Source of the DNA: Pseudokineococcus lusitanus
GTDB lineage: Bacteria > Actinomycetota > Actinomycetes > Actinomycetales > Quadrisphaeraceae
Assembly (NCBI RefSeq): GCF_003751265.1
Contig: NZ_RJKN01000003.1
Coordinates: 372,001 to 436,000, forward strand
Direction: 5' to 3'
Length of the DNA stretch: 64,000 bases
Shown piece after piece: positions 1 through 64,000 of this stretch. The notes under the pieces are model-generated. The model ran no database searches. It was not told the origin of the DNA and saw only the letters and a program-made list of their open reading frames with translations. The position numbers and the translations under genes are program-made. Each line of letters starts with the position of its first letter. Position 1 is the first letter of the stretch.

Positions 1-1167
1 GTCGAGAAGCTCCTCGCCATGACGCCGGCCGGCCGCCAGACCATGCTCTTCTCCGCGACCATGCCCGGCCCGGTCGTGGCGCTCGCGCGGCGCTACATGA
101 CGCAGCCGACGCACATCCGGGCCAGCGAGCCCGACGACGCCGGCGCCGTCGTCAAGGCCATCCGACAGGTCGTCTACCGCGCCCACGCGATGGACAAGGT
201 GGAGGTCCTCGCGCGCCTCCTCCAGGCCGAGGGCCGCGGGCTGACGATCGTCTTCACCCGGACCAAGCGCACCGCCGCCAAGGTGGCCGACGACCTCGTC
301 GAGCGCGGCTTCGCCGCCGGCGCGCTGCACGGCGATCTCGGCCAGGGCGCGCGCGAGCAGGCGCTGCGCGCCTTCCGCAGCGGCAAGGTCGACATCCTCG
401 TGGCCACGGACGTCGCGGCCCGCGGCATCGACGTCACGGACGTCACCCACGTCGTCAACTACCAGTGCCCCGAGGACGACAAGACGTACGTCCACCGCAT
501 CGGCCGCACGGGCCGCGCGGGCCAGAAGGGCACCGCCGTCACCTTCGTCGACTGGGACGACGTCCCCCGCTGGGGCCTCATCGACAAGACCCTGGGCCTC
601 GGCCACCCCGAGGCCGTCGAGACGTACTCCACGTCGCCGCACCTCTACTCCGACCTCGGCATCCCCGAGGGGACGACCGGCCGGCTCCCCCGCAGCCGGC
701 GCACCCGCGCCGGCCTCGACGCCGAGGTGCTCGAGGACCTCGGCGAGACCGGGCGCGGCCCGCGGGGGCGCGACGGCGACCGGGGCGACCGGCAGGGCGG
801 CGGGCGCTCCGGCGGCCGCGGCCGTGACGGCGGGCGCGGCGAGGGCGGCCGCGACGGCGGGCGTCCGGCGGGCGCACCCGCCGAGCAGGGCGAGGGCGAC
901 GGCGCGCGACGCCGTCCCCGCCGCCGCACCCGCGGCGGCGCGGCCACCGGCGAGGACGGCGCCGCGGCGCGGGCCACCGCGTCCGGCGACCCCGCCGGCA
1001 CCGCCGACGCGGCGGACGCCGGTGCCACGGGCGAGGCGGGCGACGCCGCCCGCCGGCCCCGTCGCCGCCGGGGCGGCCGGGGCGGTCGGGGCCGCTCGGG
1101 CGACGCCGCGGGCGCCGCGCAGGGCACCACCCAGGCCCCCGGCCAGGCCGCGGGCGCCGAGGGCTGA
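1..1167 (+). CDS. DEAD-box RNA helicase, C-terminal part (5' truncated by window edge)
   Basis: The reading frame is open from base 1, so the N-terminal Walker A and DEAD motifs lie outside the window; 388 residues are visible. Seen: motif III SAT (LFSATMP, about residues 17-23), motif IV (IVFTRTK), motif V (VATDVAARGIDV) and motif VI (YVHRIGRTGRAG), which together make the RecA-like helicase C domain of superfamily 2. From about residue 225 the protein becomes a low-complexity tail rich in Arg, Gly, Asp and Ala, as in actinobacterial RhlE/CsdA-like helicases; such tails usually bind RNA. Expected role is ATP-dependent RNA unwinding in ribosome assembly or RNA turnover. Family is certain, the exact paralogue is not. 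A GC hairpin follows the stop. Confidence 0.93.
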   Translation, partial: VEKLLAMTPAGRQTMLFSATMPGPVVALARRYMTQPTHIRASEPDDAGAVVKAIRQVVYRAHAMDKVEVLARLLQAEGRGLTIVFTRTKRTAAKVADDLVERGFAAGALHGDLGQGAREQALRAFRSGKVDILVATDVAARGIDVTDVTHVVNYQCPEDDKTYVHRIGRTGRAGQKGTAVTFVDWDDVPRWGLIDKTLGLGHPEAVETYSTSPHLYSDLGIPEGTTGRLPRSRRTRAGLDAEVLEDLGETGRGPRGRDGDRGDRQGGGRSGGRGRDGGRGEGGRDGGRPAGAPAEQGEGDGARRRPRRRTRGGAATGEDGAAARATASGDPAGTADAADAGATGEAGDAARRPRRRRGGRGGRGRSGDAAGAAQGTTQAPGQAAGAEG

Positions 1168-1173
1168 CGGGTG

Positions 1174-1203
1174 CGCCCGGCGGCCCTCCCCGGCCGCCGG
1201 GCG
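1174..1203 (+). terminator. Hairpin after the helicase gene
   Basis: Perfect 12-bp arms (1174-1185 and 1192-1203) with a 6-base loop begin 7 bases after the helicase stop. There is no T tract, as is usual in this window. It also separates the helicase from the next gene, which has its own promoter-like hexamer. Confidence 0.6.
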
Positions 1204-1256
1204 TCCCCCGCCGTCCCGTCGCCCGGCACGCGGGCGACGTGGTGCACAATCGCGAC

Positions 1257-1655
1257 GTGCACCTGATCGCCGAGCTCGAGGCCGACCCGGCCGAGGTGCC
1301 GCGGGCCCGCCGCCTGCTCGGTGAGCGGCTCGTGGCCTGGCGGGTCGACGAGGACAGCGCCGACACCGTCCTGCTCCTCTTCTCCGAGCTCGTCACCAAC
1401 GCCGTCCGCCACGGCGAGCCGCCCGTGCAGGTCCACGCCGGCGTCGACGACGGCGTCTTCCGCGTCGAGGTGGACGACGGCAGCGACGTCCCCGTCGCCC
1501 CGCAGGAGCCCGACGTCGACGACGTCGGCGGTCGCGGGCTCCAGCTCGTCGAGATGCTCTCCACCGCCTGGGGCTCCCGCCGCTCCACCACCCGCCCCGC
1601 GGGCCGCCGGCCCGGCAAGTGCGTGTGGTTCGAGCTCGCGCTGGCCGCCTCGTGA
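1257..1655 (+). CDS. RsbW/SpoIIAB-like ATP-binding protein (HATPase_c_2)
   Basis: A 132-residue single-domain GHKL ATPase. Seen: N box ELVTNAVRHG (Glu44, Asn48), a G1-like DDGS near residue 72 and G2 GGRGLQLVEM near 90. Such proteins act as anti-sigma-factor serine kinases or stand-alone regulators paired with anti-anti-sigma proteins; no partner gene is adjacent, so the target is unknown. I chose GTG 1257 because CACAAT ends exactly 6 bases upstream, matching the leaderless layout seen elsewhere in the window. GTG 1239 or 1242 would add only five or six residues and has no ribosome-binding site. Family call is firm, role is inferred. Confidence 0.85.
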   Translation: MHLIAELEADPAEVPRARRLLGERLVAWRVDEDSADTVLLLFSELVTNAVRHGEPPVQVHAGVDDGVFRVEVDDGSDVPVAPQEPDVDDVGGRGLQLVEMLSTAWGSRRSTTRPAGRRPGKCVWFELALAAS

Positions 1656-1707
1656 GCCGTCCGGCCAGCGGCCGGACCCCCCGCACCCCCCGTACCGCGG
1701 CGCAGCC

Positions 1708-2547
1708 GTGAGCGCCCCCTCCGGCGGCGCCGGCGACCCCGGTCTCTACGGGCCCTCGTCGGTCACCTGGCGCCTGCACGCCGACCCGCTGCTCGCCGTC
1801 GCCGGGCTCCGCGCCCTCGTGCTGCAGGCCCTGCACCCCCTGGCCATGGCCGGCGTCGACCAGCACTCCCGCTTCCGCGCCGACCCGTGGGGCCGTCTCA
1901 CGACCACGGCGGCCTTCGTCACCGCGACGACCTACGGCACGACCGCCGAGGCCCGTGCCCTCGGCGACCGGGTCCGGCGCGTCCACCGCACCGTGCGGGG
2001 CAGCGACCCCGAGACGGGCGAGCCGTACGCGGCGGGCGACGACGCGCTGCTGCTGTGGGTGCACTGCTGCCTCGTCGACAGCGTCGTCGCGCTGGGCCGC
2101 CGCGCCGGCGTGCTCGACGCCGCGGACGCCGACCGCTACGTCGCGGAGCAGGTCGCCGCCGCCCGCCTCGTCGGCGTCTCCCGCGGCCTCGCCCCGACGT
2201 CGACGGCCGACCTGGCCGACGTCCTGGCGGGCTACCGGCCCTCGCTGCGGGTCACGCCCGCCGCCCGGGACGCCGTGGCCCGCGTCGTCGTGCCGCCGCT
2301 GCCCCCGGTGGTGGCGCTGGCGACGCCGGCGCGCCCCCTGTGGGCGACGCTCGGGGCCACGGCCGTGGCGACGCTGCCCCGCTGGGCCCTGCGGATGTAC
2401 GGCCTCCGGCGCCCCCCGCTGGCGTCTCCCGCCGCGACGACGGCGCTCCAGGTGCTCCGGGGCGGCGTGGCGGGCGTCGCGCTGCTCGTGCCGGCGCTGC
2501 GCGAGCCGCCCGAGCTGCGCGCGGCCCGCGAGCGCCTGGCCGGCTGA
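1708..2547 (+). CDS. DUF2236 / MpaB-type oxygenase-like protein
   Basis: 279 residues. The N-terminal block (LYGPSSVTWRLHADPLL, then LQALHPLAMAGVDQHS and DPWGRL) and the later LLLWVHCCLVDS segment are the conserved His-containing motifs of the DUF2236 family. This family includes the latex-clearing rubber oxygenase Lcp and the fungal MpaB oxygenase, where conserved His residues bind haem. Most actinobacterial members have no known substrate, so function here is open. The GTG start follows the previous gene by 52 bases; TACCGC lies 9 bases upstream of it, a weak match to the local promoter layout. It converges with the PHP gene, 37 bases away. Confidence 0.8.
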   Translation: MSAPSGGAGDPGLYGPSSVTWRLHADPLLAVAGLRALVLQALHPLAMAGVDQHSRFRADPWGRLTTTAAFVTATTYGTTAEARALGDRVRRVHRTVRGSDPETGEPYAAGDDALLLWVHCCLVDSVVALGRRAGVLDAADADRYVAEQVAAARLVGVSRGLAPTSTADLADVLAGYRPSLRVTPAARDAVARVVVPPLPPVVALATPARPLWATLGATAVATLPRWALRMYGLRRPPLASPAATTALQVLRGGVAGVALLVPALREPPELRAARERLAG

Positions 2548-2584
2548 CCCCGCCCCTCCCCCGGGACGGGCGCGGCCGGTCCCG

Positions 2585-3430
2585 TCAGGGCCGGACGACG
2601 TCGAGCAGGCCCTGCGCCTCGACGGCCTCGAGCACGCCGGGGTCGGTGGTGTGCTCGCCGAGCCGGTTGACCTTGCCGGTCCCGTGGTAGTCGCTGGAGC
2701 CCGTGACGAGGAGGCCCAGGGCACCGGCGAGGTCGACGAGCGCCGCCGTCGCCTCCGGCGTGTGGTCGCGGTGGTGGGCCTCGAGGCCCGCGAGGCCCGC
2801 GGCCGCGAGCTCCTCGACGACGTCGTCGCCGACGACCCGCCCGCGCAGGACCGCGCGGGGGTGCGCGAAGACGGGCACCCCGCCGGCGGCCCGCACGAGG
2901 CGCACGGCCTCGACGGCGTCCGGCGCGTGGTGGCCGACGAAGTACGGCGAGCGCGTCGACAGCACGGTCGCGAAGGCGTGGCCACGGTCGCGCACGAGGC
3001 CCTTGGCCACGAGCGCGTCGGCGAGGTGGGGGCGCCCGACGGTGGCGTCGCCGTCCACCTGCGCGAGGACGTCGTCCCACGTGAGCGGCAGGTCGGCGCC
3101 GATGCGCTCGACCATGAGCTCCGCCCGGGCGAGCCGGCTGGCGCGCGAGCGCTCCGTCTCGGCGAGGAGCCCGGGCGCCGCGGGGTCGTGGAGGTAGGAC
3201 AGGAGGTGGACGCTCGTCCCGCGGTGGTGGCAGGAGATCTCGACGCCGCGGACGAGGGCCACGCCCGTGGCGGCCGAGGCGGCGACGGCCTCGTCCCACC
3301 CGCTCGTCGTGTCGTGGTCGGTGAGGGCGACGACGTCGAGCCCCGCCCGGGCCGCGGACGCGACGAGGCGCCCCGGCGTCTCGGTGCCGTCCGACGCGCT
3401 GGAGTGCGCGTGCAGGTCCGCCACCACCAC
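2585..3430 (-). CDS. PHP-domain phosphoesterase
   Basis: 281 residues. Metal-binding PHP motifs are visible in order: DLHAHSSASDG at the N terminus, LTDHDT near residue 40, RGVEISCHH near 65, PVFAHPRA in the second half, and SSDYHG near the C terminus. They fit the TrpH/YciV-like group, which hydrolyses short nucleotide phosphates such as 3',5'-nucleoside bisphosphates or RNA ends. Start: GTG 3430, the first of three consecutive GTG codons, because a perfect TACCCT hexamer ends 6 bases upstream and the metal-binding DLHAHS begins only four codons later. It is followed upstream by a DUF2332 gene on the same strand. Family call is strong; substrate is inferred from relatives. Confidence 0.88.
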   Translation of the reverse strand: MVVADLHAHSSASDGTETPGRLVASAARAGLDVVALTDHDTTSGWDEAVAASAATGVALVRGVEISCHHRGTSVHLLSYLHDPAAPGLLAETERSRASRLARAELMVERIGADLPLTWDDVLAQVDGDATVGRPHLADALVAKGLVRDRGHAFATVLSTRSPYFVGHHAPDAVEAVRLVRAAGGVPVFAHPRAVLRGRVVGDDVVEELAAAGLAGLEAHHRDHTPEATAALVDLAGALGLLVTGSSDYHGTGKVNRLGEHTTDPGVLEAVEAQGLLDVVRP

Positions 3431-3436
3431 GGGGCC

Positions 3437-3442
3437 AGGGTA
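3437..3442 (-). promoter_or_regulatory. -10 hexamer of the PHP gene (leaderless)
   Basis: TACCCT on the minus strand, 6 bases before GTG 3430. Transcription would begin at or next to the start codon. No clear -35 element is seen. Confidence 0.6.
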
Positions 3443-3498
3443 GGCCCGCGGCGACGCCCTCCCCGACCGCGCCGGCCGCGCCCCCGGCCGCCGCGCCG

Positions 3499-4812
3499 TC
3501 AGGGGTCGGCGGCCACCCACCCGGGCGGCGTGCGGGCCCACCACCGGACGGGCACGCCGTGCGGGGCCGCCTCGCCGAGCAGCCGCAGCCGTGCTCCCGG
3601 GGACCCGGCGAACCCGGCGGACCCGGCGGCCCCCGCCGCCCCCGGGCGTGGCGCGCCGTGCGCCCGCGCCTCGACGAGGTAGCGCACCGTCCCGCCGGCC
3701 CGGCGCCGGTGCGGCTCCAGCGCGAGGCGCCACAGCGGGGCCGACGGCGTCGCGGTCGCCCCCAGCGCGTCGAGCGCCGCCTCCGCCGCGGCCCGCTCGG
3801 CCGCGGGCACGTACTGGCGGACGACCGACTGCTGCACGACGACGACCTCCCCCGGCACGAGCCGCAGCCCGCGGGCCACCTCCGCGGCCCCTGCGCGCCG
3901 CACCTCGACGGGCTGCGCCCGCGCCGCCGCGAGCGCGCCCTCCAGGCGCGCCGCCCGGTCCCGCTGCTCGGGCCACACGAAGGACAGCAGCCGGCGCGCG
4001 TGCTCCGGGTCGGTGGGGTCGAGCGGGGCGACGTCCGCGCCCTCGCGGGACACGACCCGCACGTCCGGCGCGGGCCCCGGAGCGGCCGTCGCGGCGGCGG
4101 GCACCCGGGCAGCGGGCCCGCCGCGGCCCGCGGGGGCGACGAGCGCCGGGGACCACGGGGAGACGTCCCAGGCGCCCTCGAGCCGCACCGGCGCGTCGGC
4201 CGGGCCCGTGGCGCCGCCGTCGTCGGCCGTCATGCGCACGCCGTCGGGCCGCAGGAGCAGGCCGGCGGACGACCCGACGTCCACGAGCCGTACCCGCACC
4301 GGCCCGCCCGCGCCGTCCGTCGTCCCCGCGGCGGCGCCCTCGGCGACGAGCCGCAGGACGGCGCCCCACAGCGCCGCCCCGCGGGCGACCTCGTTGGTCT
4401 GCGGGGCGGGACCGAGGTCGGCCCGCAGCCGGGCGGCCGACGCCGCCACGACGGCGGGCAGCAGCGCGGCGGCCGCGGCCGGGTCGCCGTCGGGCCCGGC
4501 CCGCGAGGGGTCGCCGCGGTCGCCCGGGTAGCACGCCGCCAGCCGCGGCGCCGCGCCCACGAGGACGAGGCGGTGCAGCGCCCCCACGAGCCGCAGCCCG
4601 AGGGCGGAGGGCCCGGGGTCCCGCAGGTCCTCCCCGGGCGCCGTGCGCAGGACGTCGGCGACCGGGCCGCCGCGCGCCACGTCGTCGGCCGCGGCGTCGC
4701 AGAGGGCGGCCGTGAAGCCCGCGCCGAGGGACCGGCACGTGGCCGCCTGGCGGCGCAGGTGCTCGACCACCGCGGCGGGGGGCGCGGCGCCCACGGGCCG
4801 GCTGGGGCTCAT
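3499..4812 (-). CDS. DUF2332 domain protein
   Basis: 437 residues, no signal peptide or membrane segment. The N-terminal part (LRRQAATCRSLGAGFTAALC) and central motifs (TNEVARGAALW, VDVGSSAGLLL) match the DUF2332 family of unknown function, common in actinobacteria. The glycine-rich VDVGSSAGL resembles a nucleotide- or SAM-binding turn, but this is inference. The ATG start has CACGGT ending 6 bases upstream and no ribosome-binding site, which suggests a leaderless message. It is divergent from pepP with 78 bases between the starts. The middle of the protein (residues 225-260) is Ala/Gly/Pro-rich and probably a flexible linker. Confidence 0.8.
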   Translation of the reverse strand: MSPSRPVGAAPPAAVVEHLRRQAATCRSLGAGFTAALCDAAADDVARGGPVADVLRTAPGEDLRDPGPSALGLRLVGALHRLVLVGAAPRLAACYPGDRGDPSRAGPDGDPAAAAALLPAVVAASAARLRADLGPAPQTNEVARGAALWGAVLRLVAEGAAAGTTDGAGGPVRVRLVDVGSSAGLLLRPDGVRMTADDGGATGPADAPVRLEGAWDVSPWSPALVAPAGRGGPAARVPAAATAAPGPAPDVRVVSREGADVAPLDPTDPEHARRLLSFVWPEQRDRAARLEGALAAARAQPVEVRRAGAAEVARGLRLVPGEVVVVQQSVVRQYVPAAERAAAEAALDALGATATPSAPLWRLALEPHRRRAGGTVRYLVEARAHGAPRPGAAGAAGSAGFAGSPGARLRLLGEAAPHGVPVRWWARTPPGWVAADP

Positions 4813-4890
4813 CGGGCCACCGTGCCGTCCCCCGGGCCGGCCCGCTCCCCGGACGTCCGCGGCCGCCGCCGCCGGTGGCATCCTGGCGGC

Positions 4891-6531
4891 ATGACGCCTC
4901 CCGCCGGCCCGAGCACCACCGACGCGACCGTGGCGGAGGTCGCGGACCGCCCCGCGGCGGGGACGGACGTCGTGCCCGGCGACGCGACGACGCCCGCCGA
5001 GCCCGGCGACGCCCTCGCGCCCGCCGCCACCACGGCCGCCGAGGCGCAGGCGTCCCGCAGCCACCGCCAGCGGCCCACCAGCGCGGCCTTCCGCGAGCTC
5101 ATGGCGTCCGGCTGGGCGCCCGCGGACGAGGCCCCGCCCGCCCGCGCCGAGGTGGCCCCCTACGCGGCGGCCCGCCGCGCGGCCGTGTCCCGCCTCTTCC
5201 CGGGCGAGCGTCTCGTCCTGCCCGCGGGGCCCCTCAAGACCCGCTCCAACGACAGCGACTACCGCTTCCGCGCCCACAGCGCCTTCGCCCACCTCACCGG
5301 CCTCGGCGGCGAGCGCGAGCCGGACGCCGTCCTCGTGCTCGACCCGCGCGACGGCGGGGCGGGCGCCGACGCCGAGGACGCCGGCCACGAGGCCGTCCTC
5401 CTCTTCCGCCCGCGCACCCCCCGCACGAGCGAGGAGTTCTTCGCCGACTCCCGCTACGGCGAGTTCTGGGTCGGCGCCCGGCCGTCGCTCGCGGACGCCG
5501 AGGCCGAGACGGGGCTCGTCTGCCGCGACGTCGCGGAGCTCGACGACCTCCTCGCCGCGGGCGGGGCGCCGCTGCGCGTCGTGCCCGACGCCGACCCGGC
5601 CCTGGCCGCCCGCGTGGCCGCGCTGCGCGGCGGGGCCGGGGTCACGGAGGAGGCCGGGGCGCTCGCCGACGACGAGCTCGTCGTCGCGCTCTCCGAGCTG
5701 CGCCTCGTCAAGGACGAGCACGAGGTCGCCCAGATGCGCCTCGCCGTGGCGGCCAGCGTCCACGGCTTCGAGGACGTCGTCCGGAGCCTGCCGCGCGCCG
5801 TCGGGCACGTCCGCGGCGAGCGGGTCGTCGAGGGCGCCTTCGGCGCCCGCGCCCGCGAGGAGGGCGGCGGCACCGGCTACGAGACCATCGCGGCCGCCGG
5901 CGAGCACGCCTGCACGCTGCACTGGACCCGCAACGACGGCGTCGTGCGGTCCGGCGACCTCCTGCTCCTCGACGCGGGCGTCGAGGCGGAGAGCCTCTAC
6001 ACCGCCGACATCACGCGGACCCTTCCGGTCGACGGGCGCTTCACCCCGGCGCAGCGCCGGGTCTACGAGGCGGTCCTCGACGCGGCCGACGCGTCCTTCG
6101 CCGTGGCCCGGCCCGGCTCCCGCTTCCGCGACCTCCACGAGGCGGCCATGCAGGTCGTGGCCGCGCGGCTGCACGACTGGGGCCTCATCCCCGTCCCCCT
6201 CGAGGAGGCCCTGTCGGAGCGGGGCGGCCAGCACCGCCGCTGGATGGTGCACGGCACCTCGCACCACCTCGGCATCGACGTCCACGACTGCGCCCAGGCG
6301 CGGCGGGAGATGTACCTCGACGCCGTCCTCGAGCCGGGCATGGTCTTCACCATCGAGCCGGGGCTGTACTTCAAGGGCGACGACGAGCTCGTCCCCGCCG
6401 AGCTGCGGGGCATCGGGGTGCGCATCGAGGACGACGTCCTCGTCACCGAGGACGGCTGCGAGAACCTCAGCGCGGCCCTCCCCCGCCGCGCCGACGACGT
6501 CGAGGCGTGGATGGCCTCGCTGCGGGCCTGA
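4891..6531 (+). CDS. pepP: Xaa-Pro aminopeptidase (aminopeptidase P)
   Basis: 546 residues. It removes an N-terminal residue from peptides with proline in second position, using two metal ions. An acidic, Ala-rich extension (about 1-60) precedes an AMP_N domain (about 85-250), then the M24 pita-bread catalytic domain. Metal ligands are visible: DAGVEAESLYTADITRT (two Asp), HGTSHHLGIDVHD (His), FTIEPGLYF (Glu) and GIGVRIEDD (Glu). Length is at the upper end of the family because of the N-terminal tail. ATG 4891 lies 6 bases after CATCCT and near a weak GGCGG. A 24-bp hairpin follows the stop. The call is secure. Confidence 0.95.
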   Translation: MTPPAGPSTTDATVAEVADRPAAGTDVVPGDATTPAEPGDALAPAATTAAEAQASRSHRQRPTSAAFRELMASGWAPADEAPPARAEVAPYAAARRAAVSRLFPGERLVLPAGPLKTRSNDSDYRFRAHSAFAHLTGLGGEREPDAVLVLDPRDGGAGADAEDAGHEAVLLFRPRTPRTSEEFFADSRYGEFWVGARPSLADAEAETGLVCRDVAELDDLLAAGGAPLRVVPDADPALAARVAALRGGAGVTEEAGALADDELVVALSELRLVKDEHEVAQMRLAVAASVHGFEDVVRSLPRAVGHVRGERVVEGAFGARAREEGGGTGYETIAAAGEHACTLHWTRNDGVVRSGDLLLLDAGVEAESLYTADITRTLPVDGRFTPAQRRVYEAVLDAADASFAVARPGSRFRDLHEAAMQVVAARLHDWGLIPVPLEEALSERGGQHRRWMVHGTSHHLGIDVHDCAQARREMYLDAVLEPGMVFTIEPGLYFKGDDELVPAELRGIGVRIEDDVLVTEDGCENLSAALPRRADDVEAWMASLRA

Positions 6532-6576
6532 CGCCCGCGGCCGGGCGACGGCCGCCCGCCGTCGCCCGCACGCACG

Positions 6577-6627
6577 CCCGCACGGCAGCGCCCCCGGTCC
6601 GGTGGACCGGGGGCGCTGCCGTGCGGG
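6577..6627. terminator. Bidirectional hairpin between pepP and the YflT-like gene
   Basis: A perfect inverted repeat with 24-bp arms (6577-6600 and 6604-6627) and a 3-base loop GGT, placed between two converging genes. It can serve both strands. No T tract flanks it. Confidence 0.85.
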
Positions 6628-6657
6628 ACGACGGGACGGGACGCGGGGGCCGGCTGC

Positions 6658-7380
6658 TCAGGCGGGGCGGTCGGTGCCCGGGGCGTCCGCGGGCGGGGCG
6701 TCGTCGTCGCGGCGGGCGGCGTCCTCGCGGCGCGCCTCCTCCTCGCGGCGGCGGGCCAGCATCTCGCTGTACGTGGGGCCCGTGGGCGGGCCCGCGGGCG
6801 GGGCGGCCGGGGCCCCGGGCGCCGGCGGCGTCGCCGTGGGCGCCGCGTCGGTGGCGGCGAGACGCCGGTCGAGCCCGCGCGAGGCCTCGGGCGAACGTCC
6901 GAGCACCTCCCGCGCCTGCCCGGCGTGCTCGACCGCGCAGTAGACGGCGTAGCGCGAGGCGACGATCTGGCTGACGGACGTGAAGTCCCGCCGCCCGCGG
7001 GTGGCGGCGTAGCCGGCGATGCTGAAGATGACGCCGAACGCCGCACCGATGAGGACCGCGGGGAGGATGCTCACCACCCCGGCATCCGGCGGCGACAGGA
7101 GCAGCAGCACGAGACCGATGAGAAGGCCCACCCAGGCGCCGGAGAAGAAGCCCGCGAGCGCCGTCCGCGCGTACGTGAGGCGGCCGAGCACCCGCTCGAC
7201 CATCTGCAGGTCGGTGCCGACGATCGTCACGTGCTGGACGGGGAAGTGCTCGTCCGACAGGTGGTCGACGGCGGCCTGCGCCGCGGCGTAGGTGTCGTAC
7301 GAGGCGACCTCCCGGCCCGTCGGCAGCGTGGGCCCGCCGGCGGCGGCACGGGCGCGGGCGGAGGTCATCGGGCTGGCCAT
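6658..7380 (-). CDS. General stress protein 17M-like (YflT-type) membrane protein
   Basis: 240 residues. The N-terminal half begins REVASYDTYAAAQAAVDHLSD and includes VQHVTIVGTDLQMVERV, which fits the YflT/general-stress family fold. Two hydrophobic segments follow (ALAGFFSGAWVGLLIGLVLL, about 75-97, and ILPAVLIGAAFGVIFSIAGY, about 105-125). The C-terminal third is Pro/Ala-rich and ends in a charged Arg/Glu/Asp stretch that may be cytoplasmic. Function is unknown; relatives are stress-induced in Bacillus. ATG 7380 is preceded by CACGAT ending 6 bases upstream, so it is probably leaderless. A GTG further upstream would add twelve residues without conserved sequence. Confidence 0.75.
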   Translation of the reverse strand: MASPMTSARARAAAGGPTLPTGREVASYDTYAAAQAAVDHLSDEHFPVQHVTIVGTDLQMVERVLGRLTYARTALAGFFSGAWVGLLIGLVLLLLSPPDAGVVSILPAVLIGAAFGVIFSIAGYAATRGRRDFTSVSQIVASRYAVYCAVEHAGQAREVLGRSPEASRGLDRRLAATDAAPTATPPAPGAPAAPPAGPPTGPTYSEMLARRREEEARREDAARRDDDAPPADAPGTDRPA

Positions 7381-7421
7381 GCAGTGATCGTGGGGCCCAC
7401 CGCCCCCCTCGGCCACCCGGT

Positions 7422-7447
7422 GCCCCCGCCCCGGCCGGACCGGGGGC
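7422..7447 (-). terminator. Weak hairpin after the YbhN-like gene
   Basis: Perfect 7-bp arms (7422-7428 and 7441-7447) with a 12-base loop that is itself GC-palindromic, about 80 bases after the stop of the leftward gene ending at 7526. Confidence 0.35.
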
Positions 7448-7525
7448 GGACTCGCGGCCCGCTCACGGCGGACGTCCAGGGTCGGGGCGGCGGCGGACGG
7501 CGGGGCGGGCCGCAGGCGCCCGACG

Positions 7526-8566
7526 TCAGAGCTGGCCGGCGCGGCGCAGCAGCAGGGTGAGCACCCAGCCCGGCAGCACCCACACCCAGAGGGTGACGAG
7601 CCGGTAGGTCACGGCCGTGAGCAGCGCGGCCGACGGCGCCACCCCCACCGCGACGAGGCCGCCGGCGATGGCCACCTCCACGGCGCCCACGCCACCGGGC
7701 GTGGGGAAGACGCTCCCGACGGCCGTGCCGGCGAAGAGGACGACGGCCAGGCTGATGAGCGGGAGCGAGGCGCCGTAGGCCTGGAGGCTGGCGCCGAGCG
7801 CCAGGAGGAAGCCGCCGGTGACGAGCGACGCCCCGAGGAGGGCGCGCACGAGCCGGTCCGGCCGCCGGCCGAGGTCCCGCAGCACGCCGGCCGACGCGGC
7901 GAGCGGCGCCCGCAGCCGCGGCACGACCGCCCGGCGCAGGCGGGGCACGCCGAGCACGACGCCGACGGCGGCCGCGAGGGCGGCCAGCGTCACGACGGTG
8001 ACGGTGCCGGGCAGCAGCGCCACGCCGCCGGGCAGCTCGTCGGAGGCGACCGCGGCGCCGACGAGGACGAGCACCGTGACGAGGACCGACGTGGCCTGGA
8101 CGGCGACGACCGCGGCCACCGCCGCCGGGACGGGCGCCCCGCGGCGGTAGAGGTGACGGACGTTGAGCGCCATGCCGCCCACGCCGGCGGGGCCGAGGAG
8201 GTTGACGAAGGTGCCCGCCACCTGGACGCCGGCCGTGGCGGCCGGGCGCAGGCGCACCGGGGAGACGGCGACGAGCGCCGTCGTCGCCCCGACGAAGGTC
8301 AGCACCGCCCCGAGGAGGACGACGACGAACCAGCCGGCGTCGGCCTGGCGGAGCGCGGCGACCGGGTCGGTGACGGCCACCTGCGCGACGACGACGCCCG
8401 CGACGACGAGCCCCGCGACGACGACGACGACGGTGCGGACGAGCCGCCAGCGCACGCGCCGCCACCACGGGGCCGCGGTGACGTCGGCGGGGGCGGCCGG
8501 GCCGATGGCGGCGGCCGGGCGGGGGGTCGGCGGGAGGCCCGACGACGGGTCGTCACGCACCGTCAT
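7526..8566 (-). CDS. YbhN/UPF0104 (LPG synthase transmembrane-like) flippase-type membrane protein
   Basis: 346 residues with about eight hydrophobic segments, the first at about 42-62. The motif NLLGPAGVGGMALNVRHLYRRG and the C-terminal FPTPGGVGAVEVAIAGGLVAVG are hallmarks of the lysylphosphatidylglycerol-synthase transmembrane region family (UPF0104, related to AglD and YbhN). There is no C-terminal aminoacyl-transferase domain, so it is not a complete MprF. Relatives are implicated in lipid or polyprenol-linked sugar handling; the substrate here is unknown. Start ATG 8566 has GGGAGGT 5 bases upstream; GTG 8572 is poorly spaced. It is alone on its strand between two terminators. Confidence 0.82.
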   Translation of the reverse strand: MTVRDDPSSGLPPTPRPAAAIGPAAPADVTAAPWWRRVRWRLVRTVVVVVAGLVVAGVVVAQVAVTDPVAALRQADAGWFVVVLLGAVLTFVGATTALVAVSPVRLRPAATAGVQVAGTFVNLLGPAGVGGMALNVRHLYRRGAPVPAAVAAVVAVQATSVLVTVLVLVGAAVASDELPGGVALLPGTVTVVTLAALAAAVGVVLGVPRLRRAVVPRLRAPLAASAGVLRDLGRRPDRLVRALLGASLVTGGFLLALGASLQAYGASLPLISLAVVLFAGTAVGSVFPTPGGVGAVEVAIAGGLVAVGVAPSAALLTAVTYRLVTLWVWVLPGWVLTLLLRRAGQL

Positions 8567-8748
8567 GCCCACCTCCCCGGCCCTGGCGCCGCGGCGCCCG
8601 TCGGGCGCGGGCCGTGACCGGCGGCGCCCGGACCCGAGGCTACGGCGCCCCGGCCCCGTCCGTCGTCCGCGACGCGGCGGGCCACCCGGGCGGGTCGTCG
8701 GCGCCCCCCGGCCGGCCCCGTCGCGCGGGACGGGCGACGCCCCGGGGA

Positions 8749-8787
8749 CGACGCAGGGCCCGGGACGACGTCCCGGGCCCTGCGTCG
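8749..8787 (-). terminator. Terminator of dps
   Basis: A perfect palindrome with 19-bp arms (8749-8767 and 8769-8787) around one central base, 14 bases after the dps stop on the minus strand. Confidence 0.8.
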
Positions 8788-8801
8788 CGTCGTGCGGTGC
8801 G

Positions 8802-9416
8802 TCAGATCGAGCCCTGGCGCGCGCGGCGCGCGGCGTCGGTCTCGCTCGAGGCCCCGCTGCTGGCGACCTCGCCGCCCGCGTTCTCGAGGTGGGCGCGCAC
8901 GAACCAGTGGAACTGCTCGAGGTCGCCGCTGTGGTCGATGAGCATGTCCTCGGTCACCGGGTCGACCTCGCCGGCCTGCTCGATGCCCTCGCGGTAGTCG
9001 CTGATGACGCCCTGGTAGACGAGGTCGAGGGCGCCCAGGTGCTCGATCGTGCCGGCGCGGCCGAGGGAGTAGTCGTCCCACTTGCGGGCCGCGACGACCG
9101 CGCCCGGCGTGCCGACGGGGCTGCCCCCCAGCGCCGCGATGCGCTCCGCGCAGGCGTCGGCCATCTCGCGGACGGCGTCGACCTGCGGGTCGATCATCTC
9201 GTGGACACCGATGAAGTTCGGGCCCACGACGTTCCAGTGCACGTGCTTGAGGGTGAGGTGCAGGTCGGTCAGCGCCGTGAGCCGGTCCTGCAGGTTCTTC
9301 ACGACGGCCGCGCCGTCGTCGGTGCTCATGCCGGGCACCGTGTACTTGATCTGCGGCTCGCCGCGGAGGGCGGTCGAGGGGTCCTTCGTCGTCTCGCTGG
9401 TCTCGCTGGAGGTCAT
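8802..9416 (-). CDS. dps: Dps-family ferritin-like DNA-protection protein
   Basis: 204 residues. Dps proteins form 12-mers that oxidise iron with peroxide and coat DNA in starved or stressed cells. The ferroxidase centre motif is intact: HVHWNVVGPNF, then HEMIDPQVDAVREMADACAERI, with His, His, Asp and Glu ligands, and KWDDY further on. The N-terminal tail of about 40 residues and the C-terminal tail (about 180-204, Ser/Ala/Arg-rich) are longer than in the E. coli protein and may contact DNA. ATG 9416 lies 7 bases after TAGCGT, so it is probably leaderless. It is divergent from the MgtE-like gene with only 58 bases between the starts. Strong call. Confidence 0.93.
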   Translation of the reverse strand: MTSSETSETTKDPSTALRGEPQIKYTVPGMSTDDGAAVVKNLQDRLTALTDLHLTLKHVHWNVVGPNFIGVHEMIDPQVDAVREMADACAERIAALGGSPVGTPGAVVAARKWDDYSLGRAGTIEHLGALDLVYQGVISDYREGIEQAGEVDPVTEDMLIDHSGDLEQFHWFVRAHLENAGGEVASSGASSETDAARRARQGSI

Positions 9417-9423
9417 GGCTCCG

Positions 9424-9429
9424 ACGCTA
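9424..9429 (-). promoter_or_regulatory. -10 hexamer of dps (leaderless)
   Basis: TAGCGT on the minus strand, 7 bases before ATG 9416. The divergent hexamer for the MgtE-like gene is about 33 bases away, so the two promoters share the same short spacer. Confidence 0.65.
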
Positions 9430-9461
9430 CGGCGGGGACGGGGGGCCCGCACCCGCGCGGC

Positions 9462-9467
9462 TACGCT
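9462..9467 (+). promoter_or_regulatory. -10 hexamer of the MgtE-like gene (leaderless)
   Basis: TACGCT, 7 bases before GTG 9475, with no ribosome-binding site between. Confidence 0.65.
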
Positions 9468-9474
9468 GCCCGGC

Positions 9475-10809
9475 GTGAGCAGCCCGTCCCGTGTCTTCGC
9501 CGCGAGGCTGGCCGGGCTCCCCGTCTTCGACCCGATCGGGGACCCGGTGGGCCGGGTCCGCGACGTCGTCAGCGTCCTGCGCGGCGACGGGCGCCGCCTG
9601 CGCGTCGTCGGCCTCGTCGTCGAGGTGCCCGGGCGCCGGCGGGTCTTCGTGCCGCTGACCCGCGTCACCGCCATGGACGCCGGGCAGGTCATCACGACGG
9701 GCCTCGTCAACCTCCGCCGGTTCGAGCAGCGCAGCACCGAGGTGCTCCTGCTCGCCGAGGTGCTCGAACGCCGCGTCGAGCTCCTCGACGGCTCCGGCAC
9801 GGCGACCGTCGAGGACCTCGCCCTCGAGCGCCCCGGCCCCCGCGACATGGAGGTCGTCCGCGTCTTCGTGCGGCGCGACGCCCCCGGCGGCCTCGGCTCC
9901 CGCCTGCGCGGCCGCCGCGGCGAGACGCTGCTCGTCCGCGCCGACGACGTCCGCGGCCTCCTCGGGCCCTCCGCCGGGGCCCAGGGCGCCAGCCTGCTCG
10001 TCGCCACCTTCGAGGACATGAAGCCGGCGGACATCGCCGACGCCCTCCACGACCTGTCGGGCCGCCGGCGGCTGGAGCTGGCGGCCGAGCTCGACGACGA
10101 CCGGCTGGCCGACGTCCTCGCCGAGCTCGGCGAGGAGGACCGCGTCGGCGTCGTCACGGGCCTCACCCGCGAGCGCGCGGCCGACGTCCTCGAGGCCATG
10201 GACGCCGACGACGCCGCCGACGTCCTCGGCGAGCTGCCGGAGGAGGCCAAGGAGACGCTCCTGCAGCTCATGGAGCCCGACGAGGCCGCCGACGTCCGCC
10301 GCCTGCTCGCCTACGACGAGGAGACCGCGGGCGGGCTCATGACGCCCGAGCCGGTGCTGCTCGGGCCCGAGGCCACCGTCGCCGAGGCGCTGGCGCTCGT
10401 CCGCCGCAGCGACCTCTCCCCCGCCCTCGCCTCCTCGGTGTACGTCTGCCGCGCCCCGCTGGAGACCCCCACGGGGCGGCTGCTCGGCGTCGTCCACGTG
10501 CAGGCGATGCTCCGGGCCGCGCCGCACGAGCAGCTCGGCAGCATCGTCGACGCCGACGTCGACGGGATGCCGCCCGACGCCCCGCTCCAGGCGGTGGCCC
10601 GGCGGCTGGCGACGTACAACCTCGTCTCGGTGCCGGTCACCGACCAGGCGGGCCGGCTCCTGGGCGCCGTGACGGTCGACGACGTCCTCGACCACATCCT
10701 CCCGGAGGACTGGCGCGAGCAGGACGACCCCGAGACGGCCACCACCGGGACCATCCCGGCGCTCGTCCCGTCGCGGCGCTCGGGCCGGGGCTCGTCGCCC
10801 GTCCCCTGA
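9475..10809 (+). CDS. MgtE N-terminal plus CBS-domain protein without a channel domain
   Basis: 444 residues, no transmembrane segment. Order: PRC-barrel-like region (about 1-140; starts VFAARLAGLPVFD), MgtE_N superhelix (about 175-290; repeats such as ADVLAELGEEDR and ADVLGELPEEAK), then two CBS domains (about 290-425; MTPEPVLLGPEATVAEAL and LVSVPVTDQAGRLLGAVTVDDVL). In MgtE these parts sense cytosolic magnesium and gate the pore; here the C-terminal pore is absent. It may therefore be a magnesium or nucleotide sensor acting on another protein. The next gene, DUF1003, encodes a membrane protein 95 bases downstream and is a possible partner (inference). Confidence 0.85.
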   Translation: MSSPSRVFAARLAGLPVFDPIGDPVGRVRDVVSVLRGDGRRLRVVGLVVEVPGRRRVFVPLTRVTAMDAGQVITTGLVNLRRFEQRSTEVLLLAEVLERRVELLDGSGTATVEDLALERPGPRDMEVVRVFVRRDAPGGLGSRLRGRRGETLLVRADDVRGLLGPSAGAQGASLLVATFEDMKPADIADALHDLSGRRRLELAAELDDDRLADVLAELGEEDRVGVVTGLTRERAADVLEAMDADDAADVLGELPEEAKETLLQLMEPDEAADVRRLLAYDEETAGGLMTPEPVLLGPEATVAEALALVRRSDLSPALASSVYVCRAPLETPTGRLLGVVHVQAMLRAAPHEQLGSIVDADVDGMPPDAPLQAVARRLATYNLVSVPVTDQAGRLLGAVTVDDVLDHILPEDWREQDDPETATTGTIPALVPSRRSGRGSSPVP

Positions 10810-10904
10810 CGGCGCGGGCCGCCCGGCGCACCACCCCCACCCGTCCGCCCGCGCGGCGCCCGCCGCGCCCCCACGACGGCGCCCCCGCGCCCCGAGGAGG
10901 TCCC

Positions 10905-11642
10905 ATGGCCCCGCAGACCCAGCGCGAGAGCCGCGACCCCGGGCGCGACGCCGGCCGGGGGCGCCCCTCCGGCGCGCGACGACGTCCCGGCCGCACGGGC
11001 CGGCAGGCGACGGTCGCCCGGGTGCCGGGGCTCGACAGCCCGCAGGAGAAGCGACGGCGGGTGGTCCCCCGGCCGGGCATCGACCAGGAGGCCTTCGGCC
11101 GGCTCTCCGAGGGCTTCGCCCGCTTCATGGGCACGCCGACCTTCCTGCTCTACATGTCCGGGTTCATCGTCGCCTGGGTCCTGTGGAACACCCTCGCGCC
11201 GGCGTCGCTCCGCTTCGACCCCTACGCCTTCCTCTTCCTCACGCTCATGCTGTCGCTGCAGGCCTCCTACGCCGCGCCGCTGATCCTCCTGGCGCAGAAC
11301 CGCCAGGACGACCGCGACCGCGTGAGCATCGAGCAGGACCGGCAGCGCGCCGAGCGCAACCTCGCCGACACCGAGTACCTCGCCCGCGAGGTCGCGGCGC
11401 TGCGCATCGCCATGCGCGACGTCGCCACCCGCGACTTCCTCCGGGGCGAGCTGCGCTCCCTCGTCGAGGAGCTGGACGGCCGCGACGAGGGCGACCGCGG
11501 CCGCTCCCGCTCACGGCGGTCGGCCGAGGCGCGCGAGGCGGAGGCGAGGGAGGCCCGCGAGGCCGACCCGCGCGAGGCGCGCGAGGAGCGCCCCCGGCGC
11601 CGTCACGAGGGGCCCGGCGGGCGACCTACCCTGGAGGGATGA
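10905..11642 (+). CDS. DUF1003 membrane protein
   Basis: 245 residues. A basic N-terminal tail (1-60) precedes the DUF1003 core with two hydrophobic segments (FLLYMSGFIVAWVLWNTL, about 77-95, and YAFLFLTLMLSLQASYAAPLI, about 107-127) and the conserved LLAQNRQDDRDR. A coiled-coil-like charged C-terminal tail rich in Arg, Glu and Ala follows. Function of DUF1003 is unknown; linkage to MgtE/CBS genes is common in actinobacteria. ATG 10905 has GAGGAGG 4 bases upstream. Its stop overlaps the mrp start by 4 bases (ATGA), so mrp translation is probably coupled to it. Confidence 0.85.
   Translation: MAPQTQRESRDPGRDAGRGRPSGARRRPGRTGRQATVARVPGLDSPQEKRRRVVPRPGIDQEAFGRLSEGFARFMGTPTFLLYMSGFIVAWVLWNTLAPASLRFDPYAFLFLTLMLSLQASYAAPLILLAQNRQDDRDRVSIEQDRQRAERNLADTEYLAREVAALRIAMRDVATRDFLRGELRSLVEELDGRDEGDRGRSRSRRSAEAREAEAREAREADPREAREERPRRRHEGPGGRPTLEG
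11627..11632 (+). promoter_or_regulatory. Possible internal promoter of mrp
   Basis: TACCCT, 6 bases before ATG 11639 and still inside the DUF1003 coding region. GGAGGG fills the spacer and could act as a ribosome-binding site for the long message, so mrp may be made from both a coupled and a leaderless transcript. Confidence 0.4.
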
Positions 11643-12820
11643 GCGGCACCGCACGCGTCGGCCCCCCGCCCGCCCCGCCGTCGGTCGACGAGGTCCGCGA
11701 GGCCCTCGGCCGCGTGCAGGACCCGGAGATCCGTCGTCCCGTCACCGAGCTCGGCATGGTGCGGGACGTCGAGGTCGTGCCCGGCGCGCCCGGCGGCGGC
11801 GCGACCGTCCGCGTCGGGCTCCTGCTGACGACGTCCGGCTGCCCCCTCAAGGACCGGCTCACCGAGGACACGACCCGCGAGGTGGGGGCGCTGGCCGGCG
11901 TCGACCGCGTCGAGGTCGACCTCGGGGTCATGGACGACGCCGGCCGCGCCGCCCTCAAGGACGTGCTCCGCGGCGGCCGCCCGGCCCGCGAGGTGCCGTT
12001 CTCGCGGCCCGGCTCGCTGACGCGCGTCGTCGCCGTCGCCTCCGGCAAGGGCGGGGTCGGCAAGTCCAGCGTCACCGTCAACCTCGCCGCGGCCATGGCC
12101 GCCGACGGGCTGCGCGTCGGCGTCCTCGACGCCGACGTCCACGGCTTCTCCGTGCCCCGGATGCTCGGCGTGCAGCACGCGCCCACGCAGATCGACGACA
12201 TGATCGTGCCGCCCGTCGCGCACGGGGTGAAGGTCGTGTCGATCGGGATGTTCACGCCCGGCAACACCCCCGTGGTGTGGCGCGGGCCGATGCTCCACCG
12301 CACCCTCGAGCAGTTCCTCACCGACGTGCACTGGGGCGACCTGGACGTCCTCCTGCTCGACCTGCCGCCGGGCACGGGCGACATCGCCATCAGCGTCGCC
12401 CAGCTCCTGCCCGGCGCCGAGCTCCTCGTCGTCACGACGCCGCAGGCCGCCGCCGCCGAGGTCGCGGAGCGGGCCGGCACCCTCGCCCGGCAGACGAAGC
12501 AGGCCGTCGCGGGCGTCGTCGAGAACATGAGCTGGCTGGAGACGCCCGACGGCGGCCGCCTGGAGGTCTTCGGCCGCGGCGGCGGGCAGGCGGTCGTGGA
12601 CCGCCTCGGCGAGGTCCTCCGGGCCCGCGTCACCCTCCTCGCGCAGGTGCCGCTCGACGTCCGTGTCCGCGAGGGCGGCGACGAGGGCGTGCCGCTGGTG
12701 CTGTCCGCCCCGGACGCGCCCGCGGCGCGGGCCCTGCGGGAGGTCGCCCGGGCGCTGTCGGGTCCGCGCGGGCTGGCCGGCCGGCCGCTCGGCCTGACGC
12801 CGGTGCGGCGCGCGGGCTGA
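11639..12820 (+). CDS. mrp: Mrp/ApbC-type iron-sulfur carrier P-loop ATPase
   Basis: 393 residues. N-terminal DUF59/MIP18 domain (about 15-110; VQDPEIRRPVTELGMV), then a deviant Walker A motif GKGGVGKSS at about 138 and a Walker B region LLLDLPPGTGD. The family loads or carries Fe-S clusters for apo-enzymes. The CxxC pair that binds the cluster at the dimer interface in enterobacterial ApbC is missing: the equivalent stretch reads MSWLETPDGGRLEVFG. This matches what I remember of actinobacterial Mrp proteins, so cluster binding may differ. The start overlaps the DUF1003 stop. It converges with tatB. Confidence 0.9.
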   Translation: MSGTARVGPPPAPPSVDEVREALGRVQDPEIRRPVTELGMVRDVEVVPGAPGGGATVRVGLLLTTSGCPLKDRLTEDTTREVGALAGVDRVEVDLGVMDDAGRAALKDVLRGGRPAREVPFSRPGSLTRVVAVASGKGGVGKSSVTVNLAAAMAADGLRVGVLDADVHGFSVPRMLGVQHAPTQIDDMIVPPVAHGVKVVSIGMFTPGNTPVVWRGPMLHRTLEQFLTDVHWGDLDVLLLDLPPGTGDIAISVAQLLPGAELLVVTTPQAAAAEVAERAGTLARQTKQAVAGVVENMSWLETPDGGRLEVFGRGGGQAVVDRLGEVLRARVTLLAQVPLDVRVREGGDEGVPLVLSAPDAPAARALREVARALSGPRGLAGRPLGLTPVRRAG

Positions 12821-12863
12821 GCCGCCCGGCCCGCGGTCGGGGGCCGGTCAGCGCGTCAGCGCG

Positions 12864-13364
12864 TCAGGTGGCCTCGGGGTCGAACGGCGTGCGGGCGGGG
12901 CGCTGCGCGCCGGCACCGGGCTGGTCGAGCGGCTTGCCCGGGCCCCGGCCGGCGGCCGACCGCACCGTCGTCGTCGCGGCGGCGCCGGCCGCCGCCGCCG
13001 CTCCGCCGGCCGTGGCCGCGGTCGCGGCGCCCCCGGCGGCCGCTCCCGCGGCGGGCGACGCGAGGGCGGTCGGGCCGCCCGGCGTCGTCGGCTTGGCGGG
13101 CCCGTCGTCCCACACGTCGGTGAGGGCCTCGCGGACGATGCGGCGGGGGTCGTACTGGCGCGGGTCGAGCTTCTGCCAGTCGATGTCGTCGAACTCGGGG
13201 CCCATCTCCTGCTTGAGGGAGTCACGCGCGCCCTTGGCGTAGCCCACGACCCCGCGCACGGCCTCGGCGAGCTGCTGCGCGTACTTAGGCAGCCGCTCGG
13301 GGCCGACGACGACGAGCACGAGGACGAGGAGCACGAGGAGCTCGCCGCCGTTGATGCCCGCCAC
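12864..13364 (-). CDS. tatB: Sec-independent translocase subunit TatB
   Basis: 166 residues. One N-terminal membrane helix (ELLVLLVLVLVVVGPERLP, about 8-26) with the conserved Gly-Pro-Glu-Arg-Leu-Pro hinge, then an amphipathic helix (KYAQQLAEAVRGVVGYAKG), as in TatA/B proteins. The C-terminal half is low-complexity Ala/Gly/Thr and ends in a basic stretch. It partners TatC in recognising twin-arginine signals, relevant to the Tat-type laccase and PhoD in this window. GTG 13364 lies 6 bases after TACAGT and is probably leaderless. Position next to htrA and sigE is the standard actinobacterial order and favours TatB over TatA. Confidence 0.9.
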   Translation of the reverse strand: MAGINGGELLVLLVLVLVVVGPERLPKYAQQLAEAVRGVVGYAKGARDSLKQEMGPEFDDIDWQKLDPRQYDPRRIVREALTDVWDDGPAKPTTPGGPTALASPAAGAAAGGAATAATAGGAAAAAGAAATTTVRSAAGRGPGKPLDQPGAGAQRPARTPFDPEAT

Positions 13365-13370
13365 GCGAGC

Positions 13371-13376
13371 ACTGTA
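13371..13376 (-). promoter_or_regulatory. -10 hexamer of tatB (leaderless)
   Basis: TACAGT on the minus strand, ending 6 bases before GTG 13364. It lies in the htrA-tatB spacer, so tatB can be transcribed independently of htrA. Confidence 0.6.
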
Positions 13377-13420
13377 ACCACGGCCGGGCCGCCCGCAGGC
13401 GCCCGCCCGCCGCCCCGGGA

Positions 13421-13440
13421 CGGCCGCTCCCGGGCGGCCG
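13421..13440 (-). terminator. Small hairpin after htrA
   Basis: 7-bp perfect arms (13421-13427 and 13434-13440) with a 6-base loop, just after the htrA stop. A weaker structure than the other terminators. Confidence 0.4.
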
Positions 13441-13446
13441 GGCCGG

Positions 13447-14967
13447 TCAGCTGCTGGGCTCGCTCCCGAGCGTCACCTCGACGGTCTCCTCCGAGCGGCC
13501 GCGCAGCACCGTGAGCGCGACGGGCTGGCCCGGCTCCCGGGCGCGGATGGCGACGATGAGCTCGTCCGGGGCCGTGACGAGCTGGTCGTCGATGGCGGTG
13601 ATGACGTCGCCGGGCTGCAGGCCCGCCGCCGCCGCGGGGCCGTCCGCGGTCACCGGCTGCTGACCGTTCGCGCCCTGCTGGGCGATGCGCACGCCCCGGC
13701 CCTCGTACGTCGGGTCGAGCGAGACGCCGATGACCGGGTAGGTGGCGACGCCGTCCTCGACGAGCTCCGTCGTCGTCCGCACCACCTGGTTCGCGGGGAT
13801 GGCGAAGCCGAGGCCGATGCTCCCGCCGGCCCCGCCGGTGCCGCCGGCCTGGGCGATCGCCGAGTTCACGCCGACGACGGCGCCCTCCATGTCGACGAGC
13901 GGCCCGCCGGAGTTGCCGGGGTTGATGGCCGCGTCCGTCTGGACGGCGTTGATGAAGCCCTGCTCGTCGAGGCTCTCGCCGGCGACGACGGGACGGTTGA
14001 GGGCGCTGACGATGCCCGTCGTCACCGTGCTCGTGAGCCCGAGCGGCGCGCCGACGGCGACGACCGGGTCGCCCACCCGCACGGCGTCGGTGTCGGCGAA
14101 GGCCAGCGGCACCAGGCCGGTGCGCTGGATGCGCAGCACCGCGAGGTCGTAGTCGGAGGTCCGCCCGACGACGGTGGCGGGCTCGACGCTGCCGTCGGCG
14201 AGGAGCACCCGGATCCGCCCCCCGCCGTCGGCGGCGGACGCGATGACGTGGTTGTTCGTCACGACGAGGCCGTCGGGCGACAGGACGAAGCCCGAGCCGC
14301 CGCCCGACCCGGCCGCGGACGTGACCTCGATGGACACGGTGCTGGGCAGGACGGCCTCGGCGACCTCGGCCACCGAGGTGCCGCCCGTGCCCTCGCCGGC
14401 GCCGTCGGAGGCGCTGCCCGAGCGCTCGACGACGCTGACGGTGGCCGCGGGGCGGCCGGCGAGGCGGTCCCCCGCGACGCCGCCGACGAGGCCCGCGACG
14501 AGGCAGGCGGCGACGAGCAGGAGCCCCCGGGCGCCGCGGCGGCGGCGCGGGGCGCGCGGCTCGCCGCCGGGGACGGGCGGGACGACGTCGGGGAAGCCCC
14601 CGCCGCCGTGGCCCAGCAGGGGCCCCGGCACGGGCCGGTCGTCGGTGCCCGCGGACGGGTCCGCCCCGGGGCCGGCGGCGGGGCGGCCGCCCGGGACGGC
14701 GGCGCCGTCGCCCGGCACCCACCAGGCGGGGGGCGCGGAGCCGCCGGCCGCCGGGTCGGACGAGGGGCGGGGCCCGGCGCCGTGCGGGCCGTCGTCGTCC
14801 CGGCCGGGCCACGAGCCGCCCGCCCCGGCGGGGTCCCCGTCGGGCCGGCCGCCGGGCCCGCCGTCCGGCTCGCGCGGCGGGGACGCCTGCTGGGGGCCCC
14901 AGGGGGACGGCCACGGGGACGGTCGCGCGCCGTCGTCGTCGCGCGGCTGGTCGCCCGGTGCGCTCAT
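13447..14967 (-). CDS. htrA: HtrA/DegP-type serine protease with PDZ domain
   Basis: 506 residues. A long Pro/Gly/Asp-rich cytoplasmic N-terminal region (1-150) leads to RRRRGARG and one membrane helix (LLLVAACLVAGLVGGVAG, about 160-178). The trypsin-like domain follows, with the triad visible as VTNNHVIAS (His), SDYDLAVLRI (Asp) and NPGNSGGPL (Ser). A PDZ domain is at about 410-495 (AAGLQPGDVITAIDDQ). The protease domain would lie outside the membrane and degrade misfolded envelope proteins. ATG 14967 has GAGGAGG 8 bases upstream. It follows the ECF sigma gene and is a likely regulon member, as in mycobacteria and streptomycetes. Confidence 0.92.
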   Translation of the reverse strand: MSAPGDQPRDDDGARPSPWPSPWGPQQASPPREPDGGPGGRPDGDPAGAGGSWPGRDDDGPHGAGPRPSSDPAAGGSAPPAWWVPGDGAAVPGGRPAAGPGADPSAGTDDRPVPGPLLGHGGGGFPDVVPPVPGGEPRAPRRRRGARGLLLVAACLVAGLVGGVAGDRLAGRPAATVSVVERSGSASDGAGEGTGGTSVAEVAEAVLPSTVSIEVTSAAGSGGGSGFVLSPDGLVVTNNHVIASAADGGGRIRVLLADGSVEPATVVGRTSDYDLAVLRIQRTGLVPLAFADTDAVRVGDPVVAVGAPLGLTSTVTTGIVSALNRPVVAGESLDEQGFINAVQTDAAINPGNSGGPLVDMEGAVVGVNSAIAQAGGTGGAGGSIGLGFAIPANQVVRTTTELVEDGVATYPVIGVSLDPTYEGRGVRIAQQGANGQQPVTADGPAAAAGLQPGDVITAIDDQLVTAPDELIVAIRAREPGQPVALTVLRGRSEETVEVTLGSEPSS

Positions 14968-15062
14968 GGGTGGGTCCTCCTCGGGCGGGCCTCGGCCGGC
15001 ACCGCTGCCGAGCATCCTCGCCGGTCGGGGCCCCGCGCGCGCCCCCGGGGCGCGCAGGAGGG

Positions 15063-15704
15063 TCAGCCCGGCGGCAGGACCGCGGGCGCGCGGTGGGCGA
15101 GCGCCGTCCGGAGCTGGGCGCGCGCCCGGTGGATGCGCGAGCGCACCGTGCCGATCTTCACGCCGAGCGTCCGGGAGATCTCCTCGTAGCTGAGCCCCTC
15201 GATGTCGCAGAGGACGACGGCGGCGCGGAACTCGGGCGACAGGTCGAGCAGGGCGGCCTGGACGTCGCGGTCGAGGTTGCCGTGCTCGTAGGCCCGCTCG
15301 GGGCCGGGGTCGCGGCCCGGCAGGCGGTCCGAGGCGTCGTCGCCGAGGGCGTCGAAGCGGATGCGCTGCTTGCGACGCACCTGGTCGAGGAAGAGGTTGG
15401 TCGTGATCCGGTGCAGCCAGCCCTCGAAGGTGCCGGGGGTGTAGCTCGACAGCGAGCGGAACACCCGCACGAAGACCTCCTGCGTGAGGTCCTCGGCGTC
15501 GTGGCGGTTGCCCGTGAGGCGGTAGGAGAGACGGAAGACGCGGGCGGAGTGGTCGCGCACGACCTCCTCCCACGTCGGCGGGGCCCAGGGGGCGCGCTCG
15601 TCGGCGACCGCCCCGGCGAGGGGGCCGGCGTCCGCCCGGGACCCGTCGGCCGGCACCGGGGTGCCGGCGTCGGCGCCCGGGCCGTCGGCGGCTCGCGTCG
15701 TCAT
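15063..15704 (-). CDS. sigE: ECF sigma factor, SigE-like
   Basis: 213 residues. An Ala/Asp/Gly-rich N-terminal tail of about 40 residues, then sigma region 2 (about 43-112; [15 protein letters not shown] and [20 protein letters not shown]) and region 4 (about 145-200; [20 protein letters not shown] then [15 protein letters not shown]). Neighbours htrA, tatB, mrp and a divergent O-methyltransferase identify it as the envelope-stress SigE type. The zinc-finger anti-sigma gene (rseA) that normally lies between sigE and htrA is not here: only 95 bases separate the two. ATG 15704 follows CACCAT by 6 bases. In-frame codons upstream lack conserved sequence. Confidence 0.9.
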
Positions 15705-15838
15705 GGCCCGATGGTGCCACCGCAGCCTGGACGGCACCTGGCAGGCCGCCCGCGCGGCCCGGCGCGGGGCGCCGCGCCACCCGCCCGGCGGACCGCCCGC
15801 GCCCCGGCGCCCGTCGGCCGGGGCGGCCCGCGCACCGG

Positions 15839-15844
15839 TAGGTT
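15839..15844 (+). promoter_or_regulatory. Candidate -10 of the O-methyltransferase gene
   Basis: TAGGTT in the sigE/O-methyltransferase spacer; transcription starting near 15851 would give a leader of about 40 bases that contains GAGGAG at 15880-15885. Confidence 0.4.
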
Positions 15845-15891
15845 CGCGGTCGCCCCGCACCCCGCGGTGCCCGCCTCGCGAGGAGCCCGTC

Positions 15892-16527
15892 ATCGCCGCC
15901 ACGTCCGCCGCCAGCCGCAGCTACGCCGAGGACTTCGTCGTCGAGGACGAGGTGCTCGAGCGGGCGCGCGGCCGCGGCGTCGAGCTGGGCTGCTCCCCCG
16001 TCGACCCCGGCACCGGCGCCGCCCTGCGCCTGCTCGCGGCGGCGGCGGGCGCCCGCGCCGTCGTCGAGGTGGGCACCGGCACGGGCGTCTCGACGCTGTG
16101 GCTGCTCGCCGGGATGCCCGCCGACGGCGTCCTCACGACGATCGACAGCGAGCCGGAGCACCAGCGCGCGGCGCGCACGGCCGTCGCCGAGGCGGGCGTC
16201 CGCAGCGGCCGGGTGCGCGTCATCGGCGGGCGGGCGCTCGAGGTGCTCCCCCGCCTCACGGACGGCGCCTACGACCTCGTCCTCCTCGACGGCGACCGCC
16301 TCGAGCTCGACGCCCAGCTGGACCAGGCCCTGCGCCTGCTGCGCCCCGGCGGCCTCCTCGTCGTCGCGGGCGCGCTGTGGCGCGACCGCGTCGCCGACCC
16401 GGCCCAGCGCGACGCGGTGACGACGGCCGTCCGCGAGGCGGTGCGGCGCGTGCGCGACGACGAGCGGCTGCTGCCGGCGCTCCTGCCCGTCGGCGACGGG
16501 CTGCTCGCCGGCGTCGTCCGCGGCTGA
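15892..16527 (+). CDS. Family 3 O-methyltransferase, apparently starting at ATC
   Basis: 211 residues from the proposed start. The SAM-binding motif [18 protein letters not shown] (about 56-73), DLVLLDGDR and [15 protein letters not shown] identify a CaffeoylCoA-type O-methyltransferase, conserved next to actinobacterial sigE. Its N-terminal motif [17 protein letters not shown] must be coded, yet there is no ATG, GTG or TTG in frame between the upstream stop and this motif. ATC at 15892 has a perfect GAGGAG 6 bases upstream, so I place the start there; GTC 15889 is too close to the site. A sequencing error in a normal start codon is the main alternative. Substrate is unknown. Confidence 0.82.
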
Positions 16528-16534
16528 GGCCCGG

Positions 16535-16564
16535 CCGGCCGCGGGCCCGGCCCGCGGCGGCCGG
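16535..16564. terminator. Hairpin between converging O-methyltransferase and pepA
   Basis: 11-bp GC arm 16535-16545 pairs with the stretch 16551-16564 with a 3-base bulge. It fills the 42-base gap between two converging stops. Confidence 0.5.
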
Positions 16565-16569
16565 CGCCG

Positions 16570-18093
16570 TCAGACGGCGCCCTCCTCCAGCCAGCGCAGG
16601 AGCAGCCGGGTCCCGAAGCCCGTGGCGCCCTTGGTGACCTCGTGCTCGTCCTTGTCGGCCCGGCCGGGGCCCGCGATGTCGAGGTGCGCCCAGCGGCGCC
16701 GCCCGACGAACTCGCGGAGGAAGAGCGCGGCGGTGATGGACCCGCCGGAGGGGCCGCCGGCCGCCGCGACGTGGCGCAGGTCGGCCACCTCGGACTCCAG
16801 GGCGTCGGTGTAGTCCTCGACGAGCGGCATCCGCCAGACCCGCTCGCCGGTGGCCGCCGACGCGCTGCGCAGCTGCTCGAGCAGCGGGGCGTCGTCGGTG
16901 TAGAGCGCGGCGTGCCGGCGCCCGAGCCCCAGCGAGGCGGCCCCCGTGAGGGTGGCGACGTCGACGAGCAGGTCGGGCCGCAGCTGCTCGTCGGCGTAGG
17001 ACAGGGCGTCGGCGAGGACCATGCGGCCCTCGGCGTCGGTGTTGGCGATCTCCACGGTGGTCCCGCCGTGGACGCGGACGACGTCGCCGGGGCGGTACGA
17101 CCCGCCGCCGAGCGCGTTCTCCGCGAGCGGCAGGAGCGCCGTGACCGGCTGCGGCAGACGCATCTCCGCCGCCGCGAGGACGGTGGCGAGGACGACGGCC
17201 GCGCCCGCCATGTCCGTCTTCATCGGCACCATCGCCTCGCGCGGCTTGAGCGAGAGCCCGCCGGTGTCGAAGGTGATGCCCTTGCCGACGAGGACGACGT
17301 GGCGCCGCTGCGGCGTCCCGGCCGGCGGGCGGTAGCGCACCGTGACGAGGCAGGGCGGCGAGGCCGAGCCGCCGCCGACGGCCAGGAGGCCGCCGAAGCC
17401 CTCGCGGGCCAGGCCGTCGGCGTCCAGCACCTCCACCTCGACGCCGGGCAGGTCGGCGGCGAGCGCCCGGGCCTGCTCGGCCACCCACGCCGGGTCCTTC
17501 GTCGAGCTGGGCGTGCTCGCGAGGTCGCGCGTGCGCCACGTGGCGCGGGCCGCGGCGACGGCGCGGGGCAGGGCGGGGCCGTCGTCCACGCCGAGCAGCT
17601 CGACGACCTCGGCGGCCGGGCGGGGGCCGTCCTCGAGGCCCGTGCGCGGCGGGGTGTAGGCGGCGAGCAGCAGGCCCTCGGCGAAGGCGCGGAGGGCGGC
17701 GGGCGGCAGGCCCGTGCCCGCGGTCGTCACGACGCGGTCGGCGCCCCGGGTGGCGCGGGCCAGGGCGGCACCGGCCCGGCGCAGCGCCGTCTCGCCGCCG
17801 TCGCCGACGCCGAGCAGGAGGAGCCGGCGGGGCCCGACGCCGTCGTCGCGGGCCGACGGGAGCGGGACGCCGAGCGTCTCGCCGGCGCGCCCCGTGAAGC
17901 GCTGCTGCTCGGCGAGGACGGCCGTGTTGAGGCCGAGCCACACGGCGGCGTCGGCGGTGCCGGGGCGGGGCTGGGGCTCGGCCTCGCCCGGCGGGGCCGA
18001 GGCCACGGGGACGGCGAGGACGTCGGCCCCGGCGGCCGAGCGGACGTCGCCGCCGGCGACGGGGACCAGGCGGGGCATGCGGGCGTCGACCAC
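16570..18093 (-). CDS. pepA: Leucyl aminopeptidase (M17)
   Basis: 507 residues, normal for the family. The N-terminal macro-like domain is variable; the catalytic C-terminal domain (about 190-505) shows GKGITFDTGGLSLKP with the metal-binding Lys and Asp, KTDMAGAA, and the signature NTDAEGRMVLADAL with Asp and Glu ligands and the bicarbonate-site Arg. It removes N-terminal residues during peptide turnover as a hexamer with two metal ions. GTG 18093 follows a TAGGGT hexamer by exactly 6 bases, with no ribosome-binding site. It is transcribed alone, downstream of the DUF3117 terminator. Secure. Confidence 0.95.
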   Translation of the reverse strand: MVDARMPRLVPVAGGDVRSAAGADVLAVPVASAPPGEAEPQPRPGTADAAVWLGLNTAVLAEQQRFTGRAGETLGVPLPSARDDGVGPRRLLLLGVGDGGETALRRAGAALARATRGADRVVTTAGTGLPPAALRAFAEGLLLAAYTPPRTGLEDGPRPAAEVVELLGVDDGPALPRAVAAARATWRTRDLASTPSSTKDPAWVAEQARALAADLPGVEVEVLDADGLAREGFGGLLAVGGGSASPPCLVTVRYRPPAGTPQRRHVVLVGKGITFDTGGLSLKPREAMVPMKTDMAGAAVVLATVLAAAEMRLPQPVTALLPLAENALGGGSYRPGDVVRVHGGTTVEIANTDAEGRMVLADALSYADEQLRPDLLVDVATLTGAASLGLGRRHAALYTDDAPLLEQLRSASAATGERVWRMPLVEDYTDALESEVADLRHVAAAGGPSGGSITAALFLREFVGRRRWAHLDIAGPGRADKDEHEVTKGATGFGTRLLLRWLEEGAV

Positions 18094-18099
18094 CGCTCG

Positions 18100-18105
18100 A
18101 CCCTA
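18100..18105 (-). promoter_or_regulatory. -10 hexamer of pepA (leaderless)
   Basis: TAGGGT on the minus strand, ending 6 bases before GTG 18093. Confidence 0.65.
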
Positions 18106-18187
18106 CTGGCGGTCGCCGCGGCGGCCCGTCGGGGCGGGCCCGCCCGTGCCGCGGGTGCCGGGGGTCGGTCCGGGGCGGCCCCGGACG

Positions 18188-18225
18188 CACGGACGCCCCT
18201 CCCCGTGCGGGGAGGGGCGTCCGTG
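18188..18225 (-). terminator. Terminator after DUF3117
   Basis: Perfect 17-bp arms (18188-18204 and 18209-18225) with loop GTGC, about 70 bases after the DUF3117 stop and before the pepA promoter. Confidence 0.8.
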
Positions 18226-18295
18226 GGGGCGCCGGGCGGCGGGTGCGCCGGGTCCGCGAGGAGCCGGGGCGGGCCGCCCGGGGGCGGCGGGGTCG

Positions 18296-18463
18296 TCAGG
18301 CGACGACGCCGCCGATGGCCTCGCCCAGGCCCTTGGCCTCGTCGGGGGTCATCTCGACGACGAGCCGTCCGCCGCCCTCGAGGGGCATGCGCATGACGAT
18401 GCCGCGGCCCTCCTTCGTGACCTCGAGCGGGCCGTCACCTGTCCTCGGCTTCATGGCCGCCAT
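18296..18463 (-). CDS. DUF3117 small conserved protein
   Basis: 55 residues. The sequence begins MAAMKPRTGDGPLEVTKEG, continues RGIVMRMPLEGGGRLVVEM and ends TPDEAKGLGEAIGGVVA. This is the complete DUF3117 family, an almost invariant small protein of actinobacteria with unknown function. The ATG is preceded by GGAAGGGG 7 bases upstream. It follows tag by 37 bases on the same strand, so it may be the last gene of the DivIVA-SRPBCC-tag operon or have its own promoter. A strong terminator follows. Confidence 0.92.
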   Translation of the reverse strand: MAAMKPRTGDGPLEVTKEGRGIVMRMPLEGGGRLVVEMTPDEAKGLGEAIGGVVA

Positions 18464-18500
18464 TGCGGGTCCCCTTCCTGGGTGGGCGTGATCGCGACCA

Positions 18501-19166
18501 TCATCCCCCGGAACTGCGTGAAACCGAAACCCGTGCCCCGATCCGGGCGTCCGCCCTCACCTCCGCGCGCACCGGGTCCCCGCGGCACCAGCACCCGTCC
18601 AGGTGGTCGTCCACGAGGCCCGTGGCCTGGAGCGTCGAGTACGCCGTCGTCGGGCCGACGAAGACGAGCCCGTGCCGCTTCAGCTCGCGCGCGAGGGCCC
18701 GGGACGCGTCGGTGGAGGCCGGCACGTCCGCCGTCGTCCGCGGCGCCGGCCGGCCCGGCTCCTCGGCGTACCGGCGCAGCAGCGCCTCGAGCCCGCCGCG
18801 GTCCCGCAGGGCCAGCACCGCCCGCGCGTTGGCCACCGCCGCGTCGACCTTGGCGCGGTTGCGGACGATGCCCGCGTCGGCGAGCAGCCGGGCGCGGTCG
18901 TCGTCGCCGAAGCCCGCGACGACCTCGGGGTCGAAGCCCGCGAAGGCGGCCCGGAAGGCGGGCCGCTTGCGCAGGACCGTCAGCCAGGACAGGCCCGACT
19001 GGAAGGCCTCGAGCGTGAGGCGCTCGAAGAACGCCGCCTCCCCGGTGACGGGCCGGCCCCACTCGTCGTCGTGGTACGCCCGGTAGTCGGCGGGCGCGTC
19101 CCCCCAGGGGCAGCGCGCGAGCCCGTCGGCGCCGAGCACGGGGCCCGCCGCGGGCGCCGGGGCCAC
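18501..19166 (-). CDS. tag: DNA-3-methyladenine glycosylase I
   Basis: 221 residues. It excises 3-methyladenine from alkylated DNA. The structural zinc ligands of Tag are visible: RCPWGDAPADYRAYHDDEWG (Cys, and His 13 residues later) and DDHLDGCWC (His and Cys). The helix-hairpin-helix core carries FQSGLSWLTVLRKRPAFRAAF and the Glu of the active site. The C-terminal tail (about 205-221) is short and basic. GTG 19166 starts 4 bases after the SRPBCC stop, so it is co-transcribed with SRPBCC and the DivIVA-like gene. Secure. Confidence 0.94.
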   Translation of the reverse strand: MAPAPAAGPVLGADGLARCPWGDAPADYRAYHDDEWGRPVTGEAAFFERLTLEAFQSGLSWLTVLRKRPAFRAAFAGFDPEVVAGFGDDDRARLLADAGIVRNRAKVDAAVANARAVLALRDRGGLEALLRRYAEEPGRPAPRTTADVPASTDASRALARELKRHGLVFVGPTTAYSTLQATGLVDDHLDGCWCRGDPVRAEVRADARIGARVSVSRSSGG

Positions 19167-19170
19167 CGGC

Positions 19171-19656
19171 TCAGGCCTCGAGCGGCTCGGGCCGCTCGGC
19201 CTCGACGCGACGGACCATGTCGACGACGACCCCGCGCAGCCCCCACCAGGCCGGCACGGCGAGCAGGCGGTCGAGGGGGCGGGCGAGCGCGCGCGGCAGC
19301 CGGCGCGGGAGGACGTCGACGTCCTCGCCCCAGACGACGAGGCACGAGCCCGGCGTGAGGGGCACGACGCGCACGGCGGCGCTGCCGCGGACGACGGACC
19401 CGCGCTTGGCGAGCACCGCGACGCCCTCGCGGGCGCCGTCGGCGGGCGCGCCCGCCGTGGGGTCCTGCCGGCGGACGACGTCCATCGGGTCGTCGAAGCC
19501 GACGCCGAGGACGGCGGTGCGCCCGACGAAGGAGGCCGGGCCGGTCGAGAGGACCCGGGTGAGCGGGATCGACGCGCTCTGCCACGGCCAGTCGGTGAGG
19601 TGACGCCAGACCACGGGGGCGGGGCGGCGGGCGACGACCTCGACGACGACGCGCAT
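19171..19656 (-). CDS. SRPBCC-superfamily (START-like) protein
   Basis: 161 residues, no signal peptide. It starts MRVVVEVVARRPAPVVWRHL and has VVPLTPGSCLVVWGEDVDVLP and a C-terminal helix (VVVDMVRRVEAE), the beta-helix-grip pattern of polyketide cyclase/SRPBCC proteins that hold hydrophobic ligands. No ligand can be assigned. The ATG shares one base with the stop of the DivIVA-like gene (TGATG), so the two are translationally coupled. A tag gene follows directly. Similar trios occur in other actinobacteria. Confidence 0.75.
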   Translation of the reverse strand: MRVVVEVVARRPAPVVWRHLTDWPWQSASIPLTRVLSTGPASFVGRTAVLGVGFDDPMDVVRRQDPTAGAPADGAREGVAVLAKRGSVVRGSAAVRVVPLTPGSCLVVWGEDVDVLPRRLPRALARPLDRLLAVPAWWGLRGVVVDMVRRVEAERPEPLEA

Positions 19657-20012
19657 CAGGCCCTCCCGCCGTCCGGGCCGGCGTCGACCGCGGCCGGGCC
19701 GGCCGGCACGGCGTCGCCCGGCGACGTCGCCGCCCCGAGGCGGGCCGTGAGCTCCGCGACGCGCGCGTCCCGGGCGGCGACCTCGTCGCGCACCCGGTCG
19801 AGCAGCGCGTCGACCTCGTCCATCCGGTAGCCGCGCAGCCCGAGGGAGAAGCGCACGCGGTCGAGGTCGTCCGCCGCCAGCGGGCCGTCCGGGAGCGCCC
19901 TCGACGGGCGGCTCGTCGTCGGCTCCTCGAGGCCGCCGGGGACTCGCCCGACGGCCACGGCGGCGACGACGCCGGCCACGACGAGGGCCACGAGCAGGAG
20001 GACGAGGGTCAC
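19656..20012 (-). CDS. DivIVA-domain membrane-anchored protein
   Basis: 118 residues. One N-terminal membrane helix (LVLLLVALVVAGVVAAVAVG, about 3-22), a short linker, then LAADDLDRVRFSLGLRGYRMDEVDALLDRVRDEV (about 47-80), which is the DivI1A-type repeat (VRF..GLRGYR-x-VD-x-LL) found in actinobacterial small DivIVA-domain proteins, followed by a heptad-like helix. Such proteins often sit near dap and tag genes; role is presumably linked to the cell pole or septum, but this is inference. GTG 20012 follows CACGAT by 7 bases. Confidence 0.8.
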   Translation of the reverse strand: MTLVLLLVALVVAGVVAAVAVGRVPGGLEEPTTSRPSRALPDGPLAADDLDRVRFSLGLRGYRMDEVDALLDRVRDEVAARDARVAELTARLGAATSPGDAVPAGPAAVDAGPDGGRA

Positions 20013-20089
20013 GGGGCCGATCGTGGCACGGGGCGCCGCCCGCGCGCCGGACGGCCACGGACCCGCACCCGGGCGGCGGCGCGGCGGGC

Positions 20090-21202
20090 TCAGGCGTCGA
20101 CGGGCGCGGTGAGCCAGCGGCGCAGGACGTCCGCGCAGCGGTGGAGGTCCCGCACGGGGCAGTGCTCGTCGTCGGCGTGGGCGAGCAGGGGGTCGCCGGG
20201 GCCGAGGTTGACGGCCGGGACGCCGAGGGCGGTGAAGCGGGCGACGTCCGTCCAGCCGAGCTTGGCCCGCGGCTCCTCCCCCGTGGCGGCGACGACGGCC
20301 GCGGCGGCCGGCCGGTCGAGCCCCGGCCGGGCGCCCTCGGCGCCGTCGGTGAGCACGACCTCGTACCCGGCGAGCAGCTCCCGCAGGTCCGCCTCGGCCT
20401 CCGCCAGCGTGCGGTCCGGCGCGAAGCGGTGGTTGACCGTCACGACGCACCGGTCCGGCACGACGTTGCCGGCCGTGCCGCCGCGGATGCCGACCGCCTG
20501 GAGGCTCTGCCGGAAGACGAGGCCGTCGACCTCCCGCTCGCCCGGGTCGTGCCCGGCGAGCAGCGCGAGGAGCGGCGCGGCCGCGTGGACGGCGTTCACC
20601 CCGCGCCAGGGGCGGGCGCTGTGCGCGGGGACGCCGTCGAGGACGACGTCGACCCGCAGGGTCCCGTTGCAGCCGCCCTCGACGGCGGCCGACGTCGGCT
20701 CGCCGAGGACGGCGACGTCGCCCGCGAGCCAGTCCGGGTGCTCCCGCGCGAGCCGGCCGAGCCCGTTGCATGACGCCTCGACCTCCTCGTGGTCGTAGAA
20801 GACCCAGGTGACGTCGCGGGTCGGCTCGGTCAGCGCTGCGGCCAGCGAGAGGGCAACCGCCACACCGCCCTTCATGTCGGCGGTGCCCCGCCCGTGGACG
20901 AGCTCGTCGTCGCCGGACCCGGTCCGCCACGTCGGGAGGTTGGGCGAGCCGTCGGGCCGCCGGCCCAGCGGCACCGTGTCGAGGTGCCCGGCGACGACGA
21001 CGCGCTCGGCCCGCCCGAGCGACGTGCGGGCGACGACGGCGTCCCCGTCGCGCAGCACCTCGAGGTGCGGGCACGCCGCGAGCGCGACCTCGACGGCGTC
21101 CGCGAGGCGGGCCTCGTCCCCGCTGACCGACTCGACGTCGCACACCGCCTGGAGCAGGTCGGCGAGGTCGGCGGACAGGTCCAGCACGGCGGGGTCGCTC
21201 AC
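20090..21202 (-). CDS. dapE: Succinyl-diaminopimelate desuccinylase
   Basis: 370 residues. It hydrolyses N-succinyl-LL-diaminopimelate to LL-diaminopimelate and succinate, in lysine and peptidoglycan synthesis. M20 metallopeptidase motifs are in order: GHLDTVP, HGRGTADMKGG (bridging Asp), YDHEEVEAS (catalytic Glu pair), LGEPTSA, and ADDEHCPVRDL (last His ligand). The dimerisation lid domain lies at about 175-285. GTG 21202 follows a TACGCT hexamer by 7 bases, consistent with a leaderless message. It is divergent from dapD (173 bases apart), the usual actinobacterial arrangement. Secure. Confidence 0.94.
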   Translation of the reverse strand: MSDPAVLDLSADLADLLQAVCDVESVSGDEARLADAVEVALAACPHLEVLRDGDAVVARTSLGRAERVVVAGHLDTVPLGRRPDGSPNLPTWRTGSGDDELVHGRGTADMKGGVAVALSLAAALTEPTRDVTWVFYDHEEVEASCNGLGRLAREHPDWLAGDVAVLGEPTSAAVEGGCNGTLRVDVVLDGVPAHSARPWRGVNAVHAAAPLLALLAGHDPGEREVDGLVFRQSLQAVGIRGGTAGNVVPDRCVVTVNHRFAPDRTLAEAEADLRELLAGYEVVLTDGAEGARPGLDRPAAAAVVAATGEEPRAKLGWTDVARFTALGVPAVNLGPGDPLLAHADDEHCPVRDLHRCADVLRRWLTAPVDA

Positions 21203-21209
21203 CCGCGCG

Positions 21210-21215
21210 AGCGTA
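21210..21215 (-). promoter_or_regulatory. -10 hexamer of dapE (leaderless)
   Basis: TACGCT on the minus strand, 7 bases before GTG 21202. Confidence 0.6.
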
Positions 21216-21363
21216 GGACGCCCGCCGCGCGCCCCGGCACGCTGCGCTCCCCGCGCCCGCCCTCCTCCCCGCGGGCGAGGCCGCAGGGAGGACGGACCGA
21301 CGGCCGGGCGGTCCGGGGCCCGGGAGGGCGGGGCTGCGGCGGGGGCCCGTGGGCGGGCGCCGG

Positions 21364-21369
21364 TAGCCT
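21364..21369 (+). promoter_or_regulatory. -10 hexamer of dapD (leaderless)
   Basis: TAGCCT, 6 bases before ATG 21376; CGGGGC fills the spacer. With the dapE hexamer it forms a divergent dap promoter pair. Confidence 0.65.
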
Positions 21370-21375
21370 CGGGGC

Positions 21376-22398
21376 ATGACCGGCGCACCCCCCGAGACCC
21401 CCGTCCCCGAGGCCGCCGAGGCCCCCGCCGACGGCGCCGCGCCGGGCCGCTGGGCCTGGGGCTACGGCCTCGCGACCGTGACCGGGGGCGGCGACGTCCT
21501 CGACACCTGGTACCCGGCACCGGCCCTCGGCCACCCGGGGGACGACCCGGGGCCCTTCGGCGTCCCGGCCTCCCTCGCGGCGCTCGAGGCCACCGACCCC
21601 CGCCGCGCCGTCCGCACCGAGGTGGTCCGCACCGTCGTCGACCTCGACGCCGGCCCGGTCGACGTCCCCGACGCCTACCTGCGCCTGCACCTGCTCTCCC
21701 ACCGCCTCGTGCGGCCCCACGGCGTGGACCTCACGGGCCTGTTCGGCGTCCTGCCGACGGTCGTGTGGACGTCGGCCGGCCCGTGCGCCGTCGAGGGCTT
21801 CGAGGAGACGCGCACCCGCCTGCTGGCCGACCGCTCCACGCGCCTCGTCGTCGACGGCGTCGACAAGTTCCCGCGGATGACGGACTACGTGCTCCCGGCG
21901 GGCGTCCGGGTCGCCGACGCCTCCCGCGTGCGCCTCGGCGCCCACCTGGCCCCGGGCACGACGGTCATGCACGAGGGCTTCGTCAACTTCAACGCCGGCA
22001 CGCTCGGCGCCTCCATGGTCGAGGGCCGCATCAGCGCGGGCGTCGTCGTCGGCGACGGGAGCGACGTCGGGGGCGGCTCGTCGATCATGGGCACGCTCTC
22101 CGGAGGCGGGACCGAGGTCGTCTCGATCGGCGAGCGGTGCCTGCTCGGCGCCAACGCCGGCGTCGGCATCTCCCTCGGGGACGACTGCGTCGTCGAGGCC
22201 GGCCTCTACGTCACCGCGGGCACCAAGGTCGCCGTCGTCGACCCGACCACCCGCGAGGTCCTGCGCACCGTCAAGGCGCGGGAGCTGTCCGGCAGCGACG
22301 GCCTGCAGCTGTGGCGCAACTCCGCCACGGGCGCCGTCGAGGCCCGCACCCGCACCGGCTCGTGGGGGGCGCTCAACGCGGCCCTCCACGCCGGCTGA
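21376..22398 (+). CDS. dapD: Tetrahydrodipicolinate N-succinyltransferase, actinobacterial type
   Basis: 340 residues, the length of the Mycobacterium-type enzyme and longer than the enterobacterial one. It transfers succinyl from succinyl-CoA to tetrahydrodipicolinate. The C-terminal left-handed beta-helix is seen from about 175, with hexapeptide turns and [34 protein letters not shown] and [19 protein letters not shown]. The substrate-binding Glu is in [10 protein letters not shown] 21376 has a leaderless-type hexamer. Together with dapE and dapC in this window it completes most of the succinylase branch of diaminopimelate synthesis. Secure. Confidence 0.95.
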
Positions 22399-22415
22399 CC
22401 GCCCCGCGGCCCCGG

Positions 22416-23333
22416 GTGACCTCGGCCCCCGTCCGGCGGCGCCGGGCGCTCGTCGCCGTCGTGGGCGTCGTCGCGGTCGCGGCGGCCGGGGCCCTCGCCG
22501 TCGACGCGCTGCGCGACGGCCGGGGCCTGCCCGGGTCCGACTCGCGGTGCACCGCCACGGCGGGCGGTGAGTCCCACGGGTTCACGGCCGACCGCACCGC
22601 GGTCGCGGCCCTCGTGGCCGCCCGGGCCCAGGCGCGCGGCCTGCCGCCGCGCGCCGCGACCATCGGCATCGCCACGGCCATCCAGGAGTCGGGGCTGCGC
22701 AACCTCGACCACGGCGACCGCGACTCGCTCGGCATCTTCCAGCAGCGGCCCTCGCAGGGGTGGGGCACCCCGGCCCAGGTCACCGACCCGGTCTACGCGA
22801 CGGACGCCTTCTACGACGGCCTCGTGGAGGTCGAGGGGTACACCGAGATCGAGGTCAACGACGCCGCGCAGGAGGTCCAGCGCTCCGGCTTCCCCACCGC
22901 CTACGCCGACCACGAGGGCGAGGCCCGCGTCTTCGCCTCCGCGCTGACGGGCCACTCCCCCGCCGCGCTCGTCTGCCGCCTGCCCGCCGTCGAGGAGACG
23001 GGCGACGGGCTCCTGCCCGTCGTCGGGGACGACGGCCTGACGCCGCGCGCGCGGGAGGTCGTCGAGCGGGCGGCCGCCGAGCTCGGCGAGGAGGGGCTCG
23101 CCGCGCGGCCGGACGCCGGCGGCGTGGTCGTCGTGCGCGACCACGGCGCCGACGAGGAGGGCGTGCGCGCCGGGTGGGCGCTCGCGCAGTGGGCCGTCGC
23201 GACGGCGGTGGGGACGGACGTCGTCGAGGTGGCGACCGACGGGCGCCGCTGGTCCCGTGACGGGGACGCCGCGTGGGTCGCCGACGCCGACGCGCCCGGC
23301 CCCGGGGCCGTCGAGGTCGTCGTCGCGGGCTGA
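22416..23333 (+). CDS. Exported lytic-transglycosylase-like protein, function unproven
   Basis: 305 residues. An N-terminal Arg cluster and hydrophobic segment (ALVAVVGVVAVAAAGALAVDA, about 11-31) act as a signal anchor or signal peptide. The conserved core (about 65-180) includes AATIGIATAIQESGLRNL, DSLGIFQQRPSQGWG and YATDAFYDGL. The QESGLRN and GIFQQRPS patterns resemble goose-lysozyme/transglycosylase-like folds, with Glu of QESG as a possible acid. The C-terminal part (about 195-305) is a separate domain without a recognised motif. It starts 17 bases after dapD and is likely co-transcribed, which would fit a cell-wall role. Related actinobacterial proteins are sometimes mislabelled heavy-metal transporters; nothing here supports transport. 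Confidence 0.65.
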   Translation: MTSAPVRRRRALVAVVGVVAVAAAGALAVDALRDGRGLPGSDSRCTATAGGESHGFTADRTAVAALVAARAQARGLPPRAATIGIATAIQESGLRNLDHGDRDSLGIFQQRPSQGWGTPAQVTDPVYATDAFYDGLVEVEGYTEIEVNDAAQEVQRSGFPTAYADHEGEARVFASALTGHSPAALVCRLPAVEETGDGLLPVVGDDGLTPRAREVVERAAAELGEEGLAARPDAGGVVVVRDHGADEEGVRAGWALAQWAVATAVGTDVVEVATDGRRWSRDGDAAWVADADAPGPGAVEVVVAG

Positions 23334-23340
23334 CGGCCCG

Positions 23341-24219
23341 TCAGCGGTCGACGAGGCCCGCGACGACGTCGGCGAAGGGCGTGGCCGGGCGCCCCGTCAG
23401 CGCGGCGACGTCGCCCGTCACGCGCGCCATCTCCCCCGCGGCGACGGCCGTGTACGTCGAGACCCACGCCCGCAGCTGCCAGTCCGGCGCTCCCGTGCCC
23501 GCCCTGGACGCGTACGCCTCGTCCACGGTCTCGGCCACGTAGCGGGCGGGGCGCCCCGCGGCGGTGAGGGCCTGCGCCACCTCGGCCAGCGTCAGCGCGG
23601 CCGGGCCCGTGAGGTCGTAGGTGCGCCCGGCGTGCGCCGTCGGGTCGCGCAGGACCGCGACGGCCGCGTCCGCGACGTCGTCACGGGCCACGGCCGCCAC
23701 CCGCCCGTCGCCGGCGGGGCCGCGCAGGACGCCGTCGTCGCCGACGAAGTCGGGCAGGACGTCGGCGTAGAGGCCGTCGCGCAGCACCGTCCACGTCGCG
23801 CCCGCCGCCGCCGCGGCCGCGGCGAGGTGCTCCTCCGTGGCGGCGTGGTCGCGGGCCAGCGTGAAGGTCGCGTCCGGGGCCGCGCCGACGAAGGACGTGT
23901 AGACGACGTGCCGCACCCCCGCGGCGAGGGCCGCGTCGACGGCGCTGCGGTGCTCGGCGACCCGGTCGGCGCTCTCGGACGCCGAGACGAGCAGCAGCGT
24001 CCCGACGCCCTCGAGGGCCCGCCGGAGGCCGTCGCCGTCGGCATAGGTCGCCACGGCCGTCGTCGCCCCCGGCAGCACCGGCGCGCGGGCGGCGTCGCGG
24101 ACGACGAGCCGCTGGGCGACACCGGCGGCCGCCAGCCGCCGGGCGGCACGGCCGCCGAGCTGCCCCGTCGCCCCGGTGACGCCCACGACCCCGTGGGCGC
24201 CCGCCGCCGTGCGGGTCAC
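23341..24219 (-). CDS. NmrA-like NAD(P)-binding oxidoreductase
   Basis: 292 residues. The N-terminal Rossmann motif VVGVTGATGQLGGRAARRL (about 11-29), the VVYTSFVGA segment and the absence of the classic YxxxK triad place it in the atypical short-chain dehydrogenase group of NmrA and NAD(P)H:quinone oxidoreductase 2-like proteins. Substrate unknown. The GTG start overlaps the stop of the upstream epimerase-like gene by 4 bases (GTGA), so translation is coupled. It is the last gene of the gltA operon and ends 7 bases from the converging lytic-like gene. Confidence 0.82.
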   Translation of the reverse strand: MTRTAAGAHGVVGVTGATGQLGGRAARRLAAAGVAQRLVVRDAARAPVLPGATTAVATYADGDGLRRALEGVGTLLLVSASESADRVAEHRSAVDAALAAGVRHVVYTSFVGAAPDATFTLARDHAATEEHLAAAAAAAGATWTVLRDGLYADVLPDFVGDDGVLRGPAGDGRVAAVARDDVADAAVAVLRDPTAHAGRTYDLTGPAALTLAEVAQALTAAGRPARYVAETVDEAYASRAGTGAPDWQLRAWVSTYTAVAAGEMARVTGDVAALTGRPATPFADVVAGLVDR

Positions 24220-25184
24220 GGGCGGGCGCCGCCCAGGTCGAGCTCGCCCGCGTCCACGAGGGCGCGGACGGCTTCGCGGCACGTGTCGGCCGAGGAGTGC
24301 TGCGGCACGAAGCCGAGCGCCTCGCGGGCCCGGCGCGTGCTCGCGCTGTGGCTGCGCAGGAGGTGGTCCTCGCTCTCCGCCAGGTGCTCCGGCGAGACGG
24401 TCGCGCCGAACTGCTCCCACGGGACGACCTCGACGTCGGCCTCCCGGCCGAACCAGCCCGCCGCCGCGCGCGCGAGCCCGCGCGACGTCATGGCCTGGGG
24501 GGAGACCGCGTGAAAGGCCTGCCCCGCCGCGGCCGCCGGCTGCTCGAGCGCCAGCTGCACGAGCAGGGCGACGTCGTCGGCGTGCACGTGGTGCATCAGC
24601 TCCGCGCCCGAGCCGGGCAGCAGGAGCGTCTCCCCCGCGGCCAGCGCCTGCCACACCCGGGCGTCGCGGTTGCCGGCCGGCGTGACGCACTCCCAGCCCG
24701 GGCCGCTGATGTGGCCGGGGTGGACGACGGTGCAGGGCAGCCCGCCGCCGCGGGACTCGGCGAGGAGCATCCGCTCGAGGGCGTCCTTGGCGACGCCGTA
24801 CTCGCCGTAGGGCTCCCGGTCGTCCTCCTCGTCCATCGGCGCCACGCTCGACAGGCCGTGGACCCACACCGTGCCGATGTGGACGAGGTGGGAGACCTCG
24901 CCCCGCAGCCCCTCGACGAGCGCGCGGCCGGACTCCTCGGTGAAGCACACGAGGTCGACGACCGCGTCCGGCCGCGTCGCGAGGAGCGTCGCGGCGAAGG
25001 TGCCCGCCGCGTCCTCGGCGTCGCGGTCGACGACCACCCGCTCGACCTGCTGCCAGGCGTCGTCGGGCGTGTACGGCTCCCGCGTGCCGCGGCTCAGCGC
25101 GACGACCTCGTGCCCGGCCCGGACGAGACGGGGCACGAGGTAGGTGCCCACGTGCCCGGTGGCCCCGACGACGGCGATCCTCAC
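24216..25184 (-). CDS. NAD-dependent epimerase/dehydratase family protein
   Basis: 322 residues. The Rossmann motif VVGATGHVGTYLVPRLV is at the N terminus and the catalytic region YGEYGVAKDALERML supplies Tyr and Lys of the extended SDR triad, with a Thr or Ser in HIGTVWVHG. C-terminal substrate-binding domain is typical in length. No pathway can be assigned. GTG 25184 has GGAAGGAG 5 bases upstream and also overlaps the stop of the small upstream gene by 4 bases (GTGA). It is downstream of citrate synthase on the same transcript, but a metabolic link is not evident. Confidence 0.83.
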   Translation of the reverse strand: MRIAVVGATGHVGTYLVPRLVRAGHEVVALSRGTREPYTPDDAWQQVERVVVDRDAEDAAGTFAATLLATRPDAVVDLVCFTEESGRALVEGLRGEVSHLVHIGTVWVHGLSSVAPMDEEDDREPYGEYGVAKDALERMLLAESRGGGLPCTVVHPGHISGPGWECVTPAGNRDARVWQALAAGETLLLPGSGAELMHHVHADDVALLVQLALEQPAAAAGQAFHAVSPQAMTSRGLARAAAGWFGREADVEVVPWEQFGATVSPEHLAESEDHLLRSHSASTRRAREALGFVPQHSSADTCREAVRALVDAGELDLGGARP

Positions 25185-25482
25185 GGCTGCTCCTTCCGGC
25201 CGCCGGGCCGCTCGGCGCCGGCGTGCTCGCTGCGGACGTCGTGCAGCGCACGACGTTTGACGGACTCCCCGAAGACCGACAGGCCCGCGCCCTGGAGCAG
25301 CAGCCCCAGCGTGCCCGCGGCGACCCACCGGCCGGTCGCGTCACCGGCGGCGCGGCGCGTGGCCGCATCGCCCGTGACGCAGGCCCCGGCGCCGACGAGC
25401 AGGAGGCCCAGCGGCGCGAGGCGCGCCCAGGCCCTCAGGTCGCCGTCGGCGGAGCGGAGCGCGGCGAGCGCCCCGGTCCCGC

Positions 25483-25486
<4 letters not shown>
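25181..25486 (-). CDS. Small membrane protein of unknown function with a CTG start
   Basis: 101 residues. There is no ATG, GTG or TTG in frame that could start it. CTG 25486 overlaps the citrate synthase stop as CTGA, in the same way as the ATGA and GTGA junctions elsewhere, so I infer coupled reinitiation at CTG. Two hydrophobic stretches are visible (ARLAPLGLLLVGAGACV, about 21-37, and VAAGTLGLLLQGAGLSVF, about 54-71) and the C-terminal end is charged (KRRALHDVRSEHAG). The downstream stop overlaps the next start (GTGA), so the reading frame is bracketed by coupled junctions on both sides. No family recognised. Alternative: an untranslated spacer. Confidence 0.5.
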
Positions 25487-26805
<1,319 letters not shown>

Positions 26806-26923
26806 GGGCGTCTCCTCGCGGCGGTGCGGCTCAGCAGGACGGTCGGTCGGGGTGGTCACGCGCCCGCTGCCCGCGCGTCCGGCGGTGCCGGGACGCACGC
26901 GGGCGGACCTCCCGCTCTCTCGC

Positions 26924-26929
26924 ACGCTA
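26924..26929 (-). promoter_or_regulatory. Candidate -10 of gltA with an overlapping inverted repeat
   Basis: TAGCGT on the minus strand. It overlaps an inverted repeat TACCG-AC-CGGTA (26928-26939), the size and layout of a TetR-family operator placed to block the promoter. The regulator is not in this window. Confidence 0.4.
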
Positions 26930-27228
26930 CCGGTCGGTACGGACGGCGGGCGAGCGGCGACGGCCCGCGCGGACCGCCGCCCGCGTCGCTCTCCCGTCGC
27001 GCCCGGGGTGCACGCCCGGCGCAGCGTCCGCCGCGGTCACCGCGTCCGGTCACCACGGCGGCCGCGCCGGACCCGCGCAGGGCACTGCCTCGGCGCGCCG
27101 TGGCCGGGTCGCGCACGGGTCGGGGCGCCGGCCTGACGTGCCCGCCGCGGGTCCGGCCCGACCGCCGACCTCGTCGGTGCACGAGGGTCGGTGGGGCACG
27201 AACCGCGCAGCTCTCCCGGCGCGAGCGT

Positions 27229-27266
27229 CTGCACGAGATCCGCCGTGGACGGCGGTTCTCGTGCAG
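27229..27266 (-). terminator. Terminator of dapC
   Basis: 18-bp arms (27229-27246 and 27249-27266) with a single mismatch, beginning 10 bases after the dapC stop on the minus strand. The closing loop is formed by the central few bases. Confidence 0.75.
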
Positions 27267-27275
27267 GGGCTCCCG

Positions 27276-28493
27276 TCAGGCGAGGGCGCGGAGGCGGTCG
27301 GCGGCCGTCGCGACGCGCTCGTCGGTGGCCGTGAGTGCCACGCGGACGTGGCGGGCGCCCGCGGCGCCGTAGAAGCCGCCCGGCGCCACGAGGACACCCG
27401 CGTCGGCGAGGCGGGCGACCGTCGTCAGGGCGTCCTCGTCGAAGGTCGTCCAGAGGTAGAGGCCCGCCCCCGAGTGGTCGACCCGGCCGCCCGCGGCCTC
27501 GAGGGCACCGCGGAGGAGGTCGCGGCGGGCGCGGTAGCGCTCCTTCTGCTCCGCGACGTGGGCGTCGTCGCCGAGGGCGACCCGCAGGGCCTCCTGGACG
27601 GGGCGGGGGACGATCGCGCCGGTGTGGCGGCGGACCGCCACGAGCTCGCGGACGAGCGCCGGGTCCCCCGCCACGAGGGCGGCCCGGTAGCCGGCGAGGT
27701 TGGACTGCTTGGACAGCGAGTAGACCGACAGGACGCCCGCGGGGTCGTCGCCGACGACGCGCGGGTCGAGCGCGGAGGGGACGACGACGTCGCCGCGCGC
27801 GTCGGTCGTCGTGCCCGCCGCGGCGTCGGGCGCGGCGGCCCAGCCGAGCTCGGCGTAGCACTCGTCGGAGGCGACGACGACGTCGTGCGCACGGGCCCAG
27901 GCCACGACGCCGGCGAGGCGCTCCACGCCGTCGACGGCGCCCGTGGGGTTGGACGGGGTGTTGAGCCACACGAGGCGCACGCGCCCGCGAGCCCCGCCGG
28001 GGAGGTCGACGTCCGGCGACGGCAGGGACGCCACGTCGTCGAGGGGCAGCGGGGCCGCCCCGGCGAGCCGGGCGCCGACGTCGTAGGTCGGGTAGGCCAC
28101 CTCGGGGTGGACGACGACGTCGCCCGGGCCGAGGCCGAGCAGCGTGGGCAGCCACGCGACGAGCTCCTTGGAGCCCGGCACCGGCATGACGCCGTCGGGG
28201 TCGAGGTCCGGGACGCCGCGGCGGCGGGCGTACCAGCCGGCCACGGCCTCGCGGACCGCGGGCGTGCCCCACACCTGGGGGTAGCCCGGGGCGTCGGCCG
28301 CGGCCCGCAGGGCGTCCTGGAGCAGCGCCGGCGTGGGGTCGACCGGCGTCCCCACCGAGAGGTCGCAGACGCCGCCGGGGACGGCGCGCGCCCGGGCGGC
28401 GTGCGGCGCCAGCGTGTCCCAGGGGAAGTCGGGCAGCGCCAGCCGGGCCGCCCCTCCGCCGCGGGGGCGTCCGGCGGCGGGGGGCGACGTCAC
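27276..28493 (-). CDS. dapC: Succinyldiaminopimelate aminotransferase
   Basis: 405 residues, class I/II PLP-dependent aminotransferase. Motifs: VPGSKELVAWLPTLL, WLNTPSNPTGAV (Asn binding the PLP ring), ASDECYAELGW (Asp and Tyr) and VYSLSKQSNLAGYR with the PLP-binding Lys. The position immediately after ferredoxin fdxA is the conserved actinobacterial location of DapC, which favours this over other aminotransferases. GTG 28493 starts 22 bases after the fdxA stop, so they are co-transcribed. It converts N-succinyl-2-amino-6-ketopimelate to succinyl-diaminopimelate, the substrate of DapE above. Confidence 0.92.
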   Translation of the reverse strand: MTSPPAAGRPRGGGAARLALPDFPWDTLAPHAARARAVPGGVCDLSVGTPVDPTPALLQDALRAAADAPGYPQVWGTPAVREAVAGWYARRRGVPDLDPDGVMPVPGSKELVAWLPTLLGLGPGDVVVHPEVAYPTYDVGARLAGAAPLPLDDVASLPSPDVDLPGGARGRVRLVWLNTPSNPTGAVDGVERLAGVVAWARAHDVVVASDECYAELGWAAAPDAAAGTTTDARGDVVVPSALDPRVVGDDPAGVLSVYSLSKQSNLAGYRAALVAGDPALVRELVAVRRHTGAIVPRPVQEALRVALGDDAHVAEQKERYRARRDLLRGALEAAGGRVDHSGAGLYLWTTFDEDALTTVARLADAGVLVAPGGFYGAAGARHVRVALTATDERVATAADRLRALA

Positions 28494-28515
28494 GGGCGGC
28501 TCCTGCCGTCCGCCG

Positions 28516-28842
28516 TCAGTCCTCGTGCTCCTGCGGGGGCAGCGCGGTGACGACGGCGTGGTCCTTGGCGATCATGCCCATCTTCGCGGCGCCGCCCGGG
28601 GAGCCCAGGTCGTCGAAGAACTCGACGTTGGCGGCCGTGAAGGCGCTCCACTGCTCGGGGACGTCGTCCTCGTAGTAGATGGCCTCGACGGGGCAGACCG
28701 GCTCGCACGCACCGCAGTCGACGCACTCGTCGGGGTGGATGTAGAGCGCCCGCTCCCCCTCGTAGATGCAGTCGACCGGGCACTCCTCGATGCAGGCCTT
28801 GTCCTTGAGGTCGACGCAGGGCTGGGCGATGACGTACGTCAC
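28516..28842 (-). CDS. fdxA: Ferredoxin, 7Fe-8S type
   Basis: 108 residues. It carries low-potential electrons in the cytoplasm. Seen: first cluster region QPCVDLKDKACIEECPVDC, where the spacing suggests a 3Fe-4S plus 4Fe-4S pair, and the classic CVDCGACEPVCPVEAIYYED for the 4Fe-4S cluster. Length and C-terminal tail match actinobacterial FdxA. GTG 28842 has GGAGG 7 bases upstream. A TAGCGT at 28902 gives a leader of about 50 bases. dapC follows in the same operon. Secure. Confidence 0.95.
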   Translation of the reverse strand: MTYVIAQPCVDLKDKACIEECPVDCIYEGERALYIHPDECVDCGACEPVCPVEAIYYEDDVPEQWSAFTAANVEFFDDLGSPGGAAKMGMIAKDHAVVTALPPQEHED

Positions 28843-28901
28843 GGACGTGCCTCCGGGCGGGTCGGGCCCCCGGCGCGGGCCGGGGCTGAGGGTCTGGGGC
28901 C

Positions 28902-28907
28902 ACGCTA
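28902..28907 (-). promoter_or_regulatory. Candidate -10 of the fdxA-dapC operon
   Basis: TAGCGT on the minus strand, about 60 bases before GTG 28842; this operon has a real leader with a GGAGG site. Confidence 0.5.
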
Positions 28908-28994
28908 CCCGCCGCCCCGCCCCGGGCGCCGACCGGCGGGCCCGGCACGCCCGGCCGGCCGCCCCCCGCCTCCCCCGTGTGGCACGGTCGGGCG

Positions 28995-30029
28995 GTGACC
29001 GGCCCGCCCCCGCCGCTGCCCGACCTCCCGCCCGGCGGGCGCGTGGTGCTCCGGCACCGGACGCCCGACGGCGGGGCCACGGACGTGCTCGGCGAGCTCG
29101 TCGAGGACGCCCCCGGGCACCTCGCCGTCCGCGACCGGGCCGGCGGGCTGCACCGGGTGGCGCGCGAGGACGTCGTGGCCGCCCGGCCCGTGCCGCCGCG
29201 CGTGCGCCGCCGCGGCGCCGACGACGGCCCGGTGGTCGGCGTCTGCGACCTCGAGGCCGCCCTCGCCCTCGCCTGGCAGGCCCCCTCCGTCGCCCGCGAC
29301 GGCCGGTGGCTCCTGCGCTCCGCGGGCGACCGGACGCGGCGGGCCAGCTCCGTGCTCGCGCTCGGGGGCCCCGGCACCGACGACCTCGACGCGGCCGTCC
29401 ACGCCGCCGGCGCCTGGCAGCGGGCCCGCGGGAGCACGCCGCGCTTCCAGCTGCCCCGGGCGACGGGCGCCCCCGCCGGCCGGGCCGCCCGCGCGGACGC
29501 CGCGGCGCTGCTCGAGGTCTCGCGCCTCGACGCCGTGCTCGCCGCCCGCGGGTGGCCGCTCGTCAGCCCGACGACGGTCCTCACCGGCCGCACCGGGCGC
29601 GTGCTCGACGCCGTCGCGGGACGTGGCGACGCCGGCGTGCGGCTCACGCCCGTCCCCGACGCCGCGTGGACGGCGCTCGTGCGGCCCGGGGCGCCGGACG
29701 ACCCGGTGACGGCCGGGCTGCTCGTCTCGGCGCCGGAGCAGGTCTTCGCCGCCGTCGACGGCCCCGGCGGGGCGGCCGCCGTGGGGCGCCTGGCCCTCGC
29801 CGACGGGTGGGCCGTCCTCACCGACCTCGTCGTCGCGCCCGCCGCCCGCCGGCGGGGGCTGGCCCGCGCCGTCGTCGGCGCCCTGCTCGGCGCGGCCGGG
29901 GACCTCCCCGGGGTGGCGCTCCAGGTCGCCGACGGCAACGCCCCCGCGCGGGCCCTCTACGCGGGGCTCGGCCTCGCCGAGCACCACCGCTACGCCTACC
30001 GGGAGGAGCCGGCCGCCCCGTCCGCCTGA
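28995..30029 (+). CDS. GNAT-family N-acetyltransferase with a long N-terminal region
   Basis: 344 residues. The GNAT core is C-terminal (about 220-335): WAVLTDLVVAPAARRRGLARAVVGALL is motif A with the RRRGLA acetyl-CoA loop, and VALQVADGNAPARALYAGLGL is motif B. The N-terminal 200 residues are a separate region, with a small beta-rich start (GGRVVLRHRTPDGGATDVLG), as in actinobacterial GNATs often found beside fdxA and dapC. The acyl acceptor is unknown. GTG 28995 follows CACGGT by 6 bases. Divergent from fdxA. Confidence 0.82.
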   Translation: MTGPPPPLPDLPPGGRVVLRHRTPDGGATDVLGELVEDAPGHLAVRDRAGGLHRVAREDVVAARPVPPRVRRRGADDGPVVGVCDLEAALALAWQAPSVARDGRWLLRSAGDRTRRASSVLALGGPGTDDLDAAVHAAGAWQRARGSTPRFQLPRATGAPAGRAARADAAALLEVSRLDAVLAARGWPLVSPTTVLTGRTGRVLDAVAGRGDAGVRLTPVPDAAWTALVRPGAPDDPVTAGLLVSAPEQVFAAVDGPGGAAAVGRLALADGWAVLTDLVVAPAARRRGLARAVVGALLGAAGDLPGVALQVADGNAPARALYAGLGLAEHHRYAYREEPAAPSA

Positions 30030-30057
30030 CCGGCCGGGGCGGCCGGGGCGGGCCGTG

Positions 30058-31809
30058 TCAGACGCAGGTGATGCCGGGGACCGGGGTGTAGGTGACGGTG
30101 TCGCTGTCGTCGTGCACCGTGCGACCGCCCTCGGTCACCTGCCGGGTGACCGTGACCTGGAACCCGCTGCTCGGCGACGAGGGGATGCAGTCGTCGCTGT
30201 CGAGCTCGCTGCTCTCCGGCTGGGTGATGTTGCGCCGCGGGCTCGTCGACGTGCTGACCTCGCGGGAGTCGGTGCCCCAGAAGCGCACCGTCAGCTCGCC
30301 GCCCCCCGTGAAGGCCTGCACGAGCACGCCCGTCGAGGTGTCGTTCCGCCAGATCATGTCGATGGTGTCGAAGTCGAGCGTCGCCTCGCGCCCCTCGGGG
30401 TAGCGGGAGATGTAGAACGAGTGGGGCTTGTGGGTGACGAGCTCCATCCCGGCGAAGAAGGCGGCGTTGTAGACCGTCGTGGAGATCTGCGAGACCCCGC
30501 CGCCGTAGGACTCCACGTAGCGCCCGTCGGCGATGATCGAGGCCCGCGCGTACCCGGCGGCCGCGGTCCGCCGGCCGAGCACCTCGTTGAGGTCGAAGGT
30601 CTCCCCCGGGCGGACGAGGGTGCCGTCGACCTTGCCCGTCCCGACGCGGATGTTCTGCAGGCGGCCGGGGTTGCTGCCCGACAGCGGCGTGGAGAACTCG
30701 GAGATCTCCTCGACGACGCCCAGCGCCTCGACGTCGGCCGTCGACACCTCCGGCGCCACCTCCGCGGACGGCACGCGCGCCACCCGCTCCGCGGCGCCGG
30801 CCGGGGCCGCGAGCGCCGTGAGCGCCGCCGTGCCGAGGGCCTCGGCGTCGACGCTGCGCCCGGTGGACGACGGGACGACGACGGGCTCGCCGCCCTCGAT
30901 CTCCAGGCGCGCGTCGGTCGGGTCGCCGTCGACGTCGGGCTCCACCTCGAGCAGCGCCTCCCGGAGCGCGACGTCGTCGACGTCGGGCTCGAGGGTGCCC
31001 CGGGCGTCGCCGGAGCCCACCCGGGCGAGGAGCGTCGGCGCGAGGGCCTCGACCGGCACCTCGGTCTCGAGAGTGCCGACGACGACGGGCAGCGGGGCCG
31101 AGGTCGCCGGGTCCGCGAAGGACGTGACGAAGTCGGCGACGGCCTCGGCGTCGACGACGGGCGGCACCTCCTCCGACGGCAGTTCCACGGGCGCGTCCCC
31201 CTCGAGGGCCGCCGGCCAGGCGGAGGCCAGCGCGTCGGCGGCGCCCCCGGTGTCGACGCTCGTGCCCGGGGTGGCCTCGACCACCTCGTACCCGGCGGGC
31301 ACGAAGGTCACCGCGCCCTCGACGGGCTCGGTGTCGACGGCGCCGGCGACCCCGGCGACGGCGTCGGCGAGCGCGTCCTCGTCCACGTCGGCCACCGGCT
31401 CCACCGCGACGCCGCGGTCGGCCACGTGCCGCCACAGGTCGCGGGGGTCGAGGCTGAAGCCCACCAGCCGGTCGGCGGTGGCCGCGGCGTCGAGCCGCAG
31501 CCCTGCCTCGTCGGGCACGACCTCCTGCGTCCCGCCGGCCACCTCGACCGGGAGCGGGGCGGCGGTCGCGGCGGCGAAGGCCTCGCCGAGCCGCTGCTCG
31601 GCGCCCTCGCGGTCGAGGCCGCCGAGGTCCTGGCCGAGGACGGTCGTGCCGCTCGGCACGCGGTCCGCCGCGACCGCGGCCGCGGCCCCGTAGCCGCCCA
31701 CGAGGACGACGACGCCGCCCGCCACGAGCCAGGCCCGGCGCCCCGGACGACGGCGGCGCCCGCCCTCGCCGGTGCCGTCAGCGGTGCGGGAGGCGGTGCG
31801 CGAGGCCAT
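30058..31809 (-). CDS. VanW-family exported protein
   Basis: 583 residues. A basic N-terminal stretch, then one membrane helix (AWLVAGGVVVLVGGYGAAAA, about 26-45) that anchors a large extracellular part. Two peptidoglycan-binding-like (PG_binding_4/YoaR) segments span about 50-370. The VanW domain (about 380-510) shows FSTPLSGSNPGRLQNIRVG, RPGETFDLNEVLGRRT and GGGVSQISTTVYNAAFFAG, its signature block. The C-terminal tail ends with a Cys (GITCV) and another Cys nearby (DDCIPS), perhaps a disulfide. Role in cell-wall binding or modification is inferred; VanW itself has no proven activity. ATG 31809 follows TAGCAT by 6 bases. Confidence 0.88.
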   Translation of the reverse strand: MASRTASRTADGTGEGGRRRRPGRRAWLVAGGVVVLVGGYGAAAAVAADRVPSGTTVLGQDLGGLDREGAEQRLGEAFAAATAAPLPVEVAGGTQEVVPDEAGLRLDAAATADRLVGFSLDPRDLWRHVADRGVAVEPVADVDEDALADAVAGVAGAVDTEPVEGAVTFVPAGYEVVEATPGTSVDTGGAADALASAWPAALEGDAPVELPSEEVPPVVDAEAVADFVTSFADPATSAPLPVVVGTLETEVPVEALAPTLLARVGSGDARGTLEPDVDDVALREALLEVEPDVDGDPTDARLEIEGGEPVVVPSSTGRSVDAEALGTAALTALAAPAGAAERVARVPSAEVAPEVSTADVEALGVVEEISEFSTPLSGSNPGRLQNIRVGTGKVDGTLVRPGETFDLNEVLGRRTAAAGYARASIIADGRYVESYGGGVSQISTTVYNAAFFAGMELVTHKPHSFYISRYPEGREATLDFDTIDMIWRNDTSTGVLVQAFTGGGELTVRFWGTDSREVSTSTSPRRNITQPESSELDSDDCIPSSPSSGFQVTVTRQVTEGGRTVHDDSDTVTYTPVPGITCV

Positions 31810-31815
31810 GGTCGG

Positions 31816-31821
31816 ATGCTA
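31816..31821 (-). promoter_or_regulatory. -10 hexamer of the VanW gene (leaderless)
   Basis: TAGCAT on the minus strand, 6 bases before ATG 31809. Confidence 0.65.
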
Positions 31822-31887
31822 GGCGAGGTGTCCCGGGGCACCGGGCGGATCGGCGGCCCTCCGAGGTCACGACTCGGCGCCGTCCGG

Positions 31888-32409
31888 TCACAGCTCGGAG
31901 AAGGCGCCCCGGTGGTGCAGGAGCGGCCGCTCGTCCTCGGGCCCCAGGCTCACGTCGAGCACCCGCCCGACGAGGAGCACGTGGGTGCCCGCCGCGTGCT
32001 CGGCCTCGGTGGCGCACTCCATCGTCGCCACGCTGCCGTCGAGCAGCGCCGCCCCCGTGAGCGGTCCACGGCGGTGGGGCACCTGCGCCAGCTGGTCGAC
32101 GACGGGCCGGCCCGGCGTCGCGAGCCAGGCGGCCGCCGGCCGCGCCCGCGCCGCCAGCACCGACAGGCCCCACGTCCGCGTCTCCGTCACGGCGTCGAGG
32201 AAGCGCGAGTCCTGGTGGACGCAGACGAGCACGAGCACCGGGTCCAGCGACACCGAGGCGAAGCTGCTCACGGTGATCGCGTGGTCCAGGCGCCCGTCGC
32301 GGGTCGTCACGACGCACACGCCGGTGGCGAAGCGGCCCGCCGCCCGCCGGTACGTCTCGACGTCCGGCGACGGCCACGGCGCGCCCGGCGGGACGGCCGC
32401 GGCGCTCAG
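31888..32409 (-). CDS. Flavin reductase-like protein with a CTG start coupled to mshB
   Basis: 173 residues. [22 protein letters not shown], the Ala-rich [22 protein letters not shown] and [13 protein letters not shown] are the FMN-binding motifs of the HpaC/flavin-reductase family, which supply reduced flavin to partner monooxygenases or act as flavoproteins themselves. No standard start codon exists before the conserved N-terminal motif. CTG 32409 overlaps the mshB stop as CTGA, so I place the start there by analogy with ATGA junctions. Internal GTG codons would cut into the flavin fold. This is the second CTGA junction in the window. Confidence 0.8.
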
Positions 32410-33539
32410 ACCAGCCCCGCGAACAGGTCGGTCAGCGGCTCCCCGCCCTCGGGCCGCACGGGCTCCCCGCGCAGCAACCGGTACTGCTCGACGCCCGAGA
32501 GCGGCTGGTGGAGACCGTTCGTCAGCGCGAAGGAGGACGCCCCGAGCTCCACCTGGCTCGCGTGCGCCCGCAGCGCCGCCACCTTGGCGGGCAGCTCGGC
32601 GGAGGCGTCGACGACGACGTCCACCTCCTCCCCCGGCACCGCCAGGCTGGGCAGGTCGCCGTCGGGGTCGGAGGTCGCCAGCCCCTGCGCCCGCAGCGCC
32701 CGGAGCCCGTCGCGGAGCACGGCCTCGTCGGCCACGTGCCCGAGGACCCGCGCGACGGTCCACGGCGCGGCGCCGTCGGGGTCGGCCGCGAGCTCGACGG
32801 CCCGCAGCACGAGGTCGTGCACGCGCACGTGGTCGGGGTGGCCGTAGCCCCCGCCCGGCTCGTAGGTGACGACGACCTGGGGCCGCACCTCGTGCAGCAC
32901 CCGCACGAGGTGGCCGGCCACCTCGTCGAGGGGCGCGAGCGACAGGGCGTCGGCGGGCGCGTCCGGCGCCGGGACCGCGCGCGTCCCCGTCGCCGCGGCG
33001 CCGCCCTCCCCGTCCGCCCACGCCATGCCCGAGTCGCGGTAGCGGACGGGTGCGCCGTCCGGCCCGACGGCGTCGGCGCCGAGGAAGCGGCGGTCCTCCA
33101 GCCCCAGGGCCTCCGCGGCCGCGGCCAGCTCGCCCGTCCGCAGCTCGGCCAGGGCGTCCTCGTCGGCGTCGACGCCGGGGTGCTCGGCGAGGACCGCGGG
33201 CAGCACCTCCCCGCGCTCGCCGCGCGTGCACGTCACGAGCGTCACCGCCGTCCCGGCCGCGGCGGCGGCCGCCGCGGCCGTGGCCCCCGTGGCGAGGCTC
33301 TCGTCGTCGGGGTGGGCGTGGACGAGGAGCAGCCGGCGGGGGCTGTCGAGGGCGTCCATGGCCGCGGCCTCCGCCGGGTCGAGCTCGCGCTCGACGGCGT
33401 CGTCGAGCGCGTCGGCGGCCTGCTGCAGCACGTCCTGCGCGACGTCGGAGGCGACGGCCTGCTCGGCGCCGTCCGCCGTCGGCGTCGTGCCGGGCGCGAC
33501 GGGGTCGGGCTCGGCCGGGTGCTCGGGCGTCGTCGTCAT
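32406..33539 (-). CDS. mshB: N-acetyl-glucosaminyl-inositol deacetylase of mycothiol synthesis
   Basis: 377 residues, PIG-L/LmbE family. Zinc motifs: [16 protein letters not shown] (His, Asp, Asp, about 70-85) and [17 protein letters not shown] (His). It deacetylates GlcNAc-inositol in mycothiol synthesis, a marker of actinobacteria. About 65 acidic residues precede the catalytic domain and are not part of the usual family. ATG 33539 has CAGGAT 6 bases upstream; ATG 33359 has GGAGG 8 bases upstream and would give 317 residues, nearer the normal length. The extension has the same G/C third positions as the rest, so I kept it. The downstream flavin reductase is coupled. MshB is preferred over the related Mca by context only. 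Confidence 0.85.
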
Positions 33540-33611
33540 CGCGCCATCCTGCCCCGGGGCCCGTCCGCACGCCGCCGCGCGACCCCCGCCGGGGCGGGGC
33601 AGGGTGGTGGC

Positions 33612-34622
33612 ATGGACTACCGCCACCTCGGACGCTCGGGCCTCAAGGTCTCCGAGATCACCTACGGCAACTGGCTGACGCACGGCTCGCAGGTCGAGGA
33701 CGAGGCGGCCACCGCCTGCGTCCGCGCGGCCCTCGACGCCGGCATCACCACCTTCGACACCGCCGACACCTACGCCAACACGCGCGCCGAGACCGTCCTC
33801 GGCGAGGCGCTGAAGGGCGAGCGCCGCGAGTCGCTCGAGATCTTCACGAAGGTCTACTTCCCCACCGGCCCGAAGGGGGCCAACGACACCGGCCTCTCCC
33901 GCAAGCACGTCCTCGAGTCCGCCGAGGGCTCGCTGCGGCGGCTGGGGACCGACCACATCGACCTCTACCAGGCGCACCGGTACGACCACGCGACGCCGCT
34001 CGAGGAGACGATGCAGGCCTTCGCCGACCTCGTGCGGCAGGGCAAGGTCCTCTACGTCGGCGTCAGCGAGTGGACGGCCGACCAGCTGCGCGCCGGCGTG
34101 GAGCTGGCCCGGCAGATGGGCTTCCAGCTCGTCTCCAACCAGCCGCAGTACTCCGCGCTCTGGCGGGTCATCGAGGGCGAGGTCGTCCCGGCCTCGCGCG
34201 AGCTCGGTGTCTCGCAGGTCGTCTGGTCGCCGATCGCCCAGGGCGTGCTCACGGGCAAGTACCTGCCCGGGCAGCAGCCGCCGGAGGGCTCGCGCGCCAC
34301 GGACGCCAAGGGCGGCAAGGACATGATCAGCCGCTGGATGTCCGACGACGTCCTCGCCCGGGTGCAGGAGCTGAAGCCGGTCGCCTCCGACCTCGGCCTG
34401 TCGATGGCGCAGCTGGCCGTCGCGTGGGTGCTGCAGAACGACAACGTGGCGGCCGCCATCATCGGCGCCTCGCGCCCGGAGCAGGTGCACGACAACGCCG
34501 CCGCCGCCGGCGTCACCATCCCCGCCGACGCCATGGCGCGCATCGACGAGGCGCTCGGGGACGCCGTCGTCACCGACCCGGCGCGCACCGCCGACAGCTC
34601 CCCGAAGGAGCGGCTCACCTGA
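33612..34622 (+). CDS. Aldo/keto reductase, Kv-beta-like family
   Basis: 336 residues, a TIM-barrel NADPH-dependent oxidoreductase. Catalytic tetrad region: [15 protein letters not shown] (Asp, Tyr), IFTKVYFP (Lys) and LYQAHRYD (His). [16 protein letters not shown] and the C-terminal [13 protein letters not shown] bind the cofactor. The motif set matches the AKR6/KCNAB-like group common in actinobacteria. Natural substrate unknown. ATG 33612 lies 6 bases after CAGGGT, divergent from mshB with 72 bases between starts. A 56-base perfect palindrome follows. Confidence 0.9.
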
Positions 34623-34642
34623 GCCGCCTCCCGGCGCACCCG

Positions 34643-34698
34643 GGACGCCGAGAGGCCCTGCCCCCGACCGCGGTCGGGGGCAGGGCCTCTCGGCGTCC
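34643..34698. terminator. Bidirectional terminator between the aldo/keto reductase gene and typA
   Basis: A perfect 56-base palindrome (28-bp arms 34643-34670 and 34671-34698). The centre CCGCGG would open as the loop. It lies between two converging genes and serves both. Confidence 0.88.
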
Positions 34699-34712
34699 GG
34701 GGCGGGCCGGCG

Positions 34713-36638
34713 TCAGCGCTTGGCGGCGCGGGCCGTCCGGCTGCGGGCGTTCGCGTCGAGGACGACCTTGCGGATGCGGACGGCGTCGGGGGTGATCTCG
34801 ACGCACTCGTCCTCGCGGCAGAACTCGAGGCTCTGCTCGAGGGACAGGCGCCGCGCGGGCACCAGCCGCTCCAGCTCGTCCGCGTTGGAGCGGACGTTGG
34901 TCATCTTCTTCTCCTTGGTGATGTTCACGTCCATGTCGTCGGCACGGCTGTTCTCGCCGACGACCATGCCCTCGTAGACCTCCGTCGTCGGGTCGACGAA
35001 GAGCGTCCCGCGCTCCTGGAGGCTCGTCATGGCGTAGGACGTCGCCACCCCGGTGCGGTCGGCGACCATCGAGCCGGACGGGCGCGTGCGCAGCTCGCCG
35101 ACCCACGGCTCGTAGCCGTCGAAGACCTGGTGGGCGATGCCCGTGCCGCGCGTCTCCGTGAGGAAGTCGGTGCGGAAGCCGATGAGGCCGCGGCTCGGCA
35201 CGCGGAACTCCATCCGGACCCAGCCGGTGCCGTGGTTGCTCATCTGCTCCATGCGGCCCTTGCGGACGGCGAGCAGCTGGGTGATGGCGCCGAGGTACTC
35301 CTCCGGCGCGTCGACGGTGAGGTGCTCGACCGGCTCGTGGAGCTTGCCGTCGATCTCCCGGGTGACGACCTGCGGCTTGCCGACGGTCAGCTCGAAGCCC
35401 TCGCGGCGCATCTGCTCGACCAGGATGGCCAGCGCCAGCTCGCCACGGCCCTGGACCTCCCACGCGTCGGGGCGCTCGGTGGGCAGCACGCGCATCGACA
35501 CGTTGCCGATGAGCTCGCGGTCGAGGCGGTCCTTGACGAGGCGGGCGGTGACCTTCGTGCCCTTGGCCCGGCCGGCGAGCGGCGACGTGTTCGTGCCGAT
35601 CGTCATGGAGATGGCGGGCTCGTCGACCGTGATGAGCGGCAGCGGGCGCGGGTCCTCGGGGTCGGCGAGGGTCTCGCCGATGGTGATGTCGGGGATGCCG
35701 GCGACGGCGATGATGTCGCCCGGGCCGGCCTGCTCGGCCGGGACGCGCGTCAGCGCCTCGGTCATGAGGAGCTCGGTGATCTTCACGCGCTGCTGCGTGC
35801 CGTCGGCGCGGCACCAGACGACCTGCTGGTTCTTGCGGACGACGCCCTCGTGCACGCGGCACAGGGCGATGCGGCCGAGGAACGGCGAGGCGTCGAGGTT
35901 GGTGACGTGCGCCTGGAGCGGGGCGCCGGGCGTGTACGACGGCGCCGGGACGTGCTCCATGATCGTGCGGAAGAGCGGCTCGAGGTTCTCCGAGTCGGGC
36001 AGCGAGCCGTCGGCCGGAGCCGTCAGCGACGCACGCCCCGCGCGGGCCGACGCGTAGACGACGGGGAACTCCAGCAGGTCCTCGGCACCCGGGATGTCGG
36101 TCGCGAGGTCGAGGAAGAGGTCGTAGGTCTCGCTGACGACCTCCTCGATGCGGGCGTCCGGCCGGTCGACCTTGTTGACGACGAGGATGACCGGCAGCCG
36201 GGCGGCGAGCGCCTTGCGGAGGACGAAGCGCGTCTGCGGCAGCGGGCCCTCGGAGGCGTCGACGAGCAGCGCGATGGCGTCGACCATCGACAGGCCGCGC
36301 TCCACCTCGCCGCCGAAGTCGGCGTGGCCCGGGGTGTCGATGATGTTGATCGTCACGCCGTCCTCGGGGCTGACGCCCTCCGGCACGGACGGGCCCCGGT
36401 AGTGGACCCCCGTGTTCTTGGCGAGGATCGTGATGCCCTTCTCCCGCTCGAGGTCGCCCGAGTCCATGACGCGCTCGGTGAGGCCCTCGGCGGTCTGGTG
36501 CGCCGAGAAGGCGCCCGCCTGCTGGAGCATCGCGTCGACCAGCGTCGTCTTGCCGTGGTCGACGTGCGCGACGATCGCGAGGTTGCGGATGTCGGCGCGC
36601 GTCGCGGTCGCGACGGCGTCCTGGGCAGGTGCGGGCAT
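34713..36638 (-). CDS. typA: Ribosome-associated GTPase TypA/BipA
   Basis: 641 residues, translation-factor GTPase. G1 [13 protein letters not shown] (about 22-34), G2/G3 region [15 protein letters not shown]4 [10 protein letters not shown] and the later EF-G-like domains; the C-terminal domain specific to TypA is present ([15 protein letters not shown]-like region [18 protein letters not shown]). It acts on 50S maturation and stress translation. ATG 36638 is preceded by an unusually weak ribosome-binding site and a leader of about 30 bases from TAGACT. Its position near mshB and the dpp transporter follows common actinobacterial order. Secure. Confidence 0.95.
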
Positions 36639-36676
36639 GGCTGTGCGCTCGTCTCAGCAGAGGTCGGGGTCGCCCG

Positions 36677-36682
36677 AGTCTA
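36677..36682 (-). promoter_or_regulatory. Candidate -10 of typA
   Basis: TAGACT on the minus strand, about 40 bases before ATG 36638. Confidence 0.45.
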
Positions 36683-36753
36683 GGCGCCGCGCGGCTCTCC
36701 CCCTCCCGCGCGCGCGTCCGGGCCCGCCGGACGCGCCGGCCGGCCCGGACGCA

Positions 36754-36793
36754 CCGCGGGCCCGTGCCGCCGTGGGGCGGCACGGGCCCGCGG
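36754..36793 (-). terminator. Terminator after the cupredoxin gene
   Basis: Perfect 18-bp arms (36754-36771 and 36776-36793), loop GTGG, beginning 24 bases after the stop at 36818. Confidence 0.8.
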
Positions 36794-36817
36794 GCCGTGC
36801 GGTGGTGCGGGAGGGCG

Positions 36818-38995
36818 TCAGCTGCGGCCGACGTCCGACATCTGCGCCGCGGCGACGATCCGCTGCTTCTCGGCGCGCGTGATGGTGCGCGAGGCGACGA
36901 GGTCGGTCGTCACCGTCCGGACGTGGCGCTGGAAGGCCTGGTAGCTGGCGTACCGGGCGCCCTCGGCGACGAGGTCGTTGACCGTGCAGCCGTCGCCCCG
37001 GTCGACGTTGACGACCGTGCTGTCGTGACCACCGATGACCACCGTCGGGCGGGTGTCGGAGGACGGGCACATGTCGCGCCGCAGCTCCATGACCGCGAAG
37101 GTCACCGAGCCGGCGGCGGAGACGTTGCCCTTCCGGTCCGTCGCCCGGTGGGCGAACGTGTGGTTGCCCGGCGCCACGACGACGACGGGGGCCACGTACG
37201 GCTGCCACGCGCCGCCGTCGACGCTGTACTCGACGGACAGGACGCCGGAGCCGGTGTCGGTCGCCTGGAGCGACACCGTGGCGCGGCCCATGTGGCGGCC
37301 GGCCCGGTCCTTGGAGCCGACGACCGTGGCGGTCACCGTGGGCGCCACCGTGTCCTCGGGGCCGTCGGCGACGACGGAGAACGTCACCGAGCCCTCCTCG
37401 GAGACGTTGCCGGCGGCGTCCGTGCCGCGGTAGCGCAGCGTCGTGGCGCCGAGCTCGGTGACGACGACCGGGCCGTCGTAGACCATCCAGTGGCCGGCGT
37501 GCAGCGAGTACTCGACGGTGACCTCGCCCGGGCCCTCGTCGACGCCCGTGAGCGTGACGGAGGCGGCGCCGACGTAGGCGCCGCGCGCGTCGCGGTCGCC
37601 CAGCACCTCGGCGAGGACGACGGGCGCGGTGGTGTCCTGCTCGCCGCCGGCGACGACGGTGAACGTGACCGAGCCCTCCTCCGAGACGTTGCCCGCCTCG
37701 TCCGTGGCGCGGAAGACCATCGTGTGCTGGCCGACCTCGTCGACGACGACGGCCTCGGTGTAGGCCTGGTACTCGCCGCCGTCGAGGGCGTACTCGACGG
37801 ACGCGACGCCGGAGCCGGCGTCCTCGGCCGTGAGGCTCACCGTGGCGGCGCCGACGTAGGAGCCCTCGGCGTCCTGCTCGCCCGCGACCTCGGCGGAGAC
37901 CGTCGGGGCGACGGTGTCCTCGCCCGTGGGCTCGGCGACGACGACGGTGACCTCGCCGGCGGCGGAGGTGTTCCCGGCTCCGTCGGTGGCGCGGTAGGCG
38001 ACGGTGTGGGACCCGGGCGAGGAGACGACGAGGGCCTCCTCGTACGGGGTGAAGGGTCCGCCGTCGAGGGAGTACTCGATGACGGCGACGCCCGACCCCT
38101 CGTCGGTCGCGGTGAGGGTGACGGTGGCGGAGCCGACGTAGGCGCCGGCGCCGTCCTGCTGGCCGGTGACCTCGGCGGTCACGGTCGGCGGGGTGGTGTC
38201 CTCGCCGACGGGGGCCTCGACCACGGTGAAGGTGGTCGTGCCGACCTCGGAGACGTTCCCGGCGACGTCCGTCGCGCGGTACGTCATCGTGTGCTCGCCG
38301 ACCTCGTCGACGACGACCGGGCCGGAGTAGGCCTGGTACTCGCCGCCGTCGAGCGCGTACTCGACGGACGCGACGCCGGAGCCGGTGTCCTCGGCGGTGA
38401 GCGCGACCGACGCGGAGCCCAGGTAGGCGCCGTCGGCGTCCGTCTCGCCGGTGACCTCCGCGGTCACGGTCGGGGCGGTGGTGTCCTCCTCGCCGCCGCC
38501 GCCGCCGGTGACGACGAGCTCGCCGACCATGGAGCCGTGGCCCGGGATGGCGCAGAAGTAGCGGTAGGTGCCCGGCGTGAGGGTGACCTCGACCTCGTGG
38601 CGGCCGCCCTGGGCGTCCAGGGGGTTGGCGAGGATGTCGACGGTGACGTCGTGGTTGTAGCCCGGCGTGCTCGTGTCGAAGGTCAGCGTGTGGCTCATGG
38701 CGATGGTGTTGCCCGTCGCCCGGCTGTTCTCGAACACGATGGTCGCCGCGCCGGCCGTGGCCGTGGCCGGCGCCGTCTTGTACTTGGTGACGCTGTTGTC
38801 GCCGGTCCACGTGAGGACCTGGTCGGCCGCCGCGGCGACGTCGGCCGCGCGCGCGGGGGCGCCCACGGCGGGCCCGGGCACGAGCCACAGGGCCAGCAGC
38901 GCGGCGAGCGCGACGGCCAGGTAGCGGCCGGGGCCAGGGCGGGAGGGGGCGGGGGACGGTGTCCGGCGCAGGGCCGGTGGGACGGGGGCTCGCAT
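36818..38995 (-). CDS. Exported cupredoxin with five Ig-like repeats and a CTVNDL C-terminal module
   Basis: 725 residues. Signal peptide about 1-50 (LAVALAALLALWLVPGPAVG). A plastocyanin/azurin-like domain at about 58-163 has an apparent type 1 copper site: His102 in AMSHTLTFD, then Cys148, His153 and Met156 in YFCAIPGHGSMVGELVV. Five repeats of 94-95 residues (171-642) each end near FRATDxAGNVSEEGSVTF, resembling OmpL47/Ig-like modules. Residues 643-725 form a module shared with the ThuA protein upstream. Likely an extracellular electron-transfer protein on a wall-spanning stalk; that is inference. ATG has AGGAG 9 bases upstream. A hairpin separates it from the gene before. Confidence 0.85.
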   Translation of the reverse strand: MRAPVPPALRRTPSPAPSRPGPGRYLAVALAALLALWLVPGPAVGAPARAADVAAAADQVLTWTGDNSVTKYKTAPATATAGAATIVFENSRATGNTIAMSHTLTFDTSTPGYNHDVTVDILANPLDAQGGRHEVEVTLTPGTYRYFCAIPGHGSMVGELVVTGGGGGEEDTTAPTVTAEVTGETDADGAYLGSASVALTAEDTGSGVASVEYALDGGEYQAYSGPVVVDEVGEHTMTYRATDVAGNVSEVGTTTFTVVEAPVGEDTTPPTVTAEVTGQQDGAGAYVGSATVTLTATDEGSGVAVIEYSLDGGPFTPYEEALVVSSPGSHTVAYRATDGAGNTSAAGEVTVVVAEPTGEDTVAPTVSAEVAGEQDAEGSYVGAATVSLTAEDAGSGVASVEYALDGGEYQAYTEAVVVDEVGQHTMVFRATDEAGNVSEEGSVTFTVVAGGEQDTTAPVVLAEVLGDRDARGAYVGAASVTLTGVDEGPGEVTVEYSLHAGHWMVYDGPVVVTELGATTLRYRGTDAAGNVSEEGSVTFSVVADGPEDTVAPTVTATVVGSKDRAGRHMGRATVSLQATDTGSGVLSVEYSVDGGAWQPYVAPVVVVAPGNHTFAHRATDRKGNVSAAGSVTFAVMELRRDMCPSSDTRPTVVIGGHDSTVVNVDRGDGCTVNDLVAEGARYASYQAFQRHVRTVTTDLVASRTITRAEKQRIVAAAQMSDVGRS
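37070..38485 (-). repeat. Five tandem Ig-like coding repeats
   Basis: Five copies of about 282 bases (94 or 95 codons) in residues 171-265, 266-359, 360-453, 454-547 and 548-642 of the cupredoxin protein. Copies 1 and 3 are nearly identical over long stretches of DNA (for example around 38330-38400 and 37740-37810), unlike the others. Confidence 0.85.
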
Positions 38996-39055
38996 GGCTC
39001 AGCACTCCTGGCGCGTCGTCGCGGTCGGGCGGAGGGGCGGTCGGGCAGGGCGGGG

Positions 39056-39101
39056 GCCGGGGCCCCGGGCGACGCGCGGTGGCGTCGCCCGGGGCCCCGG
39101 C
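39056..39101 (-). terminator. Hairpin between the ThuA protein gene and the cupredoxin gene
   Basis: Perfect 20-bp arms (39056-39075 and 39082-39101), 6-base loop, just after the stop at 39109. It would end or partly block transcription before the cupredoxin gene, which must then have read-through or its own promoter. Confidence 0.75.
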
Positions 39102-39108
39102 GGGGGCG

Positions 39109-42100
39109 TCAGAGGTCGCGCACCCGGACCTCGCGGAACTCCACGAGGTCACCCGTCCCGTGGTTCTGCAGGCCGACGAAGCCCTCGGCGAACTGCCGCA
39201 GGTCCGTGGGCGGGTCGCCGGCGCGGGAGGACTGCTTGCCCGGCGACGCGTCGAACTCGTTGATCACCACGCCGTTGCGGACGATCGTGTACTGCTGCCC
39301 GACGACGCGGATCTCGTAGGTGTTCCACTCGCCCTTGGGCGTCGGACGGGCCGCGGCCAGGCCGACGGGGTCGAAGTTGTAGACCGACCCCGTCTTCTGC
39401 GGCTCGCCCGTGGGGCCGTCGTAGATCTGGATCTCGTGGCCGCAGTAGATGGCCACCCACGCCGGGGAGTCGACGGCCGCGCCCTGGCGGCCGCACTCCT
39501 CCCGCTCCTCGAGCGGCTGCTCGGGGTCCGGGAAGCGGGTGAAGACGCCGGTGTTGGCGTACGCCCCGGGCGCCGAGACGTCCCGGAACTTCAGCGTCAT
39601 CGAGAAGTCGCCCAGCTGCTCGGCGTGGTACCAGAGCATGCCCAGGCCGCCCTGCGAGCGCAGGGAGCCGTCGGGCTGGAGGACGAAGCGTCCGCCCGGC
39701 GCCTGGGTCCACCCGCGGAGGGACTCGGCGGTCCCGTCGAAGATGGTCCGGTAGCCGCCGGCCCGCACGCCGATCTGGGAGCGGGCCGCCGCGTTGACGA
39801 CCGCGGTGACCTCCTTGCCGGTGAGGACGCCGTCCTCGCGGAGCTGACGCGTCACGGCCCGGACGTGGCGCAGGTACTCCTGGTGGGAGCCCCACTCGCT
39901 GTCGTCGAGGATGAGGTCGTTCACCGTGCAGCCGCCGAGGTCGTCGTTGGCCACGCCGGAGTCGACGTCGCCGGAGAAGACCGTCTCGCGGTCGTCCGGC
40001 ACCGTGCAGGAGATGCTGACCGGCACGGTCGTCGTGGCCTTCTCGCCGTCGGCGTAGGTGACCGTCAGCGTCGCCGTGTGGTCGGCGACCCGGGCGTAGG
40101 TGTGACGGGGGTTCGCCTCGGTCGACGAGGTGCCGTCGCCGAAGTCCCAGCGGTAGGAGACGCCGCCGGAGCGGGCGCCGGTGAAGGCGACCTCGAGCGG
40201 GGTGCCCTGGACGTTGGCCGCCGTCGCCGCCGGCGCCGGGGTGGCCGGGCCGCCGTCGTAGGTGACCCGCAGGAGCTTCTGGTTCGGGTCGAGGCTGAAG
40301 AAGCCGCCGGCGTAGTCGAGCAGGTACAGCGCGCCGTCGGGGCCGAACTTGGCGTCCATCCAGCTCTGGAGGCCGGTGTCGCCACCGCCGCCGCGGACGA
40401 TCTGGCGCAGGTCCTCGGCGAAGGCCGGGGCGCCCTGGGTCGGCACCTTGCGCGGGTCGACGGTCACGGCCACGCGGTTGTTCGCGTTGGACTGGTCACC
40501 GATGAACCACTTGCCCTCCCAGTACGAGGGCCACGCCACGTCGCTGTCGGGGTCCACCTGGGACTGGCGGAAGGTGGGGCCGGACATGACGGCCTGGCCG
40601 CCGCCGCGCAGCCACGGCAGCGTGTAGGTGGCGTCCTCGTCCTCGTAGGTCGGGATGCCGCTGCCGTCCTCGCGCTCGGGGAAGACGGGCCCGCCACCGC
40701 TGGGCGAGTACCAGATCATGTTGTCCCGGGCGTCCGGGATGTCCACGAGGCCGGTGTTGCGCGGCGAGGTGTTCTGCAGGTCGTCGCAGTCGTACCAGCC
40801 GGTGAGGACGTCCGCGTCGGTGTTGCTGCGGTCGCGGTACGGCTGGCGGTTGCCCATGCAGAAGGGCCACCCCTGGTTGCCGGCGCTCGTGAGGATCGTG
40901 GCCGTCTCGTACTTGGCCGGGCCGAGCTCCGGGTCCGGCAGGCCGGCGTCGGGGCCGACCCACGCGGCGGTCAGCCAGTCGGTGTCCGCGTCGATCTGCA
41001 GGCGCGAGATGTTGCGCACGCCCATGACGTAGATCTCGGGGCGGGTCTTGTCGTCCGCGTCGCGGGCCTCGCTGAAGAGGTTGCCGTCGGGGATCGTGTA
41101 GGAGCCGTCGTCCTCGGGGTGGATCCGCAGGATCTTGCCGTTGAGGTCGTTGGTGTTGCCGGAGGTGCGACGGGCGTCCTGGAAGCTGATGCCCGCGAAC
41201 TCCTGCTCCCAGTTGTTGCCCGAGTAGCCCTGCGAGCCGCCGGAGGAGTTGCTGTCGCCGGAGCCGACGTAGAGGTTGCCGTCGTCGTCGAAGGCCATGC
41301 CGCCGCCGGCGTGGCAGCAGCTGTGGACCTGGGTCTCCCACTCCAGCAGGTCGACCCGCGAGGACTGGTCGATGCTCGGGCCCGACGGGTCGTAGGTGAA
41401 GCGCGAGACGGTGCGCATGCCGACGCGCCGCTCGGTGTCCACCGACTCGTGCGGCATCCAGTAGACGTAGAGGAAGTTGTTCTCGGCGAAGTCGGGGTCC
41501 GGCACGATGCCGAGGAGCCCCTCCTCGTTCTTCACGAGCTCGCTGCCGCTGCCGCGGTTGCCCATGACCTCGAGGGTCGTCAGCAGCGTGACGTCACCCG
41601 TCTCCGGGTCCCACTCGTGGATGGTGCCGCAGCCGAGGCCGACGTCCGGGTCGTCCCAGGAGACGACGGGGCCGCTCGGGCAGGCGGCCTTGCCGACGTA
41701 GAACGCGGTGCCGTCGGGGGCCATGGTGAGGCCGTGCGGCTCGCCGATCTGGTCGAGCTGCCCGGGGGCGTTCTGCGCCGTCAGCCGCTCGGTCGTGTAG
41801 TTGGCGGCGATGGTCGCCTGGCAGTCGCCCCGGACCATGCCGGTCGTCCACTGCAGGGCGCCCAGCAGGTGCTCGCGGAAGCCCGCCTCGGACCAGCTCG
41901 CGGGCGTGCCGCCCATGCCGGTGAAGAAGGAGCGGCCGCCGTCGTAGTCGCGGCACCACGACACGGGCTGGAAGGGGCTCTCCGTCGCCGGCGCGTCCGC
42001 CGTCGGGCGCAGCTGCGCGACCGTGTGGACCTCGCCGGTCGGGTTGGTCGACCAGTCGAGCCAGCGGTCCTCGCGGGTGATCGACAGGGGCAGGTCCTCG

Positions 42101-43104
42101 GTGGACGGGTGCTGGCGGTCGACGACGTCGACCGTGCCGCGCGTCAGCGGGACCTCGTCCTCGACGGGCGTCACGGACTCGCCGTCGAAGAGCTCGATCT
42201 CGGCGAGCTGGGTGAGGCCGCCGCTGCCGTTGGCCGAGACGACGAGCCGGTAGGACGTGTACGCCTCGCCCGGCTCGGCGATCTCGAAGTCCCTGACCTG
42301 GAAGCGCTCCGGGAAGGTCTGGTCCGTGCGGCTGTCGACGTCGACCCACGTCTGGCCGTCGTTGCTGCCCTGCAGGGTCCAGTTCCGCGGGTCGCGCTCG
42401 GCCGAGTCGTTGGCGGAGGTGAGCGAGTACTGCGCGAGCACGAGCGGCTCGGCGAGCTGCATCGTCAGCGTCGCCGTCGGCTCGAAGGCGAGCCACTTGG
42501 TGCCCGGGTCGCCGTCGGCCAGGTTGGCCGCGACCTCGTTGGGCGCGTTCTCCGCCGTCGCGGTGACGGAGGTGATCTCCGCGGGGACGGGGCGGGCGCC
42601 GGCGATGCGCGTGCCGACGAGGCCCGTGAACCACTGCGACGTCTCCTGGGCGCGCGCGGCGTCGCGGACGCCGAGGAAGCCGCCGCCGTCCTGGACGTAG
42701 GCCTGCAGCGCGGCCTCCTGGGCGCCGGAGAGGTCGGCCCCCTCGGCGGACAGGAAGACGACGCCCCGGTACTCGTCGAGGACGTCGTCCGTGAAGACGG
42801 CCGGGTCCGAGGACGTCTCGACCGTGAAGCCGTTCTGGGCACCGAGCTCGGCGACGGCGCGCGTGGCCGCGAGGACGGGGTCGTCCTGAGCGTCGGGGGC
42901 GCCGTGGAAGGCGAGGACGCGGACGTCGTCCGCCGCGGCGGCCGCCGCCGTCGCCTGCAGGGGCGCCACGAGCGGCCGGGCCATGGTCGGCACGGCGGAC
43001 ATGCCGACGACGAGCGAGGCGCCCGCGACGGTCAGCGCCAGGGGGCGCAGCCGGTCGCGTCGCCTCCGTCCCGCGGCGGTGGTGGGCGATGGGTGTGGTC
43101 GCAC
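39109..43104 (-). CDS. Exported multidomain protein: ThuA, F5/8C, PQQ-sugar-dehydrogenase-like propeller, PKD, CTVNDL module, DUF1080
   Basis: 1331 residues. Signal peptide about 1-58 with an Arg cluster (RRRRDRLRPLALTVAG). ThuA-like domain at about 60-175 and 312-425, interrupted by a discoidin-type domain (about 176-310; LTQLAEIELFDGE). A beta-propeller related to soluble glucose/sorbosone dehydrogenase follows (about 435-905; EPHGLTMAPDG, HSCCHAGGGMAFDDDGNLY, GNQGWPFCMGN). Then a PKD domain (about 960-1030; YRWDFGDGTSS), the CTVNDL module (1033-1114) and a DUF1080/3-keto-disaccharide hydrolase-like domain (1115-1331; GEWNTYEIRVVGQQYTIVRNG). Likely acts outside the cell on sugars or glycosides. 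GTG 43104 has GAAGGAG 7 bases upstream. Domain identities are strong; activity is unproven. Confidence 0.88.
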   Translation of the reverse strand: MRPHPSPTTAAGRRRRDRLRPLALTVAGASLVVGMSAVPTMARPLVAPLQATAAAAAADDVRVLAFHGAPDAQDDPVLAATRAVAELGAQNGFTVETSSDPAVFTDDVLDEYRGVVFLSAEGADLSGAQEAALQAYVQDGGGFLGVRDAARAQETSQWFTGLVGTRIAGARPVPAEITSVTATAENAPNEVAANLADGDPGTKWLAFEPTATLTMQLAEPLVLAQYSLTSANDSAERDPRNWTLQGSNDGQTWVDVDSRTDQTFPERFQVRDFEIAEPGEAYTSYRLVVSANGSGGLTQLAEIELFDGESVTPVEDEVPLTRGTVDVVDRQHPSTEDLPLSITREDRWLDWSTNPTGEVHTVAQLRPTADAPATESPFQPVSWCRDYDGGRSFFTGMGGTPASWSEAGFREHLLGALQWTTGMVRGDCQATIAANYTTERLTAQNAPGQLDQIGEPHGLTMAPDGTAFYVGKAACPSGPVVSWDDPDVGLGCGTIHEWDPETGDVTLLTTLEVMGNRGSGSELVKNEEGLLGIVPDPDFAENNFLYVYWMPHESVDTERRVGMRTVSRFTYDPSGPSIDQSSRVDLLEWETQVHSCCHAGGGMAFDDDGNLYVGSGDSNSSGGSQGYSGNNWEQEFAGISFQDARRTSGNTNDLNGKILRIHPEDDGSYTIPDGNLFSEARDADDKTRPEIYVMGVRNISRLQIDADTDWLTAAWVGPDAGLPDPELGPAKYETATILTSAGNQGWPFCMGNRQPYRDRSNTDADVLTGWYDCDDLQNTSPRNTGLVDIPDARDNMIWYSPSGGGPVFPEREDGSGIPTYEDEDATYTLPWLRGGGQAVMSGPTFRQSQVDPDSDVAWPSYWEGKWFIGDQSNANNRVAVTVDPRKVPTQGAPAFAEDLRQIVRGGGGDTGLQSWMDAKFGPDGALYLLDYAGGFFSLDPNQKLLRVTYDGGPATPAPAATAANVQGTPLEVAFTGARSGGVSYRWDFGDGTSSTEANPRHTYARVADHTATLTVTYADGEKATTTVPVSISCTVPDDRETVFSGDVDSGVANDDLGGCTVNDLILDDSEWGSHQEYLRHVRAVTRQLREDGVLTGKEVTAVVNAAARSQIGVRAGGYRTIFDGTAESLRGWTQAPGGRFVLQPDGSLRSQGGLGMLWYHAEQLGDFSMTLKFRDVSAPGAYANTGVFTRFPDPEQPLEEREECGRQGAAVDSPAWVAIYCGHEIQIYDGPTGEPQKTGSVYNFDPVGLAAARPTPKGEWNTYEIRVVGQQYTIVRNGVVINEFDASPGKQSSRAGDPPTDLRQFAEGFVGLQNHGTGDLVEFREVRVRDL

Positions 43105-43154
43105 GTGTCGGCTCCTTCGTCGGGCGTGCAGGGCTGGTCGGGCGGGGAGGCCCG

Positions 43155-43185
43155 CGCCCGCCCGGGCTGGTGGCCCGGGCGGGCG
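43155..43185 (-). terminator. Hairpin after the laccase gene
   Basis: Perfect 13-bp arms (43155-43167 and 43173-43185), 5-base loop, about 20 bases after the laccase stop and before the next gene on the same strand. Confidence 0.65.
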
Positions 43186-43205
43186 GGGCGGGGTGCGGGG
43201 GCCGG

Positions 43206-44240
43206 TCAGCCGGCGGCGTGCGCGGCGTGCCCGGCGTGGCCGCCGGCGTGGTGCTCGGCGAACCGGTCGAGGGACGCCTGCGCGCCGGGGGGCATCGACC
43301 CGTCGGCGTTGCGGACGAGGAAGACGCCGGACATCCCGCCGTCCGAGTGGAACTGGACGTGGCAGTGGTACATCCACGCGCCCGGGCCGACGCCGGCGCC
43401 GGCGACGACCTGGAAGCCGAAGCTGTCGCCCGGGTTGAGGTCGCGGTTGTCGACCACCTGCGTGGCGTCGTCCCGGCCGGTGATGAGACCGGTCCGGTTG
43501 AGGGCCCACCGGTGCGCGTGGAGGTGGAAGGTGTGGAAGGAGTCGCCGTGGCCGACGCAGACGAACTCGACGCGCTCGCCGAGGCGGGCCTCGAACATCG
43601 GGGTGTCCGGCGCGAACTTGTTGTTGATGGACACGTCGGTGAAGAAGACGGTGAAGGTCTTGTCCGGGACGACGTCGCCGACCCGGCGCACGACGAGCGC
43701 GCCGTAGAGGCCGGCGCGCACGCCGGCCGTCCCGTGGTCTCCCTGGTAGGCGTGGTCGTGGTAGTGCCAGTAGCCCGCGCTGCCCGGCATCCAGATGCCG
43801 CGGTCGCGGTACGGCGCCTGCGTCTTCCACACGTACGTGCGGGTCTCGCCCGGCTCGTTGAAGGAGTCGTTGAAGGGGCTGCCGTCGGAGTCGACGTCGT
43901 AGTTGACGCCGTGCGGGTGGATGGACAGCCGCTCGTCGGTGGTGTTGACGAGCTCGATCTCGAGGGTGTCGCCCTCCCACATCTCCAGGAGCGGCCCGGG
44001 GATGGTCGGCTGCCCCTGGACGAGGCCGTAGCCCACCTGGCCGTCGGCCATGCGCTCGGCGAACATCCGGATGCGCCGGGTGGAGCCGGCGGCGGCGCGC
44101 GCGCTCGTGGCGGTCCCCCGGCCCAGGACGGCCGCGGTCACCGGCGAGGCGACGGCGACGGCGCCCCCGGCGACGCCGGCGACGACCGCGCGGCGGGACA
44201 GCGCCGGGCGCGTCCCTCGGGGGGTGGTCGAGTCGTTCAT
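43206..44240 (-). CDS. Two-domain multicopper oxidase (small laccase) with Tat signal
   Basis: 344 residues. Tat signal: SRRAVVAGVAGGAVAVASPV (Arg16-Arg17). Copper motifs of a small laccase are present in order: IHPHGVNYD, WHYHDHAYQGDH, FHTFHLHAHRWALN and the type 1/trinuclear block YHCHVQFHSDGGMSG with the axial Met. Size and two-domain layout fit the trimeric SLAC enzymes, which oxidise phenols or other electron donors with O2. The C-terminal end is His-rich (HHAGGHAGHAAHAAG), possibly another metal site. ATG 44240 has AGG 5 bases upstream. It heads a same-strand set with the ThuA/propeller and cupredoxin genes, so a shared extracellular redox task is plausible. Confidence 0.92.
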   Translation of the reverse strand: MNDSTTPRGTRPALSRRAVVAGVAGGAVAVASPVTAAVLGRGTATSARAAAGSTRRIRMFAERMADGQVGYGLVQGQPTIPGPLLEMWEGDTLEIELVNTTDERLSIHPHGVNYDVDSDGSPFNDSFNEPGETRTYVWKTQAPYRDRGIWMPGSAGYWHYHDHAYQGDHGTAGVRAGLYGALVVRRVGDVVPDKTFTVFFTDVSINNKFAPDTPMFEARLGERVEFVCVGHGDSFHTFHLHAHRWALNRTGLITGRDDATQVVDNRDLNPGDSFGFQVVAGAGVGPGAWMYHCHVQFHSDGGMSGVFLVRNADGSMPPGAQASLDRFAEHHAGGHAGHAAHAAG

Positions 44241-44776
44241 GTCTACCTGGGTCTCCCTGCTCGGTCGGCCACCGCCGAGGGTCCGGGGCAGCGCGAGGTC
44301 ACCGGACCGCGCTGCGGCCTCGGTGCGGTGGTGGTGCGCGGGTCGGCCGCGGGGGCGGCCGGTCGGGTGCCTGTCTCGGGGGGTCGCGCTCCGTCGCACG
44401 GCTCCGGTCGTCCCGTCCGCACCCGGCCGGCGGTGGCTCCGTCGGCGAGGTGTGTCGGCTGGTCTGGTCCGGTGGTCTGGTCGGACCCCGAGGACCCGTC
44501 GGTGCGCACGGCGCCGTGCGCTCACCGACCGTCCCCGACGGTCACCCACCCGCAGGTCATCCCGGGGTGATGCGGACATCTCATCCGGCTGGGGAACTTC
44601 TGTCAACAGTGTGTGAAAAGTCACCGAGTCGACCGGGTGGACCAGGGGTCCACCCGGTCGACGATCCACGCCGGGCCCTCCCGGACCGACGCCGACCGAC
44701 CCTCGCCAGGGGCGACGTCGTCGCGCACGATGGGCTCGGCCGGTCGGCCGTGGGGCCGCCGGCGGAGGAGGTCGTC
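44241..44776. other. 536-base divergent regulatory region between laccase and phoD genes
   Basis: No credible reading frame. It contains a stretch of lower GC near 44590-44625 (CTTCTGTCAACAG and GTGTGTGAAAAG), repeated CTGGTC motifs at 44459-44480, and a perfect inverted repeat at 44628-44662. The promoters of both exported enzymes must lie here, but I cannot fix their -10 sites. It is the longest gene-free stretch in the window. Confidence 0.65.
44628..44662. promoter_or_regulatory. Perfect inverted repeat upstream of the phoD-like gene
   Basis: 16-bp arms (44628-44643 and 44647-44662) with loop AGG. It is not after any gene end, so it is more likely an operator or a 5' leader hairpin, about 115 bases before GTG 44777. 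Confidence 0.5.
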
Positions 44777-46318
44777 GTGCCGGACGGACGCGGGCTGGAC
44801 CGTCGGACCCTGCTGCAGCTCGCCGGGGTGTCCGCCGGGGCGCTCGCCCTCGGCATCGCGGCGCCGGAGCGTGCGCTCGGGGCGACGCGGGCGCCCGACG
44901 GCGCCTTCGCCCTCGGCGTCGCCTCCGGCGCCCCCACGCCGGAGGGCGTCGTGCTGTGGACGCGGCTGGCGCCCGAGCCGCTCGCGGCCGACGGGCTCGG
45001 CGGCATGCCGCAGCAGCCCACCGCCGTGCAGTGGGAGGTGGCCGACGACGAGCTCTTCCGCCGGGTCGTGCTCCGCGGGACCGTCGTCGCGCTGCCCGAG
45101 CTGGCCCACGCGGTCCACCCGCAGGTCCGCGGGCTGCAGCCGGGGCGGCGGTACTTCTACCGCTTCCGGGTCGGCACGCAGACGAGCCCGGTGGGGCGCA
45201 CCCGCACGGCCCCGGCGCCGGGCACCACGCCCGCGCGGCTGGTGCTGGCGACGGCCTCCTGCCAGTCCTGGGCGGCGGGGCACTACAGCGCCCACCGGCA
45301 CCTCGCCGCCGCCGACGTCGACCTCGTCGTCTTCCTCGGCGACTACGTCTACGAGCGCGGGCTGCGCGACGCCGACGTCGCCCGCCGGGGGGCCGCGCCG
45401 CTGGGGCCCGAGCACGCGGCCGAGGCGGCGACGCTGGCGCAGTACCGGCTGCGGTACGGGCTGTACAAGAGCGACCCCCACCTGCGGGCGGCCCACGCCT
45501 CGGCCCCCTGGCTCGTCACCTGGGACGACCACGAGGTGCAGGACGACTACGCCGGCGACCGCTCGGCCGCGGGCGTCCCCGCGGACGCCTTCCTCCTGCG
45601 GCGCGCGGCGGCCTACCGGGCCCACTACGAGCACCTGCCCCTGCCGCCGTCCGCCCTCCCCGTGGGTCCGCGCGGGACGGTGCAGGGACGCACCGACTGG
45701 GGCCGGCTGGCCCGCCTCGTCGTGCTCGACACGCGGCAGCACCGCGCCCCTGCCGCCACGACGCCCGCCGAGCTGGCCGACCCGTCGCGGTCGGTGCTGG
45801 GACGGCGGCAGGAGGCGTGGTTCCACCAGTCGCTGCGGTCGTCGTCGGCGGCGTGGGACGTCGTCGCCAGCAGCGTCGTGGTCCGCCCCGTCTCGCCCCG
45901 GGAGACCGACCAGTGGGACGGCTACCCCGTCGCGCGGCGTCGGCTGCTGCGCCACCTCGCCCGGTCCGCCGACCCCGTCCTCGTGTCCGGCGACATCCAC
46001 CGCCACCACGCGGCGGAGGTGCCCTCCGACCCGGACGACCCCACGTCGCCGCCCGCCGCCGTGGAGCTCGTGACCTCGTCGATCGCCTCGGGACGCGACG
46101 GGGGCGTCGACGACGGCCCCCGGGTGCCGTGGATGGCCGCCCCCTACGCCCGGTTCTGGGACGGCCGGCGCGGCTACGTGCGGCTGGACGTCACGCCGCG
46201 GGAGACGACGTCGTCCTTCGTCGTCGTCCCGTACGTCGAGGCGGACGACCGCGCGGAGGGCCGGGTCGTCGCCCGCTTCGTCACCGAGCGGGGGCGCCAC
46301 CGGCTGGAGCGGGCCTGA
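44777..46318 (+). CDS. phoD: PhoD-family alkaline phosphatase/phosphodiesterase with Tat signal
   Basis: 513 residues. Tat signal at the N terminus (DRRTLLQLAGVSAGALALG, Arg9-Arg10). An N-terminal PhoD_N beta-sandwich (about 35-125) is followed by the metallophosphatase domain: VVFLGDYVYERG (Asp, Tyr), TWDDHEVQDDYAG (Asp-Asp-His) and VSGDIHRHHAAEV (Asp, His, His), as in PhoD enzymes using iron and calcium. It would release phosphate from phosphodiesters or teichoic acids outside the cell. GTG 44777 has GGAGGAGG 5 bases upstream. The Tat route links it to tatB above. Divergent from the laccase gene. Confidence 0.9.
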   Translation: MPDGRGLDRRTLLQLAGVSAGALALGIAAPERALGATRAPDGAFALGVASGAPTPEGVVLWTRLAPEPLAADGLGGMPQQPTAVQWEVADDELFRRVVLRGTVVALPELAHAVHPQVRGLQPGRRYFYRFRVGTQTSPVGRTRTAPAPGTTPARLVLATASCQSWAAGHYSAHRHLAAADVDLVVFLGDYVYERGLRDADVARRGAAPLGPEHAAEAATLAQYRLRYGLYKSDPHLRAAHASAPWLVTWDDHEVQDDYAGDRSAAGVPADAFLLRRAAAYRAHYEHLPLPPSALPVGPRGTVQGRTDWGRLARLVVLDTRQHRAPAATTPAELADPSRSVLGRRQEAWFHQSLRSSSAAWDVVASSVVVRPVSPRETDQWDGYPVARRRLLRHLARSADPVLVSGDIHRHHAAEVPSDPDDPTSPPAAVELVTSSIASGRDGGVDDGPRVPWMAAPYARFWDGRRGYVRLDVTPRETTSSFVVVPYVEADDRAEGRVVARFVTERGRHRLERA

Positions 46319-46336
46319 GCGACGGCCCCGGCCCGC

Positions 46337-46792
46337 TCACCAGCCCGCGGCGCGCGCCAGGGCCTCGACCGGGGCGACGTCGCCCGGCAGCCACGCGACG
46401 TCGTGCCGCCCGGCGGCGGCGAGCACGCGCAGCGCGTCGTGGTCCGCGAGCGCCGTCGGCGTCCCGTCCACGACCTGCGCCACCCACACGCGCATCCGCA
46501 GCGCGGGCGTCAGCGGCCAGTCCCCGTCGGGCTCGGCGGAGCGCAACCGCTCCCCCACCCGAACGCGGACGCCGAGCTCCTCGGCCAGCTCGCGGTGCAG
46601 GGCGGCGAGCGGCTCCTCCCCCGGCTCGACCTTCCCGCCGGGCAGCTCCCAGCCGCCCGCGAGGGCGGACGGTGCGCTGCGGCGGGCGGCGAGCAGCGTC
46701 GTCGGCGCGGCGAGGTCGTCGACGAGGGCAGCCGCGACGACGAGACGGGCCGGCGCGGCCCCGCCGGCACGGCCGGCGGGGCCGCCGCTCAT
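46337..46792 (-). CDS. Nudix hydrolase, MutT-like
   Basis: 151 residues. The Nudix box reads [23 protein letters not shown], with G-x5-E-x7-RE-x2-EE-x-G complete (about 50-72). MutT-like enzymes remove oxidised nucleotides such as 8-oxo-dGTP; other Nudix substrates are possible. The ATG overlaps the stop of the upstream BCCT gene by 4 bases (ATGA), so it is translated from the same message. It converges with phoD after an 18-base gap with no hairpin. Confidence 0.9.
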
Positions 46793-48582
46793 CGCAGGTG
46801 CCGCCCGGTCGTGGCGCTCTCGGCGGGGGCGCCCGAGGTCCCGGCGGCGCGGTCAGCGGCCCGCGCGGCGTCGCCGTCGTCCCGGCCCACCGGGGTCGCG
46901 CCGCCGAGCTCGTCGATGACGGCCTCGGTGACGCTGCCCGTGAGGCTCTCGTGCAGCTCCTCGGCCGTCTCTCGCCGCTCGACCCGACGCAGGATGCGCT
47001 GGCGCTTCTGGTGCTCCCACCGGAAGGCGCGGACGAGCGCCACGAGGATGCCGATCATCACGAGGCTGAAGGGCAGGGCCGTGAGGATGGCCCCGGTCTG
47101 CAGCGCCTCGAGCCCGCCGGTGAGGAGCAGGCCGATCGCCACGAGGCCGGACGTGGACGCCCACAGCGCGCGGTGCCAGCGAGGCGGCTCGGGGTCGCCG
47201 CCGGTCGCGAGCATCGTCATGACGAGCGAGCCCGAGTCGGACGACGTCACGAAGAAGACGGCGATGAGCAGGAGGCCGACGACGGCCCACAGGGCGCCGC
47301 CGGGGATGCTCTCGAGGAGCGTGAAGAGGGTGCTCTCGGTGTCGACCGAGCCGTCGGCGCCCACGTACCCGCCGTCGCCGAAGATCTCCGCGTAGAGGGC
47401 CGACCCGCCGAGGACGGAGAACCAGAGGAAGGTCACCGTGGTCGGCACGAGCAGCACGCCCGCGACGAACTCGCGGACGGTGCGGCCCTTGGAGATGCGG
47501 GCGATGAAGACGCCGACGAAGGGCGCCCAGGACATCCACCAGCCCCAGTAGTACGTGGTCCAGGAGGCCTGCCACTCCTCGCCCGCGGCGCCCTGGAAGG
47601 CGGACACGTTGAAGGTGAGCCGGACGACGTCCTGGAGGTAGGCGCCGATGGACTGCACGAAGTCGCGCAGGAGGAAGAGGGTGGGGCCGGCCACGAGGAC
47701 GGCCACGAGGACGACGGCGGCGAGCACCATGTTGCCGCTCGACAGCCACTTGATGCCCTTCTCCAGCCCGGAGAGGACGGAGCCCATGGCGATCGCCGAG
47801 ATGACGACGATGAGCGGGACGAGCAGCCACGGGCTGGCGCCGTCGTCGGACCAGCCGAGGAACTCGAAGCCGGCGCCGATCTGGAGGACGCCGAGGCCGA
47901 GGGACGTGGCGACGCCGAAGACCGTGCCGACGATGGCGACGACGTCGATGACGTCGCCGAGCCGGCCGCGGACGCGGCTGCCGAGCAGGGGCTCGAGCGC
48001 CCAGCGGATCGAGACGGGCCGCCCGCGGCGGTGGACGGCGTACGCGATGCCGAGGCCCGCGACGACGTAGATCGCCCAGGCGTGGATGCCCCAGTGGAGG
48101 TAGGTCTGCGTGAGGGCCTGCTGCGCGAGCTGCTCGGTGGTGCCCGAGGTCCCCGGCGGCGGCGACGCGAAGTGGTTGAGCGGCTCGGCGACGCCCCAGA
48201 AGACGAGGCCGATGCCCATGCCCGTCGCGAAGAGCATCGCGAACCAGGACAGCAGGCCGAACTCCGGCTCGTCGTCGTCGCGCCCCAGCTTGATCGAGCC
48301 GAAGCGCCCGGCGCCGACCCAGATGGAGAAGCCCACGAACACGGCGACGAGGAGCACGTAGTACCAGCCGAGGCCGCCGACGACGCCGGACTGCAGTCGC
48401 GCGAAGAGGCTGCCGGCCGTCTCCGGGGCGGCGAGCGTGAAGACGGAGAAGGCGAGGACCAGCGCGAGGGCGGGCCAGAAGACGCGACGCGCGACGCCCT
48501 TGCCGGCCGCCTGCCGCTCGGTCGTGGGCGTGCCGTCGGCGGGTGCTCCGCCGACGTCCGGCCGGGGCGTCGTGCTCGTCAT
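46789..48582 (-). CDS. BCCT-family betaine/choline/carnitine transporter
   Basis: 597 residues, about twelve membrane segments. The family signature with several Trp residues is seen in [27 protein letters not shown], in the usual position after the eighth helix, with [15 protein letters not shown] earlier. The N-terminal 30 residues are polar and the C-terminal tail of about 85 residues is charged ([15 protein letters not shown]), which in BetP senses osmotic state. It probably imports glycine betaine or choline with sodium. ATG 48582 has GAGGAGGAG 5 bases upstream. The Nudix gene is coupled downstream. Substrate is inferred from family. Confidence 0.93.
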
Positions 48583-48680
48583 CGGTGCTCCTCCTCGTGC
48601 GCCGCCCCGGACGGGGCGGCGTCGGTGTCGTGAGCGCCGGCGACGGTGCGCGACGCGGTCCAGCGGACCTGGGTAGCACC

Positions 48681-48716
48681 GCGGGGGGCGCCCTGGCCAA
48701 TCAGGACGCCCCCCGC
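48681..48716 (-). terminator. Terminator of the dpp operon
   Basis: 14-bp arms (48681-48694 and 48703-48716) with one mismatch and an 8-base loop, downstream of the dppF stop and upstream of the BCCT gene. Confidence 0.65.
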
Positions 48717-48777
48717 GCGAGGACCGTGGCTCGACCGTGACCGGACGTCACCTCGCGGCGACGGCGGTCACGCGCCG

Positions 48778-49911
48778 TCACCCGAGGTCGACGGGCACCA
48801 CCTGGTGGTCCTCGGCGAAGTGGCAGGCCGAGGGGTGGCCCTGCCCGCGGTCGCGCAGCTCGGGGTCCTGCTCGGCGCAGATGTCCTGCGCCTTCCAGCA
48901 GCGGGTCCGGAAGCGGCAGCCCGACGGCGGGTTGGCGGGGCTGGGCACGTCGCCCGTGAGGAGGATGCGCTCCTTCTGGCCGCGCAGCGCCGGCTCGTGC
49001 ACCGGCACGGACGAGAGCAGCGCCTGCGTGTACGGGTGCGACGGGTGGCCGTACACCTCGGCGTCCGTGCCCGTCTCGACGATCCGCCCGAGGTACATGA
49101 CGTTGACCCGGTGCGAGATGTGCCGCACGACCGACAGGTCGTGGGCGATGAAGAGGTAGGACAGGCCGAGCTCGTCCTGCAGGTCCTCGAGGAGGTTCAT
49201 GACCTGCGCCTGCACCGAGACGTCCAGCGCCGAGACCGGCTCGTCGCAGACGATGAGCTCGGGGCGCATCGCCAGGGCCCGCGCGATGCCGATGCGCTGT
49301 CGCTGCCCGCCGGAGAACTGGTGCGGGTAGCGGTTGGCGAAGTCGGCGTTGAGCCCGACCCGGTCGAGCAGCTCGCGGATGCGCCGGTCGCGTCCCTGCC
49401 GGGGCGCGACGTCGGGGTGCACCGCCCACCCCTCGGACACGATGTCGCCCGCCGTCATGCGCGGGTTCAGCGACGAGTACGGGTCCTGGAAGATCATCTG
49501 GACCTCGCGGCGGTAGGCCTTGAGGGCCGCCCCCCGCATCCGCCCGACGTCCTCGCCCTTGTAGAGGATCTCGCCGCCCGTGGGGCGCTCGAGCGCCACG
49601 AGGAGCTTCGAGACGGTGCTCTTGCCGCAGCCGGACTCGCCGACGAGGCCGACCGTCTCCCCCCGCCCGACCGTGAGGTCGACGCCGTCGACGGCGCGGA
49701 CGTGGCCGATCGTCTTCTTGAAGACGATGCCCTGCTGGAGCGGGAAGTACTTCTGCAGGCCCTTGATCTCCAGGACGGGGGCGCCGCTGGCGTCCCACCG
49801 CCGCCGGGCCTCCCCGGCGGCGCCGCGGCGTCCCGAGCCGTCGCGACGGCCCGCGTCGGCGGCCGCGCGGGCGCCGTCGTCGGCGCGGTGCGCCCCTGCT
49901 GCGTCAGCCAT
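48778..49911 (-). CDS. dppF: Peptide ABC transporter ATPase, second subunit
   Basis: 377 residues. Walker A GESGCGKST (about 93-101), Q loop QMIFQDPYSSLNPRM, signature FSGGQRQRIGIARAL, Walker B LIVCDEPVSALDV and switch His (IAHDLSVVRH). The C-terminal oligopeptide-ABC extension has Cys residues (CRFRTRCWKAQDICAEQDP), where related proteins bind an Fe-S cluster. An N-terminal tail of about 40 residues is Arg/Ala/Gly-rich. The start overlaps dppD by 8 bases, with GAGGAG 7 bases upstream. Last gene of the operon. dpp versus opp cannot be told from the ATPase. Confidence 0.92.
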   Translation of the reverse strand: MADAAGAHRADDGARAAADAGRRDGSGRRGAAGEARRRWDASGAPVLEIKGLQKYFPLQQGIVFKKTIGHVRAVDGVDLTVGRGETVGLVGESGCGKSTVSKLLVALERPTGGEILYKGEDVGRMRGAALKAYRREVQMIFQDPYSSLNPRMTAGDIVSEGWAVHPDVAPRQGRDRRIRELLDRVGLNADFANRYPHQFSGGQRQRIGIARALAMRPELIVCDEPVSALDVSVQAQVMNLLEDLQDELGLSYLFIAHDLSVVRHISHRVNVMYLGRIVETGTDAEVYGHPSHPYTQALLSSVPVHEPALRGQKERILLTGDVPSPANPPSGCRFRTRCWKAQDICAEQDPELRDRGQGHPSACHFAEDHQVVPVDLG

Positions 49912-50962
49912 GGAGGAGCTCCTCGCTGTAGTGGCACGCGGCCCGCCGGCCGGCCGCGACCTCGCGCAGCGCCGGGTCGTCCGCGGTGCAGTCCCGGCCC
50001 GCGCTGCCGCGCGCGTCGTCCGCCCGCCGCGCCATGGGGCAGCGCGGGTGGAAGGAGCAGCCGGAGGGGATGGCCGACAGGCTCGGCGGTGCCCCGACGA
50101 TGGGGTTCAGCCGCTTGCCCTTGTCCTCGAGCATGGGGATCGAGGACATGAGGCCCCGGGTGTAGGGGTGCGCCGGGCGCGAGAAGACCTCGTCCGTCGT
50201 GCCCGTCTCGACGACGCGGCCGGCGTACATGACGGCCACGCGGTCGGCGACCTCGTTGACGACGCCGAGGTCGTGCGTGATGAGGACGAGGCCCATGCCG
50301 GTGTCGCGCTGCAGGTCCTTGAGCAGGTCCATGACCTGCGCCTGCACCGTGACGTCGAGCGCCGTCGTCGGCTCGTCGGCGATGAGGACCTTCGGGTCGA
50401 GCGCCAGCGCCATGGCGATCATGACGCGCTGCCGCATGCCCCCGGAGAACTGGTGCGGGTAGTCGTCGACGCGCTGGCGGGCGGCGGGGATCCGCACCCG
50501 GTCCATGAGCTCGACGGCCTTCTCCCGCGCCTCCTTCTTCGAGGTGCCGCGGTGGGCCCGGAACATCTCGCCGATCTGGAAGCCCACGGAGTACACGGGG
50601 TTCAGCGCGGAGAGGGCGTCCTGGAAGATCATCGAGATGCCGGGCCCGCGGACCTGCCGCTGCTCCTCGGCGCTCATGCCGAGGAGGTCGCGCCCCTCGA
50701 AGCGGATGCTCCCGGAGATGACGGCCGGCGGGGTGTCGAGGATCCCCATGACCGCCTGCGAGGACACGGACTTGCCGCAGCCGGACTCGCCGAGGATGGC
50801 CATGGTCTCCCCCGCCGCGAGGGAGTAGCTGACCCCGCGGACGGCCCGCACGACCGGCCCGCGGGAGCGGAACTCGACGTGCAGGTCCTCCACCTCGAGG
50901 ACCGGGGTGCCGGCGGTCGCGCCGCCGCGGGCGGCGGACGTCGTGGACGCGGGGGTGCTCAT
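49904..50962 (-). CDS. dppD: Peptide ABC transporter ATPase, first subunit
   Basis: 352 residues. Walker A GESGCGKSV (about 57-65), FQDALSALNPVYSV, signature FSGGMRQRVMIAMAL, Walker B LIADEPTTALDV and ITHDLGVVNE. The C-terminal Cys-containing tail (CSFHPRCPMARR and CTADDPALRE) matches the oligopeptide-type ATPase extension. It forms the heterodimeric motor with DppF under DppB-DppC. The ATG overlaps the dppC stop by 4 bases (ATGA). Confidence 0.92.
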   Translation of the reverse strand: MSTPASTTSAARGGATAGTPVLEVEDLHVEFRSRGPVVRAVRGVSYSLAAGETMAILGESGCGKSVSSQAVMGILDTPPAVISGSIRFEGRDLLGMSAEEQRQVRGPGISMIFQDALSALNPVYSVGFQIGEMFRAHRGTSKKEAREKAVELMDRVRIPAARQRVDDYPHQFSGGMRQRVMIAMALALDPKVLIADEPTTALDVTVQAQVMDLLKDLQRDTGMGLVLITHDLGVVNEVADRVAVMYAGRVVETGTTDEVFSRPAHPYTRGLMSSIPMLEDKGKRLNPIVGAPPSLSAIPSGCSFHPRCPMARRADDARGSAGRDCTADDPALREVAAGRRAACHYSEELLHG

Positions 50963-52002
50963 GAGCGCTGCCTCGGGTCGAGCGCGTCGCGCAGGGCGTC
51001 GCCCATCATGACGAAGGCCATGACGGTGAGCGACAGCACGATGCTGGGGATGAGGACGAGGTGGGGCGCCGTCCGCAGGAGGTTCTGACCCTCGCTGATC
51101 TGGAGGCCCCACGAGTAGTTGGGCCGCTGCAGGCCGACGCCGAGGAACGTCAGCGCGGCCTCGGCGGCGATGAGGGCGCCGACCGAGATGGTCGCGTAGA
51201 CGATGACCGGCGCCACGGCGTTCGGGAGGATGTGCCGCACGAGGATGCGCAGCGGCCCGGCACCGAGCGCCCGCGCCGCGGCGACGTAGTCCGAGCTCTT
51301 GATGGCGATGACCTGCGAGCGGACGAGCCGCATGGCCGTCATCCACCCGAAGATGACCAGCGCGACGGAGATGGCTCCCGGGCCGCGCTCCGAGATGATC
51401 GGCACCGGCCCCCCGGCGATCTCGATCGTCGGGCCCACGCGCAGGAGGATCAGCGCGCCGAGGATGAGCGGCAGCGCGTAGAAGACGTCGGTGATGCGGG
51501 CGAGCAGCGAGTCGATCCAGCCGCCGAAGTAGCCCGCGACGGCCCCGACGACGACGCCGACGACGAGCAGGCCGATGACGGCGGTGAAGCCGATCTGGAG
51601 GCTGTTGCGCGCGCCGTAGACGACCTGCGCCAGGTAGTCGCAGCCCTGCTGGTCGTAGCCGAACCAGTGCGCCGCCGACGGGGTGTCGACGGAGAAGCTG
51701 AGGTTGCACTCGCGCGGGTCGGCGCCCCGGGCGAACAGCGCGGGGAACAGCGCCATCAGGAGGAAGAAGACGGCGAGGGCGCCGCCGATCCAGAAGAACG
51801 GCTTGCGCCGCAGCTCGCCCCAGGCGTCGCCCCACAGGGAGGTCTGCTTCTCGTCGCGGCCGGCCGAGGCGGTGTCGACGAGCAGCTGGCCGTCGGCCGC
51901 GGCGCCGGACGTCACCGCGTCGTGACGCAGGTCCGCCTGCTGCTGGTCGGCGGCGTCGCCGCCGACGGGTGCGGGACCACCGGGACGCTGGGTGTCACTC
52001 AT
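50959..52002 (-). CDS. dppC: Peptide ABC transporter permease, C subunit
   Basis: 347 residues, six membrane segments beginning with FFWIGGALAVFFLLMALFPA (about 70-89). The permease EAA-like loop is seen as VAAARALGAGPLRILVRHILPNA, which contacts the ATPases. The polar N-terminal region of about 65 residues is longer than in E. coli DppC. Between helices 1 and 2 there is an extracellular stretch with two Cys residues (RECNLSF and QQGCDYL) that may form a disulfide. The start overlaps dppB by 8 bases. Confidence 0.92.
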   Translation of the reverse strand: MSDTQRPGGPAPVGGDAADQQQADLRHDAVTSGAAADGQLLVDTASAGRDEKQTSLWGDAWGELRRKPFFWIGGALAVFFLLMALFPALFARGADPRECNLSFSVDTPSAAHWFGYDQQGCDYLAQVVYGARNSLQIGFTAVIGLLVVGVVVGAVAGYFGGWIDSLLARITDVFYALPLILGALILLRVGPTIEIAGGPVPIISERGPGAISVALVIFGWMTAMRLVRSQVIAIKSSDYVAAARALGAGPLRILVRHILPNAVAPVIVYATISVGALIAAEAALTFLGVGLQRPNYSWGLQISEGQNLLRTAPHLVLIPSIVLSLTVMAFVMMGDALRDALDPRQRS

Positions 52003-52918
52003 AGCGGATCCTCGGGTCGAGGACGGCGTAGAGGACGTCCACGACCAGGTTGAAGAAGATGAAGAAGAAGACGAGCAGCGTGACGATGCCGACGACGACG
52101 GCGCCCTCCTGGCGCGAGATCGCGTCGAAGACGGCGCGTCCGAGGCCCGGGATGTTGAAGACGGACTCCGTGATGATGGCACCGCCGAGAAGGCCGCCGA
52201 TGTCGGCCCCGATGAAGGTGACGACGGGGATGAGGCTGTTGCGCAGCGTGTGGCGCACGACGACCGTCCGGCGGTCGAGCCCCTTGGCCCGCGCCGTCCG
52301 GACGTAGTCGGCCCGCAGGCTGTCGGCCAGGCTCGTGCGCGTCAGCCGCGCCACGTAGGCCAGCGACGTCGCCGCGAGGATGAAGCCCGGCAGCAGGTAG
52401 CTGTAGAGGCCCTGCGTGATGCCCGCCACGGGGAAGAGCCCGAGCCGGACCGCGAGGGCGTACTGGCTGACGAAGCCGAGGACCAGGACCGGGATCGAGA
52501 CGACGAGCGTCGTCGTCACCAGGACGAGGTTGTCGAAGAACGAGCCGCGGCGGAGGCCGGCGAGCACGCCGGCCGCGATGCCGATGATGATCTCGAAGAC
52601 GATGGCCACCGCGGTGAGGGTTGCCGTCACCGGCAGGCGAGAGCTGATGGTGTCGAGCACCGGACGACCGGCGAAGTCGGTGCCGAAGTCGCCCTGCACG
52701 AGGCCGAGGACGTACTTGCCGTACTGGATGAGCAGGGGGTCGTCGAGGTTGAACTCGGCGCGGATCTGGGCCTGCACCGCCTCGGGCAGCGGGCGGTCGC
52801 CGCCCAGCGCCCGGACGGGGTCGCCGGGGAGCGCGTAGACCATGGCGAAGATGAGCAGCGATGCCCCGATGAGCACCGGGATGGTCAGGAGAAGTCGGCG
52901 CGCGACGTAGCGGCCCAC
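51995..52918 (-). CDS. dppB: Peptide ABC transporter permease, B subunit
   Basis: 307 residues, six membrane segments; GRYVARRLLLTIPVLIGASLLIFAMVYALPGDP is the standard DppB N terminus. The EAA loop is DYVRTARAKGLDRRTVVVRHTLRNS. GTG 52918 has GAGGAGGG about 4 bases upstream. It follows dppA after 153 bases that contain a strong hairpin, so permease expression is probably lower than that of the binding protein. Confidence 0.93.
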   Translation of the reverse strand: MGRYVARRLLLTIPVLIGASLLIFAMVYALPGDPVRALGGDRPLPEAVQAQIRAEFNLDDPLLIQYGKYVLGLVQGDFGTDFAGRPVLDTISSRLPVTATLTAVAIVFEIIIGIAAGVLAGLRRGSFFDNLVLVTTTLVVSIPVLVLGFVSQYALAVRLGLFPVAGITQGLYSYLLPGFILAATSLAYVARLTRTSLADSLRADYVRTARAKGLDRRTVVVRHTLRNSLIPVVTFIGADIGGLLGGAIITESVFNIPGLGRAVFDAISRQEGAVVVGIVTLLVFFFIFFNLVVDVLYAVLDPRIRYE

Positions 52919-53001
52919 GGTCCCTCCTCAGGTCGGGCGACGGCGCGGGCGCCGTCGCGCAGGGACGTACCGCCACCGTCCGGGGACGTCGTCGTCCCCA
53001 G

Positions 53002-53048
53002 CACGAGGGGTGCGGACCTCCCCGGCAGGGAGGTCCGCACCCCTCGTG
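53002..53048 (-). terminator. Strong hairpin between dppA and dppB
   Basis: Perfect 21-bp arms (53002-53022 and 53028-53048), loop CGGCA, 23 bases after the dppA stop. It probably ends most transcripts or protects the dppA message 3' end, letting a minor part continue into dppBCDF. Confidence 0.8.
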
Positions 53049-53071
53049 GCGGAGCGGTAGGACAGTACCCG

Positions 53072-54742
53072 TCAGCCGTTGACCGTCACGTCGGCGGCGT
53101 TGACCCGGGTGAAGACGCTCACCGAGACGTCGCCCACGTTCTCCGACCAGACGAACTGCTCCAGGCCGAAAAACATCGGGATGATCGGCATGTCCTCGAG
53201 GAGGATGTCCTCGGCCGCGTTGTACGAGGCCACGGCCTCCTCCGGGCTCGCCGCCTGGTTGCCCTCGGCGATCGCCGCGTCGAAGTCCGGGTTCACGTAG
53301 AAGGCCGTGTTCGAGCCGTTCGGGGGCAGGGCCGCCTCCGAGTACAGCGGCTCGAGGTAGTTCTGCGCGCTCGGGTAGTCCATGACCCAGCCGAGGCGGA
53401 ACGGGCCGGTGAAGCCCTTCTCGTCGGCGAGGGGCAGGTACTGCGAGAAGTCGAACTCACCGCGGAGGGTGTAGTCGACGCCGAGGTTCTCGCGGAGCTG
53501 GTTGCCGACGGCCTGGACCCAGGCGTCGTGGCCGGCGCCGGAGTTGAACCACAGCTCGACGGGCTGGCTGCGGTCGAAGCCCGCCTCGTCCAGCTTGGCG
53601 TTGGCCGCCTCGACGTCCAGCTCGCAGTAGGTGCAGGCGCCCTCGCGGTACCCGTCGACGACGGGGGCGACGGCGGCGTCCGCCGCCGTGCGCGTGCCCT
53701 GGAAGATCGCGTCGACGATGGCGTCGCGGTCGATCGCCTGCGAGAAGGCCTGGCGGACCAGGGGGTCGGAGTAGCGCTCGTCGTACGTGGGGAAGCCCAT
53801 GTACGTGAAGGAGCTGGACTCGGCCTCGTCGAAGCGGTCGCCGAACTCGTCCTGCGCCGTGGCGATGGCGTCGGGCGGGATGGGCGCGACGACGTCGAGG
53901 TTACCGGCCTGCACGTCCGAGTAGGCCGTGTTGATGTCCGTGTACACCCGGAACTCGACGCCGCCGGACTTGGCCGGCTCGCCGGCGTAGTCGTCGTAGC
54001 GGGTCGTCGTGATGCCGACGCCCTGCTGGAACGGGTCGGAGGCCTGGAACGGGCCGTTGCCGATGGGGGCGGCGGACGCGCCCGCCTCGGGGTCGGCGAG
54101 GAAGGTCTCGGACAGCGGGTAGAAGGCCGTGTAGCCCACCGTCGTCGGGAAGATGGAGAAGGGCTCGGTGAGCTTCACCGTGAAGGTCGTGTCGTCGACG
54201 ACCGTGAGGCCGGACATCTCCGTGGCCGTGGGCTCGGCGACGACGTTGCCGTCGGCGTCCGTCTCGGCCTGGAGGGCGTCGTAGCCCTCGATGTTGGCGA
54301 AGAAGTAGGAGCCGCCCTGCGCGTTGGTCGACAGCGCCGTGTAGTTCCACGCGTCGACGAAGCTGCTGGCCGTCACGGCCGAGCCGTCGTGGAAGGTCCA
54401 CCCGTCGTTGAGCGTGACCGTCCAGGTGATGTTGTCGTCGGACTCGATCGACTCCGCGACGCCGGTGTACTCGACCTCACCGGTGTCCGAGTACTCGACG
54501 AGACCCGTCCAGAGCGAGTCGACGACCTGGCCGCCCTCGGTCTCCGACGTGTTGCCGGGGACGAGCGGGTTCTCGGGCTCGCCGATGTACATGCTCCACG
54601 TGCCGTCCGGGTTGCCGGCGGCGCCGTCGCCACCGCCCCCGCCGGAGCCCTCGTCGCTGCTGCCGCCGCCGCAGGCGCTGAGGGCGAAGATGCCGGCCGT
54701 GGCGACCGCCAGCGCTCGCGTGGTCCGTGTGGGGACACGCAT
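53072..54742 (-). CDS. dppA: Peptide ABC transporter substrate-binding lipoprotein
   Basis: 556 residues, SBP_bac_5 family. Lipoprotein signal with lipobox LSAC (Cys24), followed by a Gly/Ser/Asp-rich linker. The family signature region is TGLVEYSDTGEVEYTGVAESIESDDNITW and FHDGSAVTASSFVDAWNY; YTDINTAYSDVQAGNLDV and MGFPTYDERYSDPLVRQAFS are further conserved blocks. It sits outside the membrane and delivers short peptides to DppB-DppC. ATG 54742 has GAGGAGG 8 bases upstream. First gene of dppABCDF; the promoter is somewhere in the AT-richer 54743-54900 region. Peptide specificity cannot be seen. Confidence 0.93.
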   Translation of the reverse strand: MRVPTRTTRALAVATAGIFALSACGGGSSDEGSGGGGGDGAAGNPDGTWSMYIGEPENPLVPGNTSETEGGQVVDSLWTGLVEYSDTGEVEYTGVAESIESDDNITWTVTLNDGWTFHDGSAVTASSFVDAWNYTALSTNAQGGSYFFANIEGYDALQAETDADGNVVAEPTATEMSGLTVVDDTTFTVKLTEPFSIFPTTVGYTAFYPLSETFLADPEAGASAAPIGNGPFQASDPFQQGVGITTTRYDDYAGEPAKSGGVEFRVYTDINTAYSDVQAGNLDVVAPIPPDAIATAQDEFGDRFDEAESSSFTYMGFPTYDERYSDPLVRQAFSQAIDRDAIVDAIFQGTRTAADAAVAPVVDGYREGACTYCELDVEAANAKLDEAGFDRSQPVELWFNSGAGHDAWVQAVGNQLRENLGVDYTLRGEFDFSQYLPLADEKGFTGPFRLGWVMDYPSAQNYLEPLYSEAALPPNGSNTAFYVNPDFDAAIAEGNQAASPEEAVASYNAAEDILLEDMPIIPMFFGLEQFVWSENVGDVSVSVFTRVNAADVTVNG

Positions 54743-55004
54743 GGGAGTTCCTCCTCGTGGGTGGGTAGACGCCGCGGGCGCGCTCGGCGTCCTTGGCTGG
54801 GGAGGACGATAAGCACCCTGGGGGCACGAGCAGAACACCGCACCCCGTACCCGCACGGATGAGACCAGACCGCAACATGGCCGTGACACGTCACCGGGAG
54901 GTCGCCGGGGAGCCACCCGGACGGCGTCGGGGAGCTGCCTGGGCGCCGTCTGTGACGGTGCAGGAGACCCGTCCGGGACGGTCGACGCCCGGTGCGTGAG
55001 CTGC
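54743..55004. promoter_or_regulatory. dppA upstream region
   Basis: 262 bases with no gene. It contains the dppA ribosome-binding site, a GTGAC-AC-GTCAC inverted repeat at 54883-54894 and relatively AT-rich sequence near 54800-54880. A -10 cannot be fixed. The lowest-GC stretch in the right half of the window. Confidence 0.45.
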
Positions 55005-56306
55005 TCAGGAGACGGGAGGCCGGTGCTCCTCGACGGAGTTCGCGGGCTCGTCGCCGCCCCGGCCGAGGCGGCGTGCCCTGACCTTGTCGGCACGGGCGAG
55101 GAGCCCCTCCTCCCGACGCTCCCTCAGCTGCTCCCGTAGGGACCGGGCGTGACCCGCCACGGCGTCGCGGGCGCCCCCGGCCAGCTCGCCCGCGTCGTCG
55201 ACGAGGGCGCGAGCGGCGGAGCCCCACGAGACCGCCTCCAGCAGCGACCCTCCGAGCAGCTCCAGGTCGGCGTGGGTGGCGAAGTCGGCGACGCTGCGGT
55301 TGACGTCGTTGGCCCCCCGCGTCACCTGCTGGGCGCTGAAGGGGTTGGCGACCCGGTCGACGTTGCGCAGCACCGCGCTGTCGCGGACCGACGTGAGGAC
55401 GGCCTCGAGCCCACGGCCGACCCGACGGGCGCGCTCTGCCCTGGCCGCCCTGATCCCCTGGTGGTGGGCGTCGAGCTGCGCGGGCTCCGCGTCGGCGACC
55501 CTGGCCAGCTCGAGCACGTACTGCCGGTCCTGCAACGCCATGGCCCGTGCCAGGACGCCGAGCCAGAAGACGACCTCGGTCTGCGCGTCCTTGAGGGCCC
55601 GCGCGGCCGCGTCGGTGTCCCCGACGTGGCGGCGCACCCGGTCCGCCAGGTCGTCGAGCTGTGCGACGGCCTCTGCCTGCATCGTCTGGAGGGCGAGGGT
55701 GTTGGCCTGCACCTTGGACCAGGTCACCGACGAGACGGTGCCGGTCTCCGTGTAGATGGCGTGGGCCTCCTCGAGGGCGAGCGTCACGCCGCCGAGCTGC
55801 CCCGTCACCTTGAGCTTGCGCTGCTGGAGGAGGCGGTCGAGCTTGGCGTCGATGACCTCGAGGTACTCGGTGATGTCGTCGAGCGCGGCCTCGAGGGCGG
55901 CCTGCGTCGCGAGGGCGGCGAGGGCGGCCGGCGCGGCGGGGGTGAGGAGTGCGGCCTTGTCGAACGTCAGGTGCTTGAGGATGCGGCCCCGGTCATCCCG
56001 GACGACGCCCGCCGCCACCTGGCGGATCCCCGCCTTGTCGAGGTAGTCGACCGACTCCTTCGTCAGCTTCACCCATCGGCCGCTCGCCGCCCCCACCTGG
56101 GAGGCGACGCCCAGCGCCTGCCCGGCGAGCACGAGCGTGCGGCTCGCGACCTTGCGCGGCCGCACCCCCTCGTGACGGTCGAGGGCGGCGAGCGCCCTCT
56201 CCGGGCCGAGGAGGAGCAGCCCCCCGTCGGCCTCGATCACCGTGATGCCCCCGCCGGCGTCCGTCGCGCTCGTGGAGCGACTCTGCCAGTGCGCTTCCCG
56301 TCGCAC
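55005..56306 (-). CDS. Hypothetical helical protein, unrecognised
   Basis: 433 residues, no signal peptide or certain membrane helix. The N-terminal 60 residues are beta-like (GGITVIEADGGLLLLGPERALAAL) and the rest is predicted by eye to be mostly helix, with a heptad-like core (DDITEYLEVIDAKLDRLLQQ, residues about 141-160) and VTWSKVQANTLALQTMQAEAV. I do not recognise the family. Its codons differ from the neighbours: CTA, AGG, CGT and GCA appear close together near the C terminus, rare elsewhere. It starts 37 bases after ychF on the same strand without a ribosome-binding site; GTG 56240 is an alternative start. Possibly acquired; role unknown. Confidence 0.65.
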   Translation of the reverse strand: MRREAHWQSRSTSATDAGGGITVIEADGGLLLLGPERALAALDRHEGVRPRKVASRTLVLAGQALGVASQVGAASGRWVKLTKESVDYLDKAGIRQVAAGVVRDDRGRILKHLTFDKAALLTPAAPAALAALATQAALEAALDDITEYLEVIDAKLDRLLQQRKLKVTGQLGGVTLALEEAHAIYTETGTVSSVTWSKVQANTLALQTMQAEAVAQLDDLADRVRRHVGDTDAAARALKDAQTEVVFWLGVLARAMALQDRQYVLELARVADAEPAQLDAHHQGIRAARAERARRVGRGLEAVLTSVRDSAVLRNVDRVANPFSAQQVTRGANDVNRSVADFATHADLELLGGSLLEAVSWGSAARALVDDAGELAGGARDAVAGHARSLREQLRERREEGLLARADKVRARRLGRGGDEPANSVEEHRPPVS

Positions 56307-56343
56307 GGCCGAACGGCACGGTCGAGCGGCGGGAGGCGCTGCA

Positions 56344-57429
56344 TCAGACGTTGAAGCGGAACTCCACGACGTCGCCGTCCGCCATGACGTAGTCCTTGCC
56401 CTCGATGCGGACCTTGCCGCGGGACTTCGCCTCCGCGTGCGAGCCGGCGTCGACGAGGTCGTCGAAGGACACGACCTCGGCCTTGATGAAGCCGCGCTGG
56501 AAGTCGGTGTGGATGACGCCCGCCGCCTGCGGGGCGGTCCAGCCCCGGCGGATGGTCCAGGCGCGCGACTCCTTGGGGCCGGTCGTGAGGTAGGTCTGCA
56601 GGCCGAGGGTCGAGAAGCCGACGCGGGCGAGCTGGTCGAGGCCCGACTCGGTCTGGCCGGTCGAGGCGAGCATCTCGGCGGCGTCCTCGGGCTCGAGCTC
56701 GACGAGCTCGGACTCGACCGCGGCGTCGAGGAAGACGCAGCCGGCGGGGGCGACGAGCGCCTCGAGCTCGGCGCGGCGGGCCGTGTCGCCCAGCCCGGCC
56801 TCGTCGGTGTTGAAGACGTAGACGAAGGGCTTGGACGTCAGCAGCGTCAGCTCGGAGAGCAGCGCCAGGTCGACGCCGGCGGCGGTGGCGCCCTGGAAGA
56901 GCGTCGTCCCGCGCTCGAGCACCGCGATCGCGCCCTGGACGGCGGCGAGGACGGCCGGGTCGGCGCGCTTGCCCTTGACGTCCTTCTCCAGCCGCGGCAC
57001 CGCCTTCTCCAGCGTCTGGAGGTCGGCGAGGACGAGCTCGGTGGCCACGGTGTCGATGTCCGCGGCCGGGTCGACGCGCCCGTCGACGTGGACCACGTCG
57101 GGGTCGGAGAAGACCCGGACGACCTGGCAGATGGCGTCCGCCTCGCGGATCGTCGCGAGGAACTGGTTGCCCAGGCCCTCGCCCTCGCTGGCGCCCTTGA
57201 CGATCCCGGCGATGTCGACGAAGGAGACCGTGGCCGGCACGACCTTCTCGCTGCCGGAGATGCCCGCGAGCACGTCGAGGCGCCGGTCCGGCAGCGGCAC
57301 GACGCCGACGTTGGGCTCGATCGTCGCGAACGGGTAGTTCGCCGCGAGCACGTCGTTGCGGGTGAGGGCGTTGAAGAGGGTGGACTTGCCGACGTTGGGC
57401 AGTCCGACGATGCCGAGGGTGAGCGCCAC
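56344..57429 (-). CDS. ychF: YchF/OLA1-type P-loop ATPase
   Basis: 361 residues, length as usual. G1 GIVGLPNVGKSTLFNAL at the N terminus, the Obg-type G2/G3 region DIAGIVKGASEGEGLGNQFL, and the G4 variant VFNTDE (NxxE in place of NKxD), which makes this family prefer ATP over GTP. A TGS domain closes the C terminus (WTIRRGWTAPQAAGVIHTDFQRGF, KDYVMADGDVVEFRF). It binds ribosomes and influences stress translation. GTG 57429 lies 9 bases after TAGGGT, nearly leaderless. Secure. Confidence 0.95.
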   Translation of the reverse strand: MALTLGIVGLPNVGKSTLFNALTRNDVLAANYPFATIEPNVGVVPLPDRRLDVLAGISGSEKVVPATVSFVDIAGIVKGASEGEGLGNQFLATIREADAICQVVRVFSDPDVVHVDGRVDPAADIDTVATELVLADLQTLEKAVPRLEKDVKGKRADPAVLAAVQGAIAVLERGTTLFQGATAAGVDLALLSELTLLTSKPFVYVFNTDEAGLGDTARRAELEALVAPAGCVFLDAAVESELVELEPEDAAEMLASTGQTESGLDQLARVGFSTLGLQTYLTTGPKESRAWTIRRGWTAPQAAGVIHTDFQRGFIKAEVVSFDDLVDAGSHAEAKSRGKVRIEGKDYVMADGDVVEFRFNV

Positions 57430-57438
57430 GGGAACGAG

Positions 57439-57444
57439 ACCCTA
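57439..57444 (-). promoter_or_regulatory. -10 hexamer of ychF, overlapping the methyltransferase stop codon
   Basis: TAGGGT on the minus strand, 9 bases before GTG 57429. Its first three bases are the TAG stop of the upstream methyltransferase gene. Confidence 0.5.
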
Positions 57445-58089
57445 CGCGGGGCGGGAGGGTGGCACCGGCCCCGCGCCCGCCGAGCCCGGTCCCGCGGGGC
57501 GCCGGTGCACCTGGACGCTGTACGCGTCGCCCGGCGCGGCGGGCGCCCCGTCCCAGCCCGCCCACGCCTGCACGGGCTCGAGGCCCGCGGCGGCGCACCA
57601 CCGCGCCAGGTCGCCGGGCGCCACGTGCCGGTCCGCCGCGAAGCCGGCGACGAGGATCCCGCCGGGCACGAGCCGGCCGGCCAGCCGGGCCACGACGTCG
57701 GCCTCCGTCCCGGGCGTGAGGTAGACGACGACGTTGCCGGCGAGCACGACGGCGTCGAACGGCGCGCCGAGCTCCTCCGCCGTGAGGGCGAGTAGGTCGC
57801 CGTCCACCCACCGCAGGTGCGGGGCGGCGCGGCGGGCCTCCGCGAGCATCGAGGCGTCGAGGTCCGCGCCCGTGGTCCGGTGCCCGCGCCGCGCCAGCTC
57901 GACGGCGACCCGCCCCGTCCCGCAGCCGGCGTCGAGCACGCGGGCGCCCGGCGGCAGGAGCCTGTCGACGAGGGTGGCTTCGCCGTGGACGTCTTCCCCC
58001 GCCGACGCGAGGTCCGCGAAGCGCTGCGCGTACTGCGCGCCGGTCGTCCCGCCCGTCTCGGCGAGCCAGCGGTTCTCGGGCGTGCTCAT
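57442..58089 (-). CDS. Class I SAM-dependent methyltransferase
   Basis: 215 residues. Motif I VLDAGCGTGRVAVELARRG (about 51-69), motif II TTGADLDASMLAEARR and motif IV FDAVVLAGNVVVYLTPG are clear; the target-binding half has no marker, so substrate is unknown. Size fits methyltransferases of the Methyltransf_25 group. ATG 58089 follows GAGCAT by 6 bases. It is divergent from rmuC; three 13-base direct repeats lie in the shared spacer. Its TAG stop is part of the ychF promoter. Confidence 0.88.
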   Translation of the reverse strand: MSTPENRWLAETGGTTGAQYAQRFADLASAGEDVHGEATLVDRLLPPGARVLDAGCGTGRVAVELARRGHRTTGADLDASMLAEARRAAPHLRWVDGDLLALTAEELGAPFDAVVLAGNVVVYLTPGTEADVVARLAGRLVPGGILVAGFAADRHVAPGDLARWCAAAGLEPVQAWAGWDGAPAAPGDAYSVQVHRRPAGPGSAGAGPVPPSRPA

Positions 58090-58164
58090 CCCGCGATGCT
58101 CCCAGGCCGCGGGGATGCTCCCGCCCGCCGCCGCCCGGGCGCCCCGGGCCCGCTGCCGGGGGTG

Positions 58165-58203
58165 GCTGTCGGGCGTGGTTGTCGGGCGTAGTTGTCGGGG
58201 GTG
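58165..58203. repeat. Three tandem 13-base direct repeats
   Basis: Units 58165-58177, 58178-58190 and 58191-58203, consensus G(C/T)TGTCGGGCGTG with one or two changes each. They lie in the spacer between the divergent methyltransferase and rmuC genes. Confidence 0.8.
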
Positions 58204-58221
58204 CCTGCCAGGCTCCGCGGC

Positions 58222-59469
58222 ATGGAGACCGCGGGCCTGCTCGTCGTCGTGCTCGTGCCGCTCGTCGTGGTCCTCGCCGTCGGCGCGGCCGCGGCGGTGC
58301 TGGGGCACCGGGCGGGCGTCCGCCGGGGCGCCGCGGACGCGGCGGCGGCACGACGGGACGACGAGCTGGCGCTCGTGCGCGTCACGGCGGAGCGGGACGC
58401 GGCCCTCGCCCGCACCCGCACGCTGGAGGAGTCACGGGCCGACGACCACGACCTCGCGCTCGGGCTCGCCCCGCTGACGAGCGGGCTGGCCCGCGTCGAG
58501 CGCACCGTCGGCGTCCTCGAGACCGAGCGCGCCGCGCAGGTCGGGCGCCTCGAGGCGCAGCTCGAGGAGGTGCGGCGCGCGGGCGAGGCGCTGCGCGTCG
58601 AGACGGGGGCGCTGGCCGGCGCGCTGCGCAGCCCCACCGCCCGCGGCGCCTGGGGCGAGGTGCAGCTGAGGCGCGTCGTCGAGCACGCGGGCATGCTCGA
58701 CCGCGTCGACGTCGAGCGGCAGGTGACGGCGCCGGGCCCGGAGGGCAGGCCCGTGCGGCCCGACGCCGTCGTCCGGCTGCCGGGCGGGAAGAGCGTCGTC
58801 GTGGACGCCAAGGCCCCGCTGGCGTCGTTCCTCGAGTCCGCGGCCGCCACCCGCGAGGGGGAGGACCCGGCCGCGGCGGCCCGGCGCCGGCAGGCCGCGG
58901 CGACGGCGCACGCCCGGGCGCTGCGCGGGCACGTCGACGCGCTGGCCGCCAAGCGGTACTGGGAGGCCTTCGAGCCGTCCCCCGAGATGGTCGTCTGCTT
59001 CGTGCCCGGCGAGTCCTTCCTCGCCGCCGCCTGCGAGGCCGACCCGGCGCTGCTCGAGCACGCCATGGGCCGCGGCGTCGTGCTGGCGACGCCGACGACG
59101 CTGCTCGCGCTCCTGCGCACGGTGGCCGCCACCTGGCAGCAGGACGCGCTCGCCGGCAGCGCCCGGGCGCTCCTGGAGACGGGCCGCGAGCTGCACCGCC
59201 GGCTCGGCGGCCTCGGCCGGGGCGCCGGCGCGCTCGGCCGGTCGCTCCACCGCGCGGTCGAGGACTACAACGGCCTCGTCGGCACCCTGGAGCGGCGCGT
59301 GCTCGTCTCGGCCCGGCGGCTCGCCGAGCTCGGCGTCGTCGACGACGACCTGCCGCCCGTCGAGCCGCTCGTCGACAGCCCCCGGCCGCTGACGGCGCCC
59401 GAGCTGGTGGCGGACCTGCCGCAGGAGCGACGGCCGGACGACGGCGGGCCCGTGGACCGCACCGCCTGA
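58222..59469 (+). CDS. rmuC: RmuC-family DNA recombination-limiting protein
   Basis: 415 residues. An N-terminal membrane helix (GLLVVVLVPLVVVLAVGAAAAVLG, about 5-28), a coiled-coil region (about 45-130) and the RmuC nuclease-like domain (about 130-345): ARGAWGEVQLRRVVEHAGM, RPDAVVRLPGGKSVVVDAKAPL (the D..K catalytic-like core) and ATPTTLLALLRTVAATWQQ. In E. coli RmuC limits inversion at short inverted repeats. ATG 58222 follows CAGGCT by 7 bases. The 13-base repeats upstream may regulate it. Strong family call. Confidence 0.92.
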   Translation: METAGLLVVVLVPLVVVLAVGAAAAVLGHRAGVRRGAADAAAARRDDELALVRVTAERDAALARTRTLEESRADDHDLALGLAPLTSGLARVERTVGVLETERAAQVGRLEAQLEEVRRAGEALRVETGALAGALRSPTARGAWGEVQLRRVVEHAGMLDRVDVERQVTAPGPEGRPVRPDAVVRLPGGKSVVVDAKAPLASFLESAAATREGEDPAAAARRRQAAATAHARALRGHVDALAAKRYWEAFEPSPEMVVCFVPGESFLAAACEADPALLEHAMGRGVVLATPTTLLALLRTVAATWQQDALAGSARALLETGRELHRRLGGLGRGAGALGRSLHRAVEDYNGLVGTLERRVLVSARRLAELGVVDDDLPPVEPLVDSPRPLTAPELVADLPQERRPDDGGPVDRTA

Positions 59470-59504
59470 CCCGCGGCCCCGGCCCCGGGGGACGGCGCCG
59501 CGGG
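59470..59504. terminator. Hairpin between converging rmuC and ispH
   Basis: 8-bp arms (59470-59477 and 59497-59504) enclose a smaller CCCC-GGGG stem. It lies in the 43-base gap between two stops. Confidence 0.4.
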
Positions 59505-59512
59505 CGGGCGGG

Positions 59513-60538
59513 TCAGTGCTGGGCGGCCTTCGCCGCCGCGGCGGCCGAGGCGGCCTTGAGGTCCGCCCGCAGCTCGCGCGGGAGCGAGAAGAGCAGGTCC
59601 TCGCTCGCGGTGCGGACCTCCTCGACGTCGCCGAAGCCGCGCTCGGCGAGCCAGGCGAGGACGTCGGTGACGAGGATCTCCGGCACCGAGGCGCCCGAGG
59701 TCACGCCGACGGTGCGCACGCCCTCGAGCCAGGCCTCGTCGAGCTCGTCCTTGTGGTCGACCCGGTAGGAGGCCTTCGCGCCGTGCTGCAGCGCGACCTC
59801 GACGAGCCGGACGGAGTTGGAGGAGTTGGCCGAGCCCACGACGACGACGAGGTCCGACTGGGGCGCGATCTTCTTCACCGCCACCTGGCGGTTCTGCGTG
59901 GCGTAGCAGATGTCGTCGCTGGGCGGGTCCTGCAGCGTGGGGAAGCGCTCCTTGAGGCGCTCGACCGTCTGCATCGTCTCGTCGACCGACAGCGTCGTCT
60001 GGCTGAGCCAGACGACCTTCTCCGGGTCGCGCACCGTCACGGCGTCGACGGACTCGGGGCCGTCGACGAGCTGGACGTGCTCCGGCGCCTCGCCGGCCGT
60101 CCCCTCGACCTCCTCGTGGCCCTCGTGGCCGACGAGGAGGATGTCGTAGTCGTCCTTGGCGAAGCGGACGGCCTCGCGGTGCACCTTGGTGACGAGGGGG
60201 CACGTCGCGTCGATCGTCTTGAGGCTGCGCTCGGCCGCCGCGGCGTGGACCGCCGGCGAGACGCCGTGCGCGGAGAAGACGACGGTGGCGCCCTCGGGCA
60301 CCTCGTCCGTCTCGTCGACGAAGACGGCGCCGCGCGCGGCCAGGGTCCGCACGACGTGCTTGTTGTGGACGATCTCCTTGCGCACGTACACGGGCGAGCC
60401 GTGCAGCTCGAGCGCCTTCTCCACCGCGACCACCGCGCGGTCCACCCCGGCGCAGTAGCCCCGGGGGGCCGCGAGGAGCACGCGGCGGCCCTCGCTGGTC
60501 GTCGGGCCGTCGGCGGGGGTCTCGGCGGGGTGGCTCAC
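59513..60538 (-). CDS. ispH: 4-hydroxy-3-methylbut-2-enyl diphosphate reductase
   Basis: 341 residues. It makes IPP and DMAPP in the last step of the MEP isoprenoid pathway, using a 4Fe-4S cluster. The three Cys ligands are in [28 protein letters not shown] and [14 protein letters not shown]; catalytic Glu in [11 protein letters not shown]; the substrate His pair in HNKHVV and [10 protein letters not shown]-terminal tail (about 315-341, Ala/Lys-rich) is extra. GTG 60538 is preceded by TACCAT ending 6 bases upstream. Divergent from xseA, the standard actinobacterial arrangement. Secure. Confidence 0.95.
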
Positions 60539-60544
60539 CCCCCG

Positions 60545-60550
60545 ATGGTA
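60545..60550 (-). promoter_or_regulatory. -10 hexamer of ispH (leaderless)
   Basis: TACCAT on the minus strand, 6 bases before GTG 60538. Confidence 0.6.
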
Positions 60551-60614
60551 CGGCGGCGCTCCCGCCGTGGTCCCGGCCGGAGGCGCAGCCGTCGGGCCGG
60601 CCGGCCGGCTCGCC

Positions 60615-60620
60615 TAGGGT
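60615..60620 (+). promoter_or_regulatory. -10 hexamer of xseA
   Basis: TAGGGT, 29 bases before ATG 60650; a short leader with GGGGGGAC precedes the start. Confidence 0.5.
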
Positions 60621-60649
60621 CGACGGGTGCTGACGGCGGGGGGACGACG

Positions 60650-62143
60650 ATGACGCCGCCGCCGGGCCCGACCGACGCCCCGGAGGCCGCGCCCGGCGGG
60701 CGGCGCCCGCTCCCGGCCACCGCCGCGGCGACGTCGGCCGAGCAGCCGTGGCCCGTCCGCCTGCTCTCCACGAAGATCGGCGACTACGTCGCGCGCATGT
60801 CCCCCGTCTGGGTGGAGGGGCAGCTCGTCCAGGTCACCCGCCGCCCCGGGCAGGCCACCGCCTTCTGCGTGCTGCGCGACGCCGACGTCGACATGTCCCT
60901 GTCCGTCACGACGCACGTGCGGGTCCTCGACGCCCTCGGGCCCGCGCTCGTCGAGGGGGCCCGCGTCGTCGTCCGCGGCACCCCGGAGTTCTGGGCGCGG
61001 CGCGGCTCGCTGCAGCTGCGCGCCGACGCCATCCGACCGGTCGGCGCGGGTGAGCTGCTCGCCCGGGTCGAGGCGCTGCGCCGGGTCCTCGCCGCCGAGG
61101 GGCTCTTCGACGCGAGCCGCAAGAAGGCGCTGCCCTTCCTCCCCCGCGTCGTCGGCCTCGTCTGCGGGCGGGCCAGCGCGGCCGAGCGCGACGTCCTCGT
61201 CACCGCCCGCGGCCGCTGGCCGGGCGTGCGCTTCGAGGTGCGTCCCGTCGTCGTCCAGGGCGTCGACGCCGTGGCCCAGGTGAGCCGCGCCGTCGCCGAG
61301 CTCGACGCCCTGGACGAGGTCGACGTCGTCGTCGTCGCCCGCGGCGGCGGCTCCCTCGAGGACCTGCTCCCCTTCAGCAACGAGGCGCTGCTGCGCGCGG
61401 TGGCCGCCTGCCGGACCCCGGTCGTCAGCGCCATCGGCCACGAGGTCGACTCGCCGCTGCTCGACCTCGTCGCCGACGTGCGCGCCTCGACGCCGACGGA
61501 CGCCGGGCGCCGCGTCGTCCCGGCCGTCGACGAGGAGCTCGCCGCCCTCGCCGGGGCTCGGCGCCGGCTCCGCCAGGGCGTCCGCACCTGGCTGGACGGC
61601 GAGCGCGCCCGCCTCGCCGCCCTGCGGGCCCGGCCGGTGCTGGCCGAGCCGGCGCGCGGGCTGGCCGACCAGCGGGCCGCCGTCGGTGCCGCCCGCGACC
61701 GGGGACGGCGGGCCCTGTCCGCCCGCCTGCGCCACGAGGACGCCGAGGTGGCGGGGCTGCGCCGGGCCGTCCGGACCCTCTCGCCCGCGTCGACGCTCGA
61801 GCGCGGGTACGCCGTGCTCACCGACGCGGCGGGCCACGTGGTGCGCGACCCGGCGGAGGTCGCGCCGGGCACGCGGCTGCTCGCCCGCGTCGCGGGGGGC
61901 GGCCTCGAGGTCGACGCCGTGGGGCCGGCGGGCCCCGGCGCGGACCGCGCGGCCGCCGGGGCGTCGGCCGACGGCCCGCCCGCCGTCGCCCCGCGGGCCC
62001 GGTCACGCCGCGCGCCGGCTCCCCCGGCCGCCCGGGAGGCGCCGGGCACGACCGCGGCGCCGGCCCCGGCGCCCGCCCCGCCCACGCCCCCGGCGCCGTC
62101 CCCGAGCGCGCCCGACGACGACCCGGGCGCCCCGCCCTATTGA
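60650..62143 (+). CDS. xseA: Exodeoxyribonuclease VII large subunit
   Basis: 497 residues. N-terminal OB fold (tRNA_anti-like, about 45-135; [20 protein letters not shown]), the catalytic Exonuc_VII_L domain (about 150-420) with [46 protein letters not shown] and the C-terminal [13 protein letters not shown]. It degrades single-stranded DNA from both ends with XseB. An extra N-terminal tail (1-40) and a C-terminal Ala/Pro-rich tail of about 75 residues are peculiar to this protein. It is followed by xseB after 46 bases. Secure. Confidence 0.94.
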
Positions 62144-62177
62144 CGGGCGGCCGACCGGTGGCGTCCGTGCCCCCGCC

Positions 62178-62183
62178 TACCCT
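62178..62183 (+). promoter_or_regulatory. Possible -10 hexamer of xseB
   Basis: TACCCT, ending 6 bases before ATG 62190; GGCGGC in the spacer. The same hexamer and spacing occur at mrp and the PHP gene. Confidence 0.5.
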
Positions 62184-62189
62184 GGCGGC

Positions 62190-62426
62190 ATGGCCGAGCC
62201 CTCCGCCCCCGCCCCCTCCCCCGCCGCGCTGGGCTACGAGGAGGCCCGCGACGAGCTCGTCCGTGTCGTCACCGCGCTCGAGGCCGGCGGGGCGCCGCTC
62301 GAGCGCTCGCTCGAGCTGTGGGAGCGCGGCGAGGCCCTGGCCACCCGGTGCGAGGAGCTGCTCGACGGCGCCCGCGAGCGGCTCGACGCGGCCGTCGAGG
62401 CCCGCGGCGGCGACCGGGACGCCTGA
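62190..62426 (+). CDS. xseB: Exodeoxyribonuclease VII small subunit
   Basis: 78 residues. The three-helix XseB pattern is clear: [40 protein letters not shown] and [15 protein letters not shown]. XseB binds several copies per XseA along its coiled arm. ATG 62190 is the only sensible start and lies 6 bases after TACCCT. The DUF1802 gene begins 4 bases after its stop. Confidence 0.94.
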
Positions 62427-62430
62427 GGTC

Positions 62431-63039
62431 GTGGCCGTCGCGACGGGAGGCACGGCCGTCGGCGAGGTGCCCGCCCTCAAGGAGTGGGGCGCCGTCGCCC
62501 ACGCGCTGCTGGCGGGCCGGCAGTGCCTCCTGCTCCGCAAGGGCGGCATCCACGAACGCCGTTTCGTCGTCGGCGCCCCGCGTCCCGTGCTCTTCCCCAC
62601 CGTGGCGCACAGCCACGCCGAGGACGTGCGGCCCGAGCACCACGACCTCCTGGCGCCCGGCGCGGCCGACTCGACCGACGAGCGCGTCGTCGTCCGCTGC
62701 GCGCTGGCGGTCCGCGCCGTCGTGCCCGTGGAGCGCCCCGAGCACCTCGACGAGCTGGCGCCGCTCCACGTGTGGACCACGGCGTCCGCCGCGCGACGCC
62801 TCGACTTCCGCCCCCGCCACCTGCTCACCGCCCTCGTCGTCGAGGCGCGGCCGCTGCTCGTCCCCGTCGAGGTGGCCCGGCGCCCCGAGCACCGTGGCTG
62901 CTCGAGCTGGCTCGACCTCGCGGCCGACCTCCCGGGGCGGCCGGCGCTGGGCCCGCCCGCGCTCGACGACGCCGCCCTCGCCGAGGCCGGGCGACGGGTG
63001 CGCTCCGCCGTCGGGGGGCCGGGCGACGCCGACCGCTAG
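62431..63039 (+). CDS. DUF1802 family protein
   Basis: 202 residues. The family motif begins PALKEWGAVAHALLAGRQCLLLRKGGIHE, then FVVGAPRPVLFPTVAHSHAEDV. DUF1802 has no known function; it resembles a small enzyme-like fold. Start GTG 62431, 4 bases after the xseB stop, would allow coupled translation; GTG 62467, directly before PALKEW, is the main alternative and gives the usual family length. It converges with the DUF4245 gene, whose stop is 19 bases away. The position next to xseB is not one I recognise as conserved. Confidence 0.8.
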   Translation: MAVATGGTAVGEVPALKEWGAVAHALLAGRQCLLLRKGGIHERRFVVGAPRPVLFPTVAHSHAEDVRPEHHDLLAPGAADSTDERVVVRCALAVRAVVPVERPEHLDELAPLHVWTTASAARRLDFRPRHLLTALVVEARPLLVPVEVARRPEHRGCSSWLDLAADLPGRPALGPPALDDAALAEAGRRVRSAVGGPGDADR

Positions 63040-63058
63040 GTGTACTGCCCAGGGACAG

Positions 63059-63658
63059 CTAGGCGGGCGGCTCGGCGGTCGGCGCCACCTGCACGGCGGC
63101 CGCGAGCTCGGACAGCTCGGGGACGCCGGCCGTCCCGATCACCGCGTACGTGAGGTCGCCGTCGGTGCGCACCAGCGCCTGGAAGGGGGCGTCGGAACGG
63201 CGCTCCGGCGCGCGCGACCACAGCTCCCACGCCTCGCCGTCGACGTCCTGCTCGCCGGCCAGGTCGCCCTCGCGGACGACGTCGCGCACCCACCGCTCCG
63301 TCGCGCCCGCGGTGACGCGGATGCCCGCGTAGTCGTCCGACGGCGTGACCCAGCCGACGACCCACGTCGGCAGCCCGTCCGGGCCGGACGGCTCGAGCCG
63401 CGCGGCGTTGGGGGTCCACCCCGCCGGCGCGTCCGGGACCGGCACCGCGAAGTCCACCTGCGCCGCAGCGCCCCGGGCGGTGCCGTCGACGTCGACCGGC
63501 GGCTGCTCGAGGCGGCCCGGCTGGGGCAGCAGGAGCAGCAGCGGCACGATGAAGGCGCCGAGCGCGAGGAGCGACAGGACGACGTCGCGGGCCGCCTGCC
63601 GGGGCCGCGGGCGCTTCGGCGGCGGCACGGGCCGGCCGACGGGGGCTCGGGTGCTCAC
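63059..63658 (-). CDS. DUF4245 membrane-anchored protein
   Basis: 199 residues. Basic, Pro-rich N terminus, then one membrane helix (DVVLSLLALGAFIVPLLLLLP, about 25-45) and an extracytoplasmic domain with FAVPVPDAPAGWTPNAARLE and GDLTYAVIGTAGVPELSELA, the DUF4245 pattern. Function unknown. Its location between xseAB and glpX is conserved in many actinobacteria. GTG 63658 follows GAGGAT by 6 bases. Ends with TAG. Confidence 0.85.
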   Translation of the reverse strand: MSTRAPVGRPVPPPKRPRPRQAARDVVLSLLALGAFIVPLLLLLPQPGRLEQPPVDVDGTARGAAAQVDFAVPVPDAPAGWTPNAARLEPSGPDGLPTWVVGWVTPSDDYAGIRVTAGATERWVRDVVREGDLAGEQDVDGEAWELWSRAPERRSDAPFQALVRTDGDLTYAVIGTAGVPELSELAAAVQVAPTAEPPA

Positions 63659-63811
63659 GCCCCCATCCTCCCCCGGACGCCGCGGCGGCCCGCCGCCGCC
63701 CGTCCCGGCCCGCGACCGGGCCGGCGTCGTCGGCCCGGGGACGTGCCGCACCTCACGTCCCCGGACCGCCCGGCGGCCTCGTCGGCCCCCGGTCGGCGGG
63801 ACCCGCGCCGC

Positions 63812-63817
63812 TACGCT
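63812..63817 (+). promoter_or_regulatory. Candidate -10 of glpX
   Basis: TACGCT, giving a leader of about 95 bases with GC-rich inverted repeats and GGAGG at 63908-63912. Confidence 0.45.
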
Positions 63818-63918
63818 CCCCGTGCCCCGTCGACGGCCGGGGGCGCCCCGGGCCGACGCCCGGCAGGGCCCCCGACGGACCGTCGACGAGCGCGCCCCGA
63901 CGACGACGGAGGACCCCC

Positions 63919-64000
63919 ATGACGCACGCCACCTCGCTGCCGCCCTCGCTGGCCGTGGGCCAGCAGGCCCCCGACCGCAACCTCGGGCTGGAGCTCGTCC
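63919..64000 (+). CDS. glpX: Class II fructose-1,6-bisphosphatase, N-terminal 27 residues (truncated by window edge)
   Basis: Only the first 27 codons are in the window. They read THATSLPPSLAVGQQAPDRN then LGLELV after the initial Met; PDRNLxLELV is the start of the actinobacterial GlpX domain, which dephosphorylates fructose 1,6-bisphosphate in gluconeogenesis. GGAGG lies 6 bases before ATG 63919. The neighbourhood ispH-xseA-xseB-DUF4245-glpX is conserved in actinobacteria and supports the call, though the catalytic part cannot be seen. Confidence 0.85.
   Translation, partial: MTHATSLPPSLAVGQQAPDRNLGLELV

Follow-up and report, generated by a model that had tools for sequence, protein, structure and literature searches.

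A small laccase gene of actinobacteria adjoins genes for two predicted secreted partners, a modular propeller protein and a cupredoxin protein

A small laccase gene of Pseudokineococcus lusitanus was found to adjoin genes for the same two predicted exported proteins that accompany its relatives in genomes ranging from Isoptericola and Georgenia to Streptomyces. The three genes (LAC, PROP, and CUP) are encoded on the minus strand of the window, i.e., the whole 64,000-nucleotide stretch that was analyzed (NZ_RJKN01000003.1, positions 372,001 to 436,000). Tentatively, we read the set as one extracellular, O2-linked unit that may oxidize and cleave glycosides, with LAC as its terminal oxidase. The observations behind this reading are the co-inheritance of the genes as neighbors, the movement of a module between the polypeptides, and copper sites of LAC and CUP that are intact in sequence. 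Two-domain small laccases, which form a trimer with an interfacial trinuclear site, have been much studied and are widely used. The physiological function of most characterized bacterial laccases is nevertheless described as unknown in the available text of one report (PMC3527528).

Gene set and domain composition

LAC (344 aa; 43206..44240, minus strand; ATG start) is a predicted exported two-domain small laccase with Pfam Cu-oxidase_3 and Cu-oxidase_2 domains. Its best PDB match was the small laccase 3t9w (E of 3.4e-119). The His, Cys, and Met positions that we take to be copper binding were intact in the window, and each was kept in 67 to 70 of 70 relatives; departures occurred in five proteins, two of which had five changes each. 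PROP (1331 aa; 39109..43104, minus strand) starts with GTG, with AAGGAG read upstream of the start codon, and CUP (725 aa; 36818..38995, minus strand) starts with ATG. The gaps between the three genes measured 101 and 113 bases.

All domain coordinates given here likewise refer to the minus strand. PROP, predicted to be exported, comprised a ThuA domain (residues 62-208; 42481..42921; PF06283, 165.9 bits versus a cutoff of 33.4), an F5/8 type C (discoidin-like) domain (residues 180-274; 42283..42567; PF00754), a GSDH/HHIP-type propeller (residues ~425-957; 40234..41832; Pfam GSDH and structural model), a PKD domain (residues 961-1027; 40024..40224; Pfam PKD_4), a small domain termed Cdom (residues 1037-1114; 39763..39996; sequence comparison), and a DUF1080 domain, also known as 3keto-disac_hyd or 3-keto-disaccharide hydrolase (residues 1117-1329; 39118..39756; PF06439, 106.6 bits versus a cutoff of 26.8). 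Judging by family membership, this last domain may act on 3-keto sugars. CUP, also predicted to be exported, carried a cupredoxin domain (residues 67-162; 38510..38797; Pfam Copper-bind, 26.9 bits versus a cutoff of 21.2), five OmpL47-type (Ig-like) repeats detected by profile searches, and a second copy of Cdom (residues 647-725; 36821..37057; sequence comparison; model mean pLDDT of 95.2). Export signals were read by eye, presumably a twin-arginine-like signal in LAC (SRRAVVAG) and Sec-like signals in PROP and CUP. The earlier note had placed three consecutive exported proteins here, and this was borne out, with domains above the curated Pfam cutoffs.

Cdom, a C-terminal-type domain of ~78 residues, was common to PROP and CUP at 43-44% identity; this sharing was absent from the earlier note. 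Searches of 57 members against Pfam gave no consistent family (Abhydrolase_10 in 15/57, best E of 0.0031; FIMAH, weighed as a possible identity, in 2/57, best E of 0.12), and the best E against PDB sequences was 0.62. The best Foldseek E was 0.67 and the best VIA match had a Z of 4.5 (6g70; rmsd of 2.8, 52 aligned), which does not imply a new fold. Seven of 10 other Cdom carriers scanned had DUF1080, GH127, or GH43 domains.

Linkage of the three genes across genomes

Across 394 genomes sampled class-wide, 49 yielded LAC and 48 yielded PROP, every one of the 48 PROP genomes also having LAC; PROP was found in 0 of the 345 LAC-free genomes (E <= 1e-150). These searches scored five candidates per genome for LAC and two (the best) for PROP, so more distant or further copies may have been missed. 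When two genome samples were combined, LAC was present at 57/57 PROP loci and CUP at 56/57, the sole exception stopping at a contig edge, while the next commonest neighbor family was seen at 14/57. The conserved linkage supposed in the earlier note thus proved to be far tighter than supposed, and a purely local gene set was rejected on account of its wide conservation. Starting from the laccase, all three genes were present at 56 of 64 loci examined; since the family matches also exceed curated cutoffs, we reject a chance set. Among named loci, 76/80 had all three genes, in five gene orders. A plasmid search gave one close locus; the annotated Streptomyces locus reads as a multicopper oxidase, a ThuA protein, and a family 16 glycoside hydrolase.

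The DUF1080 domain was carried by PROP at 32 of the 57 PROP loci and by CUP at 24 (architecture counts over loci exclude Cdom), a case of a module moving between neighboring proteins with the parts list unchanged. One natural protein fuses the GSDH propeller, DUF1080, cupredoxin, and Cdom. Beside it, gene starts resembling a Gfo/Idh-type dehydrogenase and transport permeases were noticed by eye. LAC without partners was found in four genomes (G230, G272, G311 [C15], and G323 [C3]), and LAC with CUP but without PROP in three (G311, with CUP at the contig end, G379, and G428). Because the latter loci exist, LAC and CUP may do without the propeller.

Copper ligands of the cupredoxin

By its profile and its His, Cys, His, and Met ligands, the CUP cupredoxin is of the plastocyanin/azurin type, and the predicted ligands (H102, C148, H153, and M156) were invariant in 59/59 domains. 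Such a domain might instead serve copper handling: CUP would take up extracellular copper and load LAC, or LAC would be a cuprous oxidase, with PROP as an accessory wall protein. We regard this as improbable. Copper chaperoning has no need for DUF1080, F5/8, and propeller modules, and SCO6710, the inferred CUP, was lower, not higher, in culture from copper-amended spores according to PMC6414726. Two CsoR-type palindromes gave one match in 28 loci, which lay inside LAC of locus L075, and we dropped the idea that the gap between LAC and PROP contains a CsoR operator.

The propeller and its cofactor

The propeller model of PROP was of moderate confidence (mean pLDDT of 71). At that confidence, VIA comparison matched it to 3a9g (Z of 32.1, rmsd of 2.8, 334 aligned), to the PQQ-bound Streptomyces coelicolor Adh 3das (Z of 28.7, rmsd of 2.9, 320 aligned), to 7pgm (HHIP, a propeller without enzyme annotation; Z of 28.1, rmsd of 3.5, 332 aligned), and to 1cq1 (Z of 25.6, rmsd of 3.9, 382 aligned). 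As modeled, the propeller is a six-bladed GSDH fold.

The earlier note had proposed a chain in which a sugar-dehydrogenase-like propeller with a possible PQQ site passes electrons through the cupredoxin to the laccase, and one part of such a PQQ site stood: equivalents of soluble glucose dehydrogenase (sGDH) H144, R228, and N229 (H598, R697, and N698) were kept in 57/57 PROPs, and those of G247 and P248 were invariant at the 57 loci. The remainder did not. The Q231 equivalent was S or A in 57/57; the R406 equivalent (position 914) was N in 27, S in 25, G in 2, and Q, H, and A in 1 each, with R in 0/57; and the R408 equivalent (position 916) was M in 57/57. We take Arg406 and Arg408 of sGDH to bind the PQQ carboxylates. 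Lys377 had no reliable placement, the candidate position 872 being variable. PqqC was absent from the genome of the window and was found in only 5/60 LAC genomes. A host does not strictly require PQQ synthesis, as uptake of PQQ is possible, and scavenging can be envisaged here because the genome of the window, while devoid of PqqC, still encodes a canonical GSDH that has an RLRD motif (this paralogue had gaps at several alignment columns, and the motif was read in separate alignments). Together with the 3das-like fold and the retained residues, scavenging speaks for the quinoprotein version, which we nonetheless consider very unlikely given the replaced residues and the scarcity of PqqC; a classical PQQ site was rejected on these grounds. 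With the PQQ-site arginines lost and PqqC mostly absent, the putative dehydrogenase step would probably rely on a cofactor other than PQQ bound as in sGDH.

The propeller contained an HSCCHAGGG motif (H594, C596, C597, and H598). The conserved histidines H457, H496, H594, and H662 were absent from the four GSDH paralogues that this genome encodes; for two of these (C7 and C5), trimming left gaps at 457 and 496, and the missing His was read by eye. The ThuA domain had lost its FRHxS and SHP histidine motifs in the window and in six other PROPs aligned; two ThuA paralogues in the same genome retained them. A degenerate ThuA, the many binding-type modules (F5/8, PKD, and Ig repeats), and the comparable structural match to HHIP would suit PROP and CUP as surface or matrix adhesion proteins on plant polymers without a redox partnership. 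The invariant type 1 copper ligands and the conserved CCH/His positions of the propeller favor chemistry, however, and such a scaffold seems to us hardly probable.

Proposed function

Under the tentative reading of a glycoside-oxidizing unit, the propeller of PROP would oxidize a hydroxyl group on a glycoside or glycan, at C3 if the known DUF1080 pathways are a guide, electrons would pass to the CUP cupredoxin and on to the laccase, and LAC would reduce O2 to water. DUF1080 would then cleave the resulting keto-glycoside, and the other modules (Cdom, Ig repeats, F5/8, PKD, and degenerate ThuA) may keep the components attached to one another or to the substrate. Against this reading stand the lost PQQ arginines and the scarcity of PqqC, the LAC loci that lack PROP, and published laccase mutants, which point to lignin (PMC5675413). 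The chain from sugar through cupredoxin and laccase to O2, as first proposed, thus remains plausible, with added genetic support, though not by way of a classical PQQ site.

The set might alternatively be a lignin or phenol unit, in which LAC oxidizes phenols, CUP shuttles electrons between LAC and a bulky insoluble substrate, and PROP with its DUF1080 binds or trims the carbohydrate of lignin-carbohydrate complexes, the propeller being no dehydrogenase. Laccase-negative Streptomyces ipomoeae solubilized about one fifth of the wild-type straw lignin fraction, according to the available text of PMC5675413, and the partial loss of PQQ residues, the LAC-CUP loci without PROP, and the presence of Cdom on GH127 and GH43 proteins fit this alternative as well. 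It does not readily explain the finding of PROP in 0/345 LAC-free genomes at E <= 1e-150 or the invariant propeller histidines, and we hold it to be rather unlikely.

Since the same two predicted secreted partners nearly always adjoin it in numerous soil bacteria, the natural job of the small laccase is suggested to be the transfer of electrons from extracellular sugars or plant material to O2. A bolder generalization, which we consider doubtful, would see SLAC-type laccases not as free-standing phenol oxidases but as terminal oxidases that serve a dedicated secreted complex for oxidative deglycosylation. Its propeller, with a new redox site other than PQQ (HxCCH plus the conserved H457, H496, H594, and H662), would oxidize glycans and pass the electrons to O2 through a tethered cupredoxin. 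The near-obligate partner set names candidate genes for studying the role of the small laccase, testable in Streptomyces, and adds a short conserved domain that no Pfam family clearly matches as well as a possible new cofactor site in a propeller.

Comparison with known systems

No paper describing the gene set was among the listed matches of a literature search that mostly does not cover subscription journals. The nearest pathway is the periplasmic 3-ketoglycoside route of Caulobacter and others, with LacABC and a DUF1080 hydrolase; the available text reports that a gene close to that of a periplasmic lactose 3-dehydrogenase encodes a DUF1080 protein bearing a putative signal peptide (PMC9007349). 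Both systems couple DUF1080 to an extracytoplasmic dehydrogenase or a candidate for one. The PROP set differs from the pathway as described there in having a propeller for the dehydrogenase, a cupredoxin and laccase as the electron exit, and DUF1080 fused to PROP or CUP. With sGDH and aldose sugar dehydrogenase (1cq1, 3das, and 2g8s), the propeller shares the fold, the catalytic His, Arg-Asn, and Gly-Pro; unlike them, PROP is without the PQQ arginines and has the HxCCH motif and extra modules. The PVC-type heme-binding CxxCH family (TIGR02604) gave a weak profile match (E of 0.013; 14.9 bits versus a cutoff of 122.2), which we treat as a lead; that family has heme, whereas the LAC-PROP-CUP set has a cupredoxin as its candidate electron carrier. 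LAC resembles SLAC of Streptomyces (SCO6712; PDB 3cg8) and 3t9w in its full-length match and copper ligands; SCO6711 and SCO6710, which neighbor SCO6712, are the putative PROP and CUP there. In the available text of its papers, SLAC is treated as an enzyme by itself, whereas LAC is read here together with PROP and CUP.

Co-inheritance of a small laccase, a propeller protein and a cupredoxin protein

In the window, three consecutive minus-strand genes arranged head to tail encode exported proteins, exactly at the coordinates assigned in the earlier note: a full-length two-domain small laccase (LAC, 43206-44240), a protein with ThuA, F5/8C, GSDH propeller, PKD and DUF1080 domains (PROP, 39109-43104), and a protein in which a plastocyanin-type domain is combined with five OmpL47 repeats (CUP, 36818-38995). 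Upstream of and divergent from LAC, a gene at 44750-46318 was judged by eye to be PhoD-like, with a twin-arginine-like start.

In an order sample of 297 genomes (E ≤ 1e-40), LAC was found in 12, and the whole set in 10 of these; the other two (G230 and G272, of one genus) carry LAC alone. For a class sample of 394 genomes, the five best LAC candidates (E ≤ 1e-60) and the two best PROP candidates (E ≤ 1e-150) per genome were scored. LAC was present in 49 genomes and PROP in 48, all within the LAC group, leaving G311 as the sole LAC genome outside the PROP list. Joining both samples gave 60 LAC and 57 PROP genomes. All 57 PROP loci contained LAC and 56 contained CUP, which answers the earlier note's question of co-occurrence across genomes in the affirmative; the locus without CUP (G449) lies where its contig ends. 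Among 64 laccase loci examined, 56 were complete, and the remainder comprised four with a lone LAC, three with a laccase pair plus CUP, and G449. Loci L160, L161 and L168, from one family, have a laccase pair and CUP and no PROP, the CUP of L161 being at a contig end. When all called genes of the 57 PROP loci were clustered, only LAC and a joint PROP/CUP group were represented in every locus, the next family reaching 14/57. These counts are not independent events because the sampled genomes are related, but the PROP genomes are spread over eight families of the sample. In a biased list of named loci (the best 80 of 581 PROP matches), all three genes occurred in 76, in five orders and orientations. 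The four exceptions lacked a CUP match (L198), had PROP only (L207), started at a contig end (L215) or lacked a LAC match (L218).

Module shuffling, fusion and a domain common to PROP and CUP

Searching the P. lusitanus genome revealed that CUP and PROP have a C-terminal domain of about 78 residues in common, here termed Cdom. By eye, a third copy is N-terminal in a GH43-like protein encoded on a different contig of this genome (L027 6627-7910, contig C6), and a similar protein of genome G043 is Pfam GH43. Where the 80 named loci (best 80 of 581 PROP matches) encode these proteins on the plus strand, Cdom was present in 80/80 PROP and 61/69 CUP proteins; order-wide, 27/297 genomes carry it. 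Ten other carriers that were scanned comprised two DUF1080, three GH127, one GH43, two BNR_4 and one beta-helix protein and one fusion. Cdom is confidently modeled (pLDDT 95.2) as three helices and two short strands; sequence and structure comparison with the PDB gave no convincing relative, and Pfam no consistent family.

ThuA, F5/8, propeller and DUF1080 are all on PROP in 32 loci. In 24 others, PROP is a ThuA-propeller protein and DUF1080 is on CUP instead; these represent every PROP genome of one sample family, judged Streptomyces-like from a Streptomyces fungicidicus locus annotated as multicopper oxidase, ThuA protein and family 16 glycoside hydrolase. The long PROP also occurs in named Streptomyces loci (L212 and L223; best 80 of 581 PROP matches). 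The fusion, in genome G137, is a 1514-residue protein (L062 7746-12290) combining GSDH, DUF1349-like, DUF1080 (two matched stretches), cupredoxin and Cdom; its gene lies apart from that genome's own cluster, beside a Gfo/Idh-type dehydrogenase-like gene and transport permeases (by eye). Shuffling and fusion are classical signs of parts working together.

In four Streptomyces-like loci (L153 9800-9900, on the opposite strand; L154 7730-7815; L155 8590-8665; L172 5310-5385), we noted by eye, in the gap between the divergent LAC and PROP genes, a common block, GGACAAAGT ... CATAGC ... TTGGCGA ... TAGCTTC, perhaps a common two-way promoter or operator.

Copper ligands and the propeller site

Each conserved position is retained by between 67 and 70 of the 70 LAC proteins; five proteins show departures. 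In the tandem laccases of G357 (L165 5668-7134) and G372 (L166 6206-7672), one copy is changed at H239S, H241K, M290E, C293T and M303V and is possibly a non-catalytic laccase partner. One laccase of a pair in G428 has H292L and M303L, and single changes occur in G511 (H159Q) and G556 (H159N). The aligned cupredoxin ligands H102, C148, H153 and M156 are present in 59/59 CUP domains.

The propeller model (mean pLDDT 71) matched PQQ sugar dehydrogenase 3a9g (Z 32.1, rmsd 2.8, 334 aligned), 3das (Z 28.7, rmsd 2.9, 320 aligned) and 1cq1 (Z 25.6, rmsd 3.9, 382 aligned); HHIP was likewise matched (Z 28.1, rmsd 3.5, 332 aligned). The possible PQQ site of the earlier note was retained in part. Using the residues of soluble glucose dehydrogenase that we take to form this site, the equivalents of H144, R228, N229, G247 and P248 are kept in 57/57 PROPs, but that of Q231 is S or A, that of R406 is never R (N in 27, S in 25, five others) and that of R408 is M in all 57. 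In PROP numbering, H457, H496, H662, C596 and C597 are invariant and H594 is kept in 56/57; the four P. lusitanus GSDH paralogues share C596, C597 and H598 but lack the four extra histidines of PROP (two paralogues judged by eye at 457 and 496). PqqC was detected in 5/60 LAC genomes, and a search of P. lusitanus did not find it. Scavenged PQQ would still be compatible with this, because the genome has a canonical GSDH close to PQQ-bound 3das.

In an alignment of nine sequences, the FRHxS and SHP motifs present in the two paralogues are missing from the ThuA domain of PROP. Another giant P. lusitanus ThuA-GSDH protein (L009 4403-12153, contig C7) has intact ThuA histidine motifs, and the gene that follows resembles, by eye, those of TIM-barrel sugar isomerases/epimerases.

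Proposed electron chain and comparison with known systems

Alongside the observed linkage, common domain, fusion and intact copper ligands, we infer a chain, in its substrate and every electron step, from glycoside through propeller, cupredoxin and laccase to O2, since the propeller is the sole dehydrogenase-like part, the cupredoxin the sole carrier and the laccase the sole oxidase. The propeller would oxidize a glycoside, electrons would pass to the cupredoxin of CUP and on to LAC, and LAC would deliver them to O2. DUF1080, which requires a keto-glycoside, would perform the cleavage step. PMC9007349 describes, in Caulobacter, a lactose 3-dehydrogenase of the periplasm and, encoded nearby, a DUF1080 protein that has a putative signal peptide and whose proposed activity is the cleavage of 3'-ketolactose.

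The main rival to glycoside oxidation is a lignin unit, because laccase-less Streptomyces ipomoeae solubilized far less lignin from straw (excerpt of PMC5675413). For the gene set as such, copper control is suggested by SCO6710, described as "supposedly repressed by CsoR" in an excerpt of PMC6414726; however, the lower SCO6710 transcript in cultures grown from copper-amended spores, reported in the same excerpt, counts against this hint.

A full-text literature search gave no description of the LAC-PROP-CUP set among the matches listed. Within those matches, the combination, its near-obligate small-laccase linkage and Cdom appear undescribed; the component parts are known families.
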